Assembly (NCBI RefSeq): GCF_003014735.1
Contig: NZ_PYAX01000002.1
Location: forward strand, 62,001 to 126,000
Direction of reading: 5' to 3'
Length of the DNA: 64,000 bases
Source: Saccharothrix carnea
GTDB lineage: Bacteria > Actinomycetota > Actinomycetes > Mycobacteriales > Pseudonocardiaceae
This document shows, one piece after another, positions 1-64,000 of this stretch. The notes under the pieces were generated by a model. It was given only the letters and a program-made list of their open reading frames with translations, searched no databases and was not told where the DNA came from. A program made the position numbers and the translations under genes. The first letter of the stretch is position 1, and each line of letters opens with the position of its first letter.

Positions 1-7176
<7,176 letters not shown>

Positions 7177-7376
7177 GCGCAATTCCGCCAGTCGACTCCG
7201 GATATCGCCATCGAACGCATCAACCGGAGCACCGACGTTTCCAGTGCCATCCGACCGGGGCAACCGCCGATTGGCGGCATACCATTCGGGGAACCGAACC
7301 CGCGCTTCGGATGTTGAATACCGAACCGATGGTCGCCACAGTTGCCCGACCGTGTTACGTTGCCTTGGACTTCACC

Positions 7377-7384
7377 GGAGGAGG
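7377..7384 (+). promoter_or_regulatory. Shine-Dalgarno that fixes the ACP start
   Basis: GGAGGAGG lies 4 bases before GTG at 7389. It decides this start over the in-frame ATG at 7311, which would add 26 residues unlike any carrier protein. The 7177-7376 gap separates divergent NRPS and ACP genes and must hold both promoters; I see no convincing -35/-10 pair. Confidence 0.7.
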
Positions 7385-7388
7385 TCAT

Positions 7389-7664
7389 GTGGCCAGCGAC
7401 TTCGGCGTGGACGACGACCTCGGCCCGATCGTCGAGCGCATACGCGCGTTCTTCGCCTCGGCACTGCCGGAAAGCCCGTTGGAACCGGACCAGGACTATT
7501 TCGCGCTCGGTCTGGTGAACTCGCTGCTCGCCCTCGAACTGGTGAGCTACGTGGAAAAGAGTTTCACCATCCGGGTGGACGTCGAGGATCTCGACCTGGA
7601 CAACTTCCGGACCATGAACCGAATAGCCGCGTTCGTCGGCGGCAAACTCGCCGCGGCCCGGTGA
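7389..7664 (+). CDS. fkbJ-like: Acyl carrier protein of glyceryl-/hydroxymalonyl-ACP type (FkbJ-like)
   Basis: This 91-residue discrete acyl carrier protein has the phosphopantetheine site in FALGLVNSLLALELV (Ser45). The VNS form instead of DS is typical of the FkbJ class that carries glycerate-derived C3 units. In the known pathway FkbH loads a glyceryl unit from 1,3-bisphosphoglycerate onto this ACP; FkbK and FkbI then oxidise it to a hydroxymalonyl unit. The GTG start is chosen for its strong GGAGGAGG site. The gene heads a four-gene plus-strand operon whose next gene begins 3 bases after its stop. The product would normally feed a PKS module; none is visible here, so the acceptor must lie outside the window. 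Confidence 0.88.
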   Translation: MASDFGVDDDLGPIVERIRAFFASALPESPLEPDQDYFALGLVNSLLALELVSYVEKSFTIRVDVEDLDLDNFRTMNRIAAFVGGKLAAAR

Positions 7665-7667
7665 GCG

Positions 7668-7964
7668 GTGGACCACGTCACTCTCGCGGAGTCGGTGCGC
7701 GCGGACGCGGCCGAGTGGGACCGGGCGGGCGGCGTGCCCACCGAGGTCGTGCGGGCGGTGGCGGAAGCCGGGTTCCCGGCCGCCGACGTGCCCACCCGGG
7801 TGGTCGCCGAGCACGCCGTGCGGCTGCACGGCGCGGCGGGGATCGCGCCGGACAGCGCGGTGGGCCGGTTCCACCGGGACGCTGCGGTCATGGGGATCGT
7901 CGAAGGCGCCGACGAGGTGGCCGAGCAGCACCTGGGCGGCAATGCGTTGCGGGGTGGGTCGTGA
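7668..7964 (+). pseudogene. FkbI-type acyl-CoA dehydrogenase with internal deletion, 98 codons left
   Basis: The open frame is intact (GTG at 7668, 4-base GTGA overlap with the next gene) but encodes only 98 residues, where FkbI-type acyl-ACP dehydrogenases have about 360-380. Residues 1-38 look like the N-terminal helical region (EVVRAVAEAGFPAADVP). From about residue 39 the sequence reads like the extreme C-terminus of an acyl-CoA dehydrogenase (HAVRLHGAAG, then FHRDAAVMGIVEGADEV). The FAD-binding middle and catalytic region are absent. This is an in-frame internal deletion that keeps translational coupling. By family knowledge FkbI oxidises the aldehyde (2-hydroxy-3-oxopropionyl-ACP) to hydroxymalonyl-ACP, a step this remnant should not do. 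A complete copy elsewhere is possible. Confidence 0.75.
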
Positions 7965-8992
7965 CGGCGGTGAAGTGCCTGGTCTGGGACTTGGACGACA
8001 CGTTGTGGGACGGCGTGGTGCTCGAAGGTGACCGCCCCGTGCCGCGTCCGGAGGCGGTGGCGGCGCTCAAGGCGTTGGACGAGCGGGGGATCCTGCACGC
8101 GGTGGCCAGTCGCGGCGACCACGAGGTGGCGTTGGCCCACCTGGCCGAGCACGGCCTGGACCGGATGTTCTGCGCCGTGGAGGTCGGCTGGGGTCCGAAG
8201 TCCGAGGCGGTGCGGCGGATCGCGCAAGGGCTCAACATCGGGCTGGACACCATCGCGTTCACCGACAACGACGTGGTGGAACGGGCGGAGGTCGCCGCGG
8301 CACTGCCGCAAGTGCGCTGCTACCCGGCCGAACAGGTGGGGTCACTGGCGTCGCTGTCGGAGTTCCGGACCGGGACGGTGACGGCGGAGTCGCGTCGGCG
8401 GCGCGAGTCCTACCTGACCGAGCGGGAGCGCGCGGAGGCCGAGCAGCGGTTCGACGGGTCGGCGGCGCAGTTCCTGGCCTCGCTCGACCTGGAGCTGACC
8501 GTCGTGCCCGCCACCGAGGCCGACCTGGACCGCGCGCGGGAGCTGACCGTGCGGACCCACCAGCTCAACACCACGGGGATCACCTACGACCTGGACGAAC
8601 TGCGGGCGTTGTGCGCGTCGTCGGAGCACGACGTGCTCGTGGCACGGCTGCGGGACCGGTTCGGCGACTACGGCACGATCGGGCTCGCGGTCGTGGCGCA
8701 CGTCGGCGGCGACGCGGTGCTGGAACTGCTGCTCATGTCGTGCCGGGTGATGTCGCGCGGTGTGGGCTCGGCGCTGCTGGGCGACATCGTGCGCGACGCC
8801 GTGGAGCGGGGACGGCGGCCGGTGGCGCGCTTCCTGCGCACGCCGGTCAACCAGGTGATGCTGGTGACGCTGCGGTTCGCCGGGTTCGAGGTGGTGGAGC
8901 GGGACGGCGACCGGATGCTGCTGGCGCGGACCTCGCCCGAGCCGCTGCCCGATCCCGCGCACGTGCGGCTGGTCGACGGGAGGCGGCGGTGA
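7961..8992 (+). CDS. fkbH-like: HAD-like glyceryltransferase/phosphatase, FkbH family
   Basis: This 343-residue protein starts with the HAD motif VWDLDDTLWDG (Asp10 and Asp12), followed by the FTDNDVVERAEV motif IV region. A C-terminal GNAT-like half covers about 155-340. Length and order match FkbH-type proteins, which take 1,3-bisphosphoglycerate, remove phosphate and transfer the glyceryl group to a carrier protein. The GTG start overlaps the previous stop by 4 bases and its own stop overlaps the next gene by 4 bases, so all members are translationally coupled. The active-site aspartates are present, so this enzyme looks functional although its fkbI neighbour is gutted. Confidence 0.9.
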   Translation: MTAVKCLVWDLDDTLWDGVVLEGDRPVPRPEAVAALKALDERGILHAVASRGDHEVALAHLAEHGLDRMFCAVEVGWGPKSEAVRRIAQGLNIGLDTIAFTDNDVVERAEVAAALPQVRCYPAEQVGSLASLSEFRTGTVTAESRRRRESYLTERERAEAEQRFDGSAAQFLASLDLELTVVPATEADLDRARELTVRTHQLNTTGITYDLDELRALCASSEHDVLVARLRDRFGDYGTIGLAVVAHVGGDAVLELLLMSCRVMSRGVGSALLGDIVRDAVERGRRPVARFLRTPVNQVMLVTLRFAGFEVVERDGDRMLLARTSPEPLPDPAHVRLVDGRRR

Positions 8993-9831
8993 AGGTCGGT
9001 GTGGTCGGCGCCGGGGTGATGGGCACCGGTGTGGCGCAGTGCTTCGCCGCGGCCGGGCACGAGGTGGTCGTGGTCGACCCGGACCCGGCGGCACTGGCCG
9101 CCGGGCCGGACCGGGTGCGCGACGGCCTGCGGCTCCAGGTGCTGCTCGGACCGGCGCCGGCCGATCCGGCCGGAGTGCCGGACAGGGTGGGCTGGACCGC
9201 CGACCTCGACGCGCTCGCCGGGAGCGGGTTCGTCGTGGAGTGCGGCCCGGAGCGGATCGCGGTGAAGGAGGAGCTGTTCGCGGCGCTGGACCGCCTGTGC
9301 GGGCCGGACACCGTGCTGGCGTCGTGCACGTCGGCGATCCCGGTCGACGTGCTGGCGGCCGTCACCACCCGACCGGACCGCGTGCTGGCCACCCACTTCA
9401 TGAACCCGGCGCCGCTGAAGGAGGCCGTCGAGGTCGTGCGCGGCCCGAAGACCTCGGACGCGGCGATGGCGCGCACGGCCGAGGTGCTGTCGTCGCTGGG
9501 CAAGAAGGCGATCGTGGTGGCGGACGCGCCGGGGTTCGTGACCAACCGGGTGCTGATGCTGGCCATCAACGAGGCGGTGAAGGTGGTGGCGGAGGGCACC
9601 GCCCCCGCGGCCACCGTGGACGAGGTCTTCGTATCCTGCTTCGGCCACCAGATGGGTCCCCTGCGCACCGCCGACCTCATCGGCCTGGACACCATCCGGG
9701 ACACCCTGCTGGTGCTGCGCGAGCTGTTGGACGACCCGGTTTACACCCCGTGCCCCTTGCTGACGGAAATGGTCGAGTCCGGTCGGCTGGGCAAGAAGTC
9801 GGGCCGGGGCTTCCACGCCTGGCGGTTCTGA
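8989..9831 (+). CDS. fkbK-like: 3-hydroxyacyl-CoA dehydrogenase-like glyceryl-ACP oxidase, FkbK family
   Basis: This 280-residue cytoplasmic dehydrogenase has an N-terminal Rossmann motif GVVGAGVMGTGVAQ for NAD(P) binding. A HFMNPAP motif stands at the usual active-site histidine, and the C-terminal helical domain contains APGFVTNR and SGRLGKKSGRGFH, both standard in 3-hydroxyacyl-CoA dehydrogenases. In glyceryl-ACP pathways FkbK (ZmaG-like) oxidises the primary alcohol of glyceryl-ACP to the aldehyde. It starts with GTG overlapping the fkbH stop by 4 bases and ends the operon. No fkbG-like O-methyltransferase follows, so a methoxymalonyl unit is not expected from this cassette alone. Confidence 0.9.
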   Translation: MKVGVVGAGVMGTGVAQCFAAAGHEVVVVDPDPAALAAGPDRVRDGLRLQVLLGPAPADPAGVPDRVGWTADLDALAGSGFVVECGPERIAVKEELFAALDRLCGPDTVLASCTSAIPVDVLAAVTTRPDRVLATHFMNPAPLKEAVEVVRGPKTSDAAMARTAEVLSSLGKKAIVVADAPGFVTNRVLMLAINEAVKVVAEGTAPAATVDEVFVSCFGHQMGPLRTADLIGLDTIRDTLLVLRELLDDPVYTPCPLLTEMVESGRLGKKSGRGFHAWRF

Positions 9832-9839
9832 GCAGGTCA

Positions 9840-10020
9840 GGGCGTGAAGCGGCAGCCGGGCCGCACGTGTACGGCCTTCGCGAATGGCGTTGGCCTGGGC
9901 GTGGACGGTCTCCAGCGTCGAGTCCTGTCCGGCCTGGTACACCGTGGAGGTCAGCAGTCCCCACGGCTCGGCGGACTTCCGCTTGCGCAGGTTGCGATCC
10001 GCCGTCTGACTGGTGAGGTC
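9840..10020 (-). pseudogene. Decayed fragment, possibly of a terminase-like protein
   Basis: About 60 codons on the minus strand (RNLRKRKSAEPWGLL, then TVYQAGQDSTLETVHAQ and ANAIREGRTRAARL) read like the inner part of a phage or plasmid terminase large subunit, but there is no start. The frame runs into sequence antisense to fkbK. The likeness is from memory and weak. The rest of 9832-10195 holds nothing else I recognise. Confidence 0.3.
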
Positions 10021-10195
10021 GCGTGTTCGACTGTCGCGAGTTCTCCAGGAAGTTCACGATCCGCAGTCGCCGACCGCTCGCCTCCCTTCTCGACGAGGGT
10101 TACGCTGCCGGTCGGAGTTCGCGGCGGGGCGGGTGCCGCCGGCCGGGGTCGCCTGACCGCGATCCGGCACGGCGGGATCGGGCAGTGTGGACGGC

Positions 10196-10675
10196 ATGAG
10201 CGACGATCACGACATCATCGCCCGGCTGGAACGGGTCGAGGCCGAGTTGGCGCTGCGCAGGCTGGTGTCCGAGTACTGCGTGGCCGCTGACCACCGCGAC
10301 CTGGAGCTGTGGCGCGCGGTGTGGACGCCGGACGCGGTGTGGGCGACCGGCTCCGCACCAGAGCGCGTCTTCAGCGGCACGGACGCCATCTGCGCGGCGG
10401 TCCAGTGGCAGTGGCGGGCGTACCCGGTCATGCAGCACGGCACGGTCAACCACGTGGTCGACCTCGACGGCGCGGCGGAGGGCACCGCGACCGGCCGCAG
10501 CGACGTGATCGTGCACGTCCGACTGGCCGACGGCACGTGGGTGACCGGCGGCGGAACGTACCTCGACCAGTACCGCCGACACGACGGCCGGTGGCGGATC
10601 GCCCGGCGGACCGTGCACCGGCCGTTCGAGGTGGGCCCGCTGCCGAGCTGGGTGCCCGAGCCGCCGGCCGACTAG
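10196..10675 (+). CDS. SnoaL-like / NTF2-fold protein
   Basis: A 159-residue protein of the SnoaL-like NTF2 superfamily. It opens with the family pattern of an N-terminal helix followed by ELALRRLVSEYCVAADHRDLELWRAVWTPDA (split across residues 15-45). HGTVNHVVD and the final strand WRIARRTVHRP match the alpha+beta barrel. Members are small cyclases, hydratases, dehydratases or ring-modifying enzymes, or have no known chemistry. I chose ATG at 10196; an in-frame GTG lies 9 bases upstream. It stands alone after the NRPS/fkb region and could be a tailoring enzyme, but it is separated from that operon by junk, so no role is claimed. Confidence 0.8.
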   Translation: MSDDHDIIARLERVEAELALRRLVSEYCVAADHRDLELWRAVWTPDAVWATGSAPERVFSGTDAICAAVQWQWRAYPVMQHGTVNHVVDLDGAAEGTATGRSDVIVHVRLADGTWVTGGGTYLDQYRRHDGRWRIARRTVHRPFEVGPLPSWVPEPPAD

Positions 10676-10723
10676 CTGTTGCGGGTCATGACGTTGGTGA
10701 CGGCTGGTAGGGCCTGAGACGAG

Positions 10724-10790
10724 GGACGGGTCTTTCGGCGGCAGGATGAGAAGTGCGACCAACACATCCGCCGAGCAGAAAGACCCGTCC
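10724..10790. repeat. 13-bp perfect inverted repeat at the IS481 remnant
   Basis: GGACGGGTCTTTC (10724-10736) and GAAAGACCCGTCC (10778-10790) are exact reverse complements around a 41-base spacer, overlapping the start of the transposase remnant. This is probably part of the element's left-end structure. Confidence 0.5.
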
Positions 10791-11045
10791 GTGCTCCACC
10801 GTAACGCCCCGCTGTCCGTCGAAGGCCGCCACCGCCTCGTCCAACGCTGCCGCACGCGCCCCATCGCTACGTCGCGGCCGAGGTCGTGGTCCTCATCGAG
10901 CGGCTGCGGCGGGACCGCAAGTGGTCGGGCCGCCGCATCGCCGTGGAACTCGCCGCCGAGGGCACGGTCGTGTCGGTGCGTACGGTCGGCCGGCACCTGG
11001 CCGACCTCGGCCTGAACCGCCGCAGCTTCCTCGACCCCACCGGCC
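10753..11045 (+). pseudogene. IS481-family transposase N-terminal remnant
   Basis: The reading LHRNAPLSVEGRHRLVQRC, then after a one-base shift EVVVLIERLRRDRKWSGRRI and VVSVRTVGRHLADLGLNR, matches the N-terminal helix-turn-helix region of IS481 transposases. A frameshift separates the parts near 10860, and the DDE integrase core is absent. The sequence changes abruptly at about 11045 into an antisense transporter fragment, so the element is a truncated footprint. Confidence 0.7.
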
Positions 11046-11170
11046 AGGGCCGCGACCAGCGCGAGCAGGAGCATGACCGGGACCTGGACCACCAGGAACA
11101 GCAGCACGCGCCCGAAAGCCGACCAGAACTCGTCGTCGCCGAGGGCGGCGACGTAGTTGCGTGAGGTTCG
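11045..11170 (-). pseudogene. Carbohydrate ABC transporter permease fragment
   Basis: About 40 codons on the minus strand read NYVAALGDDEFWSAFGR followed by the hydrophobic stretch VLLFLVVQVPVMLLLALV. That is the N-terminal part of a MalF/UgpA-type sugar ABC permease. It has no start, and both sides are cut, one by the IS481 remnant. Its place beside the cell-wall degradation island suggests a lost sugar importer; that link is inference. Confidence 0.6.
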
Positions 11171-11234
11171 GGTCGCTGGTGAGCGCTCGGTGTGCCGGTC
11201 CTCGCTTCGGCACCGGGCACGGCACAAGCCGGGA

Positions 11235-11269
11235 ATCCGGCCGGGTGGACCAGTTCCACCCGGCCGGAT
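11235..11269. terminator. 15-bp hairpin downstream of the acetylesterase
   Basis: Perfect arms ATCCGGCCGGGTGGA and TCCACCCGGCCGGAT around CCAGT. It lies about 90 bases past the minus-strand acetylesterase stop. No T tract, as is common in high-GC actinomycetes. Confidence 0.6.
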
Positions 11270-11357
11270 CGTCCCGGCGACCCTGGGCGGTGATACGACG
11301 AACGCCGGTAGCCGGGGTCACGAGCCGGAAGCACGATTTCGTTCGCTGTCTGCTCGG

Positions 11358-12821
11358 TCAGCGCAGGTAGCCGACCAGGGGCAGGTTGCGTTCGCGGACT
11401 CCCTGGACGACCAGTTCCGCCATCTTCCCGGCGCCGTACTCGGAGAAGTGGGTGTTGTCGGTGACCCCGTCCACGGACTGGCGGAGGAAGAGCTGGGCGG
11501 AGTCGGTCGGGCCCAGTGATTCCACGAGCGCTTCGCTCTTGGCGGTCAGGTCGATCACCGGGACGTTGAGCGCGGAGCCGAGGTTGCGCATCTCGGCCGG
11601 AAGGTTGACGCCGACGCCGTTGACGTGCAGGGCGGTGGAGTTGAGCTGGTTCCCGCTGAACTGCCGTCGTACCGGTGGGGTGACGAGGACGGGCACGCCG
11701 CCTTTCTCCCGCACCTGGTTGACCATCGAGGTGAGGTTGCTCCGGAAGGCGGATGCCGACGTGGACTTGTCGTTGTGCCCGAACTGGATCAGGACCAGGT
11801 CATTGAGCTTGATCAGCGGTTTCACCGTCGGGAACAGGGCCGAGTTGTTGAGGAAGCTGCCCGAGCTCTCGCCGGAGTCGCCGTAGTTGGCGATGACGGC
11901 ACCGGCGGACACGTGTGTGGGCAGGAGCTGCCCCCAACCGGTGTACGGGGCGGTGAACTGGTCGCACGTGGTGGAGTCACCGGCCAGGTACACGGCCAGC
12001 GGGGCGGTCGCGGGCTGGACGGTCAGGCCGGACAGCCTCGGCGCCGTGCCGGCGAAGGTGATGGTCAACCCCGGGGTGCCCGTGCCGCCCTGGCCGGTCG
12101 GCTGGCCCTCGGGCTGTCGCACGTTGATCGTGAAGACCTGCTTGGTGACCGTGCCGGCCGCGGTGTCGACCGCGGGCAGGATGCGCCGTCGGGCTTCCAC
12201 CGACATCGAGGTGTTGCCCGCTGCGGCGCGGTCGCCGATCCACGCGGTGACCGTGTAGTTGCCGGGGGAGACGGTGAAGTGGCACTTGATCGGCGAGGTG
12301 CCGGTGCACTCCGCAGGGCGTCCGGGCGGTGAGCCGTCAGCTGCTTCCAGCTCGACGTGGTCAACGTTGGGCAGACCGCCGCCGCCGGTCGGGTTGAGCC
12401 GAACGGTGTTGCTGCCCGAGTTCAACGGCACGGCGAGAGACCTGGTCGCCCAGGTCGACCAGGTGCCGGTGGGCTCGAACGACACAGCCTGGACCATGGC
12501 GCCGTTGACGACCACGTCGGTGGGACGTGCGCTGGTGCCACCGTTGGCGAACCGGACGGTGAGCGTGGCGGTCCCCGTCGCGGAGGCGTCGACGGTGAAC
12601 TGGGCTGCCGCGCCGACCGCGGCACGCCCGTCGCAGAACCCGCTGCCGGAGTAGCCGCTGTGGTTGGTCCCGATGGAGCCGTCGCAGGTGGCGGGTGCGG
12701 CTTCGGCCTCGTAGCGAGTCGCCGCGGCGGAAGCGGCCGAGGGCATGACCACACCGACACCGGCCACTGCGGAGGCCAAGCCGGTGAGGAGCAGCGCGGC
12801 GCGCTGTATGACTGAGAGCAC
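11358..12821 (-). CDS. Secreted CBM35 + SGNH rhamnogalacturonan acetylesterase (CE12-like)
   Basis: A 487-residue secreted protein: signal peptide (about 1-32, hydrophobic core LLLTGLASAVAGVGVV), a CBM35 carbohydrate-binding module (RYEAEAAP to NVDHVEL, about 35-160), a beta-rich linker, then a C-terminal SGNH hydrolase. The four SGNH blocks are visible: AGDSTTCDQ (nucleophile Ser), GWGQLLP (Gly), QFGHNDKS (Asn) and DNTHFSEYG (Asp/His). Together with GWGQ this is the CE12 type, which removes acetyl groups from rhamnogalacturonan I and makes it accessible to lyases. The GTG start has GGAG upstream. It is followed on the same strand by a second esterase and a PL11 lyase, which supports pectin as substrate. 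The CBM35 is homologous to those of the PL9 and GH43 enzymes across the island. Confidence 0.88.
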   Translation of the reverse strand: MLSVIQRAALLLTGLASAVAGVGVVMPSAASAAATRYEAEAAPATCDGSIGTNHSGYSGSGFCDGRAAVGAAAQFTVDASATGTATLTVRFANGGTSARPTDVVVNGAMVQAVSFEPTGTWSTWATRSLAVPLNSGSNTVRLNPTGGGGLPNVDHVELEAADGSPPGRPAECTGTSPIKCHFTVSPGNYTVTAWIGDRAAAGNTSMSVEARRRILPAVDTAAGTVTKQVFTINVRQPEGQPTGQGGTGTPGLTITFAGTAPRLSGLTVQPATAPLAVYLAGDSTTCDQFTAPYTGWGQLLPTHVSAGAVIANYGDSGESSGSFLNNSALFPTVKPLIKLNDLVLIQFGHNDKSTSASAFRSNLTSMVNQVREKGGVPVLVTPPVRRQFSGNQLNSTALHVNGVGVNLPAEMRNLGSALNVPVIDLTAKSEALVESLGPTDSAQLFLRQSVDGVTDNTHFSEYGAGKMAELVVQGVRERNLPLVGYLR

Positions 12822-12865
12822 GTTGAACTCCAATGCAGGGTCGAGTCGCCGGGAGGCGTCGCGGT

Positions 12866-12901
12866 GCTCGGCCGGCTCCCACCGGGTAGGGCCGGCCGAG
12901 C
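12866..12901 (-). terminator. 11-bp hairpin after the ricin-domain hydrolase
   Basis: GCTCGGCCGGC and GCCGGCCGAGC pair around a 14-base loop, starting 12 bases past the stop of the minus-strand gene at 12914. Confidence 0.6.
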
Positions 12902-12913
12902 CCCGCAACCTGG

Positions 12914-14233
12914 TCAGATGCTGCGGCGGGTGAAGCGCTGGTTGGGGCTGCCGGCGTTGTAGGTGTAGAGGGCGATGCGGGCGCCGTCGGCGGTGGAGTG
13001 CTCCCACACGTCCAGGGCGAGGCCGGACTCCCGGTTGACGAGGCTGACCACGTTGCTGCCGTGGTCGACCACGCGCCACTGCTGGCCGGTGGCGGTGGAG
13101 TCGGCTTGTTGGACGACGTTCGCGCCGTTGGTGGTGCCGGTGGGCTGGAGGAACAGGCCGCTGTGGCGTGCCTTGAGCCTGACGTGGCCGTCGGCGGCGG
13201 TGACGAACTCGAACTGCTGGTGGGTGCCGCTGGTAGCGGTCCGCTGGACGAGCCCCGCGCCGGCCGCGGTGGAGGCGCCGTTGATCTCGGCGGCCTTGCC
13301 GCTGTGCTGGGCGGTCAGGGTGTAGGTGCCGGGCTCGGTGGGGGTGGCGCCGAGTTGGGCTTCCCATCGGGTGTTGGAGCCGGAGGCGTCGGCGGGGAGG
13401 CGGTCGCGTGCGGCGGTGTCGCCGTACATGGTCCAGCGGGCCCAGTCGACGACGGTGCGGGGGAAGCGCTGGTCGCTCCAGAAGCTGGTGTGGCTGCCGC
13501 CGACGAAGGTGAGGAACGCCTTGGGCCAGGTGATCTCGTTGTACGCCTGCCGGGCCGAGGAGTACCCGGTGAGGGTGTCGCGGTCGCCGTGGACGAACAG
13601 GACCTTGGCCGTGATCGCGCTGGAGGGGGTGCCCTGGTCGGTGCACGACTGGGGGTTGGCGGAGATGATGCGGGGGTCGGCCCAGCGGGTCAGCAGGCCG
13701 TGGGTGGTCATACCGCCCATGGAGTGGCCGGAGACGCCGACGCCGATGTCGGTGTTGATGTGCCCGGCGAGCGGTCCGCTGGTGTTGAGGGCGAGGGTGT
13801 TGGTGATGATCTGCGAGACGTCTTTCGGGGTTTCGCCGTTGCCGACGTCGCTCGGGTTGTGGTTGAAGTGCGGTGCGGGGACGATGAACCCGGCCGAGGC
13901 GAGGGCCCGGATGATGAACAGGGAGTTCTGCGGGCTGCTGTCGTAGCCGTGGGTGAAGTTGTAGACGGGGAAGACGCCGTTGGCGGCCGGGGCGTCGGTC
14001 ACGGGGTTGCCGCCCGCGGTGCCGGTGGCGGGGTAGTAGACGTAGGTGGTGCAGGGGCGGCTGCCGCGGGTCCAGTTGTACCGGCGCACGCCGACCGCGA
14101 ACGGCGTGGTCGGTGCCGTGGCCAGCGAACCGACGGGGGCGGCGAGTGCCTGCCCCGCGCCGAGCAGGCCCAGGCTCAAGCCCGCCGCTCCGGCCGCGCT
14201 CATGCTGAGAAAGGTCCGCCGTTGCATGGTCAT
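12914..14233 (-). CDS. Tat-exported alpha/beta hydrolase with C-terminal ricin-type lectin domain
   Basis: A 439-residue protein whose N-terminus MTMQRRTFLSMSAAGAAGLS is a twin-arginine signal (RRTF plus hydrophobic AG-rich stretch). Residues about 45-300 form an alpha/beta hydrolase of the chlorophyllase/PET-hydrolase-like group: nucleophile elbow GVSGHSMGG, acid region FVHGDRDTL and histidine in GGSHTSFW. Residues about 305-439 are a beta-trefoil ricin/CBM13-like lectin with repeated QQW/QQF-type motifs (GTHQQFEF, TGQQWRVV, PNQRFTRR). It is probably an extracellular carbohydrate or polyester esterase. Same-strand neighbours are an acetylesterase and a rhamnogalacturonan lyase, favouring plant polysaccharide, but the substrate is not proven by sequence. 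Confidence 0.85.
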   Translation of the reverse strand: MTMQRRTFLSMSAAGAAGLSLGLLGAGQALAAPVGSLATAPTTPFAVGVRRYNWTRGSRPCTTYVYYPATGTAGGNPVTDAPAANGVFPVYNFTHGYDSSPQNSLFIIRALASAGFIVPAPHFNHNPSDVGNGETPKDVSQIITNTLALNTSGPLAGHINTDIGVGVSGHSMGGMTTHGLLTRWADPRIISANPQSCTDQGTPSSAITAKVLFVHGDRDTLTGYSSARQAYNEITWPKAFLTFVGGSHTSFWSDQRFPRTVVDWARWTMYGDTAARDRLPADASGSNTRWEAQLGATPTEPGTYTLTAQHSGKAAEINGASTAAGAGLVQRTATSGTHQQFEFVTAADGHVRLKARHSGLFLQPTGTTNGANVVQQADSTATGQQWRVVDHGSNVVSLVNRESGLALDVWEHSTADGARIALYTYNAGSPNQRFTRRSI

Positions 14234-14267
14234 GGATGACTCCTTAGTGCAGGGATGATCGAGGACG

Positions 14268-14299
14268 CGCTCCTGCCGCCCGCGACGGCGGCAGGAGCG
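14268..14299 (-). terminator. 13-bp perfect hairpin after the PL11 gene
   Basis: CGCTCCTGCCGCC and GGCGGCAGGAGCG around a 6-base loop, 13 bases beyond the lyase stop at 14312. No T tract. Confidence 0.75.
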
Positions 14300-14311
14300 T
14301 CGAGCGCGAGG

Positions 14312-15925
14312 TCACGGGGTGGCGAAGCTGGGGTGGGGCGGCTGGTTGTAGGCGGTGTTCTGCCACGCCACGGCCAGCCGGTACCGGTGGTCCTGCATCA
14401 GCGAGGGGCGGCTGATGGTGGCGGGGTCGGTGGTGGAGTAGATCCGCAGTGCCCGGTTGTCGTCGGTGCGCCAGATGACCTCCTCGCGCCAGTCGCCGAG
14501 GATGTCGGCCTGGAGCACCGGGGTGGACTTGGTGCCGTTGTTGGACGCCACGCCGGAGCCGGTGAGCAGGCGGGTGTCGCCTCCGGTGCCGTACTTGGAG
14601 ATCTGGGTGCCGTCGAGCAGCTCGCGCTGGACGTCGCCGTCCCACCAGATCACGAAGTTCTGCGAGCCGGGCTTGCGCGCGGTGACCTGGTTGCCGACGT
14701 GCATGGCGTCGCCGTGACCGAGGCCGGTGCTGTACATCAGCGCGCCGTTGTCGTCGATCGCCGCCGAGCCGTAGACGATCTCGTCACGGCCGTCGGCGTC
14801 GACGTCGGCGACCGACAGGTTGTGGTTGCCCTGCCCGTAGGCGCCACCGCCGCGGCCGGAGTCGTAGGTCCACCGCCGCGTCAGCTGCCCGTTGCGGAAG
14901 TCCCACGCCACGACCACGGCACGGGTGTAGTAGCCGCGGGCCATGATGATGCTCGGCCGCGAACCGTCCACGTAGGCCGTCGCGGCCAGGAACCGGTCGG
15001 CGCGGTTGCCGTAGTCGTCGCCCCAGTCCGAGACGTTGCCGCGTGGCGGCACGTAGTTCTCGGTGTCCAGGATCGCACCGTCACTGCCGCGGAACACGGT
15101 CAGGAACTCCAGGCCGGACAGCACGTAGCCGCTGGAGTTGCGGTGGTCGGCGCCGGCGTTGCCGATCACCTGGCCGGTGCCCGAGCGGGTGGCGTCGGCG
15201 GTCTTCACCACCACTTCGGCCCGGCCGTCGCCGTCGTAGTCGAACACCTGGAACTGCGTGTAGTGCGCGCCCGAGCGGATGTTGCGGCCCAGGTCGATCC
15301 GCCACAGCCGCCGGCCGTCCAGCTTGTAGGCGTCGATGATCGTGTTGCCGGTGTAACCCGACTGGGCATTGTCCTTGGCGTTGGTGGGGTTCCACTTGAG
15401 AACGATCTCGTACTGCCCGTCGCCGTCCAGGTCACCGACGCTGCCGTCGTTGGCCTCGTAGGTGAAGCTGCCCGACAGCGTCGAACCTCCCGGCGGAACC
15501 TGCAACGGGACGTCCCTCGTGCTCGCGGTGACGCCGAGCTCGTCACCGGTGTGGGCCGACATCCGCAACGACCGCTCCGCCTAAGCGGCACCCGCCTGCT
15601 CGACACCGCTCACCACCGGACGAACCGTGTAGACGGCGCTCGCCAGTGCGCCGTGGTCCTGGAAGTTCGTCCGCGTGATCGGGCTGGACGTCACCTTCAA
15701 ACCGTCGCGGTAGACGTTGAACGCCGTCCCCCGGGCGTCACCGGTCAACAGTCTCCAGTTGACGAAGTTGCCGTTCCTGGTGTGGACGCTGATGAGTCCG
15801 CGGTCCAGCCTCTCGGCCTGCGGGACGTCAGGCGCGGCTCCTGCGGCCGGGTACGCCACGGCCCCGGCCACGAGAACTGATGACGTCACGACCAGCAGCG
15901 CACGTATCAACGTTGATCTGTGCAT
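14312..15925 (-). pseudogene. Rhamnogalacturonan lyase (PL11) interrupted by an in-frame TAG
   Basis: One frame encodes a 537-codon PL11 enzyme except for a TAG at 15581-15583 (codon 115). Upstream part: signal peptide (ALLVVTSSVLVAGAVAYP) and the PL11 N-terminus (AERLDRGLISVHTRNGNFV, then WRLLTGDARGTAFNVYRDG). Downstream part: the eight-bladed propeller with repeated calcium-type motifs (DLDGDGQYEIVLKWNPTN, DYDGDGRAEVVVKTADATRS, DVDADGRDEIVYGSAAID) to the end. Sequence on both sides of the TAG is fully PL11-like and in frame, so this is a single nonsense change, a sequencing error, or read-through. The enzyme would cleave the rhamnose-galacturonate backbone outside the cell. If the stop is real, a 114-residue secreted stub is made, and reinitiation at the ATG just downstream would lack a signal peptide. 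Confidence 0.88.
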
Positions 15926-16232
15926 GGCAGTTTCCCGTTCGTCGGAGTTGCATCATTGCTTCCCACGGCGGCGGCGGATCGCGAGCGGCTCAGGTCGTCA
16001 CGAGAAACCTGGCGTCGTCATGAGAGCCGACGGATGTCGTTGATCAAAGCGGGCGCGTCCGCCCGGGGTGCACCCGACACGTCGAGACACTGCCGGACCG
16101 TGAGTCGACTCGGGCTTCGGCTCCTCGACCGGCCAGGGTGCCGGGGCCCAGGCGTTCGATGGCATCTGTGATGCACTCCTTGTCGAGCAGGGACCGGGGG
16201 AGCTGCGGCAGCGGACAGGGACAAGGCGCTGT

Positions 16233-16326
16233 GAACGTGCACAGTATCTGGACTCATCACGTATGTAAACACAGCAACTTCGTTGCTATGACGGAACAAC
16301 TGGGTTAGAAAACACTGTGCACGTTC
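16233..16326. promoter_or_regulatory. 13-bp inverted pair of operator-like sites, 68 bases apart
   Basis: GAACGTGCACAGT (16233-16245) and ACTGTGCACGTTC (16314-16326) are exact reverse complements. Each contains the palindromic core GTGCAC. The 68 bases between are unusually AT-rich for this genome and include the hairpin at 16273-16287. The arrangement fits two binding sites of one regulator flanking a promoter; which regulator is unknown. Confidence 0.55.
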
Positions 16327-16515
16327 CCAATACGACGCCCATTCGGACCAGTCGCAACGTGGTGAACGGTGGCATCCGTCGAATGTTCGACAGTGCGGTG
16401 CCGCGAGTCCACCCGCGTGCGATGGATCGGTCCGGGAGGTCGAATCGGTTCCAGTCCACAGTGTCCTGGCGCCTACGGGAGCCCGCGCGCGACTCGTCCC
16501 ACGGATGGTTCGCCT

Positions 16516-16527
16516 GTAAACGTTTAC
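16516..16527. promoter_or_regulatory. LacI/GalR-type operator GTAAACGTTTAC
   Basis: A perfect 12-bp palindrome with the central CG typical of LacI/GalR/CcpA-family operators, in an AT-poor context where it is unlikely by chance. It is about 1 kb upstream of the PL9 lyase and 0.6 kb from the PL11 start. Confidence 0.65.
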
Positions 16528-16605
16528 TCTTCGGTAGCTTGGCGTCGATCGGGAGAGTGGAACGTCAGCATCCAGTGACTACAGGGTATCCAGCTGAAGG
16601 GGATG

Positions 16606-16660
16606 TTGACAGGGGAGGGCGATCCTCTAAGCTGGGGCCGCGAAGTGCAAACGTTTTAAC
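16606..16660 (+). promoter_or_regulatory. Candidate promoter (TTGACA) with a second LacI-like site
   Basis: TTGACA at 16606-16611 is followed after 16 bases by TAAGCT (16628-16633). About 15 bases further is GCAAACGTTTTAAC, whose core AAACGTTT (16649-16656) repeats the LacI-type core of the palindrome at 16516. A repressor bound here would cover the transcription start region. The first coding remnant downstream is the GH53 fragment. Confidence 0.45.
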
Positions 16661-17139
16661 TTTCGACTGTCTACGGCTCTGTTCGGCGCCGCGGTCCGCT
16701 GACGCCAGTACGCCCGGTGGGTCCGGGCACACCGGAAGCCGTGATCGACCCACCGGCGTCGCGGGCGGTGCCGATGGCCGCTCGGTCAGGTTGCCGCGTG
16801 GTCCGGGCCTGGCATCCGGCGGCGCGCGGACAGATCCTGCTCGCAAGGAGGCGAAGCGTGACTCTGTTGGAGAAATCGACGCTCGGCTTGTCCGTGTCAG
16901 GCCGGGGTTTCGCCTAGCCGGTCCTCCGGTCGGCCGGCTCTACGCTGCGATTCGCTCCTTACCCGCGCTGCCGAACGTTGTTGCCGGCTGCGCCACGACG
17001 GCCTGCCCGGACCGCATGTGCTCGCGCCGGCGAAGCGAACGCCGCAAAGCACGACCCCGACAGTGCACGTTCACCGCCCTGCCGCCGCGCCCCTGTTCAC
17101 ACTCGATCAAAGGAGATCGAATGACCGCGTACGGCACCG

Positions 17140-17445
17140 GCCGCCCCACCCACCCGCGGCGTGGAAGAACATGAACTACAGCCAGATGCGCGACGCGCTG
17201 CGCGGCTACGTCGACCGCTCGTTGAACGTGATGAAGTCCGCTGGCGTCACACCCGGCTGGGTGAAGATCGGCAATGGGCAGAACAGCGGCATCTGCAGGC
17301 CGGTGGGCAGCGTCAGCAACCCGGCCCAGATGACCGGACTGCTCAACGCCGCGTACGACGTGTCCAAGCAGGTCTTCGAGCACCGCCTGGGATCCGGGCA
17401 CCCGCAGGCCGACCGCCGCCATGGACGGCTTCCTCAACGTCTGAC
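17140..17445 (+). pseudogene. Arabinogalactan endo-galactanase (GH53) remnant
   Basis: The frame reads HPPAAWKNMNYSQMRDALRG, then NVMKSAGVTPGWVKIGNGQN and LLNAAYDVSKQVFEHRLG. This is the centre of GH53 around its first catalytic glutamate. The usual GNE motif is GNG here, so the acid/base Glu is lost. N-terminal and C-terminal thirds are absent. It is probably the original or a duplicated first gene of this operon; an intact GH53 lies at 21623. Confidence 0.75.
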
Positions 17446-17529
17446 CCACGGCGAGAAGCGACGGCCGCCCGCCCGTGATCGGTGAGCGGGCCTGCATCGC
17501 CGCTTCACAAGGCACCCAAGGAGACTGCG

Positions 17530-19266
17530 ATGCGCTTCACAACCCGATGGCGGGCCCTTCACCGGGCTGTCACCGGCTCAGCCGTCCTCGCCGCGATCGC
17601 CGCGATCGTGCCCGGCACGGCCGCAGCTGCCGGCAACACCTACTACGTCGCGCCCAACGGCAGCGACAACGCTGCGGGAACCCAGGTCGCGCCCTGGGCG
17701 TCCATCGCCCGCGCGCAGGCCGTCGCGACGGCGGGTGACACGGTCTACTTCCGGGCTGGCACTTACGCCTACACCCGGGCGAACTCTGCCTGTGCCAGTC
17801 GGACGGCCCGGGTGGACGCGATCACCCTGAGCAAGAGCGGCACGTCGGGCAACCCGATCCGCTACTGGGCCTACCCGGGCGAGAAGCCGGTCTTCGACTT
17901 CTCGGCCGTGCGGGACGACTGCCGGATCAAGGGCTTCAACGTCACCGGCAGCCACCTCCACCTCAAAGGGCTGGAAGTCACCGGCGTGCCGCAGAACAAC
18001 AGTCTCAACGCCGAGTCCTGGGGGATCTGGGTCTCCGGTAGCAACAACACCTTCGAGCTGGTCGACACCCACCACCACATGGGAACCGGCCTGTTCATCA
18101 ACGGTGGCGGCGGCAACCTCGTGCTCAACACGGATTCGCACGACAACTACGACCTGCGCAGCTCGGACGGGCCCGGCGAGAACGCCGACGGGTTCGGCGC
18201 GCACTACACGCCCGCGGGGCGGCCCGCGAACGTGTTCCGGGGTTCCCGTGCGTGGTGGAACGCCGATGACGGTTACGACCTCATCTCCACCTACTCGCCC
18301 GTGATCATCGAGAACTCGTGGTCCTGGCGCAACGGGTACGTGCCGGGGACGACGACACCCTCCGGCAACGGAGCGGGCTTCAAGGTCGGTGGCTTCGGCG
18401 CCGAGTACGACGCCGGCGCGGTGAAGCACACCGTCCGGTTCTCGGTTGCGCTGCTCAACAAAGCGGCGGGTTTCTACTCCAATCACCACCCGGTGGCCAA
18501 CGACTACATCAACAACACCGGCTACGGGAACCACCCCAACTTCGACATGCGCGGAATCACCTCGAGCGGCGCCTCCGTCGGCCGGGGAAACCTGCGCAAC
18601 AACATCGCCTACAACGGCACCGCCACGGCGAACATGACCGGCACGAGCGCCTCGCACAACTCCTGGAACCTGGGCCTGCCCCTGTCCGACGCGCAGTTCC
18701 AGAGCGTGGCGACATCCGGCTGGGACGCTCCGCGCCAGTCCGACGGCAGCCTGCCCGCCCTGCCACACCTCCGGCTTGCAGCCAACAGCACCCTGATCGA
18801 CAAGGGCACCAACGTCGGCCTGCCCTACCAGGGAGCGGCACCGGACCTCGGCGCTTTCGAGCGGCTCGGCAGCGCCCCACCGCCGTCCCGCTACGAGGCG
18901 GAGGCCGCGCCGGCGGTGTGCCAGGGCACCATCGATGCCAACCAGTCCGGCTTCTCCGGCACCGGATTCTGCAACGGCAGCGCCGCGATAGGCGCCTACG
19001 CCCAGTTCACCGTGGACGCAGCGACCGCCGGCACGGCAACGCTCGGCATCCGCTTCGCCAACGGCAGCAGCGGCGGCACCGCCCGACCGGCGAACCTCGT
19101 CGTCAACGGGTCGACGGTGGCCACGGTCTCGTTCGAGTCCACCGGCAGCTGGACGGCTTGGACCACCAAGACCGTCACCGCCTCCCTGACCGCCGGCGGC
19201 AACACCGTCCGGCTGGACCCGACCACGGCGGACGGCCTGCCCAACATCGATCACCTCACCCTGTGA
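17530..19266 (+). CDS. Secreted pectate lyase PL9 with C-terminal CBM35
   Basis: A 578-residue secreted protein starting at ATG 17530, with AAGGAG 6 bases upstream. Signal peptide about 1-36 (ending GTAAAAG). Residues about 37-445 form a right-handed parallel beta-helix of PL9 type, opening with TYYVAPNGSDNAAGTQ, then PWASIARAQAVATAGDTVYF. Further blocks are ENADGFGAHYT and RAWWNADDGYDLIS, the latter the calcium/catalytic region of PL9, and the end is APDLGAFE. Residues about 454-578 are CBM35 (RYEAEAAPAVCQGTID to NIDHLTL) with two cysteines as in its paralogues. The expected reaction is beta-elimination of de-esterified pectin or of rhamnogalacturonan-type backbones outside the cell. It lies 11 bases upstream of the GH43 gene in an evident operon. 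Confidence 0.9.
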   Translation: MRFTTRWRALHRAVTGSAVLAAIAAIVPGTAAAAGNTYYVAPNGSDNAAGTQVAPWASIARAQAVATAGDTVYFRAGTYAYTRANSACASRTARVDAITLSKSGTSGNPIRYWAYPGEKPVFDFSAVRDDCRIKGFNVTGSHLHLKGLEVTGVPQNNSLNAESWGIWVSGSNNTFELVDTHHHMGTGLFINGGGGNLVLNTDSHDNYDLRSSDGPGENADGFGAHYTPAGRPANVFRGSRAWWNADDGYDLISTYSPVIIENSWSWRNGYVPGTTTPSGNGAGFKVGGFGAEYDAGAVKHTVRFSVALLNKAAGFYSNHHPVANDYINNTGYGNHPNFDMRGITSSGASVGRGNLRNNIAYNGTATANMTGTSASHNSWNLGLPLSDAQFQSVATSGWDAPRQSDGSLPALPHLRLAANSTLIDKGTNVGLPYQGAAPDLGAFERLGSAPPPSRYEAEAAPAVCQGTIDANQSGFSGTGFCNGSAAIGAYAQFTVDAATAGTATLGIRFANGSSGGTARPANLVVNGSTVATVSFESTGSWTAWTTKTVTASLTAGGNTVRLDPTTADGLPNIDHLTL

Positions 19267-21467
19267 AAGGCACCGAGATGACCAGAACACCTCCTACGCC
19301 CGTAAAACGGCGCGTCCTGGCCGCCGCCGTACTGCTGTTCGCGTCGGTGCTGACACCGCAGTCGGTGACGGCCGCGGCGCAGCCCGTCACCGAAGCCGCC
19401 CCGGTCACTGCGGTCCACCCGGCCGCCCAGGACGCTCCGGGCATCGAGGACGCGGCGGACGATCCCCACGGCCTCAAGAAGACGGTCGCCGACTACCGGA
19501 CGCGCATCCCGACCAAGTACACCACCGACTCGTGGAAGCCCTTCGCCAAGGCGCTGACCACGGCGGACGACGTCGCCAAGAACCCCTCGGCGAACGCAAC
19601 GGAAGCCGCCGCGGCGAAGACGGCCCTGGTCACCGCAGCCGGCGACCTGGAGGCCGCGGATGAGGGCACGTTCCAGACCATCACCAACAACACCTTCTGG
19701 AACGACACCGGCGGCAACCCCATCTACTCGCAAGGCGGCGGGGTCTTCAAGTTCGGCGACACGTACTACTGGTACGGCGTGCACTACCGCGGCGCGGAGA
19801 GCTACCGGGCCAACCCGACGCGCAAGTACGACGGCGAAGTCTCGTTCGTGTCGATCCCGGTGTACTCGTCCAGGGACCTTGTGAACTGGAAGTTCGAGAA
19901 CCGGGTCGCTACCCGCTCGACCGCGATCCACAACGGCAACACCATGGCTTCGACCGGGTGGGTCGGACGGCTCGGGGTCGCGTACAACGAGAACACCGGC
20001 AAGTACGTCCTCGCCACCCAGGCCTACGTCGGAGGCGCGCACGGGGTGCTGCTCCTCCAGGGCAACACCCCCACCAGCAACTTCACCTACGGCTACTTCC
20101 AGGGCCAGGTCGTCAACTCGCCGACGACCGGCACCGGCGACCAGACCGTCTTCACCGACGAGGACGGCAAGGACTACCTGATCTTCTCCAACCGCGAAGG
20201 ACGTTCCCGCGGCTTCGTCAGCAAGTTCCGCGAGTCCGACTCGCTGCGGATCGAGCCGGGCGTGCAGATCCGCAGCGGCTCCGGCCGCGAGGGCAACGCC
20301 ATGTTCAAACTCGACGGCAGGTACTACCACGCCGCCTCGGACCTGCACGGCTGGAACACCTCGGTCAACTACGTCAACGAGTCGACCAGCAGCAACATCC
20401 AGGGCACCTACAGCAGCGAGTACGTCCTCGCCGGCACCGAGATGGATTACAGCCACGTGACCCAGACCGGGTTCTTCGTCACCGTGAAGGGCACCAAGCA
20501 GAACACGGTGATCTACGCGGGCGACCGCTGGGCCGACTTCGCCTGGAACGGCATCGGCTACAACCAGTGGGTACCGATCACCAAGACCGGCGCACGGCCC
20601 CAGTTCCACTCGGTCAGCCAGTGGCAGTTCAACGTCACCACCGGCGAGTGGCGGGTCGGCCCGGACAACAACTACATCCTCAACCCCGACATCCAGGCCG
20701 ACCGCATCATCGTCTCCAGCGTACGGGGATGGCGGAACCTCGGCGGTTCGGTGACCAACGTCAACGGTGGTGTGAACGGGTCTCGCTTCGCCCTCCAGGT
20801 GAGCAACAGCGGCGGCGTTGAGCAGCGGATCGAATCGGTGCCCGCAGGCACCTACACCCTGTCCTCGCACGCTCGGGGCAGTGCCGGACAGGTCGTGATC
20901 ACCGGTGCCAACGGCAGCCAACGCACCCTCAGCCTCCCGTCATCGAGCGGCTGGGCCAAGCGCGAGCTCACCGGCATCACGCTACCCAGCGGAGCCGCCA
21001 CCGTCACCGTGCGGGCGTCAGGTTCGGGCGGCGTCATCGTCGACCAACTCTCGCTCGTCAGGACCGAAGGAGGCACACCGACAGGGCAGCGCTACGAAGC
21101 GGAGACGGCACCGGCCGTGTGCCAGGGCACGATCGACTCCAACCAGGCCGGCTTCACCGGCACCGGATTCTGCAACGGCACCGCGGCAGTCGGGGCGTAT
21201 GCCCAGTTCACCGTCGACGCGGCGCAGGCAGGCCCGGCGGCGCTGGCGGTCCGATTCGCCAACGGCAGCAGCAGCGGCGCCGCGCGACCCGCGAACCTCG
21301 TCGTCAACGGGTCCACGATCGGCACGGTCTCGTTCGAGGCCACCGGCGCGTGGACGACCTGGTCCACCAAGTCCTTCACCGCCCCGCTGAACGCGGGCAG
21401 CAACACCATCCGCCTCGAACCCACCGCGACCGAGGGTCTGCCCAACGTCGACCACCTCGACGTCGGA
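18889..21467 (+). repeat. Duplicated CBM35-coding segment (18889-19263 and 21090-21467)
   Basis: The CBM35 modules of the PL9 and GH43 proteins agree over most positions (shared runs PAVCQGTID, GTGFCNG, AYAQFTVDAA, ANLVVNGST), and the DNA is similarly alike. A third, more diverged copy is on the minus strand at about 12340-12715 in the acetylesterase. A carbohydrate-binding domain seems to have been copied within the island. Confidence 0.75.
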
Positions 21468-21482
21468 GTCGTGACCGGCTGA
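19278..21482 (+). CDS. Secreted GH43 exo-beta-1,3-galactanase-like enzyme with FIVAR and CBM35 domains
   Basis: A 734-residue secreted protein from ATG 19278. It has a signal peptide (about 1-35) and a FIVAR-like helical segment (about 65-130, KPFAKALTTADDVAKNP). A five-bladed propeller of GH43 type with the subfamily-24 signature follows at about 135-480 (NPIYSQGGGVFKFGDTYYWY, then VYSSRDLVNWKFENR and MDYSHVTQTGFFV). Next are a beta-sandwich (about 485-600) and CBM35 (about 605-734). GH43_24 members release galactose from beta-1,3-galactan main chains of arabinogalactan proteins. The gene starts 11 bases after the PL9 stop and is followed by GH53, which acts on beta-1,4-galactan, so the operon handles galactan side chains. 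The subfamily call rests on the QGGG/YYWYG motifs. Confidence 0.87.
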   Translation: MTRTPPTPVKRRVLAAAVLLFASVLTPQSVTAAAQPVTEAAPVTAVHPAAQDAPGIEDAADDPHGLKKTVADYRTRIPTKYTTDSWKPFAKALTTADDVAKNPSANATEAAAAKTALVTAAGDLEAADEGTFQTITNNTFWNDTGGNPIYSQGGGVFKFGDTYYWYGVHYRGAESYRANPTRKYDGEVSFVSIPVYSSRDLVNWKFENRVATRSTAIHNGNTMASTGWVGRLGVAYNENTGKYVLATQAYVGGAHGVLLLQGNTPTSNFTYGYFQGQVVNSPTTGTGDQTVFTDEDGKDYLIFSNREGRSRGFVSKFRESDSLRIEPGVQIRSGSGREGNAMFKLDGRYYHAASDLHGWNTSVNYVNESTSSNIQGTYSSEYVLAGTEMDYSHVTQTGFFVTVKGTKQNTVIYAGDRWADFAWNGIGYNQWVPITKTGARPQFHSVSQWQFNVTTGEWRVGPDNNYILNPDIQADRIIVSSVRGWRNLGGSVTNVNGGVNGSRFALQVSNSGGVEQRIESVPAGTYTLSSHARGSAGQVVITGANGSQRTLSLPSSSGWAKRELTGITLPSGAATVTVRASGSGGVIVDQLSLVRTEGGTPTGQRYEAETAPAVCQGTIDSNQAGFTGTGFCNGTAAVGAYAQFTVDAAQAGPAALAVRFANGSSSGAARPANLVVNGSTIGTVSFEATGAWTTWSTKSFTAPLNAGSNTIRLEPTATEGLPNVDHLDVGVVTG

Positions 21483-21500
21483 CCATCCACCGAGCAGGGC

Positions 21501-21531
21501 GCGGGCATCCGGGGCGACCGGGTGCCCGCGT
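21501..21531 (+). terminator. 13-bp hairpin after GH43
   Basis: CGCGGGCATCCGG pairs with CCGGGTGCCCGCG (one G-U) around GGCGA, 19 bases past the stop. It separates GH43 from GH53, which has its own spacer of 140 bases, so GH53 may have its own promoter. Confidence 0.65.
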
Positions 21532-21622
21532 CGGGGCGTGCACCGGGTCGACCGCTTCCCGTTGGATCTCCCGCCCGGGCGGGCGGAAGAAATCACGTTG
21601 TGAACACCGTCAGGAGAAGGAC

Positions 21623-23515
21623 ATGAGCAACATACGCCTGATCCGCGTCTTCGCGGGTCTGACGACGCTGGCCACTCTGGTGTCCGCGGGCCTGGCCGCG
21701 GGGACCGCGCCGGCCGGCGCGATCTTCGGCACCGCGAACATCAAGCCGATCGAGAGCAACATCGCCACCAAGCCGTGGTCCTCGGCGACGGCGGGCAGCG
21801 GCTCGTCGACCGCCCGACTGGCCATCGACGGCGACCCGGCGACAGCATGGCAGCCCGATGGTCCCGGGCAGTGGCTCACCGTCGACCTCGGCGGCACCTA
21901 CGACAACCTGCGCAAGGTCAAGGTCGTGTTCCCCGAGCGCGGCGCGGTCCACCGGTACGTCGTAGAGGCCTCCACCGACGGAAACCTGTGGAAGTCGATC
22001 GCCGACAGGTCCGGCAACCAGGCCGCTTCCCGGGGTGAGGTGCACCTGTTCACCCGACCGGCGACGCGCTTCATCCGACTGACGTTCACCGGTGCGCGCG
22101 CCGGTGTCAGCGAGCTCCAGGTCTTCAACTACCTGCGCGACGACCTCGTCCTCGGTGCTGACCTGTCCTGGGTGGACGACCACCAGTCCCGGCAGTACTG
22201 GGTCAACCCGCTGTCCTCCAACAAGGGTGCCGGACCGCACCAGCTGGACGTGGTCAAGGACCGTGGCATGCAGTACGCGCGGCTACGGGTGTTCAACGAA
22301 CCGCGTGACGAGAGCACCGGTCGACTGACGGCGCTGCCGCGCCAGGGTCCGCAGCGCACGTTGACCTCCGCGCAGTGGATCAAGCAGCGGAACATGGGCC
22401 TGGGCATCGACTACCACTACGCGGACTCATGGGCGGACCCGAGCAAGCAACCGAAGCCGCGCGCCTGGGCAGGGCTGGAGTTCCCTGCCCTGAACCGGGC
22501 GCTGTACGACTTCACCGCCAACCACCTGCGCCAGCTGATCCGGCAGGGCACCACACCCGACAAGGTCGCCATCGGGAACGAGATCATCAACGGCTTCCTG
22601 TACGGCAGCGAGGCCGCCCTCATCGGCACGACGGACCCGAAGTACTTCGTCGACCAGGCCTCCCTCTACCAGTCCAAGCCCGGCGGTGGCCTGCTGTGGC
22701 AGTACTGGGGCTCGACCGTACCGGCCGAGCAGCAGCTCTACGACCAGGCGTGGGACCGGTTCACGACCCTGGCCGCATCGGGCATCAAGGCCGTCCGCGA
22801 CGCCTCGCCGACCTCGAAGGTCGAGATCCACGTGATCGTCAACAAGGACCGGCTCGCCAAGACCATGGAGTTCTGGCACCAGTACCTCACCCGGGTGAAC
22901 GCCAAGGGCCAGAACCCCGACGTGCTGGCCATCTCCTACTACCCGGAGTGGCACGGCACGCCCGAGGCGCTGGACCACAACCTGCACACCATGGCCACCG
23001 CCTACCCCGACTACGAGATCGAGGTCGCCGAAACCGCCTACCCCGCCTCGGGTGGCGACGGCTCACCGATGCCCAACTCGCCTTTCCCCCGGACGATCCA
23101 AGGACAGGCGGACGCCATCCAGCGGGTCTTCCAGGCCGCCAACGACGTGGTCGACAACCAGGGCACCGGCGTGCTGGTCTGGGAACCGGCCGGCTATCAG
23201 ACGATGTTCCGGGCGGTGCCCGGAATGGCGAATACGTGGGAACCGCACGCCTCCGTCAACGTCTTCAACGCCAGCCGCGCCAAGCACGTCCTCCAGGACA
23301 CCGTCTACACCACCACCGCGGTGCGCACCGCCCCGAAACTTCCCTCCACCATCCACCTGCTCACCACCGCCACCAAGACGATCACCGCCATCCCCGTTCG
23401 CTGGCGGCAACTGCCGCCCGGCGCGACCGACAGGCCGGGCGAGGTGACAGTCACCGGTGTGACCGACGTAGGACCGGTCAAGGCGATCATCGACGTCGTG
23501 GCCGGACGGAGCTGA
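21623..23515 (+). CDS. Secreted arabinogalactan endo-beta-1,4-galactanase (GH53) with N-terminal F5/8-type domain
   Basis: A 630-residue secreted enzyme starting at ATG 21623 behind AGGAGAAGG. It has a signal peptide (about 1-33), a discoidin/F5-8C (CBM32-like) module (about 45-165, with STARLAIDGDPATAWQPDG and QWLTVDLGG), and a GH53 TIM barrel (about 172-560). The barrel has acid/base Glu320 in VAIGNEIING, nucleophile Glu470 in EVAETAYP, and the family motif FNEPRDESTGRLT. A C-terminal bacterial Ig-like domain (about 575-630) follows. It cuts beta-1,4-galactan chains, the side chains of rhamnogalacturonan I. Both catalytic glutamates are present, unlike in the GH53 remnant at 17140. It closes the degradation island. 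Confidence 0.92.
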   Translation: MSNIRLIRVFAGLTTLATLVSAGLAAGTAPAGAIFGTANIKPIESNIATKPWSSATAGSGSSTARLAIDGDPATAWQPDGPGQWLTVDLGGTYDNLRKVKVVFPERGAVHRYVVEASTDGNLWKSIADRSGNQAASRGEVHLFTRPATRFIRLTFTGARAGVSELQVFNYLRDDLVLGADLSWVDDHQSRQYWVNPLSSNKGAGPHQLDVVKDRGMQYARLRVFNEPRDESTGRLTALPRQGPQRTLTSAQWIKQRNMGLGIDYHYADSWADPSKQPKPRAWAGLEFPALNRALYDFTANHLRQLIRQGTTPDKVAIGNEIINGFLYGSEAALIGTTDPKYFVDQASLYQSKPGGGLLWQYWGSTVPAEQQLYDQAWDRFTTLAASGIKAVRDASPTSKVEIHVIVNKDRLAKTMEFWHQYLTRVNAKGQNPDVLAISYYPEWHGTPEALDHNLHTMATAYPDYEIEVAETAYPASGGDGSPMPNSPFPRTIQGQADAIQRVFQAANDVVDNQGTGVLVWEPAGYQTMFRAVPGMANTWEPHASVNVFNASRAKHVLQDTVYTTTAVRTAPKLPSTIHLLTTATKTITAIPVRWRQLPPGATDRPGEVTVTGVTDVGPVKAIIDVVAGRS

Positions 23516-23549
23516 CACGACGATCGACCTGACCAGGACGACGAGCGGA

Positions 23550-23579
23550 GGGCTGGGCACGCGCATGCGTGTTCAGCCC
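23550..23579 (+). terminator. 13-bp hairpin after GH53
   Basis: GGGCTGGGCACGC pairs with GCGTGTTCAGCCC (two G-U pairs) around GCAT, 35 bases past the GH53 stop. Confidence 0.65.
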
Positions 23580-23828
23580 CCTGTCATCGATCATCGCCAT
23601 ACGTCGTGGTGGAGGAACTGTAGGAAAGAGTCCGGCGCACACGTTCCACGTTGCCGGCCCCGGCGTTGCGGCGGCCGGTCGTGCTCGGCCCAGGCGGCCA
23701 GCAGGCCGGTACCGCGGTGGAATCCGTGGGCATAGTGCGACCGGATGCGGCCGCTATCGCCGGGTGTTGAGATCGGTGGTTGTGATCGGGATGCAGCCCC
23801 GACCGTCGTATCCGCCGATGAACCTGGA

Positions 23829-24200
23829 TCAGCGCACGGCTACCGCCTCGTCGACGCCGGAGCACACCCCAACCGCATGGATTCGTCGAGTGAGAGCATC
23901 GCTCGCCTGGAGTTTTAGTCGATCGAGTAGTTCCTCTGCGGTTGGGAAGGTTGACCGCGACCAAGTTCTTGGGCGCTGTTCTGGCGTGATCCAGGAGGCT
24001 AAAAAGATGCCGTGGTTGCGTCCGACAGGTATGAGGTACCGGTTGATGAGGTGGTCGGACATTGCGGTGAGCAGTTCGTTGTTGTCGACTCTCTTCGCTT
24101 GGATGGCGATGAATGCCTGATCTGCCATTTGGGAGCGTGCTTGTGACGGCGAGGTCAATCCGAGTGCCGATACCGCCTCGGTCTTTGTTTCGGACAGCAT
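23829..24200 (-). CDS. Short unknown protein, probably the C-terminal piece of a nuclease-like protein
   Basis: A 123-residue frame with protein-like composition: QMADQAFIAIQAKRVDNNEL, then MSDHLINRYLIPVGRNHG and WITPEQRPRTWSRS. The QAKRVDN and HLINRYL...GIFLASW pattern resembles the end of restriction-endonuclease-fold domains found at the C-termini of large actinobacterial ATPase-like proteins. That recognition is from memory and uncertain. No upstream ribosome site is evident, so it is probably a remnant. GC content is lower than in the neighbours, hinting at acquired DNA. Bases 23580-23828 hold nothing recognisable. Confidence 0.4.
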   Translation of the reverse strand: MLSETKTEAVSALGLTSPSQARSQMADQAFIAIQAKRVDNNELLTAMSDHLINRYLIPVGRNHGIFLASWITPEQRPRTWSRSTFPTAEELLDRLKLQASDALTRRIHAVGVCSGVDEAVAVR

Positions 24201-24425
24201 GTACTCCGCGGTTAACTACGATCCGTAAGGTCGACAGTTCGTTGCACCCACGTCCGTGCCGGTAGTGCGCGCCGACAGGCAGGCGATGAAATAGGAAGAA
24301 TGAAACTGTCGAGGGACATGCCCGGCGCATGCGAAGGTCACGTTTGGCGGTACCGGCAGTAGGGCCGCCTGTCTCGTGCGGTGCGCAGTGTCTGCGAGAC
24401 GTTGACGACCTCGTAACATCGGTCC

Positions 24426-24542
24426 ATGGATGTGGTCGCACGGGTCGAGCGGGCTCTCCTGGAACGTCGCCTGGAGCCCGCGGAGTTCGAACGTGCCGCG
24501 TGCGCCCTCCTGCAGTCGGTCTACCCGGGTCTGTGTTCCTGA
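24426..24542 (+). pseudogene. N-terminal stub of a restriction-endonuclease-like protein
   Basis: A 38-codon frame (MDVVARVERALLERRLEPAE, then FERAACALLQSVYPGLCS, stop). The LQSVYPGL ending resembles the beginning of a Mrr/REase-like domain, where GG-x(3)-GRD would follow, but the sequence switches to an unrelated membrane-protein fragment. A broken gene. Confidence 0.35.
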
Positions 24543-24769
24543 CCCTCCACCCTGATGTGCATCCGCCGTCGGTCCTGATGGTGATTTTGACCCTCCTCCT
24601 CGCACCCCGGGTCAACCGGATCGTCAGCTTCCTCTACCTGATCACCATCCTCGTGTCGTGCATCGGCGAGACGTGGGTCTACTACCTCCTCGTCGAGGTG
24701 GTGCTCCTCGTCATCGCCCGCGCCGCCTGGAGGTGGCCGTCGCCGACGGTTGCGCCCTCGCTGTCATGA
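24540..24769 (+). pseudogene. C-terminal fragment of a small membrane protein (DUF6326-like)
   Basis: The frame reads PSVLMVILTLLLAPRVNRIV, then LVSCIGETWVYYLLVEVV and ARAAWRWPSP, stop. Three hydrophobic segments and the RVNR...AWRWP pattern resemble the end of DUF6326-type membrane proteins. There is no start of its own and it abuts another broken gene at 24542. Confidence 0.45.
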
Positions 24770-25078
24770 CCGACTGGACCTGCAAGCTGGAGCCGCGGTC
24801 GGTGCAGGACATCGGGAGCGGGTCGGAGAATCTCCACGGCGGGTGTCTGCAGACCTTGCCGCCAGGGGGGCACCGAGGTCGAACGGGTTGTCCGGCCGCC
24901 GGAAAATGCGTTCACGATCCGGTCGGGCGGCTGTTAGCGTCGGGGCGAATCGCTGACCGTGGAGGAAGCCATGGCTGCCCGGAGCCTCACGCCGGGCCAC
25001 CGCACCGAGGCCGATTGACGGCCCGGGTCGCCCGGTGACATCGCCTGTGAACGCCGATGCACCGCGAGGAGCTTACCC
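24770..25078. other. 309-base gap with no gene seen
   Basis: No frame looks coding on either strand and I see no strong palindrome. The ribosome site of the next gene is weak. Confidence 0.5.
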
Positions 25079-25834
25079 ATGTCCGCTATACCTCCGTCCA
25101 CCTGGTACGTGGACTTCTTCACCGAACTTCCCAACGAGTTCTGGCGGCGTGCCGTGCCGCCGGAGGTCACCGTCGAAGAGATTGACTTCGTCGAGCAACG
25201 CCTCGGTCTCGCGCCCCGCTCGCTGATCCTGGATGTTCCGTGCGGCAGCGGGCGGCACAGCGTGGAGCTGGCCCGGCGCGGGCACCGCGTGACCGGTGTC
25301 GACTTGTCCGCCGAAGCGATCGGGCATGCCCGGCGCGCCGCCGCCGGTCTCGACGTCGAATTCGTCCGCGCCGACATGCGGGAGATCCCGTGGGGCAAGG
25401 GGTTCGACGCCGTGCTCTGCCTCGGCAACAGCTTCGGCTATCTCGAGCTCGAGGGCCTGAGGGAGTTCGCCGCCGCGCTGGGCGGCGCCGTCCGGCCCGG
25501 CGGCGGCCTGGTCGTCGACTTCGGCTCGGCCGCCGAGTCGGTCCTGCCCGGCTACCGGGCCGAGCCGCGGGCCATGCGGACCGGCGACATCACCGTCCTC
25601 GCGACCAGCGAATACGACGTCGCCGGGAGCCGGGTGTTCAGCCGCTACCGGTTCACCCGCGGCGAGGAGCAGCTCGACGTGACCGCGATCCACCACGTGT
25701 ACACGGTGGCGCAGATCGTCGACCTGCTGTCCGGCCACGGGTTCACCGACGTCGAGCTGTTCGGCGGCCCGGGCGGCGAACCCTACGGGATCGGCAGCGG
25801 GCGGCTCCTGCTCGTTGCGCGCCGAAAGTCCTGA
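25079..25834 (+). CDS. Class I SAM-dependent methyltransferase
   Basis: A 251-residue cytoplasmic protein with the seven-strand methyltransferase fold. Motif I is ILDVPCGSGRHSVELA, post-I is the acidic GVDLS, motif II/III is FVRADMREIPW followed by FDAVLCLGNSFGYL, and the C-terminal part is beta-rich. Members of this group methylate small molecules; the substrate cannot be told from sequence. ATG at 25079 is the first start in frame, preceded by GAGGAGCTTACCC-type sequence with AGGAG. It is flanked by debris on both sides and has no operon partner. It could serve secondary metabolism, but nothing in the sequence ties it to the NRPS. Confidence 0.85.
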   Translation: MSAIPPSTWYVDFFTELPNEFWRRAVPPEVTVEEIDFVEQRLGLAPRSLILDVPCGSGRHSVELARRGHRVTGVDLSAEAIGHARRAAAGLDVEFVRADMREIPWGKGFDAVLCLGNSFGYLELEGLREFAAALGGAVRPGGGLVVDFGSAAESVLPGYRAEPRAMRTGDITVLATSEYDVAGSRVFSRYRFTRGEEQLDVTAIHHVYTVAQIVDLLSGHGFTDVELFGGPGGEPYGIGSGRLLLVARRKS

Positions 25835-25884
25835 GTGGACACTCCGGCCGGAGCCGCTGCGCTCCGGCCGGAGTCGGACACCCG

Positions 25885-26300
25885 CTCAGGCCGTCCACCA
25901 CGAGTCGACGTCCAGCACGCTGTGCGCGGTCCGATCGAGCACCCCGTCGCGGAGCCTGCCGAGGAACGGGATCGCCGCCGTCCGCACCGAGAAGAACACC
26001 TATCTGTTTCAGTCGAGGGACAGGCGCAGCGCGTCGCAGCACGGCGAGCGGCGCGTCGTCCGCCCAACCCGGATAGCCGGTGACGGTGGCGAGAGCCCTG
26101 GCCTTGTCCGCGTTCGACTGGCCGATCGAGGCCAGGCGGCGATCTGTCGTGGACGGCGTGCCGATCGCCGACGCCGTGCGGTGCGCAGTCTCCGCGAGCT
26201 CCCGAGCCCACTGCCTCCTCGCCGGCACGCCGTGTGCGTGAGTGGCCAGTGTCGTCAGCACGACCGCCAGCGTCGCGTCGTTCGGAAGGCCGTCACCCTC
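25885..26300 (-). pseudogene. Frameshifted unknown gene fragment
   Basis: The minus-strand reading RRQWARELAETAHRTASAIG, then SNADKARALATVTGYPGWAD and DAPLAVLRR, continues after a shift near 26005 as FLGRLRDGVLDRTAHSVLDV and SWWTA before a TGA at 25885-25887. The two pieces look like one original protein end. I do not recognise the family. The 5' side is cut by the recombinase remnant. Confidence 0.35.
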
Positions 26301-26305
26301 GTCCC

Positions 26306-26558
26306 AGTCAAGCGCAACCCGGCCGACCGGTGGGTCGTGTCCCGGCAGCGTGCCCACACCCCGCTGGTGAGCGAACAAGACTTTGTCGCCGTGCAGCGGC
26401 TGCGCACCCGACGTGCCACCGGTTCCGGCGAGGTTCGTGAGTATCTGTTCGCAGGGGTGTTGCGCTGTGGGATCTGCGGGCAGTTGACCGCGTTCACCTG
26501 GGACAACGAAAACCACACGGGGTCGTTTTCCGTGATGGAAAACGACCCCGTGTGGTAA
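26306..26558 (+). pseudogene. Large serine recombinase fragment (recombinase domain and zinc ribbon)
   Basis: The frame reads KRNPADRWVVSRQRAHTPLV, then SEQDFVAVQRLRTRRA and REYLFAGVLRCGICGQL. This is the Recombinase domain end and the start of the zinc ribbon (CGIC) of a phage- or transposon-type serine integrase. The zinc ribbon stops after two cysteines, where the sequence enters a perfect hairpin. The catalytic N-terminal domain is missing. Confidence 0.65.
26512..26556. repeat. 20-bp perfect inverted repeat with 5-base loop
   Basis: ACCACACGGGGTCGTTTTCC (26512-26531) and its exact reverse complement (26537-26556) around GTGAT. It interrupts the zinc-ribbon region of the recombinase remnant. 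No T tract follows. It could be a terminator, a small mobile repeat, or two abutting element ends. Confidence 0.8.
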
Positions 26559-26559
26559 C

Positions 26560-26837
26560 AATGTGTCCGAACTTGTTGAACCCCCGCACGTGGGCTTCAG
26601 CCCATCTCGGACACCGCCACGGTGCCGCATAAGTCAAGCATAGCAACAACTTCCGGCGACTGTCCAAGTGGGCCGGAGCCCACGTTTCAAAGCCTTCCGA
26701 CCGCAGCGCAATGCCTTCCGGGGCGGTCCAAAGTGGTGTCACAGCGGAGTGGTCATAAGTGATCAGTGTAGAATGAGTTTTCACAGGCAGATGATCGAGC
26801 AGGCCAGGCTGACCATTGCTTCGTTCACATCGGCTCG
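26560..26837. other. Non-coding debris, lower GC
   Basis: About 280 bases between the hairpin and the IS256 remnant, with clearly lower GC than the surroundings. No convincing protein on either strand. Confidence 0.45.
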
Positions 26838-27185
26838 GCGCGATCGGGGTGACCGTGGATGGGCGCGAGGACGTGCTCGGATTGTGGATGGGCGCCGGCG
26901 GCGAGGGGGCCGAGTTCTCCGACGGGCGTGCTGGTCGATCTGAAGAACCGCGGCGTCGGGGACGTGTTCTTCCTGGTCTGCGACGGTCAAGGGCCTACCG
27001 GAGGTGGTGCCAACGTGTGGCAGCGGACCGTGGTCCAGACCTGCATCGTGCATCTGATCCGCAGCACCTTCGCCGCTGGTGGCCCGTCAGGACGGGGACG
27101 CAGGTGGATGATGCGCTGGAAGCTTGTGCTGAACGCCTTCTCCATCACGTTCGGTGACCGCTGGCCGAACGCCGAGAACTACTGA
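26838..27185 (+). pseudogene. IS256-family transposase remnant
   Basis: Read across frames: GVTVDGREDVLGLWMGAGGE, then LVDLKNRGVGDVFFLVCDG, then ANVWQRTVVQTCIVHLIRS and finally RWMMRWKLVLNAFSITFGDR with WPNAENY and a stop. These are the core and the true C-terminus of IS256 transposases. At least two frameshifts and an internal deletion (after HLIRSTF) disable it. The gene ends at 27185. Confidence 0.8.
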
Positions 27186-27203
27186 TCAACAACGCCGGAC
27201 ACA

Positions 27204-27419
27204 CCGTGCGTGCCGATCGAGAGCGACGTCGACTGCGAAGGCGGCTCCTGCGACGGTCCGGCGTACGTGCGCGGGCCGGTCACCGTCATCGGCCCGGACG
27301 CGTACCGGCTCGACGGCGACAACAACGCCATCGCCTGCGAGCAGGTCGCCCTGAACAGCGGTGTCCGAGGGGCGCGGAATCGGATACGACACAGGTGGGA
27401 GTCGGGGAACCATCGATGA
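27204..27419 (+). pseudogene. Excalibur-like calcium-binding domain fragment
   Basis: ESDVDCEGGSCDGPAYV followed by GPVTVIGPDAYRLDGDNNAI and ACE matches the C-terminal DVDC...GPAYV...DxDxDGxxCE pattern of excalibur-type extracellular domains. It starts directly at the IS256 remnant edge without its own N-terminus, so it is the tail of a cut secreted protein. Confidence 0.5.
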
Positions 27420-27432
27420 AAGGCTGGGTGTC

Positions 27433-27957
27433 ATGTCACGGAGGTTCGGTGCGTTCCTGGTGCTGGTTTTGACCATGGCGGGCGGCTTGTTCGCCACGAC
27501 CGGCGCCGCTCATGCCGTCACCGTGGACCAGGTCTGCGTCGGCACGTGGGCGGTCACCTACGACCCGCCCATCACCAACACCCCGCGGGTCGTGACCGGC
27601 AACCTCACGGGGTTTTTCCCCACCTGCACGAACCTCGGCGCGCCCAGCGGGTCGTACGCCCAGACGTTCACGGACACGGTGTCGTGCGCGACGCTCCTCA
27701 GCGCGGGGGCGGCGTCGCGCACCTACACGTGGAGCAACCCGTTGGCCGCGCCGACGACGTTCGCCTACAACTGGACGGTCAGCGACATCGGCGGCCAAGC
27801 GGTGATCACCAACACGGGCCTGATCACCAGCGGCACGTTCGCCCCCGCGAGCGCGGAACAGGTGGCCGTGCTCGTGACGCCGGACGTCCTGCAGTGCGCC
27901 GGCACCGGGATCTCCAGCCTCACCGGCCCGACCACGCTGACCATCTTCCGCCCCTAG
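27433..27957 (+). CDS. Small secreted protein, unknown function
   Basis: A 174-residue protein with a clear signal peptide (MSRRFGAFLVLVLTMAGGLF, cleavage about 31 after AHA). The mature part is rich in Thr, Ser and Gly, with four cysteines (CVGTW, FPTCTN, VSCATL, LQCAGT) that could form two disulfides. Alternating hydrophobic residues suggest an all-beta fold. ATG 27433 is used; the upstream ribosome site is not strong. I do not recognise the family. It stands between an IS256 remnant with an excalibur fragment and a convergent IS5 remnant, so the neighbourhood gives no clue. Confidence 0.7.
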   Translation: MSRRFGAFLVLVLTMAGGLFATTGAAHAVTVDQVCVGTWAVTYDPPITNTPRVVTGNLTGFFPTCTNLGAPSGSYAQTFTDTVSCATLLSAGAASRTYTWSNPLAAPTTFAYNWTVSDIGGQAVITNTGLITSGTFAPASAEQVAVLVTPDVLQCAGTGISSLTGPTTLTIFRP

Positions 27958-27966
27958 CCTCGGCGG

Positions 27967-28560
27967 TCACCGGTCGGGCGGGAGGGTGGCGATGTAGTCG
28001 GTGACCGGCCCGGTGATGAGCCGGTGGTCGGTGCCGGCCGCGGCCGAGGCGGTCGAGCCGAGGTCGTTGTGGTTCCGGAAGCGGACTCGGCCGTCGTTGG
28101 GGCGTTGCGGTCCTCGACGACCTGTCGACCGGGCGCGGCCCCGTGTGCTCGCCCCTTTGAGGGCACGCAGGTGGGTGGAGTCGACCAGCGCTGCGGACAG
28201 GTCCAGCAGACCGGCCGCGCGCAGCTCGGCGAGCAGCTGTTCGTGCAGCTGCTGCCAGACACCTGCCTCGTGCCGCTCGGTCAACCGCCGCCAGCACGTC
28301 GCGCCCGAGGCGCCGAACAGGGCGGTGGGCAGCCGGTTCCAGCCGATGCCGGTACGCACCGCGTACAGGATGCCCTCGAACGCCGCCCGGTCATCGGCAC
28401 GCCTGCGACCGGGATGACGGAAACGCCTCGAACGCACCGGGATCAACGGTTCCAGCCGAGCCCACAGCTGGTCGGTCAAGACCTCCTCGCGCACGCCGTG
28501 ATCTTCGAAGATCCAGAGCCACAGGCAAAGCCGACACGCCAGCTCATTCTGAACTGATCA
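27967..28560 (-). pseudogene. IS5-family transposase remnant with frameshift
   Basis: The coding part starts at 28494: MREEVLTDQLWARLEPLIPV, then YAVRTGIGWNRLPTALFGAS and AALVDSTHLRALKG, the N-terminal half of IS5 (IS427-like) transposases. Near 28156 the frame shifts (KGEHTGPRPVDR is in the next frame), and the second half with the DDE residues is missing. The right end of the element lies at about 28560, where it cuts a transporter gene. Confidence 0.8.
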
Positions 28561-28572
28561 CTAAGAGCGGCG

Positions 28573-29259
28573 TGGCCGGGGATCGTCGGATCCGGGGTCT
28601 TCTGGTTCGCGCTGTACATGGTCGCGCTGAACTGGGGCGAACGGCACGCGGACGCCGGGACGGCCGCGCTGATCGTCGGGATCGGCCCGATCCTGGTCGC
28701 GTTCCTGGCGGGTTGGCTGCTCCGCGAGGGCTTCCCGGCCAGGCTGCTGGCCGGCCTCGCGATCGCCTTCGCGGGCGTCGCGGCGGTCGGCCTCCTCGAC
28801 TCCGGCGGCGGCTCGACCACCTGGGGCGCACTGCGCTGCCTGGTCGCGGCGGCGGGGTACGCGGTCGGCGTCGTGGCGCAGAAACCCGCTCTGGGGCACG
28901 CGTCCGCGTTGCAGGCCATCACGTTCGGCTGCGTGGTCGGGGCGATCGTGTGCCTGCCGTTCGGCGGCCGACTCCTCGGCGACCTGCCCGACGCCCGGCG
29001 ACCGCCACGACCGCAGTGGTGTACCTGGCTTGCTGCCGACCGCGCTCGCCTTCTACACGTGGGCCTACCCGCTGTCGCACATGACCACCGGCAAGCTGGG
29101 CGCCACGACCTACCTGGTGCCGGCGATCGTCGTGCTGCCGTGTGGGCGCTGATGGACGAGATCCCAGGCGTCGTGGCGTTGGCGGGCGGGGCGCTGTGCC
29201 TGATGGGCGTCGCCGTCTCACAGGGCAGACCCCAGCCCGCCGTCACCGCGTCGAGGTGA
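28573..29259 (+). pseudogene. EamA/DMT-family transporter, 5'-truncated and frameshifted
   Basis: It begins mid-gene at the IS5 edge (GIVGSGVFWFALYMVALNWG) and shows the EamA pattern TAALIVGIGPILVAFLAGWL and AYAVGVVAQKPAL. Expected continuation FYTWAYPLSHMTTGKLGATT lies in another frame (after shifts near 29005 and 29030), and the final WALMDEIPGVVALAGGALCL returns to the first frame after about 29140. At least three shifts make it non-functional. It probably was an inner-membrane drug/metabolite exporter. Confidence 0.8.
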
Positions 29260-29273
29260 CCCTGCCTCAGTCG

Positions 29274-30662
29274 TCAGGGACGGTCGTCGAACAGCTGGGT
29301 CCAGCGGCCGTCGAACCCACCGTTGGCGGCGAGGTGCCACTGGGCGGGGAGCCAGGTGCCCGCTTCACGCCGGTCCGCGGTGTCGACGACGCCGGTGTGG
29401 ACGAAGAAGTCGTGTTGACGCCAGTACGCGTTGTGCGAGGCGAGGTCGCCGCTGACCGCACCCCGGCTGCGGCCGTAGCTGTCGAGCCCGACCCCTTCGT
29501 ACCCGCCGAAGTCGTCGGAACTCGCGCTGTCGTCCGCGTTCGCCTCAGCCGAGTACGCGCCGTACAGCCAACTCTTGGACGGGATGCCCTCGCGGCCATC
29601 GGTGAGGTCGCCCGCGCCGATGTCGAGCGAGGCGGTGTAGAAGCGCTGCAGCCCCGCGAGCACCTCCGCCTGTCCCGCCTCCGAGGTCACCGGGGACTCC
29701 AGCAGCACATCGCTGGTCTTGGTGTCCCGCCAGTGCAGCTGCCAGTTCTGCCAGTGCGTCGGCAGGACGTCGGCCAGGTCCTGCAGTTCGTAGGTGACGC
29801 GCTTGACCGACCGCCAGGACGTCGAGTCGCCGTTGTCGAGCCTGCTGGCCAGCACCGGGGCCGAAGCGGACGTCACGGCCTGCGCACCCCACGTGGAAAC
29901 CGCGCCCGCCGACGCTTCCGGGACGAACGCGTAGTGGATGTTCTTCTTGCTGTCGTTGTTGATGTCGACCTCGGCCTTGCCGGTCCCGTTCATGCTCGCC
30001 GCGACGGTGCTCCACGGCGTGGTGGCGAACCGCAGCTCGTGACCGCGAGTGGTCGTGGGCAGTGCTCCGCTGCCGTCCGCTTGCCACAACATCAGGTGCT
30101 TGCCCGTGGGCGTCGTCATGAACTGCACGGCGCTGTCGGTGGAGCGGCGCATGATGTGCTCGTGGTGAGTGGTCACCGTGGCGTAGGCGACGCTCTCGCC
30201 GGTGCCGGGGTTCCCCGTGACGCCGCGGAGCACGATCTCGACGCGTTCCCAGTCGTGGATCTGGTCGAAGTCCTTGTCCGCGGCGTTGTAGACGTGGTAG
30301 AGCAGAACAAGGTTCTTGGTCCCGTTCTCGGCGTATTCCAGCAACGCGCTGTAGAGCGTCGGCCGGATGCGCCAGTGGGTGTTCGCGCCCTGCACGTACT
30401 GGTTGACGTTGCGCCAGTTCACCCGATTGTCGGAGAACCGCCCGTTGCGGTCGAAGTCGTAGTTGGACAACCAGTCCGTGCCCTCCTGGCTGTTGTTCTC
30501 GTCACCGCGCTTGTAGATCAGCGGCGCGTAGTGGTACAGGTACGCCTGCCGCTGAGCGGTGGTCAGGTTCCACGACACCGCCCCGGCACTCCCAGCTCCG
30601 GACCAGGTCACAGCTGTGGTCATCAGTACAGCGGCAAGCAGCCAGCGAACGGTCCTCAGCAC
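29274..30662 (-). CDS. Secreted Vps62-like protein
   Basis: A 462-residue secreted protein. GTG at 30662 with GAAGGG upstream gives the signal peptide VLRTVRWLLAAVLMTTAVTW ending GAGSAGA; longer in-frame starts would bury it. The mature part contains YAPLIYKRGDENNSQEG, then IHDWERVEIVLRG and THHEHIMR, matching the Vps62/DUF946-like superfamily of secreted or cell-surface beta-sandwich proteins with no settled function. His/Asp clusters (HDWE, HHEH) could bind metal. It is monocistronic and convergent with the dead EamA gene. No regulation visible. Confidence 0.75.
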   Translation of the reverse strand: MLRTVRWLLAAVLMTTAVTWSGAGSAGAVSWNLTTAQRQAYLYHYAPLIYKRGDENNSQEGTDWLSNYDFDRNGRFSDNRVNWRNVNQYVQGANTHWRIRPTLYSALLEYAENGTKNLVLLYHVYNAADKDFDQIHDWERVEIVLRGVTGNPGTGESVAYATVTTHHEHIMRRSTDSAVQFMTTPTGKHLMLWQADGSGALPTTTRGHELRFATTPWSTVAASMNGTGKAEVDINNDSKKNIHYAFVPEASAGAVSTWGAQAVTSASAPVLASRLDNGDSTSWRSVKRVTYELQDLADVLPTHWQNWQLHWRDTKTSDVLLESPVTSEAGQAEVLAGLQRFYTASLDIGAGDLTDGREGIPSKSWLYGAYSAEANADDSASSDDFGGYEGVGLDSYGRSRGAVSGDLASHNAYWRQHDFFVHTGVVDTADRREAGTWLPAQWHLAANGGFDGRWTQLFDDRP

Positions 30663-31181
30663 TTCACAGCCCTTCGTCGACGGTCGCGTCCAGCGATGCG
30701 CTCCGACCGCCTCGGGCCGGCACAGTGGGCCAGAGTGCCACTCACCTCCAACCACCCCACCACCGATTCACCGTCCCGGACCAGCGCCGTCAGCGGATGG
30801 GAGCAACGAGCCCTACGGATCCCCGCAACTGGTCCTGCTCAGCGGCCCCCGTCACCGGTCACGCCCAGGTCACCGTTGCTCGGCACGGTCGCGGGTGGGG
30901 CACACCCTCCCGACCCGCGATCCTTACCAGCTCCCGCTAACCACCCACCACGATGAACAAGTAGCCGCTGAACCCTCTCGCTTCTTCCGCCGCCGCCACC
31001 TCGGCCACCAGGTCCCGCTCGAGCCCGACCAACTCCCCCGATGACAGCGGCAACTACCGGGATCCGTTGGACGCGGTTCGACGCCGTTGAACACGTCCGA
31101 CGGCTCCCAGAGTGCCCGTTTGCGCGGCTTCAGGGTTGCGCTAGTGCTGCGTCACGAACGCTGGTGCCGGGTTCACCGACA
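30663..31181. other. 519-base stretch without a recognisable gene
   Basis: It must contain the promoter of the Vps62-like gene. I see no homologous-looking frame or notable repeat. Confidence 0.5.
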
Positions 31182-31515
31182 CTGAACGGCCACCCGAACA
31201 ATGTCTACCTACCGGAAGCGGCAGTGTTGGGACCGTTGGGCAAGTGGCTGGACGGGCTGTTCGCTCCGGAGAATCGGGACCGGACCGTTGCCGCGTTGGT
31301 CGAGTCTCAGCGGAAGGTGACTGCGGCATCGGCTGCGCACGATGCCGCGAGGAAGCGGTTGGAGGTTGCCGAGGCGAGTTTGAAGCGGCTCCAAGCGGCC
31401 ATCGCTGCTGGTGTCGAGCCTGCGGTGCTGGTCGAGGCGATCAACGAAGCTCAAGCTCAGCGCAGTGCGGCACGGGCCGAACTGGACGGGGCGAGTCCGG
31501 TGTGGTGCCCGAGGC
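31182..31515 (+). pseudogene. Serine recombinase C-terminal coiled-coil fragment
   Basis: HPNNVYLPEAAVLGPLGKWL, then DGLFAPENRDRTVAALVESQ and a long Ala/Glu/Arg helix ending AINEAQAQRSAARAELDGA. This is the region after the zinc ribbon in actinobacterial large serine recombinases. It carries no catalytic part. It may belong to the same original element as the fragment at 26306, about 5 kb away in the same orientation. Confidence 0.6.
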
Positions 31516-31699
31516 CAGGCGGTGACGGTGTCGGGCACCATGAAGGGCCGGTTGTAGGTCCGGGTCTGCTCGGCGTCGGTGTCGGTGTCGGTGCAGCCAC
31601 ACCCGCAGCGGGTGCCCCACCACGCGAGCCGATGTCGACGACGTCGACATGTTCGTTCCACACCGTTTTCGGCCGCGCGGGCCCGCGCCCGGGCAGCGC

Positions 31700-32581
31700 T
31701 CAGGATTCCAGGCGCTCCGCGGTGTCGGAGAGCAGGGCGAGGAGCCAGCGCCAGGTTTCCGGGTCGGTGGTGGACAGCGGCTTGGGGGAGAAGAAGTACA
31801 GGCGGTTCTTGACGATTTCGATGTTGACCGGGCGTTCGGCGTACCGGGCCAGGAGGTCGGGGGAGAAGAGGGTGCGGTCCAGCAGGGCCTGGATCTCCCC
31901 GGCCCTGCCGAACGGCCCGGAGACCGTGAAAGCTTCGGTGCCGGGGCCGCGCAGGTCGGGGTTCCCGAGGGTGGCTCCGCCGGACATGTGCCGAACGCCC
32001 GTGCCTTTCGCCCGCGAGGTCAGCAGCAGGTGGGGAAGGTGGGCGTCGAGAGGGGTGGTTGCGTAGCCCAAGTGGTACGTTTCCGCGCCGTGGTAGCCGG
32101 CCGTGTAGTGGTACTGGCCTATTTCCATCGGACGTGGCCCTTCGATGTTGACGACGTCAACGGCGCAGCGGTTGTTGCCGATGTCGAAGACCCCGGCGGG
32201 CTGCTCGGGGTCCCTGACCTTCATCCGGTAGCCCATGCCGTTGCGGGCGGCGAACTGCATGATGCGGTAGTGGTCGATCCGCACCCGCCCGCTACCTTTG
32301 CGGCCCTGAACGACGACCAGGACGATCAGCCCGAGACCGATCACCAGCGGCAGCAGCCCGAGGAGCCGGACGCCCACGCCGCCGTCCGGATGGGCGCCGG
32401 TGAGGTACATGTTGAGCGGAATGCTCAGGAAACCGGAGAAGGCGGCGACGAGCACGGCGAACACGAGTGCGCCGCACGCCATGTCGCGGCCCGGGGGGTC
32501 GCCGTTCGCTTTCGCGTGCGCCAATGCCGCAGCCGGGTCGACCGGGGCGGCGAGCGGGGAATAGTCCAGGTCGTCGGGCAC
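31700..32581 (-). CDS. Two-helix membrane protein, unknown function
   Basis: A 293-residue protein starting at GTG 32581. The N-terminal 30 residues are soluble, then two transmembrane segments (about 35-58, GALVFAVLVAAFSGFLSIPL, and 68-92, LLGLLPLVIGLGLIVLVVVQ), then a 200-residue soluble domain rich in beta-type sequence (YRMKVRDPEQPAGVFDIGNN, YHYTAGYHGAETYHLGYAT). It probably sits in the cytoplasmic membrane with both ends on one side. I do not recognise the family. Neighbours on both sides are mobile-element fragments. Confidence 0.7.
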   Translation of the reverse strand: MPDDLDYSPLAAPVDPAAALAHAKANGDPPGRDMACGALVFAVLVAAFSGFLSIPLNMYLTGAHPDGGVGVRLLGLLPLVIGLGLIVLVVVQGRKGSGRVRIDHYRIMQFAARNGMGYRMKVRDPEQPAGVFDIGNNRCAVDVVNIEGPRPMEIGQYHYTAGYHGAETYHLGYATTPLDAHLPHLLLTSRAKGTGVRHMSGGATLGNPDLRGPGTEAFTVSGPFGRAGEIQALLDRTLFSPDLLARYAERPVNIEIVKNRLYFFSPKPLSTTDPETWRWLLALLSDTAERLES

Positions 32582-32735
32582 GGCTCACGCTACCCCGTCG
32601 AGCGGGCGGAACCTTCCCGGTTGGAAGTTTTGGGCGCGGCTGAGGCTGTACCTGCCGAGAAGCCCATCCACGCAGGTAGAGGGCTTGCAAGGCCAAAGAC
32701 CTCGAAGCGCTCACAGCACGGCATGATGACCGGCT

Positions 32736-33518
32736 GTGCTGCTCCGACTGGCCTACCTCGGTGTGACCAACGCGTTCGCGCTACTGCGCCTGCTGCCCAT
32801 GACCAGTCGGACAAGGACGTGGAGATCCTGGCGCTACGCCACCAGCTCACGATCCTGGAACGCCAACTGGGTAACGCCCGTCCGCGGTTCTCCCGCGGCG
32901 ACCGGGCGTTCCTCGCGGCGCCGCTGCACCGGCTTCCGGTCGCCACACTTCATCGGCTCCGACTGCTGGTGCGCCCGGAGACGGTGCTGCGGTGGCACCG
33001 GGCGCACCTCGCGCGCCGCCACGCTGCCAGTTCCCGCCCCAGGCGGCCCGGTCGACCACGGACCGTCCGCTCGATCCGCCTCCTCGCACTTCGCCTGGCA
33101 CGGGAGAACCCCACCTGGGGCTAACGCCGCATTCACGGCGAGCTCCTCGTACTCGGCATCAAGAGCGCCGCATCCACGGTGTGGCAGATCCTCAAGGACG
33201 CCGGAATCGACCCGGCACCCGAACGCACCACGACGACATGGTCAACCTTCCAACGCGATCATGGAACGCTGGATCCGGACCGGCCGACGCGAACTCCTCG
33301 ACCGCACGCTGATCTGGAACCGGCGGCACCTGCTGCACGACCTGCGCGAGTAAGAGCAGTTCTACAACACCCACCGCCCCCATCAAGGCATCGTCAACGC
33401 CCGACCACTACAACCGCTGCCACAGCCGACCACCGACCAAGCAGCGGTCACCCGACTCGACATCCGCCGTCGGCAACGACTGGGCGGCATCCTCAATGAG
33501 TACCACCACGCCGCCTGA
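32736..33518 (+). pseudogene. Integrase-core transposase remnant (IS481/IS3-like group)
   Basis: Pieces in different frames: LRLAYLGVTNAFALLRLLPM, then VEILALRHQLTILERQLGNA, LVRPETVLRWHRAHLARRHA, a TAA in the expected WGYRR, and LKDAGIDPAPERTTTTWSTF. A large internal deletion then jumps to IMERWIRTGRRELLDRTLIW and RLGGILNEYHHAA at the true C-terminus. The catalytic core between is lost. Several frameshifts and stops. Confidence 0.75.
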
Positions 33519-33526
33519 CCTGCACG

Positions 33527-33712
33527 GACGACATTTTCGGCAAGCACAAGCTCGTCGGCCAGCAGCGCCTCGAATTCGGCGACCGCGCGCTCCGGGTCCC
33601 CGGCCGCACCCCGGCAGTGGGCGAGGTTGTGGCGGGTGGTCAGGGTGCGGAAGTGGTCGGTGTCCGGACGCGGCCGCGTCCTGGCCCACCCTGTGCCCGT
33701 CACCCAGGTGCT
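33527..33712 (-). pseudogene. Tetratricopeptide-repeat fragment
   Basis: About 60 codons read HFRTLTTRHNLAHCRGAAGD, then PERAVAEFEALLADELVLAE. This is one repeat of the DHPDTLTTRHNLAxxxGxAGD type used in actinobacterial NB-ARC/TPR proteins. Both ends are cut. Confidence 0.55.
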
Positions 33713-33748
33713 CCGGGTCGGGCCTCCGCGCGAAGGCCCGACCCGGAG
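33711..33748 (-). terminator. 15-bp perfect hairpin after the small secreted gene
   Basis: CTCCGGGTCGGGCCT and AGGCCCGACCCGGAG around an 8-base loop, 8 bases past the stop at 33757. Very stable, no T tract. Confidence 0.8.
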
Positions 33749-33756
33749 TAGCGGGA

Positions 33757-34266
33757 TCAGCAGTTCACCGTGACCCGCGGACTCTCCACGGCGATGCGGC
33801 TCGACGCGACCGCCGGGATGTTGACGGCACCGTTCGCAGTGGCGGTGGTGGCGTCGCGCTTCTTGTCGCACAGCGCGGACAGCGTGATCGCCGTGCCGTA
33901 GCACGCCGCCCGGTAGCCGCCGGACAGCCCGCTGTCGTAGCACGCGTCGTCACGGACCTGCGTGGACGGGCTGGGCTGCGCCCACATATTGATCACCGCG
34001 CCGCTCATCTGGAACCCGGTGGAGCGGTGGTTCCACACGATCATGACCGCCTTGTACACCGGTTCGACCCCGTTGTGGGAGTTGATCAGGCACACGTCGA
34101 CGCTGTAGGTCGAGGTGTTTCTCTCGGTGCAGTGCCAGTTGCCCGGGTACGGGTAGGCGACCGGCGTCGACCAGGTCCGCACCGCCGCCGAGGCCGGTGG
34201 CGCGAACGCGGCCGCCACCAGCAGGCCCGACAGCAGGGCCGTGAGCACACCGATGATCCTCTTCAC
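33757..34266 (-). CDS. Small secreted cysteine-containing protein
   Basis: A 169-residue protein from GTG 34266 with GGAG upstream. The signal peptide is about 1-28 (VKRIIGVLTALLSGLLVAAA, ending ASA). The mature 140 residues contain six cysteines (WHCTE, DVCLIN, DDACYD, AACYGT, ALCDKK, VTVNC at the very end), compatible with three disulfides, and a predicted mostly beta composition. No family recognised. A strong terminator follows directly. It is divergent from the AfsR-type regulator at 34500, so the 234-base gap carries both promoters; co-regulation is possible but not shown. Confidence 0.75.
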   Translation of the reverse strand: MKRIIGVLTALLSGLLVAAAFAPPASAAVRTWSTPVAYPYPGNWHCTERNTSTYSVDVCLINSHNGVEPVYKAVMIVWNHRSTGFQMSGAVINMWAQPSPSTQVRDDACYDSGLSGGYRAACYGTAITLSALCDKKRDATTATANGAVNIPAVASSRIAVESPRVTVNC

Positions 34267-34499
34267 ATTGCGCTCCAATGGTTTCTTTGAAGGTGGCCGG
34301 CCCGTCCCCTCCGCGAGCCGGCTGCCGACGAGTGTCCGGGGGAGTGGTCCAGTCCTGGCCGCCGGACGTTCGTAGCGACGTTGTGGACCGGGACCAGGAT
34401 GTGCGCCCGATCGTGTGAACCGCTCACAGTTTTCCTGTACGGCGCTGGTCAAGCGGCTATGCCTGGTGTCGATGAGCCATCTGGGAGAGGGGCGGTGTA

Positions 34500-37325
34500 G
34501 TGGCGGCGGTGGTACGTCTGTTGGGCGAGGTGGGCGCGGAGGTCGACGGGCGACTGGTGGAGCTGGGCACTCCCCGGCAACGGTGTGTACTGGCCGCGTT
34601 GGCGATCGACGCCGGGCGGGTCGTGCCGGCGGACCGGTTGGTCGAGCGCGTGTGGGGCGTGGATGCGGCGCCGCGGGCGCGGTCGACGCTGCACAACTAC
34701 ATCTCCCGCCTGCGAGGGGTGCTGGCCGGTGCGGCCGGGGTGGCCATCGTGCGCCGCTCGGGCGGCTACGCCCTGATTGCCGACACGGCCGAGCCTGTGG
34801 TGGACCTGTACAGGTTCCGAGCCTTGTGCTCGGCCGCTGAGGCGGCAGTCGACGACGAGTTGACGGCTCGGCTGCTGACCGAGGCGCTCGCGCTGTGGCG
34901 CGGGGACGCACTGACCGGTGTGGCCGGGGAATGGGTGGCGGCCGAGCGTGATCGACTGGAACAAGAGAGGTTGGCGACCGAGCACGAACTGGTCGACGCC
35001 CGGCTGCGCGCCGGAGACGGCGGGGAGTTGCTGGCAGAGCTGTCCGCACGTGCCGTACGGCACCCGCTGGACGAGCGAGTGGCGGGCCAGTACCTGGTGG
35101 CTTTGCACCGGGCCGGGCGCACCACTGACGCCTTGGAGCACTACAGACACGTCCGTACGCAACTCGTAGACGAGTTGGGCACCGACCCCGGCGCCGCCCT
35201 GCAGGAGCTGCATCGGCAGATCCTTGCCGCCGATCCCAGCCTCGCCGCAGCACCCACGCGCACAACCCGCACAGCCGCAGCGCCCCAGCCGGTGGTGCCC
35301 CGTCAGCTACCCGCCGCTCTCGCGTCCTTCGTCGGCCGCGAGGACGCACTGCAGGAACTGGACGACCACTTGAACGCGACGGCCACGACGGGCCCAGTCG
35401 GCATCGTCTCCATCGTCGGCACCGGAGGCATGGGAAAAACCTCGCTGGCACTGCACTGGGCCCACCAGCACACCGGCCGATTCCCGGACGGACACCTGTG
35501 GGTCGACCTCCGCGGCTTCAGCCCAGACCATCCCAGGCAGGCAGGCGACGTGCTGGCCGACTTCCTCGCAGCCTTGGGCGTCGACCGCGACCGCCTTCCC
35601 CGGGACATCGACGCCCGTGCCGCGCTCTACCGCACCCACACCACCGGCAAGCGGATGCTGATCCTGCTCGACAACGCAGCCACCGCCGACCAAGTCGTCC
35701 CTCTCCTACCCGGCGGTGACGCGTGCGCCGTCCTGATCACCAGCCGCAACCGGCTCCCCGCCCTGCTCACCCGCCACGGTGCCCGACCCATCCCCGTCGA
35801 CGTGCTCACCGACGCCGAAGCGCGCTCCCTGCTCGCTACCGCACTCGCCGACGTCCAGACCCCTGTCACCGTCCAGCGGGCGGTCACCGAGCTGATCACG
35901 CTGTGCGGCGGATTGCCCCTTGCCCTCGGCCTGATCACCGCACGCATCCGCACCCACCCGCACCTCCTCGATGACATCGTCGTCGACCTGCGTGAATTCG
36001 GCCTGGACGCCCTGAGCTCGGACGACCCCGACGGCTGCCTGACCGTCGTACTGTCTTGGTCCCTGCGCCACCTCGGCGAACGGCACCGCGCAGCGTTCGC
36101 GCTGCTCGCGATCGCCCCCGGACCCGACACCGGTCTGCCCGCCGCCATCAACCTCACCGGACTGTCCGCACGCGAGACGCACTCCGTGCTACGCGCACTG
36201 ACGGACGCATCACTGATCACCCAGGCACCCGGCGGCCGCTACGCCATGCACGACCTCGTCCGCGCCTACGCCGCCACCACCGCTTACCGCGATCTGACCG
36301 AACAGGCGCGGCAAGCGGCGCTGGGACGCGTGCTCGACTTCTACACCCACACCGCCTACCAAGCCGATCTACTGCTGGACGTGCACCGCGGACCCCTCGG
36401 ACTCGCGCCGCCCTCACCCGGCACGCATGTCCATTCGCCGGCCGATGCGACCGAGGCGATGGCCTGGTTCGACTCCGAGCGCGCCACCCTGCTCGCCGCC
36501 CAGCACGTCGCGGCCCTCCAACACAGCCACCACACCGTGTGGTGGCTGGCGATGTCCCTGGACACGTTCCACCACCGGCGAGGCCATCGTCACGACCGCC
36601 TCGTCGCGTGGCGTGCCGCGACGCACGCCACGGAACACCTGACCGACCAGGTACCTCGCCTCGTAGCCCACCGGCACCTCGGGCGCGCCTGCGCCGCCCT
36701 GGGATTGCACGAGGAAGCAATCGGACACCTGCACCATGTCCTCGACCCCACTGAGGGTCAGGGAGCCCTCTACGAACAGGCACACGCCCTCCTGACACTC
36801 GCACGGGTGTGGGGCAGGCACGACGATCACAAAGCCCTCGATTACGCCAAACAAGCACTTCACCTGTTCCGCGACCTCGACCGGCCATTGTGCGAAGCCC
36901 ACGGACGCAACGCTGTGGGCTGGTATACCGCCCGACTCGGCGACTACGACACCGCACGCAGCCACTTCCGCACCGCTCTCACCCTGCACCGACAACACCA
37001 CAACCCCACCGGTGAAGCGAACACCCTTGACAGCCTCGGCTACGTCGAGCACAACACCGGCGACCACCACGAAGCTGTGCACTACTACCGGCAAGCCCTC
37101 GCCCTGCGCCGCAGCCTCGGCAACGCCTACGACGCCGCCAGCACCCTCGAGCACCTCGGCTCTCCGCACGCCGCTCTCGGCCAGCACGACCACGCCCGCG
37201 TGGCCTGGCGCGAAGCCCTGGCGATGTACCGGCAACAAGGCCGCGAGTCAGACGCCGAAGGGGTACTTCGGCAACTCGACGCCCTCGTGCATGCGGAGAC
37301 ACCGACCTCAGCGGGAACGTCCTAA
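34500..37325 (+). CDS. AfsR/SARP-type regulator: BTAD, NB-ARC ATPase and TPR domains
   Basis: A 941-residue cytoplasmic regulator beginning at GTG 34500. Residues about 1-95 are an OmpR-like winged helix (LGTPRQRCVLAALAIDAGRV, then RSTLHNYISRLRGVL), and about 100-245 the bacterial transcriptional activation domain. Residues about 265-600 are NB-ARC with Walker A GTGGMGKTSLALH (about 307-319), Walker B RMLILLDNA and GGLPLAL. Residues about 690-930 are TPRs (for example NAVGWYTARLGDYDTARSHF, LDSLGYVEHNTGDHHEAVHY). This is the full AfsR architecture. Such proteins activate secondary-metabolite or developmental promoters in an ATP-dependent way. Its targets cannot be read here; the NRPS is 27 kb away. 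TPR remnants at 38163 show that a second gene of this family lay next to it. Confidence 0.92.
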   Translation: MAAVVRLLGEVGAEVDGRLVELGTPRQRCVLAALAIDAGRVVPADRLVERVWGVDAAPRARSTLHNYISRLRGVLAGAAGVAIVRRSGGYALIADTAEPVVDLYRFRALCSAAEAAVDDELTARLLTEALALWRGDALTGVAGEWVAAERDRLEQERLATEHELVDARLRAGDGGELLAELSARAVRHPLDERVAGQYLVALHRAGRTTDALEHYRHVRTQLVDELGTDPGAALQELHRQILAADPSLAAAPTRTTRTAAAPQPVVPRQLPAALASFVGREDALQELDDHLNATATTGPVGIVSIVGTGGMGKTSLALHWAHQHTGRFPDGHLWVDLRGFSPDHPRQAGDVLADFLAALGVDRDRLPRDIDARAALYRTHTTGKRMLILLDNAATADQVVPLLPGGDACAVLITSRNRLPALLTRHGARPIPVDVLTDAEARSLLATALADVQTPVTVQRAVTELITLCGGLPLALGLITARIRTHPHLLDDIVVDLREFGLDALSSDDPDGCLTVVLSWSLRHLGERHRAAFALLAIAPGPDTGLPAAINLTGLSARETHSVLRALTDASLITQAPGGRYAMHDLVRAYAATTAYRDLTEQARQAALGRVLDFYTHTAYQADLLLDVHRGPLGLAPPSPGTHVHSPADATEAMAWFDSERATLLAAQHVAALQHSHHTVWWLAMSLDTFHHRRGHRHDRLVAWRAATHATEHLTDQVPRLVAHRHLGRACAALGLHEEAIGHLHHVLDPTEGQGALYEQAHALLTLARVWGRHDDHKALDYAKQALHLFRDLDRPLCEAHGRNAVGWYTARLGDYDTARSHFRTALTLHRQHHNPTGEANTLDSLGYVEHNTGDHHEAVHYYRQALALRRSLGNAYDAASTLEHLGSPHAALGQHDHARVAWREALAMYRQQGRESDAEGVLRQLDALVHAETPTSAGTS

Positions 37326-37503
37326 CCCTCCCATCGCGTCGCTCCCTGCGCCCACGCCGTCGGCCGGATCCTGAAGAAGTGCAACACCCTCTGAGGCTGA
37401 TCACAGTGACATCACCGTGAGACAGCACAGGGAACGCACAGGTCGCAGAGGATCGGCATGTCACCGGCGCGGAATTTGTCAAGGTGAGTGAGACCAGTGG
37501 GTG

Positions 37504-38160
37504 TTAGGCGGCTTCTGTCTCGGTCCGCTGCGTGGTGTCGTCGGCCGGCCGGTTGAGCCAGACGGTGTCGGGTAGGTCGAGGATCTTCAGTGCTGTGGTG
37601 ATGCCGCTTAACCGGCGTGGGTGGCGAGCGCGGGCCTCGGCGAGCACGGTGCGTCTGCCGGCGGCTGTGGCGGCTGCGAGTCCGAAGTGGACGTCGGCGG
37701 GTGTGTGCAGGCCGATGCCGGTGTGGCGGTGCTCGTGGTTGTACCAGTGAGTGATCTCGTCCATGAATGTCCTGGACGCGGTGAGTGATCCGAAGCGTTC
37801 GGGGAATTCCGGACCGTACTTCAGGGTTTGAACAGTGCTTCGGAGTACGGGTTGTCGTTGGACACCCGAGGTCGCGAGTGTGATCGGGTGACGTCGAGAT
37901 CGGCAAGCAGGGCCGCGACGGTCTTGCTGGTCATCGAGGTGCCCCGGTCGGCATGCACGACCTGCGGGATGCCGTGGACGGACAAGATCCGTTCCATCAG
38001 CTCCCTCGCCAGGACACCGGATTCGTGGGCGTGGACGTGCACGCCGACGATGTACCGGGAGTAGATGTCGATCATCACGTAGGCGTCGTAGTAGGTGCCC
38101 TTCACCGGGCCGGCGAGCTTGGTGATGTCCCGGCTGTAGACCTGCCGGGGCGCGGTCGCG
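37504..38160 (-). pseudogene. IS3-like integrase-core transposase remnant, frameshifted
   Basis: Upstream part (from about 38160): TAPRQVYSRDITKLAGPVKG, then YYDAYVMIDIYSRYIVGVHV and VVHADRGTSMTSKTVAALLA, the rve core with two acidic residues. It stops at 37824. The rest (YGPEFPERFGSLTASRTFMD, EITHWYNHEHRHTGIGLHTP) is in another frame, ending at 37504. The N-terminal part is missing. It sits exactly between two TPR-coding regions. Confidence 0.75.
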
Positions 38161-38162
38161 AC

Positions 38163-38445
38163 CAGCTCCGGGCCTGCACAATAAGGCCACCGAGCACTTG
38201 AACCAGGCTCTCGCCCTGGCCGTGCACCACCGCGACACCGCCGAACATGCACACACCCACCAACAGCTCGCGGTTGCCTGGGGGCGACAGGCAGACGACC
38301 GGCGGGGCCTGGAACACGCACGACATGCTCTCCACCTCTACCGCACCCTTGGCCAGCCGGTGAGGGAAGCCGAAGCGCTCAACTCCGTGGGCTGGTTCGC
38401 CGCGCGCTTGGACGACTTCGACACTGCTCGTGACCACCGTCTAGT
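38163..38445 (+). pseudogene. TPR fragment of a second AfsR-like regulator
   Basis: ATEHLNQALALAVHHRDTAE, then HARHALHLYRTLGQPVREAE and ALNSVGWFAARLDDFDTARD are TPRs closely like those of the intact regulator (HLFRDLDRPLCEAHGRNAVG). The fragment is cut by the IS3-like remnant on the left and the IS630 remnant on the right. Confidence 0.7.
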
Positions 38446-38531
38446 GGCGCGTCTCTGAGGGTTGACCCGGTAGTCGATCGGTCGGGCTGATCGGCGAGGC
38501 TGGTCCTGCATGTCAAGTGCGGGAGGTGGTC

Positions 38532-38782
38532 GTGGCTCGTCGACCGAGTGTGTTCGTCAGACCGTTGTCGATGGAGGAAGGCCGGAAGATCCAGCGGATC
38601 ACCAGGACCGCGAAGGACCCGGTGCGGCTGAGGCGGGCGATCGTGGTGCTGATGTCCGGCCAGGGCCAGGCGGTCCGCGACATCACCTCGTTGATGCAGG
38701 TGAGCGAGGACTACGTCCGTGACGTGATCCACGCGTTCAACGAGCGGGGGTTCGCGGCGCTGGACCCAAAATGGAGCGGCGG
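38532..38782 (+). pseudogene. IS630-family transposase N-terminal fragment
   Basis: GTG 38532 behind GGGAGG opens VARRPSVFVRPLSMEEGRKI, then LMSGQGQAVRDITSLMQVSE and DVIHAFNERGFAALDPKWSG, the helix-turn-helix part of IS630 transposases. The sequence then changes to antisense of a different gene, so the DDE domain is absent. A second short piece lies at 43081. Confidence 0.75.
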
Positions 38783-39006
38783 ACGTCGAGCAGGAACGGT
38801 GCTGCGGACGCGGCCGCGGGCATGGCGGCACCGCTGTGCCCGTGGACGAACGCGCCTCCGTCGAGGCTCGCGGTCGCCTGGGCCGCGGCGACGGTGCCGG
38901 TCGCCTGGGCGAGGCCGCGCAGGCCGGGCTCGATCACGTCGGGCCGGTAGAAGACCGGGTAGCCCGGTACGGCCCGCCAGTCGACCGGAGCGGTCGTCGT
39001 GGTCAT
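38737..39006 (-). CDS. Unknown small protein, C-terminus replaced by IS630 sequence
   Basis: An 89-residue frame from ATG 39006, 19 bases after the stop of the next upstream gene. Residues 1-75 look genuine (VDWRAVPGYPVFYRPDVIEP, GLRGLAQATGTVAAAQATAS). The last 14 residues are antisense to the IS630 fragment, so the original C-terminus is lost. The Ala-rich, glycine-containing middle could be a helical hairpin. Unknown family; it is the third gene of a minus-strand set with 39026 and 39760. Confidence 0.5.
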   Translation of the reverse strand: MTTTTAPVDWRAVPGYPVFYRPDVIEPGLRGLAQATGTVAAAQATASLDGGAFVHGHSGAAMPAAASAAPFLLDVRRSILGPAPRTPAR

Positions 39007-39025
39007 GACGACACGATACGGAGGC

Positions 39026-39739
39026 TCACGCGACCGGTGCGATGCTCAGCACGCAGCCGCCCACCACTGTCAACGTCCACCCGCCCACGCAGGCGGCGAG
39101 CAGGTGGACGTGCACCGGCCACGCCGCCCATCCCGGTGGTGCGCAGTCGGCCGCGGCGGAGAGGGACAGCACGAAAGCGATCACCGCCCACCAGCCCAGG
39201 TTCCGGTGGATCAGGCCGATGGTCCCCTCCAACAGGGCCTCGTGTCGGGGGTGCCGCAGGTTCGCGTAGCGGGACGGCAACTCCTGCGGGTCGATCAGCT
39301 CCGGTTCGAGGCTGGGGAAGGCCCGGTGCACGAAGTCGATCACCTCGGCCATGTTCGGCGACGTGCTCAACCGCGACGGCGGGGTGGCGGTCGGTTCGAC
39401 GTCGTAGACGGGGACCTTCGCGGCGATCGCGAACCAGGGAACCGGTCGGTCCCCGGCGCTCGTGGACAGCCTGCTGTCCGGGAGCGCGCGGATCGCCCGC
39501 CCGAGGGTGTCCGCGAGATCCCGGCCGACCGTCCGTCCCAGGTGCCCGATCAGAGCGGCCTCTCGGATCCACGCCTCCTCTCCCGCGGCGCCGGACGGTC
39601 GCAGGGTCCCGATCGCGTCGAGGTCGTTCCGGAACTCCGCCATCCCGCGCCTCTGCTCGGCGGTCAGCAGCCGCGCCAGCTCCGCCACGTCCACGTCGAG
39701 CGCGCCCACCGGTGGCGTCGACGACCGCATCTCCGTCAC
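39026..39739 (-). CDS. Unknown protein with C-terminal membrane hairpin
   Basis: A 237-residue protein from GTG 39739 (GGAGGAG lies 6 bases upstream, which favours it over the ATG 9 bases downstream). The first 165 residues are soluble and charged (LLTAEQRRGMAEFRNDLDAI, AALIGHLGRTVGRDLADTLG, VIDFVHRAFPSLEPELI). Residues about 180-235 form two transmembrane segments (WWAVIAFVLSLSAAAD and HLLAACVGGWTLTVVGGCVL). Family not recognised. It starts 20 bases after the stop of the gene at 39760 and precedes the truncated gene at 39006, so the three form one transcription unit. A membrane-anchored partner of the soluble protein upstream is a reasonable guess. Confidence 0.65.
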   Translation of the reverse strand: MTEMRSSTPPVGALDVDVAELARLLTAEQRRGMAEFRNDLDAIGTLRPSGAAGEEAWIREAALIGHLGRTVGRDLADTLGRAIRALPDSRLSTSAGDRPVPWFAIAAKVPVYDVEPTATPPSRLSTSPNMAEVIDFVHRAFPSLEPELIDPQELPSRYANLRHPRHEALLEGTIGLIHRNLGWWAVIAFVLSLSAAADCAPPGWAAWPVHVHLLAACVGGWTLTVVGGCVLSIAPVA

Positions 39740-39759
39740 CTGCGCTCCTCCGGGCCCGG

Positions 39760-40458
39760 TCACTGCGCCTGCGCCCTCGTCGCGCGGGCCACTCGGACGC
39801 CTTCCTCGAACTCCTCCCGGCCGATGGATCGCATGCCCTCGCACGTGCCGGCGGAGAAGGCGAACAGGTCGGAGGAGAAGGGCTTCTCGAAGGCGACGGT
39901 CACGTTGCGCGGCGGGATCTCCCACACCGGCGACGCGTAGGCCACGCCGGGTTGGTTGGACACGATCTTCTTCGACCCCAGGAACACGTCGTAGATCGCC
40001 GAGTAGACGATCAGCGCGGGGTAGTCCGACTCGCGGCGCTGGGCGACGCAGAGGCTCTTGGGCTGGACGGTGTCGGACAGGGAGAACGTGATGTCCGCCC
40101 CGAGGCCCATGCTGTAGGTGTTGTTCAGCTCCCAGGTCGCGATGGTGAACTCGAACTGCCGGTAGCCGAGCCCGTTCGTCGTCGGCGCCTCCCGCTCCAG
40201 CCTCATGAACGCGTCGAACACCATCACGTCGAGGTCGCGCCCCTCCGGCTGCGCTCCCCGCAAGTAGAACGGGATGCGGATGGCGGAGCGCTCGTACTCG
40301 ACCTCGGGGTCCTTGGGGAAGGCGCGTTGCCGGGAGTGCAGTTCCTCCGTGCCCAGCGGTTCGACCCGCTCCGCCGGTCCGCGCCTGCCGGTGCCGGATC
40401 CGGAGAAGGATGCGGTGTTCTCGGCACTGCTCGGGTTCGGCCAGCCTTTCTCGGTCAT
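39760..40458 (-). CDS. Unknown soluble protein, first gene of a three-gene set
   Basis: A 232-residue protein from ATG 40458 with GGGGG 6 bases upstream. The N-terminal 45 residues are low complexity. The rest looks like an all-beta domain with well-formed strands (AIRIPFYLRGAQPEGRDLDV, YRQFEFTIATWELNNTYSMG, IVYSAIYDVFLGSKKIVSNQ, RNVTVAFEKPFSSDLFAF). No signal peptide, no membrane segment. I do not recognise it. The gene is divergent from the TPR pseudogene at 40590 (132-base gap). Its two downstream neighbours are also unknown, one of them a membrane protein; a shared function is inferred only from spacing. Confidence 0.65.
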   Translation of the reverse strand: MTEKGWPNPSSAENTASFSGSGTGRRGPAERVEPLGTEELHSRQRAFPKDPEVEYERSAIRIPFYLRGAQPEGRDLDVMVFDAFMRLEREAPTTNGLGYRQFEFTIATWELNNTYSMGLGADITFSLSDTVQPKSLCVAQRRESDYPALIVYSAIYDVFLGSKKIVSNQPGVAYASPVWEIPPRNVTVAFEKPFSSDLFAFSAGTCEGMRSIGREEFEEGVRVARATRAQAQ

Positions 40459-40589
40459 CAGGACCCCCAATCGGCTCGGTGAACGGAATTCTGCTCGCCG
40501 GGTGCTCGGCGGGACCAGGTCTATCGCCCGTTGGTGAGGTCCGGTGGCGCGTACATGCCCCGAGCAGGTCCGGTCCGGCATGGTGAGGC

Positions 40590-41655
40590 GTGACTGTCGG
40601 TCACCGGCCGTTGCTCCGGCAGGTGACCGACCACGTGGTGCAGGCGCAGGTGAGCGGTGACCCCGAACTGCTCCAGCGCGCCGTCGCGGTGCTGCGGGCC
40701 GGGGTGCAGGCCCGGCCGCGGGACCCGGCCGCGCTCGCCGACCTCGGCGCCGCGCTCGTCACCTGGTATGTGTTCGCCGCCGCGGCGGGTGACCTCGCCG
40801 AGGCCGGTGCGCTGTTCGACCGGGCCCGGGCCGCCGTCCGGCGGGGCGATCCCCAGCTGGCGCCTGTCCTCAGCCTCGTCGGGTCGTGGCTGGCGCTCAC
40901 CGCCGAGACCGCCGCCCAAGCCCGCGAAGCCGTGAGGGTGCTTCGCCGGGCTGTCGCTGTGAACAGCCCGACGCGGTGAGCTGGCCCGGTTACGCCTCCG
41001 CGCTCGCCGCCGCGATCCACGGCGCCTACCTGTTCACCGGCAAGCGGCGGATGCTCGACGAGGCGGTCGACCTCGCCAGGTGGGCCGTGCAGGCCTCGGA
41101 CCCTGAGCAGGACCACGACCTGCCCCGCCACCGGATGAACCTCAGCAGTGCGCTGCTCGAGCGCTTCGACCGCGCTGGTGAGATCGCCGACCTGGACGAG
41201 GCGATCACCGAGGTCCGCTTGGCGATCGCAGCTCGCGGACCGCACCAAACGGACACGCATTCACTGCAGAGCACGCTCGGCCACGCCCTGGCCCGAAGGT
41301 CGACCGAGACCGCCAACGGCGAAGACCTGGACGACGCCGTCACCGCGCTGCGGCTGTCAGTCGAACTGCCTCCCGATCACGGTGACCGCGCGCCGCACTT
41401 GACGAACCTGGCCGTTTGTCCTGCACAGCCGGTACGCGTTCCGCGGTGATCGCAACGACTTGGACGACGGCCTCCGGGCGGCCGAGGACGCGGTGACGGC
41501 AGGAGCCGGCGGGGACCGCGGCAAGTTCCTCAGCAACCTGTCGCTGTTGCAGCTGGCCGCGGTCGAGGCCGGTGACGTGCACCTCTTCGACCAGGCCATG
41601 GACATCGCCCGGCTGGCCGTGAAGGCGACCGGCGAAGAACACCCCCAGCTCGGGC
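40590..41655 (+). pseudogene. TPR protein of the CHAT-associated type, frameshifted and truncated
   Basis: GTG 40590 begins LLRQVTDHVVQAQVSGDPEL, with repeats LDEAVDLARWAVQASDP, LDEAITEVRLAIAARGP, LDDAVTALRLSVELPPD and LDDGLRAAEDAVTAGAG. These repeats sit in three different frames (shifts near 40965 and 41420). This is the N-terminal TPR array typical of actinobacterial TPR-CHAT protease proteins. The CHAT domain itself was removed by an IS21 element at about 41655. Divergent from the three-gene unknown set, which may once have been its partner. Confidence 0.65.
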
Positions 41656-42835
41656 GGCGGTGGCCGCGTAGGCGGACAGGTCGATCACGACGTGGGCTGC
41701 GGGCCCGGTCGCGGGAAGGCCGCGCAGCTTCGCCGCCGCCGAGGGCGGACGGCGTGTCTTGTGGGTGCAGGGCCTCTCGGAGGTGGAACCGGCGAGCACG
41801 GCCTGTTCGAGTGCGACGACGTGCCCCTCGTCCCGGATGACCAGTCCCGCGCCGTCGACGGCTCGCCGGTGGATGGCGACGGTCGCGGCGCGCGCGGTGA
41901 CGATCCGCAGTGTGTCGGCCCCGAGCCGGTGCCGGACCTGGACCTGCGCGCCGGCCAGGCCCGGTGGCACCGAGTAGGAGTTGCCGCGGAACGCGACCAA
42001 GGCCTGCGCGGTGACCACGCGGGCGACGTCGAACTCGGCCGGGAACGCCACGACCGGGACCGCGTGCAGCTCCTCGGTCCGCCGCGAGCTCGGCGACCGT
42101 GGCGGGCGGCCCGTCACGGACCCGGCGGCGGCCGTCCAGCTCGACCGCGAGCCGGTCGACGCCGGCTTGGGCCTGGGTGACCGTGGCGTCGTCGGCCAGC
42201 GTGCGCGACCAACGTTGCGCCGCGGAGTGGTTGGCCTTCTCGACCACGCCCTTGCGGTTGCCCCGCCGGGGAGGGCAGACCACCGACCTGACGCCGTAGT
42301 GCTTGGCGACCTGGGCGAACGCCGCCGTGATCCGGCCCGACGCCGGTGAGCAGACCGTGGCCATCCGGTCGAACCGCCAGACCCGGGGGACCCCGCCCAG
42401 CTTGCGCACCACCGCGTCCAGCGCCTCGACCAAGTGTGGGAAGTCCTCCGCCTCGGCCAGTACCGCCCGCCAACGCCCCGAGTGCGCCAACGCCCCGACC
42501 AGCAGGTGCGCGTGCCGGCCCAGGCCCCAGGCGGCGGGCGGGTCGGGCAGCTCGACCGAGTCCCACTGGGTCTCCTCGCCCGCCGGATGGGCGATGATCG
42601 CGACGTCACGACCCCTGGTGGCCTGACATGGTTCGCGGTGCGGGCGCAGCCGGTGCTCGCGGATCGCCGCGGTCAGCGACGGGTAGGAGCCGGTGAAGCC
42701 GAGGCCGACCAGCTCGTCGAGCAGCGTCGAGGCCCACAGGTGCGGGTCGTCGGCCAGCCGCGCCCGGCAGTAGGCCAGGAACGGCTCGATCACCGTCGGC
42801 CGGGTGCGTCGGCGTCTGCCCCGCACACCGGGCAC
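41655..42835 (-). pseudogene. IS21-family IstA transposase remnant
   Basis: The minus strand reads RTRPTVIEPFLAYCRARLAD, WDSVELPDPPAAWGLGRHAH, WRFDRMATVCSPASGRITAA and VVEKANHSAAQRWSRTLADD. After a shift near 42080 it continues with TAQALVAFRGNSYSVPPGLA and VVALEQAVLAGSTSERP. These are the core and C-terminal half of IstA. The N-terminal helix-turn-helix is replaced by an ISL3 piece, and no istB follows. Confidence 0.75.
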
Positions 42836-42957
42836 GGCACGGGCACACCCCGAGTGCGGGCCGTGACCACCACGATGCCTTCGCTCTCTGCCACGTCCTG
42901 GACAACCAGCGCCGGCAATCCGGAAAACACCGTCCCCACAAGGGAATCGACATCCAT
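42820..42957 (-). pseudogene. ISL3-family transposase N-terminal fragment
   Basis: ATG 42957 opens MDVDSLVGTVFSGLPALVVQ, then ESEGIVVVTARTRGVPVPCP and VCGAD, the zinc-finger N-terminus of ISL3 transposases. It is fused head-on into the IS21 remnant at about 42820. The element's 5' flank probably reaches 43060. Confidence 0.7.
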
Positions 42958-43080
42958 CACAAGATCATGACCGCGAACGGCTACTGTGCGTTACCGCCGA
43001 ATACGGGTCAGAGCCGCTCGTTTTACAGTCCCAACCGGCCCGGTCGGCCGCCCACGGGCAGGCGGGTCCCGGTGATCCAC

Positions 43081-43245
43081 GCGTGCAACGAGCGGGGTTC
43101 ACGGCACTGGACCCAAATGGAGCGGGGGACGCCCGACGGTGATCGGCGAGGCGATCCGGCAACGGATCTGCCTGATCGCGCAGACGTCCCCCGCCTCCAG
43201 CGTTCTCACCTGATTGCTGCCGAACTGCGTGCCCGGCTGCTCTGA
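43081..43245 (+). pseudogene. Second IS630-family fragment
   Basis: ACGAGCGGGGTTC (43088-43100) and the following bases repeat, with small changes, the sequence at 38747-38780, then extend further into the gene: in mixed frames NERGFTALDP, TVIGEAIRQRICLIAQTSP. It continues where the 38532 fragment stops. Confidence 0.6.
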
Positions 43246-43355
43246 TGGCCAGGCGCAGGTGGGTCGTTGTCTCAGAGGGCATGTGGCGCCTCGCCTCGAT
43301 GTCGGTTGTGGGGTGTGGCGAGTGCGAAGAGCAGGGTCGCTGCCCAGGGTGACGT

Positions 43356-43828
43356 TCACGGCTGGGGGAAGGTGACACGCATCAACCTGCTGTCCATCCA
43401 GTCTTCGAGCCGGGTCGGCCGGATCGTGCCGGGGTCGTGGGGCTGGTTGAGGTCAGCGACGATCTCTGCTAGCACCGCCTGACGTTCCGCTGGGTCGGTT
43501 ACGGGCGTGGCCCGCGCGGCGAGGTCCACACGGACCCCGTTCTTCAGGTGGAAGGTGAAGTCGGGGTTGGCGAGCAGGTTCGCATGCCAGTCGGTAGCGG
43601 CCCCACCGGCTCCGCTGCACAGGTAGGTCCTTCCGGCGGCTCGGTAGAAGAAGATCTCGATGCGGCGCGGTCTGCCCGTGCGGCGTCCCCGGGTCGTGAT
43701 GTCGATGATCCGTCGCGCGTCCCTGCGGCGGGGGTGATCTCGATAGCCCGCCGGATGCGTTCGGGGAGGTGCGACAACGACTCGTCTCGTGGGGAGTCGT
43801 TCGATCCGGCCGGGGTCCGGGTACTCAC
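43356..43828 (-). pseudogene. Deazaflavin (F420)-dependent nitroreductase-family gene with a frameshift
   Basis: Translation should start at GTG 43828, which overlaps the stop of the SDR gene by 4 bases (GTGA), and reads STRTPAGSNDSPRDESLSHL and PERIRRAIEIT. The conserved part (ARRIIDITTRGRRTGRPRRI, FFYRAAGRTYLCSGAGGAAT, DWHANLLANPDFTFHLKNG) lies in the next frame, so one base is gained or lost near 43735. The family is the DDN/PF04075 type, which reduces substrates with F420H2. A reading from 43868 joins the second frame but would not use the coupled start. Real mutation or sequencing error cannot be told apart. Confidence 0.7.
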
Positions 43829-44604
43829 ACCGGCTCGCTCTGAAGAGCGGGACCGAGCAGAAGACCACCGTCGATGACGTACTCCGACCCCGTGATGAAC
43901 GCCGCTGCCGAGGAGCTGAGGAACAGGAGTAGGTGGGTGACGTCGGCCGGCTCCCCTAGCCGGGGGATGGCGAACGGCTCAGGCGAGTAGAAGTCGGCGA
44001 TTGCTGCTGTGGCGCCGGCTGCCGGCTCGTTGATGAACGGCGTTGCGATCACACCGGGGTGGATCGTGTTCACGCGGATACCGTCGCGGCCGAGCTCAAG
44101 AGCTGCGGTGCGGGTGAGCCCCCGCACGGCCCACTTGCTGGCGACATAGGGTGCGTAGTGGGCCGTGCCCCCAAGGCTCATGGTCGAGGCGATGTTGACG
44201 ATGGACCCTCCCGCAGCACGGCGCAAGGCGGGTGCGGCAACCTTCATGCCGAGGAAGGTGCCGGTGAGGTTGATGTCCAAGATGCGCGACCAGATCGCTT
44301 GGTCAGTGTGCTCGATCGGTGCCGGTGGATTCTGGACGCCTGCGTTGTTCACCAGCACGTTCAGGCCGCCAAAGATGTCCTCGGCAGCGCGGATCGCAGC
44401 AGACCACGACGTCTCGTCAGTGACGTCGAGTTTCGTGAAATGAGCACGGTCGCCAAGCTCCTCGGCGAGCGCCGCGCCGCGGTCGGCGTCGATGTCGCCG
44501 ATCACCACGTTCGCGCCCTCGGCATGGAACGCGCGGATGTGGCTCGCGCCCTGGCCGCCGGCTCCGCCGGTGACAAGCGCGGTCTGGCTTCTGAAGCGGG
44601 TCAT
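43825..44604 (-). CDS. Short-chain dehydrogenase/reductase (SDR)
   Basis: A 259-residue cytoplasmic classical SDR. The cofactor motif is TGGAGGQG (about 13-20), followed by the acidic GDIDADR that favours NAD(H), then NNAGVQ, catalytic Ser in NIASTMS, YxxxK in YVASK and the PG motif NTIHPGVIATPF. The closest recognisable group is cyclopentanol / 3-beta-hydroxysteroid-type dehydrogenases. Its stop overlaps the start of the F420-type reductase gene by 4 bases, so the two were made together. It is divergent from a TetR regulator, with two similar operator-like palindromes between, which suggests substrate-induced control by that repressor. The substrate is unknown. Confidence 0.9.
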   Translation of the reverse strand: MTRFRSQTALVTGGAGGQGASHIRAFHAEGANVVIGDIDADRGAALAEELGDRAHFTKLDVTDETSWSAAIRAAEDIFGGLNVLVNNAGVQNPPAPIEHTDQAIWSRILDINLTGTFLGMKVAAPALRRAAGGSIVNIASTMSLGGTAHYAPYVASKWAVRGLTRTAALELGRDGIRVNTIHPGVIATPFINEPAAGATAAIADFYSPEPFAIPRLGEPADVTHLLLFLSSSAAAFITGSEYVIDGGLLLGPALQSEPV

Positions 44605-44662
44605 GAACGTCCTTCATAGGTAGGCAGACTGGATGAAATCACTGACGACCTCGAGACCTAGT

Positions 44663-44729
44663 GGTGAGTCGAGTGGCTCACCTCTTGACGAGGGTAAGCT
44701 GCGACTGTTGGCGAGTCAAGCCACTCACC
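44663..44729. promoter_or_regulatory. Two related operator-like palindromes between SDR and TetR genes
   Basis: Site 1 at 44663-44682 is GGTGAG-N8-CTCACC. Site 2 at 44710-44729 is GGCGAG-N8-CTCACC and resembles the reverse complement of site 1. A TTGACG (44685-44690) lies between. The layout is typical of a TetR repressor that controls itself and the divergent operon. Confidence 0.7.
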
Positions 44730-44744
44730 TCGTATGATCGGTTC

Positions 44745-45389
44745 ATGAGCAGTGTTGTGCCCACATACCACCAGCGGGTTGCCAAGGAGAAGCGCGACCT
44801 GATCGTGGCGGCGGCAACCGCGCTGTTCCTCGAACTGGGATATGACCGGACCTCGCTCGCGCGGATCGCAGAGCGCTCCGGGGTCTCGAGAGCCACCCTG
44901 TTCAAGCAGTTCCCCACCAAAGCGGCCTTGTTCGATGCCATCGTCACCGAGTCCTGGTCAGCCGCTGACGAGGGGGAACCTCCGCCGGCAGGCAACATCG
45001 TCGACGGACTCAGCGCCATGGGTCGCCGTTACGCCGAGCTGCTAGGCCGTGCCCAGATGACCGACCTGTTCAGGATCGTCATCGCCGAACTGCCGCGGTT
45101 CCCGGAGTTGGCCGATGCGCAGTTCTCGCACGGGAAGATGCCCTACTTCGAGTCCGTACGCAGCTACCTCCTGGCTGAGCACGAGGCGGGAACGGTGCGA
45201 ATCGAGGACGTGGACCTCGCAGCCACCCAGTTCCTGGGCATGATCTCCAACTACGTCTTCTGGCCAACACTCCTGGTGCCGGGCTGGGAGGTGAGCGCCG
45301 AACGCGTCGCTCAGGTAGTCGACGAGGCCGTCCGCACCATCGCCGCCCGGTACGCCGCGACTGGACCAGGGGCGTCCACCAACGACTGA
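44745..45389 (+). CDS. TetR-family transcriptional regulator
   Basis: A 214-residue regulator. The N-terminal helix-turn-helix (about 15-62) is KEKRDLIVAAATALFLELGY, then DRTSLARIAERSGVSRATLF and KQFPTKAALFDAIV, the TetR signature. The C-terminal ligand-binding helices show the TetR_C-like patterns MTDLFRIVIAELPRFPELAD and QFLGMISNYVFWPTLLV. ATG 44745 is chosen because it fits the usual N-terminus; the frame is open upstream. It is divergent from the SDR/F420 reductase pair, with paired palindromes in the gap. It most likely represses that pair and itself. Confidence 0.9.
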   Translation: MSSVVPTYHQRVAKEKRDLIVAAATALFLELGYDRTSLARIAERSGVSRATLFKQFPTKAALFDAIVTESWSAADEGEPPPAGNIVDGLSAMGRRYAELLGRAQMTDLFRIVIAELPRFPELADAQFSHGKMPYFESVRSYLLAEHEAGTVRIEDVDLAATQFLGMISNYVFWPTLLVPGWEVSAERVAQVVDEAVRTIAARYAATGPGASTND

Positions 45390-46159
45390 GTACCGCCGAC
45401 AACATGTCGGCCTGGGAACAGCTCCGGAGATCACCCAGTCGTGCGCGGGTTCGGGCTCGATCGTCGAGGTCCACCTTGCGCTGAGGTTCGGGGCCCAGGC
45501 GCCAGAGGCTCGAATGTCGTTATGTCCGCCCCGTCAGGTCGATCATGTCGTCGACGCTACTGCTGGAAGCGGCTCCGGTCGTCCCCCTCGGACGGGTTCC
45601 CCGGCTACCCCCGTGGTGGTAGCACCGTGATGGCCCTGCGGGCCGGAGGCAGAGCCAGGGGTCCGAGACTGGTGCTGCGGGGCCCCGGGATTGATCGGGC
45701 ATTCGCTGAACCGTGGCGCCGTTCGGAGACCTCCTGAGACGCTGCCGCACGAGCAGCACGGCCTGCCCGCGAGGGGGCGGATCGAGATCGACGCTCACCG
45801 CCGGACCACGCAACCCCACCGACGCCATGCTGCGCGCTGGTGTCGCAAGAGCCTGGTTCGACGGCCGCCCCGGCCCCTACCGTGCCGGGTATGGACGCTG
45901 CCGGCGGACCAAGCTCACGCCGGCCACACCAGCTACGCCGCCATCCGGATATTCCGGTAAGCCGCAGGATCGAAGCAGATCAGGACGACCGGCGCGGCCG
46001 GCATAACGTGGGTCCGGCCGTTGACGACGAACGATCTCGGGTCCACTGTGGGCGTTCCTCCCGAGGTCCGGATGCGCCACAACCGTCCGCCGGGCGGTGC
46101 CGCCGGGAAACCCGGCTTCTGCCTACGGCAGTGATGGCCCGCCCACGGGAACCTTCGGG
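45390..46159. other. 770-base stretch without a recognisable gene
   Basis: Open frames exist on both strands but none has a convincing start, composition or motif. A weak CTACC/GGTAG hairpin lies near 45610. Probably decayed DNA between two regulator-enzyme units. Confidence 0.5.
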
Positions 46160-46909
46160 TCAGGCGTTGTAGCCGCCGTGGGCGTCCAGCACCGCGCCCG
46201 TGACGTACGAGGCGGCGGGGCTCGCCAGGAAGGCGATCGCGGCGGCCATCTCCCGCGGATGACCCATGCGCTGCAGTGACAGCGAGCCGAGCAGCGTCTT
46301 GAGGGTCTCGGGGTCGGGTGCTTCGATCCCGCCCTCCATCAGTCCGGCTTCCACCACGTTGGCCGTGATGCCTCGGGGTGCGAGGTCGCGAGCGGCGCCC
46401 ATGGTGTACCGCTCGATCCCCGACTTGGTCGCGGCGTAGTCGGCGTTGCCGGGGACGCCGACCCGGGAGCCCAGTCCCGAGCTCACCGTGATGATGCGGC
46501 CGTCGGCGCGTAGCACCCGGGAGGCGGCCCGGATGATCGCGATCACGCCGAGGTAGTTCGTGGCGTGCATGCGATCCAGCGCGGCGGTGTCGGCGTCCGG
46601 GTCGTCCACCGTGCCCGCCACGCCGATCGCCGCGTTGTTGACGAGGATGTCCAGGCCGCCGAACTGCGCGACCACCGCGTCGATCAGCGCCGGTGCCCCG
46701 CTCGGGTCCGCCTGGTCGGACCGGAAGGCCGCGACCTTCGCGCCCGTGGCGCGCACCTCGTCGACCACGGCCTGTGCCAGCTTCTCCGAGTTGACGTAGG
46801 TGAACCCGACGTCGGCGCCCTGCTCGGCCAAGAGCCTGACGGTGGCGGCACCCAGTCCGCGGGACCCTCCGGTGACCAGGGCGACCTTGCCGGTGAGCGG
46901 CTCGTTCAT
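46160..46909 (-). CDS. SDR-family oxidoreductase, divergent from an Rrf2 regulator
   Basis: A 249-residue classical SDR from ATG 46909 with GAGGTG 7 bases upstream. It shows the cofactor motif TGGSRGLGAA (NADP-type with Arg), NNAAIG, catalytic Ser in ITVSSGLGS, YxxxK in YAATKSG and a C-terminal GAVLDAHGG typical of 3-oxoacyl-reductase-like enzymes. Substrate not deducible. The promoter region contains a perfect palindrome (46941-46963), and a related one overlies the start region of the divergent Rrf2 gene, so control by that regulator is likely. Confidence 0.9.
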   Translation of the reverse strand: MNEPLTGKVALVTGGSRGLGAATVRLLAEQGADVGFTYVNSEKLAQAVVDEVRATGAKVAAFRSDQADPSGAPALIDAVVAQFGGLDILVNNAAIGVAGTVDDPDADTAALDRMHATNYLGVIAIIRAASRVLRADGRIITVSSGLGSRVGVPGNADYAATKSGIERYTMGAARDLAPRGITANVVEAGLMEGGIEAPDPETLKTLLGSLSLQRMGHPREMAAAIAFLASPAASYVTGAVLDAHGGYNA

Positions 46910-46940
46910 TGTTCCCACCTCGCTGTTCGATCCTTCAGTG

Positions 46941-46963
46941 GTCGTAACACTAATCGTTACGAC
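46941..46963. promoter_or_regulatory. Rrf2-type operator 1, GTCGTAAC-N7-GTTACGAC
   Basis: Perfect 8-bp arms with a 7-base spacer, 31 bases upstream of the SDR start. The half site is the same as in operator 2. A further half site, GTTACGAC, lies at 46984-46991. Confidence 0.75.
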
Positions 46964-46996
46964 TCACTGTCGCAACTGTTGCTGTTACGACAGAGC

Positions 46997-47021
46997 GGCC
47001 GTAACATGGCGTGTTACGGCC
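46997..47021. promoter_or_regulatory. Rrf2-type operator 2, GGCCGTAAC-N7-GTTACGGCC
   Basis: Perfect 9-bp arms with a 7-base spacer, ending at the GAGAGGAGGG ribosome site of the Rrf2-type gene. Autoregulation is the simple reading. Confidence 0.78.
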
Positions 47022-47035
47022 GAGAGGAGGGCTTC

Positions 47036-47473
47036 GTGAGCGCCAACAGCAGGTTGACCATCGCCGCGCACGCGCTGGCCTGGATCGGCCTCTACCAGCG
47101 TCGCGGCCATGACGTGGCCACGTCCGAGCAGATCGCGGGCAGCGCGAACACCAACCCCGTGGTGATCAGGCGGCTGCTCGGCGAGCTGCGCAGGGCGGGG
47201 CTCGTGGAGTCCCGGCGTGGCGCGGGCGCCGGCTGGGCGCTGGCACGCGAGCTGGAGTCGATCACCCTGCTCGACGTGTACGACGCGGTGGAGCCCGGCC
47301 CGCTGTTCGCGATGCACCGCGCCACCCCGGACCAGGAGTGCGTGGTGGGCTACGGCATCCGGCCGGCGATGCAGGGCATCTATGGGGGCATCGAGGAGAC
47401 GCTGAGAGCCGAGTTGGCCCGCGTCACGATGCAGGACGTGCTCCAGGACGTCCTCGCGGTACCGCGCCAGTAG
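47036..47473 (+). CDS. Rrf2-family transcriptional regulator
   Basis: A 145-residue regulator from GTG 47036, placed by GAGAGGAGGG 5 bases upstream. The winged helix at about 4-85 is typical of Rrf2: RLTIAAHALAWIGLYQRRGH, then TSEQIAGSANTNPVVIRRLL and LRRAGLVESRRGAGAGWALA. After it come ITLLDVYDAVE and a single cysteine (DQECVVG). The three-cysteine iron-sulfur cluster of IscR/NsrR is absent, so it is closer to the cluster-free YwnA/HypR group that senses thiol-reactive compounds through one cysteine; that is inference. It diverges from an SDR gene and two matching palindromes lie between them. Confidence 0.88.
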   Translation: MSANSRLTIAAHALAWIGLYQRRGHDVATSEQIAGSANTNPVVIRRLLGELRRAGLVESRRGAGAGWALARELESITLLDVYDAVEPGPLFAMHRATPDQECVVGYGIRPAMQGIYGGIEETLRAELARVTMQDVLQDVLAVPRQ

Positions 47474-47553
47474 CTCTACGGCGGCGCCCTCACTGCCGGC
47501 CCGGGAGCACTGCGGCTTCGCCATGAACCTGCGTATGCCGATCACCGAGGACG

Positions 47554-48077
47554 GAACATGATTTCGCATACTCGTCGTCGACGACCAGGCGCTGTTCCGA
47601 CGTGGGCTCGTGGCCCTGTTCACCGCCGCGCCGGGGGGCGAGGTGGTCGGCGAGTCCGCTGATGGTGCCGAAGCTGTCGCGCTGGCGGGCGAGATCCGCC
47701 CCGACGTGATCCTGATGGACATCAGGACGCCGGTGCTGGACGGGATCGCGTCCACTCGTCGCATACGGCTTGTCGAGCCCCTGCGACAACCCCGCGAGGT
47801 CAAGGTCGCCGATCCGTGGGGCGACTCCGCGTGGGGCTGCATCCGGCACGCCGAAGACGTCATCATCAACGAGCCGGACCGGTGCGCACGCCTTAAACAC
47901 AGGTCGGACCACGTGGCCGACTTCTGGCACCCAACAGGTGCCGTCACACGCGTGGAGCAACTCATCGCCGACCGCGCGCGGCGGGCCCTGATCGCACTGG
48001 AGTCGGCGGTGATCGCCCCGCAAGCCAAGCCCGCACTGGCGGAACTGGTCGTATCCGCCACCGCGCGCACGCGTTGA
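47554..48077 (+). pseudogene. Chimeric remnant: response-regulator receiver fused to a polyprenyl-synthetase-like tail
   Basis: The first part is RILVVDDQALFRRGLVALFT, then PDVILMDIRTPVLDGIAS, a NarL-type receiver with the acidic DD pair and phospho-Asp. The expected start ATGATTCGC appears as ATGATTTCGC (47558), so an extra T puts the ATG out of frame. After about residue 70 the frame changes character (VKVADPWGDSAWGCIRHAED) and ends RALIALESAVIAPQAKPALA and ELVVSATART, like the C-terminus of polyprenyl synthetases. No output HTH. A deletion joined two genes. Confidence 0.55.
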
Positions 48078-48269
48078 GCCGGATCGGGTGATCGCGCCGA
48101 GGGGGCGCTGTTGATCGACTTGCCAACCGGCCAGGGGCGCGGTGACCGGGCCGGTCGTGCGCTCGGACTGGACGGGCGGACCACATCGTGGCCGTGCGCT
48201 GACCGACCTGGTCGTGATGGCACCCCACGGGCCGGGTGTTCGTCACCGGTCCGGACGTCGTGCGCAGCG

Positions 48270-49160
48270 TCACCGCAGGATCGGGGCCGAGCTCGGCGCG
48301 ACAAGTCGAGTACCGACCCAGGCGCCCAGGTAAGTGCTTCCCTGGCTGACGGAGGTGATCAGTTCCGTCGGGTTGTGGCCGGTGAGTGCGCGGAAGTCGC
48401 GGTTCAGGTGCGACTGGTCAGTATATCCGCACGCCGCCGCGATGTGGGACCACAGCGGTGGATTCGGTCGAGTGGCGAGGTCGATCGCTTTGTGGAGGCG
48501 GGCGATGCGGGCGATTGTTTTGGCAGGCAGCCCGACCTGTTCGCGGAAGCGGGCGTTGAGGTGCTGGCGCGACCACCCGATCTGGTCGGCCACGGCGTCG
48601 ATCCTCGCCCGCCCGGCCGACGTGATGAGTTGACGCCAGGCACCTTGAAGTGGTGTGGCGAGCGCTGGGCCATCGGAGATCCAGGTGGTGAGCCGCTCGT
48701 CGAGGATCCGCAGCCGTTCGGACCAGGTGCCGGCCTCGGCGAGCTGTTCCGACAACCGTCGGGCTCGCGGGCCGAGCAGCTCGTGGAGGCTGACGTCGGT
48801 GTTGGCGATCTCCTTCAGGGGGAGGCCGAACAGGGCCTTGGCGCCATGCGGCGACAACTCCACGATGACAGCTGTTTCCCGGCCGGTCTGTTCGTAGCTC
48901 GTCGGCTGGTCGCTGAGCCCCCTGACGGGTGAGGGGACGGAGGCCGCCGGTGTCCCGTCGATCGCGCGCGTGACGGAGGTGTCGATGTCGATGATCAACG
49001 TGACCGAGCCGAGCGCCGTCATCCTGCACGTGGTCGGCTCGGTCCACGTGCGGCTGTACCCACCATAGGCCAGGACGTGGCCGGCCAGCGCCGGACGTGG
49101 CAGGCGCAGCACGAAGGACGTATCGCCAGTACGGCGCATGGGCTCTGGCTCTGTGTGCAC
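48270..49160 (-). CDS. AraC-family transcriptional regulator
   Basis: A 296-residue regulator. GTG 49160 is chosen since AGGGGG lies 6 bases upstream; an ATG 21 bases downstream is the alternative. The N-terminal 190 residues are a sensor domain of unknown ligand (RMTALGSVTLIIDIDTSVTR, ETAVIVELSPHGAKALFGLP). The C-terminal about 200-290 holds the two AraC helix-turn-helix motifs (RIDAVADQIGWSRQHLNARF, then HIAAACGYTDQSHLNRDFRA and LTGHNP). It is divergent from the LamG/RHS pair (208-base gap) and may control it, though the spacing alone is weak evidence. Confidence 0.9.
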   Translation of the reverse strand: MHTEPEPMRRTGDTSFVLRLPRPALAGHVLAYGGYSRTWTEPTTCRMTALGSVTLIIDIDTSVTRAIDGTPAASVPSPVRGLSDQPTSYEQTGRETAVIVELSPHGAKALFGLPLKEIANTDVSLHELLGPRARRLSEQLAEAGTWSERLRILDERLTTWISDGPALATPLQGAWRQLITSAGRARIDAVADQIGWSRQHLNARFREQVGLPAKTIARIARLHKAIDLATRPNPPLWSHIAAACGYTDQSHLNRDFRALTGHNPTELITSVSQGSTYLGAWVGTRLVAPSSAPILR

Positions 49161-49368
49161 GTATCCCCCTGAGTACGCGACGTGCTGCCCGTGATCGATG
49201 CTAGTACCCGCTGGGCCGGCGGAGTGCTGACATTTGTCCAAGCGATCGCCAGGTAATCCCGTTAGCGTCTCGTCGTGAAGGGGTGTCAAGAGCCGCCGGA
49301 CGCGAGAAGCGCCGCGGAATCGTGACCGGGTAGGTCGGGGAGACGTCAGAGACCGGGGGGCTTCAGTC

Positions 49369-52300
49369 ATGGTGCGCCAATGGCGGGCGCGTGGATTCAG
49401 CGCGCGCCTTTTCCTGTTGCTTGTGTCCGTTTTCCTCGCGATGTCGTCCGCGTCGTCCGAGGCGTGGGCGGTGAGCGGCGGAGAGGGCGGTGCGGAACGA
49501 CATCCGGTGGCTGTTCGGCAGGCTCCGGACGAATCGGCGGCCGCCGTGGCCGCGGCACGTCAGGGCACCAGGGTCGAGGTGGTGGATCAGCGGACCGCGA
49601 CCTCGACCGTGTACGCCGAACCGGATGGCACCCGTACCACGGAGCTGGCCGCGACTCCGATGAGGTTCCAGCGCGAGCAGGCCTGGGTGCCGTTGGACCG
49701 GACGCTGGCGGTGCGCGCGGACGGGTCGGTGGCGTCCAAGGCGGTCGCCGAGGACGTGGTCCTGTCCGGTGGCGGTTCCAAGCCGTTGATCACGATCGTT
49801 GCCGGTGCCAACGAGTTGGCGCTGTACTGGCCCACTGCGCTGCCGGAACCGGTGTTGTCGGGAACCGCCGCGACCTACGCCGAGGTCCTGCCGGGGATCG
49901 ACCTGGTGATGCGCGTGGAGTCGGGCGGGTACCAGCAGTTGCTGGTGGTGAAGACCGCCGAGGCCGCGAAGAACCCGGCGTTGGCCCGCGTGCGGTTGCG
50001 GGTGGCGGTCAAGGGGCTGCGCGTCACGGCGGACGACTCCGGTGCGTTGAAGGCGGTAGACGAGAAGGGCGCGACCGTGCTCAGCTCGGCGCCCTCGACG
50101 ATGTGGGACTCGAAGGGTCGAGTCGAGAACGTCGGCGTCGAGGTCGCCGGGGACGTGCTGACGCTGGTTCCGGACCGGGCGTTCCTGGCCGACGAGTCGA
50201 CCGCGTACCCGGTCACCGTGGATCCGGCCTACTTCCCCCACGCGCACAACTACTGGGCGACGGTGCTGTCCGGGGACCGCTTCCGCGACCAGGCGTACAA
50301 CAGGAGGAGCGCCGACGCCACTCATCCCGACTGGGCCCAGGTCGGGCAGTGCTGGAACGGACGCGGCGAGTGCAACGGCATCGGTGAGGCCCGCGCTTAC
50401 TTCTCGTTCCACGACACCGGCCTGCTCAGCGGCAAGGACATCCTCGAGGCGAAGTTCTACAGCACGGTGATGTACAGCCCGAACTGCGAGATCCGCAACC
50501 ACCAGCTGCGGCTGGTCCACCACGCCATCGGCGACGGCACGACCTGGAACAACAAACCGGAGAACCCGAACCAGCGGATCGAGTTCGCCGCCCCGAACTC
50601 CTGCAACGGTGCGCACGGGGTCGAGCTGGACATCCGCGGAATGCTGAACGTGGGCGGTGCGTCCACGTACTACCTGCACGCCTCGGACCCCAACGACCAG
50701 ACCGCGTGGCGGAAGTACGCGTCGGCCGAGACGCGGATCGTGATCAAGTGGAACCGCGTCCCCGATCTGCCCCAAGACCTGCGCACCGATCCGCCGCTAC
50801 CGCAGCCGTGCCAGTGGTGCGCAGGGATCCCGCACATCTCCAACCAGGACATCCGCCTGATCGCCACGCTGTCGGACCCCGACCACGAGCGCGTCAGGCC
50901 CAAGTGGCGGATCCGTCCGGAAGGACGGGCCGAAGAGACCTCGGACGGCGACTGGGTTCCGTCCGGTGTCCCGGTGAGCCGTGCTGTTCCGCTCGCCGAC
51001 AAGGACGGGCTGCGGATCAACTGGTGGCTGCACGCCGAGGACGACACCCCGGCGTCGAGCGGCGCGAGCCACGGCCCGGTGTTCGCGGTCGACCGGACAC
51101 CCGTGACGGTCGCGCCGACCGTGGAGTCCAGGATCCACACCCAGGACAACAACTGGCACGGTGGTGTCGGGGTGTCGGACGTCTTCACCTTCGGCAGCAA
51201 CGGTGTCGGCGACATCGACCACTACCTGCACGGGTGGCAGGACCCGCCGACGACACGGGCCGATGCCACCGCGCTGGGCGGCCCGGCCTTCGCGACAATC
51301 GCCCCGTCCGCCGACGGTCCGCAGACGTTGTTCGTGCAAAGCGTCGACCGGGCCGGGAACAAGAGCCCCGCGCGGACCCACGGGGTCTACGTGCGTGCCG
51401 GTGACGGAGCGCTCGGCCAGTGGTCGTTCGAGGGCAATGCCAAGGACAACGCGTACCTGGGCGACCGGCACGGGGAACTGAGCGGTGGTGCCTCCTACAC
51501 GTCGGGCGCGGTCGGCACCGCGTTGTTGTTGGACGGCGCCAACGGAAGTGCCATGACCGCCCGAAACGTGACGCGCACGGACACCAGCTTCTCGGTGTCC
51601 GCATGGGCCCGCCCGGACGTGATGCCCGATCGCCCCATGGGCGTCGTCAGCCAGGACAACGACCAGACCGGTTACAGCGGCTGGTTGCTGCACTACCGGG
51701 ACGACGGCCAAGGCCCGAAGTGGGCGTTCTGGCTTCCCGGCGGGGACACCGCGAATCCCGGGGCCGGAGTCGTCACCGAGGGCTCGGCACCGGCACACCA
51801 GCCGCAACAAGGCCGATGGACCCACCTGACCGGGGTGTTCGACCGCAACGCCGCCGAAACCAGGCTGTACGCGGACGGTGTGCTGATCGGGAAGAAGACC
51901 ACGCCGCCGGGATGGGTTCCGTGGCAGTCCGGCGGCCGGGTGGCGGTCGGCAGGCTCCAGTGGGCCGGCAGCCAGTCGCACCCGTGGTCCGGTGCGATCG
52001 ACGAGGTGCAGGTCTTCGACCGGGCGCTGTCCGATGCCGAGGTCAGCGCCAAGGTGAGTCGGGACGACGTCCGCACCGGGCACCTGAAGTTCGACGACGA
52101 GCCCGCGCCGGGCGGTCAATCGAACACCAAGGCACGCAACGAGGTCGCGGGAGCGAGCGACGGCGCACTCGTCAACGGTGCGACCTTCGTGGACAACGGA
52201 GATCTCGGTCGTGCGGTGCGGTTCGACGGCACCGACGACCAGGTGGTGACCGGTGGCCCGGCGGTGCGCACCGACCGGAGCTTCTCGATCTCCGCCTGGG

Positions 52301-54060
52301 TGAAGGCGGACCGGTTCGTCGCCGCCGGCAGGTCGATGACCGCGGTGAGCCAGGACGGCGCCTTCACCAGCGGCTACTACCTGCAGTACCACGGCGACAG
52401 CCAGAAGTGGGTCTTCCTGAAGTTCTCCGCCGACATCGCCGACGGCCCCACGTTGAGGTGGCACGGCGTCAGTGCGAAACAGACACCCGTCGTCAACGAC
52501 TGGGTGCACCTGACCGGTGTCTACGACGGGTCGACCAAGGAGATGCGGATCTACGTCAACGGTGAGCCGGGCAATGACGAGCGCTTCCTCTACCCGGGCA
52601 CCGAGTGGAACGCCACGGGCCGGGCGGTGGTCGGCCGGGGCAAGTTCAACGGCGCCGAGGCCGACTTCTGGCCGGGCGCGGTCGACGAGGTCCGAACCTA
52701 CAGCCGGGTGCTGTCGGCCGACGACATCAAGGGCGTGGTCAGCCAGAGCCGGGTGTCGGCGGGTTCGTGGCGGCTGGACGGGAACCTGAACGACTCCTCG
52801 GGCCGTGGCCTCACGGGCACGTGGAACGGGACGGCGGCGTACACCGAAGGGCAGAGCGAGAACTCCGACTCGGCCGACCAGGCGTTGCGGCTCACCGGGA
52901 CCAACGGTGTCGAGGCGCCGAACGCGGTCAACCCGCTGGAGAGCTACTCGGTGTCCGCGTGGGTCCGGCCGGACGCGGGCAGGGATTGCACCTGCACGAT
53001 CGTGTCGCAAGCCTTTGACACCGTCCCGGCGTTCTCGCTGTCCGCGAACCGGGACGGCAAGTGGCAGCTGTCCGCCGCCGATGCGTCCGCCGTCGCTGGC
53101 GACGTGCAGCCCGGCGTGTGGACGCAGGTCACCGGTGTCCACAACAAGCAGCGGCAGCAGCTCGAACTCCACGTCAACGGCGCGCTGGTCGCCACGGCGA
53201 AACTCACCCTGCCTCAGCACAACGACGGCAAGTTGCAAGTCGGCCAGGCCAAGTCGCGAGGGACGGCTCGCGACAGGTTCGTCGGCGCGATCGACGACGT
53301 GCAAATGCACAGCCGTGCGTTGTTCGCCGACGAGATCCGCGTGATGGCGGGGCGCGACCTGGCCCTCGTGCACAACTGGAAGCTGAACGACAACCCAGCC
53401 GACTCGATCGGCGCCCAGGGCGGCGCGTTGCTCGGAGGGGCCGGCTACGGTCCTGGCCGCGCGGGCCGGTCGATCCGGCTGGACGGCACGGATGACGCGG
53501 TCAGCGCGACCGGCGTCGACCTGCGCACCGATCAGAGTTTCACGGTGTCCTCGTGGGTGAACCTGACCAGGCCCGGCCCTTGTGAGTCGGAGTGCACCCG
53601 TGACGCGGTCAGCCTGTCCGGCGCCCGGGACGGCAAGGCGCCGGTGAAGTTCCGCCTCGGTCACCGGATCGACCAGGACCAGGCGCAGGGCAGCGGCAAG
53701 TGGATCTTCGAGTTGCCCGAGGCGAACGGGACCGTCACCAAAGCCGCGGTCTCGGTGCGGCCGAGCCAGTTCGACAACTGGGTGCTGCTCGTCGGCGTGT
53801 ACGACGCGGGCTCGGGACAGATCGACTTGTACGTCCACAGCGACGATCCGCTGAGTGAGCCCGACCAGGACACCGGCAGGCTGATCCAGCCCTGGCAGGG
53901 CGAGGGCGCGTTGCAGATCGGGCGGGCGGTGGCCGCTCCCGACGCGACGGCGTCCGGGTTCTGGCCGGGCGGCGTGGACGATGTCCGGCTCTACACCGGG
54001 ACACTGTCCACCGAGCGGCTCAAGGCACTCCGCGACTCCTACCCGGCGGTGACTTCATGA
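49369..54060 (+). CDS. Giant secreted protein with DNRLRE-like and four LamG domains
   Basis: A 1563-residue secreted protein. The signal peptide is about 1-34 (FSARLFLLLVSVFLAMSSAS). Residues about 60-270 are a beta-rich N-terminal region. About 280-460 is DNRLRE-like (YPVTVDPAYFPHAHNYWATV, SFHDTGLLSGKDILEAKFYS). About 470-670 is Ig-like, with a FAVDRTPPV-like edge. Four Laminin-G/ConA-like sandwiches follow at about 682-890, 903-1124, 1131-1326 and 1333-1557, each with the pattern SFSVSAWVRPD...WTHLTGVYD...GAIDEVQVFDRALS in parts. Such repeats bind carbohydrate or protein surfaces. Its stop overlaps the start of the RHS gene (ATGA), so both are made together; in actinomycetes LamG and RHS proteins commonly pair this way. 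It probably is the surface partner or carrier of the RHS protein, which is inference. Confidence 0.88.
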   Translation: MVRQWRARGFSARLFLLLVSVFLAMSSASSEAWAVSGGEGGAERHPVAVRQAPDESAAAVAAARQGTRVEVVDQRTATSTVYAEPDGTRTTELAATPMRFQREQAWVPLDRTLAVRADGSVASKAVAEDVVLSGGGSKPLITIVAGANELALYWPTALPEPVLSGTAATYAEVLPGIDLVMRVESGGYQQLLVVKTAEAAKNPALARVRLRVAVKGLRVTADDSGALKAVDEKGATVLSSAPSTMWDSKGRVENVGVEVAGDVLTLVPDRAFLADESTAYPVTVDPAYFPHAHNYWATVLSGDRFRDQAYNRRSADATHPDWAQVGQCWNGRGECNGIGEARAYFSFHDTGLLSGKDILEAKFYSTVMYSPNCEIRNHQLRLVHHAIGDGTTWNNKPENPNQRIEFAAPNSCNGAHGVELDIRGMLNVGGASTYYLHASDPNDQTAWRKYASAETRIVIKWNRVPDLPQDLRTDPPLPQPCQWCAGIPHISNQDIRLIATLSDPDHERVRPKWRIRPEGRAEETSDGDWVPSGVPVSRAVPLADKDGLRINWWLHAEDDTPASSGASHGPVFAVDRTPVTVAPTVESRIHTQDNNWHGGVGVSDVFTFGSNGVGDIDHYLHGWQDPPTTRADATALGGPAFATIAPSADGPQTLFVQSVDRAGNKSPARTHGVYVRAGDGALGQWSFEGNAKDNAYLGDRHGELSGGASYTSGAVGTALLLDGANGSAMTARNVTRTDTSFSVSAWARPDVMPDRPMGVVSQDNDQTGYSGWLLHYRDDGQGPKWAFWLPGGDTANPGAGVVTEGSAPAHQPQQGRWTHLTGVFDRNAAETRLYADGVLIGKKTTPPGWVPWQSGGRVAVGRLQWAGSQSHPWSGAIDEVQVFDRALSDAEVSAKVSRDDVRTGHLKFDDEPAPGGQSNTKARNEVAGASDGALVNGATFVDNGDLGRAVRFDGTDDQVVTGGPAVRTDRSFSISAWVKADRFVAAGRSMTAVSQDGAFTSGYYLQYHGDSQKWVFLKFSADIADGPTLRWHGVSAKQTPVVNDWVHLTGVYDGSTKEMRIYVNGEPGNDERFLYPGTEWNATGRAVVGRGKFNGAEADFWPGAVDEVRTYSRVLSADDIKGVVSQSRVSAGSWRLDGNLNDSSGRGLTGTWNGTAAYTEGQSENSDSADQALRLTGTNGVEAPNAVNPLESYSVSAWVRPDAGRDCTCTIVSQAFDTVPAFSLSANRDGKWQLSAADASAVAGDVQPGVWTQVTGVHNKQRQQLELHVNGALVATAKLTLPQHNDGKLQVGQAKSRGTARDRFVGAIDDVQMHSRALFADEIRVMAGRDLALVHNWKLNDNPADSIGAQGGALLGGAGYGPGRAGRSIRLDGTDDAVSATGVDLRTDQSFTVSSWVNLTRPGPCESECTRDAVSLSGARDGKAPVKFRLGHRIDQDQAQGSGKWIFELPEANGTVTKAAVSVRPSQFDNWVLLVGVYDAGSGQIDLYVHSDDPLSEPDQDTGRLIQPWQGEGALQIGRAVAAPDATASGFWPGGVDDVRLYTGTLSTERLKALRDSYPAVTS

Positions 54061-57000
54061 GACGACAGTGGACCTTCCGCGGCTTGGTGATCGCCCTGGT
54101 CGCACCGCTGGTGACCGTGACGGTCACCTCGTCCGCCGCCCAGGCCGCGAGCGGACCGTCTGTCCCGCTGCCGGAGACCGGCTCGGTGGCGGTCAGCGAG
54201 CAGACCCGCGTTCCGCGCGGCGAGGACGAGGCCTCACGCCGGTCGCTGAGCGGTGACCAGCAGGAAGTCGGGCAAACCGCCGGTTCCGGGAAGCCGACCG
54301 CAACGTCCCTGTCACCCTCGTCGACCTGGGACGTCTCGCTGAACACCGGTGACTTCACCTGGTCGTACCCGCTGAGGGTGCCACCGGCACCAGGTGGGCT
54401 GGAACCGTCGCTGGCCCTGTCATACCGGTCGTCCGCCGTGGACGGGCACACCAGTGAGACCAACAACCAGCCGTCGTGGATCGGGGACGGCTGGGACCTG
54501 TGGCCGGGGTACATCGAGCGCACCTACGGGACCTGCGCCGACGACGACTCGAAGACCGGCGACCTGTGCTGGCGCAGCGACAACGCCACAGCCGCGTACG
54601 ACGGAGGCGGCGGAACGCTGATCCACAACGGTACGTCGTGGCGCGCGAAGAGTGACGACGGCTCGCGCATCGAGCGGTTCACCGGCCTGGGCAACGGTGA
54701 CGACAACGGTGAGCACTGGCGCATCACAGCGACCGACGGCACCCAGTACTGGTTCGGGTCCGCGACCGATGCCCACTCGACCTGGACCGTTCCGGTGTAC
54801 GGCGACGACGCGGGGGAGCCGTGCAACCGGCCCGGCTCGTTCGGTTCCTCGCACTGCGTGCAGGCCTGGCGGTGGAACCTGGACAAGATCGTCGACCGCA
54901 ACGGCAACGTGATCCGGTACTACTACACGACCGAGACGAACTCCTACGGGATGAACGAGAAGGACAGCGCGGTGTCCTACGTCCGCGGTGGCTCGTTGCA
55001 CCACATCGACTACGGGCTCCACGAGTCGGTCGCGGGCCCGGCGACCGGGCGCGTCGACTTCACCCTCGCCGACCGGTGCGTCCGCGACAGCGACTGTGCG
55101 CCGGCCCAGCGCCGGAACTGGCCGGATACGCCGCTGAAGCTGTCCTGCACCGGGGCGACCTGCACCGAGCACTCACCGACGTTCTGGACCACGAAACGGC
55201 TGGCGGGTGTCACCACGACGGTCTGGCGCGATTCGTCCTACGAGCCGGTCGACCGCTGGACGCTCGACCAGCAGTTCCCCGGCACCGGGGACATCGGCAC
55301 CGAGCAGCGCGAATCCGCGGCGCTCTGGCTGAAGGGCATCACGCACACCGGTCTGGTCGCCGGTTCGGCGGACCTGCCACCGGTCACCTTCGAAGGGACG
55401 TTGTACCCCAACCGCGTCGACGGGGACAACGACGGCTACGCGCCGCTGAACCGCTACCGGATCACCGGCATCATCTCCGAAACCGGTGGGGTCACCTCGA
55501 TCGACTACCAAGCACCGGACTGCAAGGCAGGTCAGTCGATGCCCGCCGCCCCGGAGGCCAACACGATGCGGTGCTACCCGGTCCGCTGGGCACCGCCGGG
55601 CCACGAACCGCGCACCGACTACTTCCACAAGTACGTGGTGTCATCGGTGATCCGAACCGACATGCTGGCGAGCAGCGCGGCACACGTGACCCGGTACGAG
55701 TACCTGGACGGCGCGGCGTGGCACTGGAACATGTCCGAGTTCACGAAGGACGACAAGAAGACCTGGAACGACTTCCGCGGCTTCGGACGCGTCAGGACCC
55801 GCACCGGATCGGTCGACGATCCCGGCGGCAGCCCCCGGACCATGTCCGAGCAACGCTTCTACCGCGGCATGCACAACGACCGGCTGCCCAACGGCGGCAG
55901 GCGATCGGTGCGGGTGTCCGACTCGGTGAACGACGGCCAGAGCGCCCGGGACGACCACGACTGGTTGAGCGGCTTCGCTTTCGAGAACACGACGTTCGAG
56001 AGCGAAGCGCCGTCGACGGCGCCCGCACCACCGGTGGTGAGCAGGACGGTCAGCCACCCGATGTGGAAGGGGCCCACGGCCAGCCGCGGCGAGTTCCACG
56101 CGTACATGGTGCGCCCCGAGGTCGAACGCCGGCTCGTCACCCTGAAGTCGGGTGGGTTCCGCGAGACCAGGACCGTGACCCGGTACGACGACGACGTCGC
56201 CCACGGCTTGCCGACCACCGTGGACGACTTCGGCGACGTCACCACGGCAGAGGATGACCGTTGCGTGCGGAACACGTACGCGCCCGACACCACGACGTGG
56301 CAGCTCGACCTCCGCAGCCGGGTCGAGACGGTGTCCGTCAACTGCGGAACCACCCCCACCTTCCCCCGCGATGCCGTCTCAGACCTCAAGCTCTCCTACG
56401 ACAGCAGGGGGAACCCGGCCCGGGTGGACGTCGCCGGCGAACGCCCGGCGGCCGGGCCGGTGTACGTCACCACCAAGACCGTGCTGAGCGACAAGCACGG
56501 CCGGACTGTCGAGACCACCGACGCGCTGGGCAACGTGGACAGGAGCGCCTACGCACCAGCCGAAGGCGGGCCGGTCACCGAGGTGACCCACACCGGGCCG
56601 ACCGGGCTCGTCACGAGAACCGCGTACGAGCCCGCGTCGGGCAAGCCCGTCAAGGTCACGGATTCCAACAACAGGGTGACGGAAACCGCATACGACCCGT
56701 TGGGGCGCACGACCCAGGTGTGGCTGCCCAACCGGCCCAGGTCGTCCAACCCCGAGGGCAGCGTGAAGTTCGGCTACCGGATCGCGCGGGACAAGCCCGT
56801 GGTGGTCACCACCGGCAAGGTGGGACCGAACGGCGTCTTCGTCACCAGCAACGAGGTCTACGACGGGCTCCTGCGACCCCGGCAGACCCAGAAACCGGGA
56901 GTGGGGATCCGCCGCGAGCCGGGCCGACCCGAAGTCCCGACGGACGACGGGCGGCTGATCACCGACACCAGGTACGACTCGCACGGCCGGGTGTACAAGG

Positions 57001-59837
57001 AGACGCAACCGTACTTCAACGCCGGTGCCGTGGACACCACCCTGTGGCTCGCGGCTGACGCCGAGGTGCCCGGACTGACCAGGACCAGGTACGACGGTGC
57101 CGGGCGGGAGACGGAGTCGATCCACCAGTCCGGCGCGTTCGACCGGTGGAGGAAGCTCACGAGTTACGACGGTGACCGGGTGCACGTCACGCCACCGGCA
57201 GGCGGCACAGCGACCACCGCGATCACCGACGCCCTCGGTCGGACCACAGAGCTGCGGACGTACCGCGGTGGTGAACCCGAAGGGGACTTCGACGCTACCC
57301 GGTACGAGTACACGAAGGCCGGTGACCTCGCCGAGGTGACGGCCCCGGACGGAGCCGTCTGGCGTTACGAGCACGACCTGCGTCGACGTCAGGTCCGGGC
57401 GGAGGATCCGGATTCGGGTACGCGGACGATGACCTACGACGACGCCGGTCGGCTGACCTCGACCAAGGACGCGCTCAACAGGGTGCTCTTCCACGTGCAC
57501 GACGCCCTCGGCCGCAAGACCGCGCTGCACGAGGACTCCCGGACGGGCAAGAAGCTCGCGGAGTGGACGTACGACACCGCCAACTCCGGCAAGGGGTTGC
57601 CGGCGTCGACCACCAGGTACGTGGACGGAAACGCCTACACGACGGCCGTGGACAGCTACACGGCCTTGAACAAGCCGCTGTACGCGTCGATCACCATCCC
57701 CTCCTCCGAAGGTGCGCTCGCCGGGAAGTACGACTTCAACTTCCAGTACGGCAGGGACGGCAGCCTCACCAACGAGACCTACCCGAGAGTCGTGGCGGCA
57801 CAGGTCGGCGAGCAGACGGTCACCTACAGCCTCGACGACTGGGGCAGGGCGAGTTCGACGAGGACCGGTGCGGGCGCCCTGCTGGTCGCCGGCACGACCT
57901 ACACCCGTTACGGCGAGGTCCAGCGCATCGAACAGGGCGCGGGCGGTACGCGGGCGTGGCAGTCGTTCTACTACGAGACGAACACCAGGCGGCACAGCCG
58001 AACCGTCGTGGACGCGGAACTGCCGAAGCCGATGCAGTCCGACGTGCACTACACCTACGACGACGCGGGCAACATCACCTCGATGGCCGACCTGACCAGG
58101 GACGCGCCGGCGGACGTGCAGTGCTTCCGCTACGACTCCCTACGCCGGTTGACCGAGGCGTGGACCGCGGCGACGACCGACTGGTGGGAAGGGGACGGCG
58201 CGCGCAACGGAGGCTGTACCGCCGAGCCGGTCGTGGCCGATGGCGCTGCGCCGTACTGGCACTCCTATCGGCACGGCGTCGGCGGCAACAGAGTGGAGGA
58301 GTCCCGGCGCACGCGAACCACAACGGACAAGCGCACGTACAACTACCCCGACGCGAACCAGCCACAGCCGCACACCGTCCGATCGGTGACCAGCGCGACC
58401 GCGACTGAGACCTACGAGTACAACGCGGCAGGGGAGACCACGCGCCGCACGAAGGCCGGCGTCGGCCAGCTGCTCGGCTGGGACCGGGAAGGGCGCCTCG
58501 CCTCGGTGACCGAAAACGGCAAGAGCACGTCGTTCATCTACACGGCCGACGGTGCGCGGTTGCTGCGCAAGGACCCGTCCGCGACCACCCTGTACCTCGG
58601 CAAGCAGGAGATCCGACATCCTGGGGACGGGTCCAAGCCTACCGTCACCCGGTACTACACCCATGGTGCGGCGACCATCGCCATGCACGACGGCACCACC
58701 CTGCTGTACCTGGGCGCAGACCACCACGGCACCGCACAGGTCGCGATGGACACCGCCAACCTGTCGGTGACGCGGCGACGCCAGACACCTTATGGCGCCC
58801 CCCGTGGCACAGCGGTCTCGTGGCCGGGAGAGCGCGGCTTCGTCGGCGGGACGAAGGATCCCTCGACGGGGCTGACCCACATCGGGGCCCGCGGGTACGA
58901 CGCCGACCTGGGCAGGTTCCTGTCCGTCGACCCGGTGATGAACCCGCAGGACTCGCAACAGATGAACGGATTCGCCTACAGCAACAACAACCCCACCACC
59001 TTCTCCGATCCCACCGGTTTGTGGTGCGACGGCTGCGACACGCCGGACAACCCCGACTCGTGCTACGGCAACAACCCGGGTCCGCAATGCGCCGGTGGAC
59101 CGGTGGACCACAAGCCCGGTGGCCGCCATGGCCCTCCTGCCGCCGGCAACAACGGTGGCGGCGGCAACAGCGGGGGAGGCGGCAGCACAAGCCGCTCGGG
59201 CTGCGGTGGACGTGGCGGCTGCGGGAAGAGCAGCGCGACGCCACCCAGGCATTGTCCGCCGCCGAGGACAGCCGCCGACTGCGCCAGGGTCGCCAAGACC
59301 CTCGGATCCGGGTGGGCGTCGGCGGCACTCCTGGCCAAGCAGAACCCGCCCAAGCTGAAGGGCAAGGTCCCCACCACCTGGGTCTGCGGTGGAGTGCTGG
59401 CCGCATTGGTGCTCGCCGCGGGCCTTGAGGCGTGCGTCGGCCACAACGAGTACGGGACGATGTGGTCCACCACGGGGAAGTTGGGCATGGGTGCCGGCGT
59501 TTCCTACGGCCTTTCCTTCAAGGTGAGCCTGGAGGATCCGCCGGGCTCCCCGACCGGAGGCGGTCCCGCCGCCGAGTCGGACAACTGGTTCGCCACCCTG
59601 GGGCCGGTGGACGTCGACGGGAGTTCGATCTCGAGCAGCGTCGCCGATGGGCCGGAATTCAGAGGGCAGAAGAACCTGCACGCGCGGATCCCGCTGGTCG
59701 TGGCGGGCGGGGTGAGCAAATCACTGTCCGGATACATCTCCGTGACGCCTTCCATCTGGGCGCAGGTCGATCCGGACCAGGTCCTGCACGACTTCCGGAC
59801 TTCCGAGGCGGACCTGATCAAGGAGTTCGGCGGCTGA
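54057..59837 (+). CDS. Secreted RHS/YD-repeat protein with SpvB-like N-terminus and unknown C-terminal tail
   Basis: A 1926-residue protein from ATG 54057. Signal peptide about 1-32 (GLVIALVAPLVTVTVTSSAA). An SpvB/TcdB-like start at about 85-160 (WDVSLNTGDFTWSYPLRVPP, LSYRSSAVDGHTSE) is followed by a long YD-repeat shell (about 690-1600, many YDxxGR units such as TYDDAGRLTSTKDALNRV). The RHS core end GARGYDADLGRFLSVDP is at about 1611-1627. After NNPTTFSDPTGL the tail (about 1650-1926) is different. It has a Cys/Gly-rich linker (GGGGNSGGGGSTSRSGCGG), a KxPPKLKGK segment, a hydrophobic stretch (WVCGGVLAALVLAAGLEACV) and a final 130 residues of beta-type sequence (MGAGVSYGLSFKVSLEDP, SKSLSGYISVTPSIWAQVD). 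RHS shells enclose a variable C-terminal effector; this tail matches no toxin family I know. No small immunity-like gene follows on the same strand. Confidence 0.9.
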   Translation: MRRQWTFRGLVIALVAPLVTVTVTSSAAQAASGPSVPLPETGSVAVSEQTRVPRGEDEASRRSLSGDQQEVGQTAGSGKPTATSLSPSSTWDVSLNTGDFTWSYPLRVPPAPGGLEPSLALSYRSSAVDGHTSETNNQPSWIGDGWDLWPGYIERTYGTCADDDSKTGDLCWRSDNATAAYDGGGGTLIHNGTSWRAKSDDGSRIERFTGLGNGDDNGEHWRITATDGTQYWFGSATDAHSTWTVPVYGDDAGEPCNRPGSFGSSHCVQAWRWNLDKIVDRNGNVIRYYYTTETNSYGMNEKDSAVSYVRGGSLHHIDYGLHESVAGPATGRVDFTLADRCVRDSDCAPAQRRNWPDTPLKLSCTGATCTEHSPTFWTTKRLAGVTTTVWRDSSYEPVDRWTLDQQFPGTGDIGTEQRESAALWLKGITHTGLVAGSADLPPVTFEGTLYPNRVDGDNDGYAPLNRYRITGIISETGGVTSIDYQAPDCKAGQSMPAAPEANTMRCYPVRWAPPGHEPRTDYFHKYVVSSVIRTDMLASSAAHVTRYEYLDGAAWHWNMSEFTKDDKKTWNDFRGFGRVRTRTGSVDDPGGSPRTMSEQRFYRGMHNDRLPNGGRRSVRVSDSVNDGQSARDDHDWLSGFAFENTTFESEAPSTAPAPPVVSRTVSHPMWKGPTASRGEFHAYMVRPEVERRLVTLKSGGFRETRTVTRYDDDVAHGLPTTVDDFGDVTTAEDDRCVRNTYAPDTTTWQLDLRSRVETVSVNCGTTPTFPRDAVSDLKLSYDSRGNPARVDVAGERPAAGPVYVTTKTVLSDKHGRTVETTDALGNVDRSAYAPAEGGPVTEVTHTGPTGLVTRTAYEPASGKPVKVTDSNNRVTETAYDPLGRTTQVWLPNRPRSSNPEGSVKFGYRIARDKPVVVTTGKVGPNGVFVTSNEVYDGLLRPRQTQKPGVGIRREPGRPEVPTDDGRLITDTRYDSHGRVYKETQPYFNAGAVDTTLWLAADAEVPGLTRTRYDGAGRETESIHQSGAFDRWRKLTSYDGDRVHVTPPAGGTATTAITDALGRTTELRTYRGGEPEGDFDATRYEYTKAGDLAEVTAPDGAVWRYEHDLRRRQVRAEDPDSGTRTMTYDDAGRLTSTKDALNRVLFHVHDALGRKTALHEDSRTGKKLAEWTYDTANSGKGLPASTTRYVDGNAYTTAVDSYTALNKPLYASITIPSSEGALAGKYDFNFQYGRDGSLTNETYPRVVAAQVGEQTVTYSLDDWGRASSTRTGAGALLVAGTTYTRYGEVQRIEQGAGGTRAWQSFYYETNTRRHSRTVVDAELPKPMQSDVHYTYDDAGNITSMADLTRDAPADVQCFRYDSLRRLTEAWTAATTDWWEGDGARNGGCTAEPVVADGAAPYWHSYRHGVGGNRVEESRRTRTTTDKRTYNYPDANQPQPHTVRSVTSATATETYEYNAAGETTRRTKAGVGQLLGWDREGRLASVTENGKSTSFIYTADGARLLRKDPSATTLYLGKQEIRHPGDGSKPTVTRYYTHGAATIAMHDGTTLLYLGADHHGTAQVAMDTANLSVTRRRQTPYGAPRGTAVSWPGERGFVGGTKDPSTGLTHIGARGYDADLGRFLSVDPVMNPQDSQQMNGFAYSNNNPTTFSDPTGLWCDGCDTPDNPDSCYGNNPGPQCAGGPVDHKPGGRHGPPAAGNNGGGGNSGGGGSTSRSGCGGRGGCGKSSATPPRHCPPPRTAADCARVAKTLGSGWASAALLAKQNPPKLKGKVPTTWVCGGVLAALVLAAGLEACVGHNEYGTMWSTTGKLGMGAGVSYGLSFKVSLEDPPGSPTGGGPAAESDNWFATLGPVDVDGSSISSSVADGPEFRGQKNLHARIPLVVAGGVSKSLSGYISVTPSIWAQVDPDQVLHDFRTSEADLIKEFGG

Positions 59838-59868
59838 CCGGACTTCCGCACCGAGGCTGCTGAGCTGC

Positions 59869-59905
59869 GGCGATCCTGCCCTTGCGTCTTCAGGCCAGGA
59901 TCGCC
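59869..59905 (+). terminator. 10-bp hairpin after the RHS gene
   Basis: GGCGATCCTG and CAGGATCGCC are exact complements around 17 bases, 32 bases past the RHS stop. It may end the LamG-RHS transcript. No T tract. Confidence 0.5.
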
Positions 59906-60002
59906 AGGTGTGGCGTTGCAACTGCTCGGCGAGGTCGCGACGCGATTCGCTTGAGCAAATACGTTCGTGTCGTTTCGGCCGGATCGGGCTTAGCTTCGGG
60001 CG

Positions 60003-60557
60003 GTGGCGAACGAACTGACGATTCCGGCCCTGCCCTGTCCTTCCATCGACGAGATCGCGTCGTTCTACGAGATGCTCGGCTTCGAGGTGACCTATCGGCA
60101 GACGCGACCGAACCCGTACCTGGCGGTGCGGCGAGAAGACATCAACCTGCACTTCTTCGGCCTGGACGACTACGACCCGGCGCAGTCCTACAGCACGTGC
60201 ATCGTCGTCGTGCCGGACATCCACGCGTTGTTCGAGGAGTTCGCGGCGGCCATGCGCAAGACGCACGGGAAGCTGCTCATCTCCGGCATCCCGCGGATGA
60301 CCCGACCCCGGCTGCGCAACGACCGCTACACCGGATTCGTGGTCATCGACCTGGGTGGCAACTGGATCCGGATCACCAGGGAGCAGGCGGAACCCGAGGC
60401 CACGACCCGGTTGGCCAACCGATCTGGCCGTCGACACGGGCCGCAGGCAGTTGCACCGTGCCTTTGGCGTCGGATCCGGATGCGTTCAAGTCGCGGATGG
60501 CCATGCTCGTATCAACGTGGATGCCGTCGGCGATCAGGGCTGGACCAGAGGTGTTGA
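60003..60557 (+). CDS. VOC (glyoxalase/bleomycin-resistance) superfamily protein with altered C-terminus
   Basis: GTG 60003 opens a VOC fold: IPALPCPSIDEIASFYEMLG, then FEVTYRQTRPNPYLAVRRED and INLHFFGLDDYDPAQSYSTC. The end WIRITREQAEPEATT falls at about residue 125-140, where VOC proteins stop or have a short helix. The rest of the 184-residue frame (after about 60415) is antisense to the convergent beta-helix gene and looks like read-through into foreign sequence. VOC proteins bind a metal with two His/Glu pairs and act as lyases, dioxygenases or drug-binding resistance proteins; I cannot assign one. It is not obviously an immunity partner for the RHS protein, although it is the next gene downstream. 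Confidence 0.65.
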   Translation: MANELTIPALPCPSIDEIASFYEMLGFEVTYRQTRPNPYLAVRREDINLHFFGLDDYDPAQSYSTCIVVVPDIHALFEEFAAAMRKTHGKLLISGIPRMTRPRLRNDRYTGFVVIDLGGNWIRITREQAEPEATTRLANRSGRRHGPQAVAPCLWRRIRMRSSRGWPCSYQRGCRRRSGLDQRC

Positions 60558-61386
60558 CGACCTTTCCGCCGCTCCACTGGAGTTGTCCACCGACCCGTGC
60601 GTTCACGAGCCGCACCGTGCCGAGGTCACCCGAGCCTGCCGCCTGCACGTCAATGAGGCTCAGGTTGTTGCCGACGCGGATCGAGTCGGCCAGCACGGCG
60701 GGGCCCGTGGTGTTGATGGTTCTGGTGTCGGAGCATTCGAGTTGGCCGCCGATCCGTGCGTTGACCAGCCGGGCGGCACCGATTGTTCCTGCGCCCGAGG
60801 CGTGTGTCCGTCGCAGGAATACGTCGGCTTCGACATGGAGGCGGTCGGCGAGCACGGCCGCTCCACCTGTGTTGGTGATCTCGGCGTCGCTGAGGTCGAG
60901 TTGACCGCCGATATGGGCGAGGATGAGCCTGATCGTGCCCTTGTCGCCGTCCCAGCGGGCGCGGACCCGTTCGAGAATCAGCTCTCCGGTGATCCGTAGG
61001 CCGTCGGCGTGCAGGGCTGTGGTCCTGCTGCCGCGCAAGTTCAGGCGCGGCAGCACCGCGTACTCCGCGGTGATCGGTTCTGTGATCACACACCCGAGCA
61101 ACTCGACACCGGCCGCAGCGGTGACGTGGTCCAGGTCGAGTCTGTCCACGATCCGCGCCCCGGACACGCGCACGCCGCGAGGGTCGAGCTCCCCATGACG
61201 CCCGAGGAGCAGGTCCCGAATCACATCGGCCCTGATCACGTGAGCGGGGTCGGTCATCTCGACGAGATCTTCGACGGTGAGCGCGCTGCACGCGTACTCG
61301 GCACCCTGCACGACGGCGGTGACAAGCAGGCGTTCCTGCGGAGTCGGATCCGGACACGCCAGTGCACCGTTATGGGAGATCGTCAC
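60373..61386 (-). CDS. Repeat-rich (beta-helix-like) protein, truncated at its C-terminus
   Basis: A 337-residue frame from GTG 61386, which overlaps the stop of the upstream gene by 4 bases. The first 90 residues include LTVEDLVEMTDPAHVIRADV. From about 110 on, a repeating unit of about 40 residues appears (AHIGGQLDLSDAEITNTGGA, VNARIGGQLECSDTRTINTT, VNARVGGQLQWSGGKVVNTS), each with GGQL and GPALxAD, which fits a beta-helix related to pentapeptide-repeat proteins. Similar proteins in actinomycetes are much longer and end in membrane segments. Here the frame ends in a junction near 60420 shared with the VOC gene, so the C-terminal part is lost. It is the last gene of the ABC-3C-like transcription unit. 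Confidence 0.7.
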   Translation of the reverse strand: MTISHNGALACPDPTPQERLLVTAVVQGAEYACSALTVEDLVEMTDPAHVIRADVIRDLLLGRHGELDPRGVRVSGARIVDRLDLDHVTAAAGVELLGCVITEPITAEYAVLPRLNLRGSRTTALHADGLRITGELILERVRARWDGDKGTIRLILAHIGGQLDLSDAEITNTGGAAVLADRLHVEADVFLRRTHASGAGTIGAARLVNARIGGQLECSDTRTINTTGPAVLADSIRVGNNLSLIDVQAAGSGDLGTVRLVNARVGGQLQWSGGKVVNTSGPALIADGIHVDTSMAIRDLNASGSDAKGTVQLPAARVDGQIGWPTGSWPRVPPAPW

Positions 61387-61754
61387 GTTGTGTTCGCTGC
61401 TTGGGGTGGGATGGGAGTCTTGCGCGGACCTGGAGGAGGAAGCGTCATTCCGACGCCCTCCATCAACTCACGGGCGATGTCGACGAACTCCGGTACAGCG
61501 CTGCGTGCGCGCGCCATGAAGTCACTTTCGTGATCGTGAACCTGAGTGATCGCCAGATACAACGCCCTTGTTCCCACTTGGTGTTCGAGCGAGTTCAGAC
61601 TGTTGAGTGCGTCGTCGACCAGGCGAGCCTCACGTGCGTCGACGGGCTTCGGCGCCTCCCGAAGTCGCGGTTGGTCGGGACTGTGCTTTCGTCGTTGATC
61701 GTCCAGGGATCTGATGGTGTGCTCCCCGGATCCGCTCTCGGAAGCGTTGGCCAC
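61383..61754 (-). CDS. Unknown 123-residue protein in the ABC-3C-like unit
   Basis: Starts at GTG 61754 with GGAGG 5 bases upstream; longer in-frame readings lack a ribosome site. It is hydrophilic. The N-terminal 50 residues are disordered-looking (ESGSGEHTIRSLDDQRRKHS), then helical segments follow (AREARLVDDALNSLNSLEHQ, ITQVHDHESDFMARARSAVP), ending in a proline-rich tail. No family recognised. It lies 79 bases after the DUF3732 ATPase gene and its stop overlaps the beta-helix gene (GTGA), so it is made together with that protein and probably on the same transcript as the ATPase. Confidence 0.6.
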   Translation of the reverse strand: MANASESGSGEHTIRSLDDQRRKHSPDQPRLREAPKPVDAREARLVDDALNSLNSLEHQVGTRALYLAITQVHDHESDFMARARSAVPEFVDIARELMEGVGMTLPPPGPRKTPIPPQAANTT

Positions 61755-61833
61755 GGTGACCTCCTGGTGGACGTTATGTTCATGGATGACCGGGTAGTGG
61801 TGGCAGGGGTGTTGTCTTGGCTTCCGTTGGCGA

Positions 61834-63780
61834 TCACGCGTTGATCCAGTCATGCGGTACCAGTGCACCTTGGCCTTGTCGCCAGCGTTGTGTGACCGCG
61901 GTGCTGAAGACCTCGTGTTCGAGGTCGGCGTGTTCCATAACAATCACCTGGAAGGCACCGCCGAGGCTGGTGATGGTGTCGGCGATGACCTGGTAGGCGC
62001 GCAGCAGGGAGATCCTGTCGGACTCGCGTGCGGGTTCCAGCCCGGCGCCTTTGTAGTCGGCGGGGAAGTACACCTGTGAGGGTTGGTCGAGGATGAGCAG
62101 CCGCGGCACGGGTCGGTCGTGTTCGGTGAACCATTCGTGCAGGCTCAGCAGCGTGGCCAAGTGGTAGCCGAGCCAGTTCTCGCCGCCGCCCATCTCGTTG
62201 AGAGGCACGGGGCCGGCGGTGGTGTCGGCCACGACGCTGAGGCGGCGCAGGTCCAGACGCACGGGTACCTGGGAGTGTTCCAGTTGCAGCGCGCGGGCCT
62301 TGGCGGAGATCTTCTGGTTGATCAGCGAGAGGCTGCTGTTCACGCGATCGGCTTGGACGTCATCGCCGAGAGTGTTTTCCAGCTCTTCGATGCGTGCCTG
62401 CAGCTCATTGCGCTGGTCCGCGATACGCGGCGCGGCCGTGAATCGGCTGGTGGTTTCGAGGAAGAGGCTGATCCGGCCCTTGACCGAGGCGGCGCGGAGG
62501 GTGCTGTCGCGGAAGCGTGAGGCGACGCGAATGCCTGCTTCGAGGGCTTCGCGCTCGTCGCGGTTGGTGTTCAGCGCCAGGCGTAGTCCGCGCTGCGTTT
62601 CCTCCTCCTGAGCGATCAGCGCTTGGACTTGGGAGGTGTCGTCGTTGACGAACACCACGTTGGCGTCGAGGTGTTCGAGGTCGGCGCGCAGGGCGGAGAC
62701 GGCCTCGTTGACGCTGGAGACGCCGTTGCCGCACACGGGGCACTGGTCGGTGGAGGTCTCGTCCTGGATGCGTAACAGGTTGAGCGAGGTGAGCCGCTCG
62801 TGCTGGTCCAGCGCGTGGGTAAGGAAGTCGCCACGTTCGTTCAGCGATTGCCTCAGGTCCGTCAGCCGTGCTCGTGAGCGCTGGTAGTCGGCGCGTAGTT
62901 GTTCTCGCTGTTGTTCGAGGCGTACGAGCGGGTCGTCGGTGTCCGCTGGCGTGTCGGGCACACCGGGAAGCGGGGCGCGTGTGGCGTCGGTGAGCAGTCG
63001 GAAGGCGTCCTCCAGCGTGAGGTCGTCCACCGGTTGTTGGGGGAGCAGTGATGTTTCGATCGCTTCCCTGACCAAGGCGCGTGCCTGTCCCGGTGCGGGT
63101 GCGGCGGCTTCCTGTTGGGCCAGGGCGCGTTCGTGGTTGCGCAGGTCGGCTCGTAGTTGGCGCAGTTGGGCGCGCAGAACGGCTTGCTCGGCGTCGACGG
63201 CGCCGAGGAAGTAGGGGAAGACGTCGCGGATGGCCTGGGTGTGGTGTTCGCGGCCTTGGGAATGGAAGAGCAGGTCGGGGTTGGCTACCTCGTTCTGGGC
63301 TTGGGCGCAGAAGAACAGGGCGTGCCGGATCGAGGGGGACATTGTGTTGCCCCTGGTGGTGGGCAGGCGCACCGTGCGGTTGATGCCGCAAAAGTCGGCG
63401 AGGATGCCGCGGGCCGCGTCCACGGGGAAAGTGAAGGACATCTCGTCGCGCCCGAGCGGCTCGGCACCCGGCTGTTGGAAGACCAGGCACAGCCTGGGTG
63501 CCGGTGTCGTGCCGCTGGACGGTGCAGGGCGGGCGACGAACAACTGTCGCTCGCCGCTAACGATTTGGATGGCGAACACGGCCACGTGGTCGCGCACGAC
63601 GCCAGCCCCGACCGGGTAGTCGGTACTGGCCATGCAGTAGTCGGTGATGGTCCAGATCGAGGTCTTGCCGGTGCGGGAGTCACCGGTGACGATGTTGAGG
63701 GCGCCCAGTTCGAAGTCCAGTGTGCGCACCTGGCCGACCTGGTGGCCGTACACGGTCAGTGCTTTGATCTGCCACGTCAC
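61834..63780 (-). CDS. SMC/Rad50-like ATPase with DUF3732 domain (ABC-3C ATPase)
   Basis: A 648-residue cytoplasmic ATPase from GTG 63780, overlapping the upstream stop by 4 bases. The N-terminus has a strand-rich lead and Walker A GDSRTGKTS (about 33-41). A coiled-coil region at about 190-500 is split by a zinc-hook-like CPVCG (about 355). The C-terminal half has the ABC signature-like LNEMGGGENW, Walker B RLLILDQPSQV and switch histidine in VIVMEHAD. Length and the DQPSQVYFP motif are those of DUF3732 proteins. This ATPase type belongs to the ABC-three-component (ABC-3C) conflict systems, where a middle component links it to an effector. The gene directly upstream is the end of such a middle component. 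It likely senses invading nucleic acid; that role is family-level knowledge, not shown here. Confidence 0.87.
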   Translation of the reverse strand: MTWQIKALTVYGHQVGQVRTLDFELGALNIVTGDSRTGKTSIWTITDYCMASTDYPVGAGVVRDHVAVFAIQIVSGERQLFVARPAPSSGTTPAPRLCLVFQQPGAEPLGRDEMSFTFPVDAARGILADFCGINRTVRLPTTRGNTMSPSIRHALFFCAQAQNEVANPDLLFHSQGREHHTQAIRDVFPYFLGAVDAEQAVLRAQLRQLRADLRNHERALAQQEAAAPAPGQARALVREAIETSLLPQQPVDDLTLEDAFRLLTDATRAPLPGVPDTPADTDDPLVRLEQQREQLRADYQRSRARLTDLRQSLNERGDFLTHALDQHERLTSLNLLRIQDETSTDQCPVCGNGVSSVNEAVSALRADLEHLDANVVFVNDDTSQVQALIAQEEETQRGLRLALNTNRDEREALEAGIRVASRFRDSTLRAASVKGRISLFLETTSRFTAAPRIADQRNELQARIEELENTLGDDVQADRVNSSLSLINQKISAKARALQLEHSQVPVRLDLRRLSVVADTTAGPVPLNEMGGGENWLGYHLATLLSLHEWFTEHDRPVPRLLILDQPSQVYFPADYKGAGLEPARESDRISLLRAYQVIADTITSLGGAFQVIVMEHADLEHEVFSTAVTQRWRQGQGALVPHDWINA

Positions 63781-64000
63781 GGGCGTACTCCGAGCAGGGT
63801 GAGGGCTGTGGCGGTGGTGCCCGCGGTGGGCAGCCACCGGCCCAGCATGTGAGCGGCTTTCTGGATCGCGACGGTCTCCGGGGACGAGCCGGTGATGCTC
63901 GCGGGGATCGAGCGCCCGGTCAGACTCAACGCCGAGGACTCGAGTGTCAGCACCCCGGTCTGCAGCGCGAACAGCAATCCCGGGCGCACCACGTCGGTGA
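63777..64000 (-). CDS. ABC-3C middle component, C-terminal part (N-terminus off the window)
   Basis: The last 74 codons of a gene entering from the right edge: VRPGLLFALQTGVLTLESSA, then SSPETVAIQKAAHMLGRWLP and TAGTTATALTLLGVRP, stop. The KAAxxLGRWxxxAGT...LGVRP ending is characteristic of ABC-three-component middle components, which precede a DUF3732 ATPase gene. Its TGA overlaps the ATPase GTG by 4 bases. The effector component, usually next to it, should lie just outside the window. Confidence 0.78.
   Translation of the reverse strand, partial: TDVVRPGLLFALQTGVLTLESSALSLTGRSIPASITGSSPETVAIQKAAHMLGRWLPTAGTTATALTLLGVRP

What the first reader, a model, noticed from the sequence alone, without database searches (positions are those of the whole stretch)
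60373..64000. ABC-three-component-like conflict locus with two extra coupled genes
A middle-component C-terminus, a DUF3732 SMC-like ATPase (Walker A, CPVCG zinc hook, signature, Walker B) and then a 123-residue unknown and a repeat-rich beta-helix protein follow on one strand; three of four junctions are 4-base overlaps or tight spacing. Known ABC-3C loci have ATPase, middle component and effector. The trailing pair is not a standard part that I know. The helical 123-residue protein plus a beta-helix (DNA-mimic-like pentapeptide relatives exist) could be a regulator, effector or immunity addition. This is the best candidate for a new system in the window.
Basis: partly seen in the sequence, partly recalled or inferred. 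Interest (0 to 1): 0.75.

Follow-up and report, generated by a model that had tools for sequence, protein, structure and literature searches.

The report
Lamassu phage-defence operon with broken neighbours
This is an ordinary three-gene bacterial anti-phage system of a known kind (Lamassu); the two "extra" genes after it look like a hitch-hiking fragment, one of them cut short, rather than parts of a new system.

Summary
The genes described are real. Extending the contig shows a complete Lamassu/ABC-3C operon: LmuA (CTD7 plus a Cap4-like region), LmuC (MC3) and LmuB (DUF3732 ATPase with zinc hook and Walker-B E-to-Q), joined by 4-bp overlaps. The trailing pair is not a conserved part. DNA conserved with the closest independent relative (G083, LmuB 77%) ends at the LmuB stop codon. 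Within the fetched flanks, none of the 19 other LmuB loci found in 397 genomes of the order carries either gene. In the genus, 3 of 5 LmuB genomes lack the 123-residue gene, and two genomes have relatives of it but no LmuB. The other carrier, G484, shares the whole block at 99% DNA identity: one recent transfer. The beta-helix gene belongs to a common family (matches in 107 of 150 genomes). Here it lacks the family's usual C-terminal membrane tail and is fused to a likewise truncated VOC gene. In G484 it is cut elsewhere, while Lamassu stays intact. The 123-residue protein remains a rare, real, unexplained small family.

The parts
63777..64000 (-). LmuC / ABC-3C middle component MC3, C-terminal part (whole gene 63777-64265 in window-extended coordinates)
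   Evidence: PF20131 MC3 81.2 bits, cut-off 23.2; PADLOC LmuC weak, 21.8 bits
61834..63780 (-). LmuB, DUF3732 Rad50/SMC-like ATPase, 648 aa; Walker A at G33-S41, zinc hook C347-P-V-C350, Walker B D565-Q566
   Evidence: PF12532 178 bits; PADLOC LmuB PDLC03859 376.5 bits; G33, S35, G38, K39, C347, C350, D565, Q566 in 16 of 16 aligned LmuB, T37 in 15 of 16; PDB relative 9hqu_A E 7.8e-63
61383..61754 (-). 123-residue ORF (P0001): own Shine-Dalgarno-like site, predicted single long helix 40-101; rare small family; not judged part of Lamassu
   Evidence: no Pfam, PADLOC or NCBIfam match at E 0.05
60419..61386 (-). 5' part (about 322 codons) of a beta-helix gene of a common family; C-terminal membrane tail missing
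   Evidence: 159-nt direct repeats at 60575-60941
60373..60418 (-). last ~15 codons and stop of the beta-helix ORF, supplied by antisense DNA of the VOC gene
   Evidence: VOC homology to 6 of 7 fetched genus relatives ends at 60418, to the seventh at 60400
60003..60418 (+). truncated VOC / bleomycin-binding-like gene: about 138 codons kept of 192-198 in the 7 relatives fetched
   Evidence: NCBIfam ble_BLMT 48.4 bits, below its cut-off 210

Best explanation
The locus is a complete Lamassu (ABC-3C) anti-phage/anti-plasmid operon, lmuA-lmuC-lmuB. LmuB (Rad50/SMC-like, zinc hook, probably slow in ATP hydrolysis) would sense aberrant DNA such as ends or hairpins. LmuC would join LmuB to LmuA. LmuA, with its Cap4-like nuclease region, would cut DNA once activated, stopping the infected cell. 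The downstream 123-aa gene and the beta-helix gene start are a fragment of other DNA that travelled with the operon in one recent transfer of about 7 kb. The beta-helix gene is broken at different places in the two genomes. Shown here: gene content, conserved residues, cassette boundary, shared block, truncations. Inferred from published work on other Lamassu systems: sensing, activation and cell death. Inferred here: that the trailing pair has no role in Lamassu.
For: Families: LmuA, LmuC and LmuB by Pfam and PADLOC. LmuA residues E43, D46, D47, Q60, K62 (counted from its Met) are invariant in 17 of 17 aligned LmuA; LmuB G33, S35, G38, K39, C347, C350 and D565-Q566 in 16 of 16 aligned LmuB. 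PDB relatives of LmuA (C-terminal part) and LmuB. Boundary: DNA conserved with G083 runs 61834-65600, with G338 to 61840, with G204 to 61838, so it stops at or within a few bases of the LmuB stop codon. 0 of 19 other LmuB loci have P0001 or P0002 within the fetched flanks. G484 shares 7,031 bp at 98.98% although the VOC gene differs by 18% in DNA. Beta-helix: 17 of 20 fetched relatives end in a '...LAxL..A(G/A)Y..L.R' membrane tail and one more (L084) in a diverged version, by my reading of the listed C-termini; the window copy has none.
Against: P0001 has a good ribosome-binding site, and its family is under purifying selection where it can be measured (P0009 v P0010, pN 0.094, pS 0.217), so it is a real gene and could be working here. 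Its ORF is intact in both block carriers, while the next gene is broken in both. The genes lie on one strand with close spacing, so co-transcription is likely. The Cap4 Pfam model is below its cut-off on LmuA (20.7 v 26.2 bits). The absence of P0001 elsewhere is bounded: G484's copy (98%) was not returned by the genome-contig scan, so that scan does not see every genome. No experiment was possible.
Confidence: 0.86

Rival explanations
1. The 123-aa protein is a lineage-specific accessory of this Lamassu, for example a helical regulator or inhibitor that binds LmuB coiled coils, and only the beta-helix gene is junk.
For: P0001 is intact in both genomes with the block while the beta-helix gene is cut in both. 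AlphaFold gives one long helix 40-101, mean pLDDT 75 but pTM 0.35.
Against: Absent from the closest independent relatives (G083, G338, G204) and from 3 of 5 LmuB genomes of the genus; relatives occur in two genomes without LmuB. The two carriers are one transfer event; 2 synonymous and 2 non-synonymous changes in P0001 carry no signal.
Confidence: 0.07
2. The 123-aa and beta-helix genes were a two-gene module of their own (a 4-bp-overlap pair), perhaps an envelope or conflict module, now dead here because its second gene is truncated.
For: 4-bp GTGA overlap between them; beta-helix relatives carry a membrane tail; relatives of P0001 sit near transposase-like genes in G310 and G480 and, in G310, near conflict-type genes (by eye).
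Against: No convincing P0001-like ORF near 20 beta-helix relatives: best tblastn E 0.013 over 18 residues, and none among the profile hits listed to E 1.5. No P0002 match (E under 1e-3) near the P0001 relatives of G310 and G480.
Confidence: 0.15
3. The VOC/beta-helix junction at 60418 is an assembly error and the real genome has intact genes on both sides.
For: A second VOC 5' fragment, 95.9% over 145 bp, lies at the very end of contig C17, so VOC is a repeat that could mislead an assembler. The junction lies at a short palindrome-like stretch.
Against: The window's VOC copy differs from the C17 copy in the 145 bp compared. The beta-helix gene is also broken in G484, a single-contig genome.
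Confidence: 0.1

Closest known systems
Lamassu / ABC-3C (DdmABC superfamily), Cap4-like nuclease type
   Same: lmuA-lmuC-lmuB gene order, DUF3732 LmuB of about 650 aa with CPxCG hook and Walker-B E-to-Q, MC between effector and ATPase, effector with an ABC-3C C-terminal domain (review PMC10586767, passages, one section)
   Different: Only in what follows: a 123-aa gene and a truncated beta-helix gene, not seen at the 19 other Lamassu loci of the order. The effector's nuclease region is diverged from the Pfam Cap4 model.
Pentapeptide-repeat / right-handed beta-helix proteins (MfpA, Qnr, AlbG, HetL)
   Same: Predicted beta-helix; Foldseek's best hits are beta solenoids and pentapeptide proteins
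   Different: All hits weak: best E 0.01, none of 389 at E 0.001 or better; no Pfam family for P0002; full-length relatives carry a C-terminal membrane tail
VOC / bleomycin-binding-like proteins
   Same: ble_BLMT and Ble-MBL similarity of the neighbouring gene
   Different: Far below the curated cut-offs; the window copy is truncated

Membership tests
Lamassu / ABC-3C | SMC/Rad50-like LmuB ATPase with Walker A, B and (often) zinc hook | tested here: met
   PF12532 178 bits, PADLOC LmuB 376.5 bits, key residues conserved in 16 aligned sequences
Lamassu / ABC-3C | Walker-B glutamate replaced by glutamine (general in LmuB per PMC10586767, section read) | tested here: met
   D565-Q566 in 16 of 16 aligned LmuB
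Lamassu / ABC-3C | Small middle component between effector and ATPase genes | tested here: met
   MC3 81.2 bits; 4-bp overlaps on both sides
Lamassu / ABC-3C | Effector LmuA with ABC-3C C-terminal domain | tested here: met
   CTD7 170.9 bits, cut-off 27.6; PADLOC LmuA 207.3 bits; PDB 9hqu_C 7.8e-11 over the C-terminal part
Lamassu / ABC-3C | N-terminal effector domain = Cap4 nuclease | tested here: inconclusive
   PF14130 20.7 bits, below 26.2; D...Q-x-K residues invariant in 17 of 17
Lamassu / ABC-3C | Restricts phage or plasmid, depending on all three genes | not testable with these tools
   needs an experiment
New system = Lamassu + 123-aa + beta-helix | The pair follows LmuB in independent relatives | tested here: not met
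   0 of 19 order loci within the fetched flanks; neither gene in the gene list of S. hiroshimensis L142; only in G484, same 99% block
New system = Lamassu + 123-aa + beta-helix | Both extra genes intact | tested here: not met
   beta-helix gene truncated here and in G484
Pentapeptide-repeat proteins | Pfam pentapeptide model over its cut-off | tested here: not met
   P0002: none; full-length relative P0011: Pentapeptide_3 22.4 bits, cut-off 27

The most novel reading that the evidence does not exclude
The 123-aa protein, one long helix with loose tails, is a newly recruited Lamassu regulator in one transferred lineage, kept intact while the gene behind it decays; its relatives in G310 and G480 would then serve other defence genes.
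Probability: 0.06. Interest if true: 0.5.

Novelty: new member of a known kind. Interest (0 to 1): 0.15.

Why it matters
It removes a candidate 'new system' and shows why: an operon-like tail with a 4-bp overlap can be a hitch-hiking fragment. It adds an MC3/CTD7 Lamassu, complete and recently transferred between two species of one genus, to the known set. If the 123-aa protein did regulate Lamassu, it would be an accessory protein to test against the activation models; the evidence here does not favour that.

Tried and rejected
New four- or five-gene system: rejected, see the cassette boundary and the relatives. Beta-helix as DNA-mimic effector or immunity protein: rejected for this copy, since it is a truncated member of a common family; fold matches to MfpA/Qnr-like proteins are weak. 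P0001 relatives in genome contigs, viral contigs, plasmids, phages: none confirmed; these tools warn that the window's own genome and very near ones may be left out, and G484's copy was indeed not returned. A class-wide search of 394 genomes gave, besides the own genome, 40 genomes with weak partial hits (best E 0.0023). Two that rose with a profile (L119, L128) read as composition-biased frames and were dismissed by eye; the other weak hits were not examined one by one. The weak hit in G486 (L141, 35% over 78 aa) lies in a 477-aa ORF and was not counted as a relative. Searching the family with the longer G310 relative (P0009) gave 4 of 200 genomes: own, G310, G869 (its N-terminal 71 residues only, 54%) and G429 (E 8e-4); the last two were not followed. 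AlbA_2 and NACHT genes as extra Lamassu parts: no match in the fetched flanks of the 19 other LmuB loci. RNA families at 59000-64000: none. Papers: no paper in the held library has both 'Lamassu' and 'pentapeptide repeat'. DUF3732 gave one paper (listing only). Searches gave listings of unrelated papers. Two Lamassu papers cited by a review (2024 and 2025) are not held.

Limits: some of the 19 loci are short or partial. L062 is a 5.3-kb contig; L054 has 691 bp left after LmuB; LmuB matches in L061-L064 are split or partial. For G487 only 1.5-kb flanks were seen (L149). The simple gene caller uses codon-position G+C and can miss or mis-frame genes; names such as transposase, integrase, SIR2 or TIR given to its ORFs are by eye, with no family search. 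The 7 VOC loci fetched are the closest (73-95% identity) of the 13 other genomes with a match. In one search my automatic choice of the beta-helix ORF was wrong for several loci; one search replaced it. One search printed 13 of 20 for its two motifs together; the 17 plus 1 of 20 that I cite is my reading of its listed C-termini. Of the remaining two, L069 is cut by a run of N and L083 looks frame-shifted. The P0002 model is the best of five; the others had mean pLDDT 63.5, 27.7, 26.2 and 25.0. In G484's beta-helix comparison, 94% over 115 residues is tblastn, while 108 codons are in frame.
Full report
What is there. The window lies at G000:C2:62001-126000 in an 8.9-Mb genome of 40 contigs. Reading on to the right (L002) gives the missing front of the operon. 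In window-extended coordinates, all on the minus strand: lmuA 64262-65470, lmuC 63777-64265, lmuB 61834-63780. Pfam and PADLOC place all three: CTD7 170.9 bits and PADLOC LmuA 207.3; MC3 81.2 bits with a weak PADLOC LmuC (21.8); DUF3732 178 bits and PADLOC LmuB 376.5. The Cap4 nuclease model reaches only 20.7 bits on LmuA, under its cut-off of 26.2. Even so, E43, D46, D47, Q60 and K62 are invariant in 17 of 17 aligned LmuA proteins (numbering from its Met, one less than in the call). LmuB keeps G33, S35, G38, K39, both hook cysteines and D-Q in Walker B in 16 of 16 aligned proteins. A review, of which I read passages and one section, describes just this build: effector LmuA, middle component LmuC and SMC-like LmuB of about 650 residues with CPxCG and a Walker-B E-to-Q change (PMC10586767). 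Solved structures of relatives exist for LmuA and LmuB; none was found for the middle component by sequence.

How it most likely works. By the reviews, Lamassu senses unusual DNA (hairpins, DNA ends) through the SMC-like subunit and then activates its effector, harming the infected cell (PMC10586767; PMC12904381, passages). For this locus the parts are shown; the steps are inferred. That LmuA is held inactive in the complex and assembles on release is recalled from recent structural work that I could not open.

Junctions. lmuA/lmuC, lmuC/lmuB and 123-aa/beta-helix are 4-bp overlaps. Between lmuB and the 123-aa gene lie 79 bp, with AGGAGG before its GTG. The 123-aa gene has lower third-position G+C (0.67) than lmuB (0.83).

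Where the cassette ends. With G083 (same genus, LmuB 77%) conserved DNA runs from 61834 to 65600: it ends on the last base of the lmuB stop codon. With G338 and G204 it ends at 61840 and 61838. What follows lmuB differs in each of these. LmuB occurs in 20 of 397 genomes of the order. I fetched the surroundings of all 19 besides the own genome; none shows P0001 (best E 0.30) or P0002 (no match under E 1e-3) within those stretches, some of which are short. In S. hiroshimensis, the one locus from the genome-contig scan, an integrase-like gene (by eye) follows on the other strand.

The 123-aa protein. It has no Pfam, PADLOC or NCBIfam match at E 0.05; PHROGs gave one hit at E 0.043, taken as noise. 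It was found only in the own genome among 249 genomes of the order, and no relative was confirmed in genome contigs, viral, plasmid or phage records. Searching the genus with a loose limit brought three relatives: G484 98%, G310 38%, G480 32%; further hits had E 0.001 or worse. Set against LmuB in the same 25 genomes: both in 2 (G000, G484), LmuB only in 3 (G083, G482, G487), P0001 family only in 2 (G310, G480), neither in 18. The G310 and G480 relatives read as longer proteins of about 190 residues and lie near transposase-like genes; in G310 a SIR2-like multidomain gene is close by (by eye). They differ by pN 0.094 and pS 0.217, so the family is truly coding. AlphaFold without relatives gives a single helix, residues 40-101.

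G484. It carries 7,031 bp at 98.98% identity, window-extended 61061-68090: most of the AlbA_2 gene, Lamassu, the 123-aa gene and the first 108 codons of the beta-helix gene. Its VOC gene is only 82% identical in DNA. So the block moved recently, and its two carriers count as one event. Changes within it (synonymous/non-synonymous): lmuA 3/2, lmuC 1/0, lmuB 4/3, 123-aa 2/2, beta-helix start 1/2. These are too few to measure selection.

The beta-helix gene. Matches to P0002 at E 1e-5 or better occur in 107 of 150 genomes of the family. Of 20 relatives fetched, 17 end in a membrane tail of one type and one more in a diverged version, by my reading; one is cut by N and one looks frame-shifted. The window copy has no such tail. 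Its likeness to relatives stops near residue 322, and 6 of 7 VOC relatives stop matching at the base where that point lies, 60418; the seventh stops at 60400. All 7 VOC relatives fetched keep a 192-198-residue protein whose last part is missing here. So two convergent genes were each cut and fused. In G484 the beta-helix gene is cut instead after codon 108, next to a transposase-like gene (by eye), and the rest is not found in the 43 kb compared. Lamassu is intact in both genomes. That is the clearest evidence that the beta-helix gene is not needed with it. Alone, the fragment is predicted as a beta-helix (best of five models: mean pLDDT 75, pTM 0.76; three of the other four were poor), with weak solenoid matches.

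Judgement. Lamassu identity is secure. The extra pair as a Lamassu part is unlikely. The 123-aa gene deserves a line in a notebook, not a claim.

Noticed in passing
right of the window, L002:10724-14053 (+): NNH7-NACHT gene (PF22738 212.5 bits), a second likely defence gene about 3.3 kb from lmuA: a defence island.
   Followed up: partly
right of the window, L002:8901-10202 (-): AlbA_2/Schlafen-type gene (PF04326 39.5 bits), most of which belongs to the block shared with G484; the two copies differ by a gap and have different C-termini.
   Followed up: partly
end of contig C17 (L107:6645-6789) v window 59946-60090: A second 5' fragment of the VOC gene, 95.9% over 145 bp, at the very end of a contig; no further part of that copy was found in the own genome.
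   Followed up: partly
L101 (G482:C39) and G484: In G482 another Lamassu (LmuB 51%) lies about 5 kb from the VOC gene, and in G484 lmuA lies about 13-14 kb from it; the VOC gene may mark a region where defence genes gather.
   Followed up: no
L046, 71 bp after lmuB: In G083 an ORF with an FLSYRR-like start (TIR/SEFIR by eye, no search run) follows lmuB on the same strand.
   Followed up: no
L139:9094-13233 and 4669-5967 (G310): Near the P0001 relative: a SIR2-like multidomain gene and a TIR/SEFIR-like gene (by eye, no family search run).
   Followed up: no
window 54057-59837 (+): 1926-residue YD-repeat/RHS-like protein just left of the VOC gene (by eye).
   Followed up: no
window 10671-10882: About 214 bp at 93% identity to L048:10662-10875 in G204, possibly a mobile-element remnant.
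   Followed up: no
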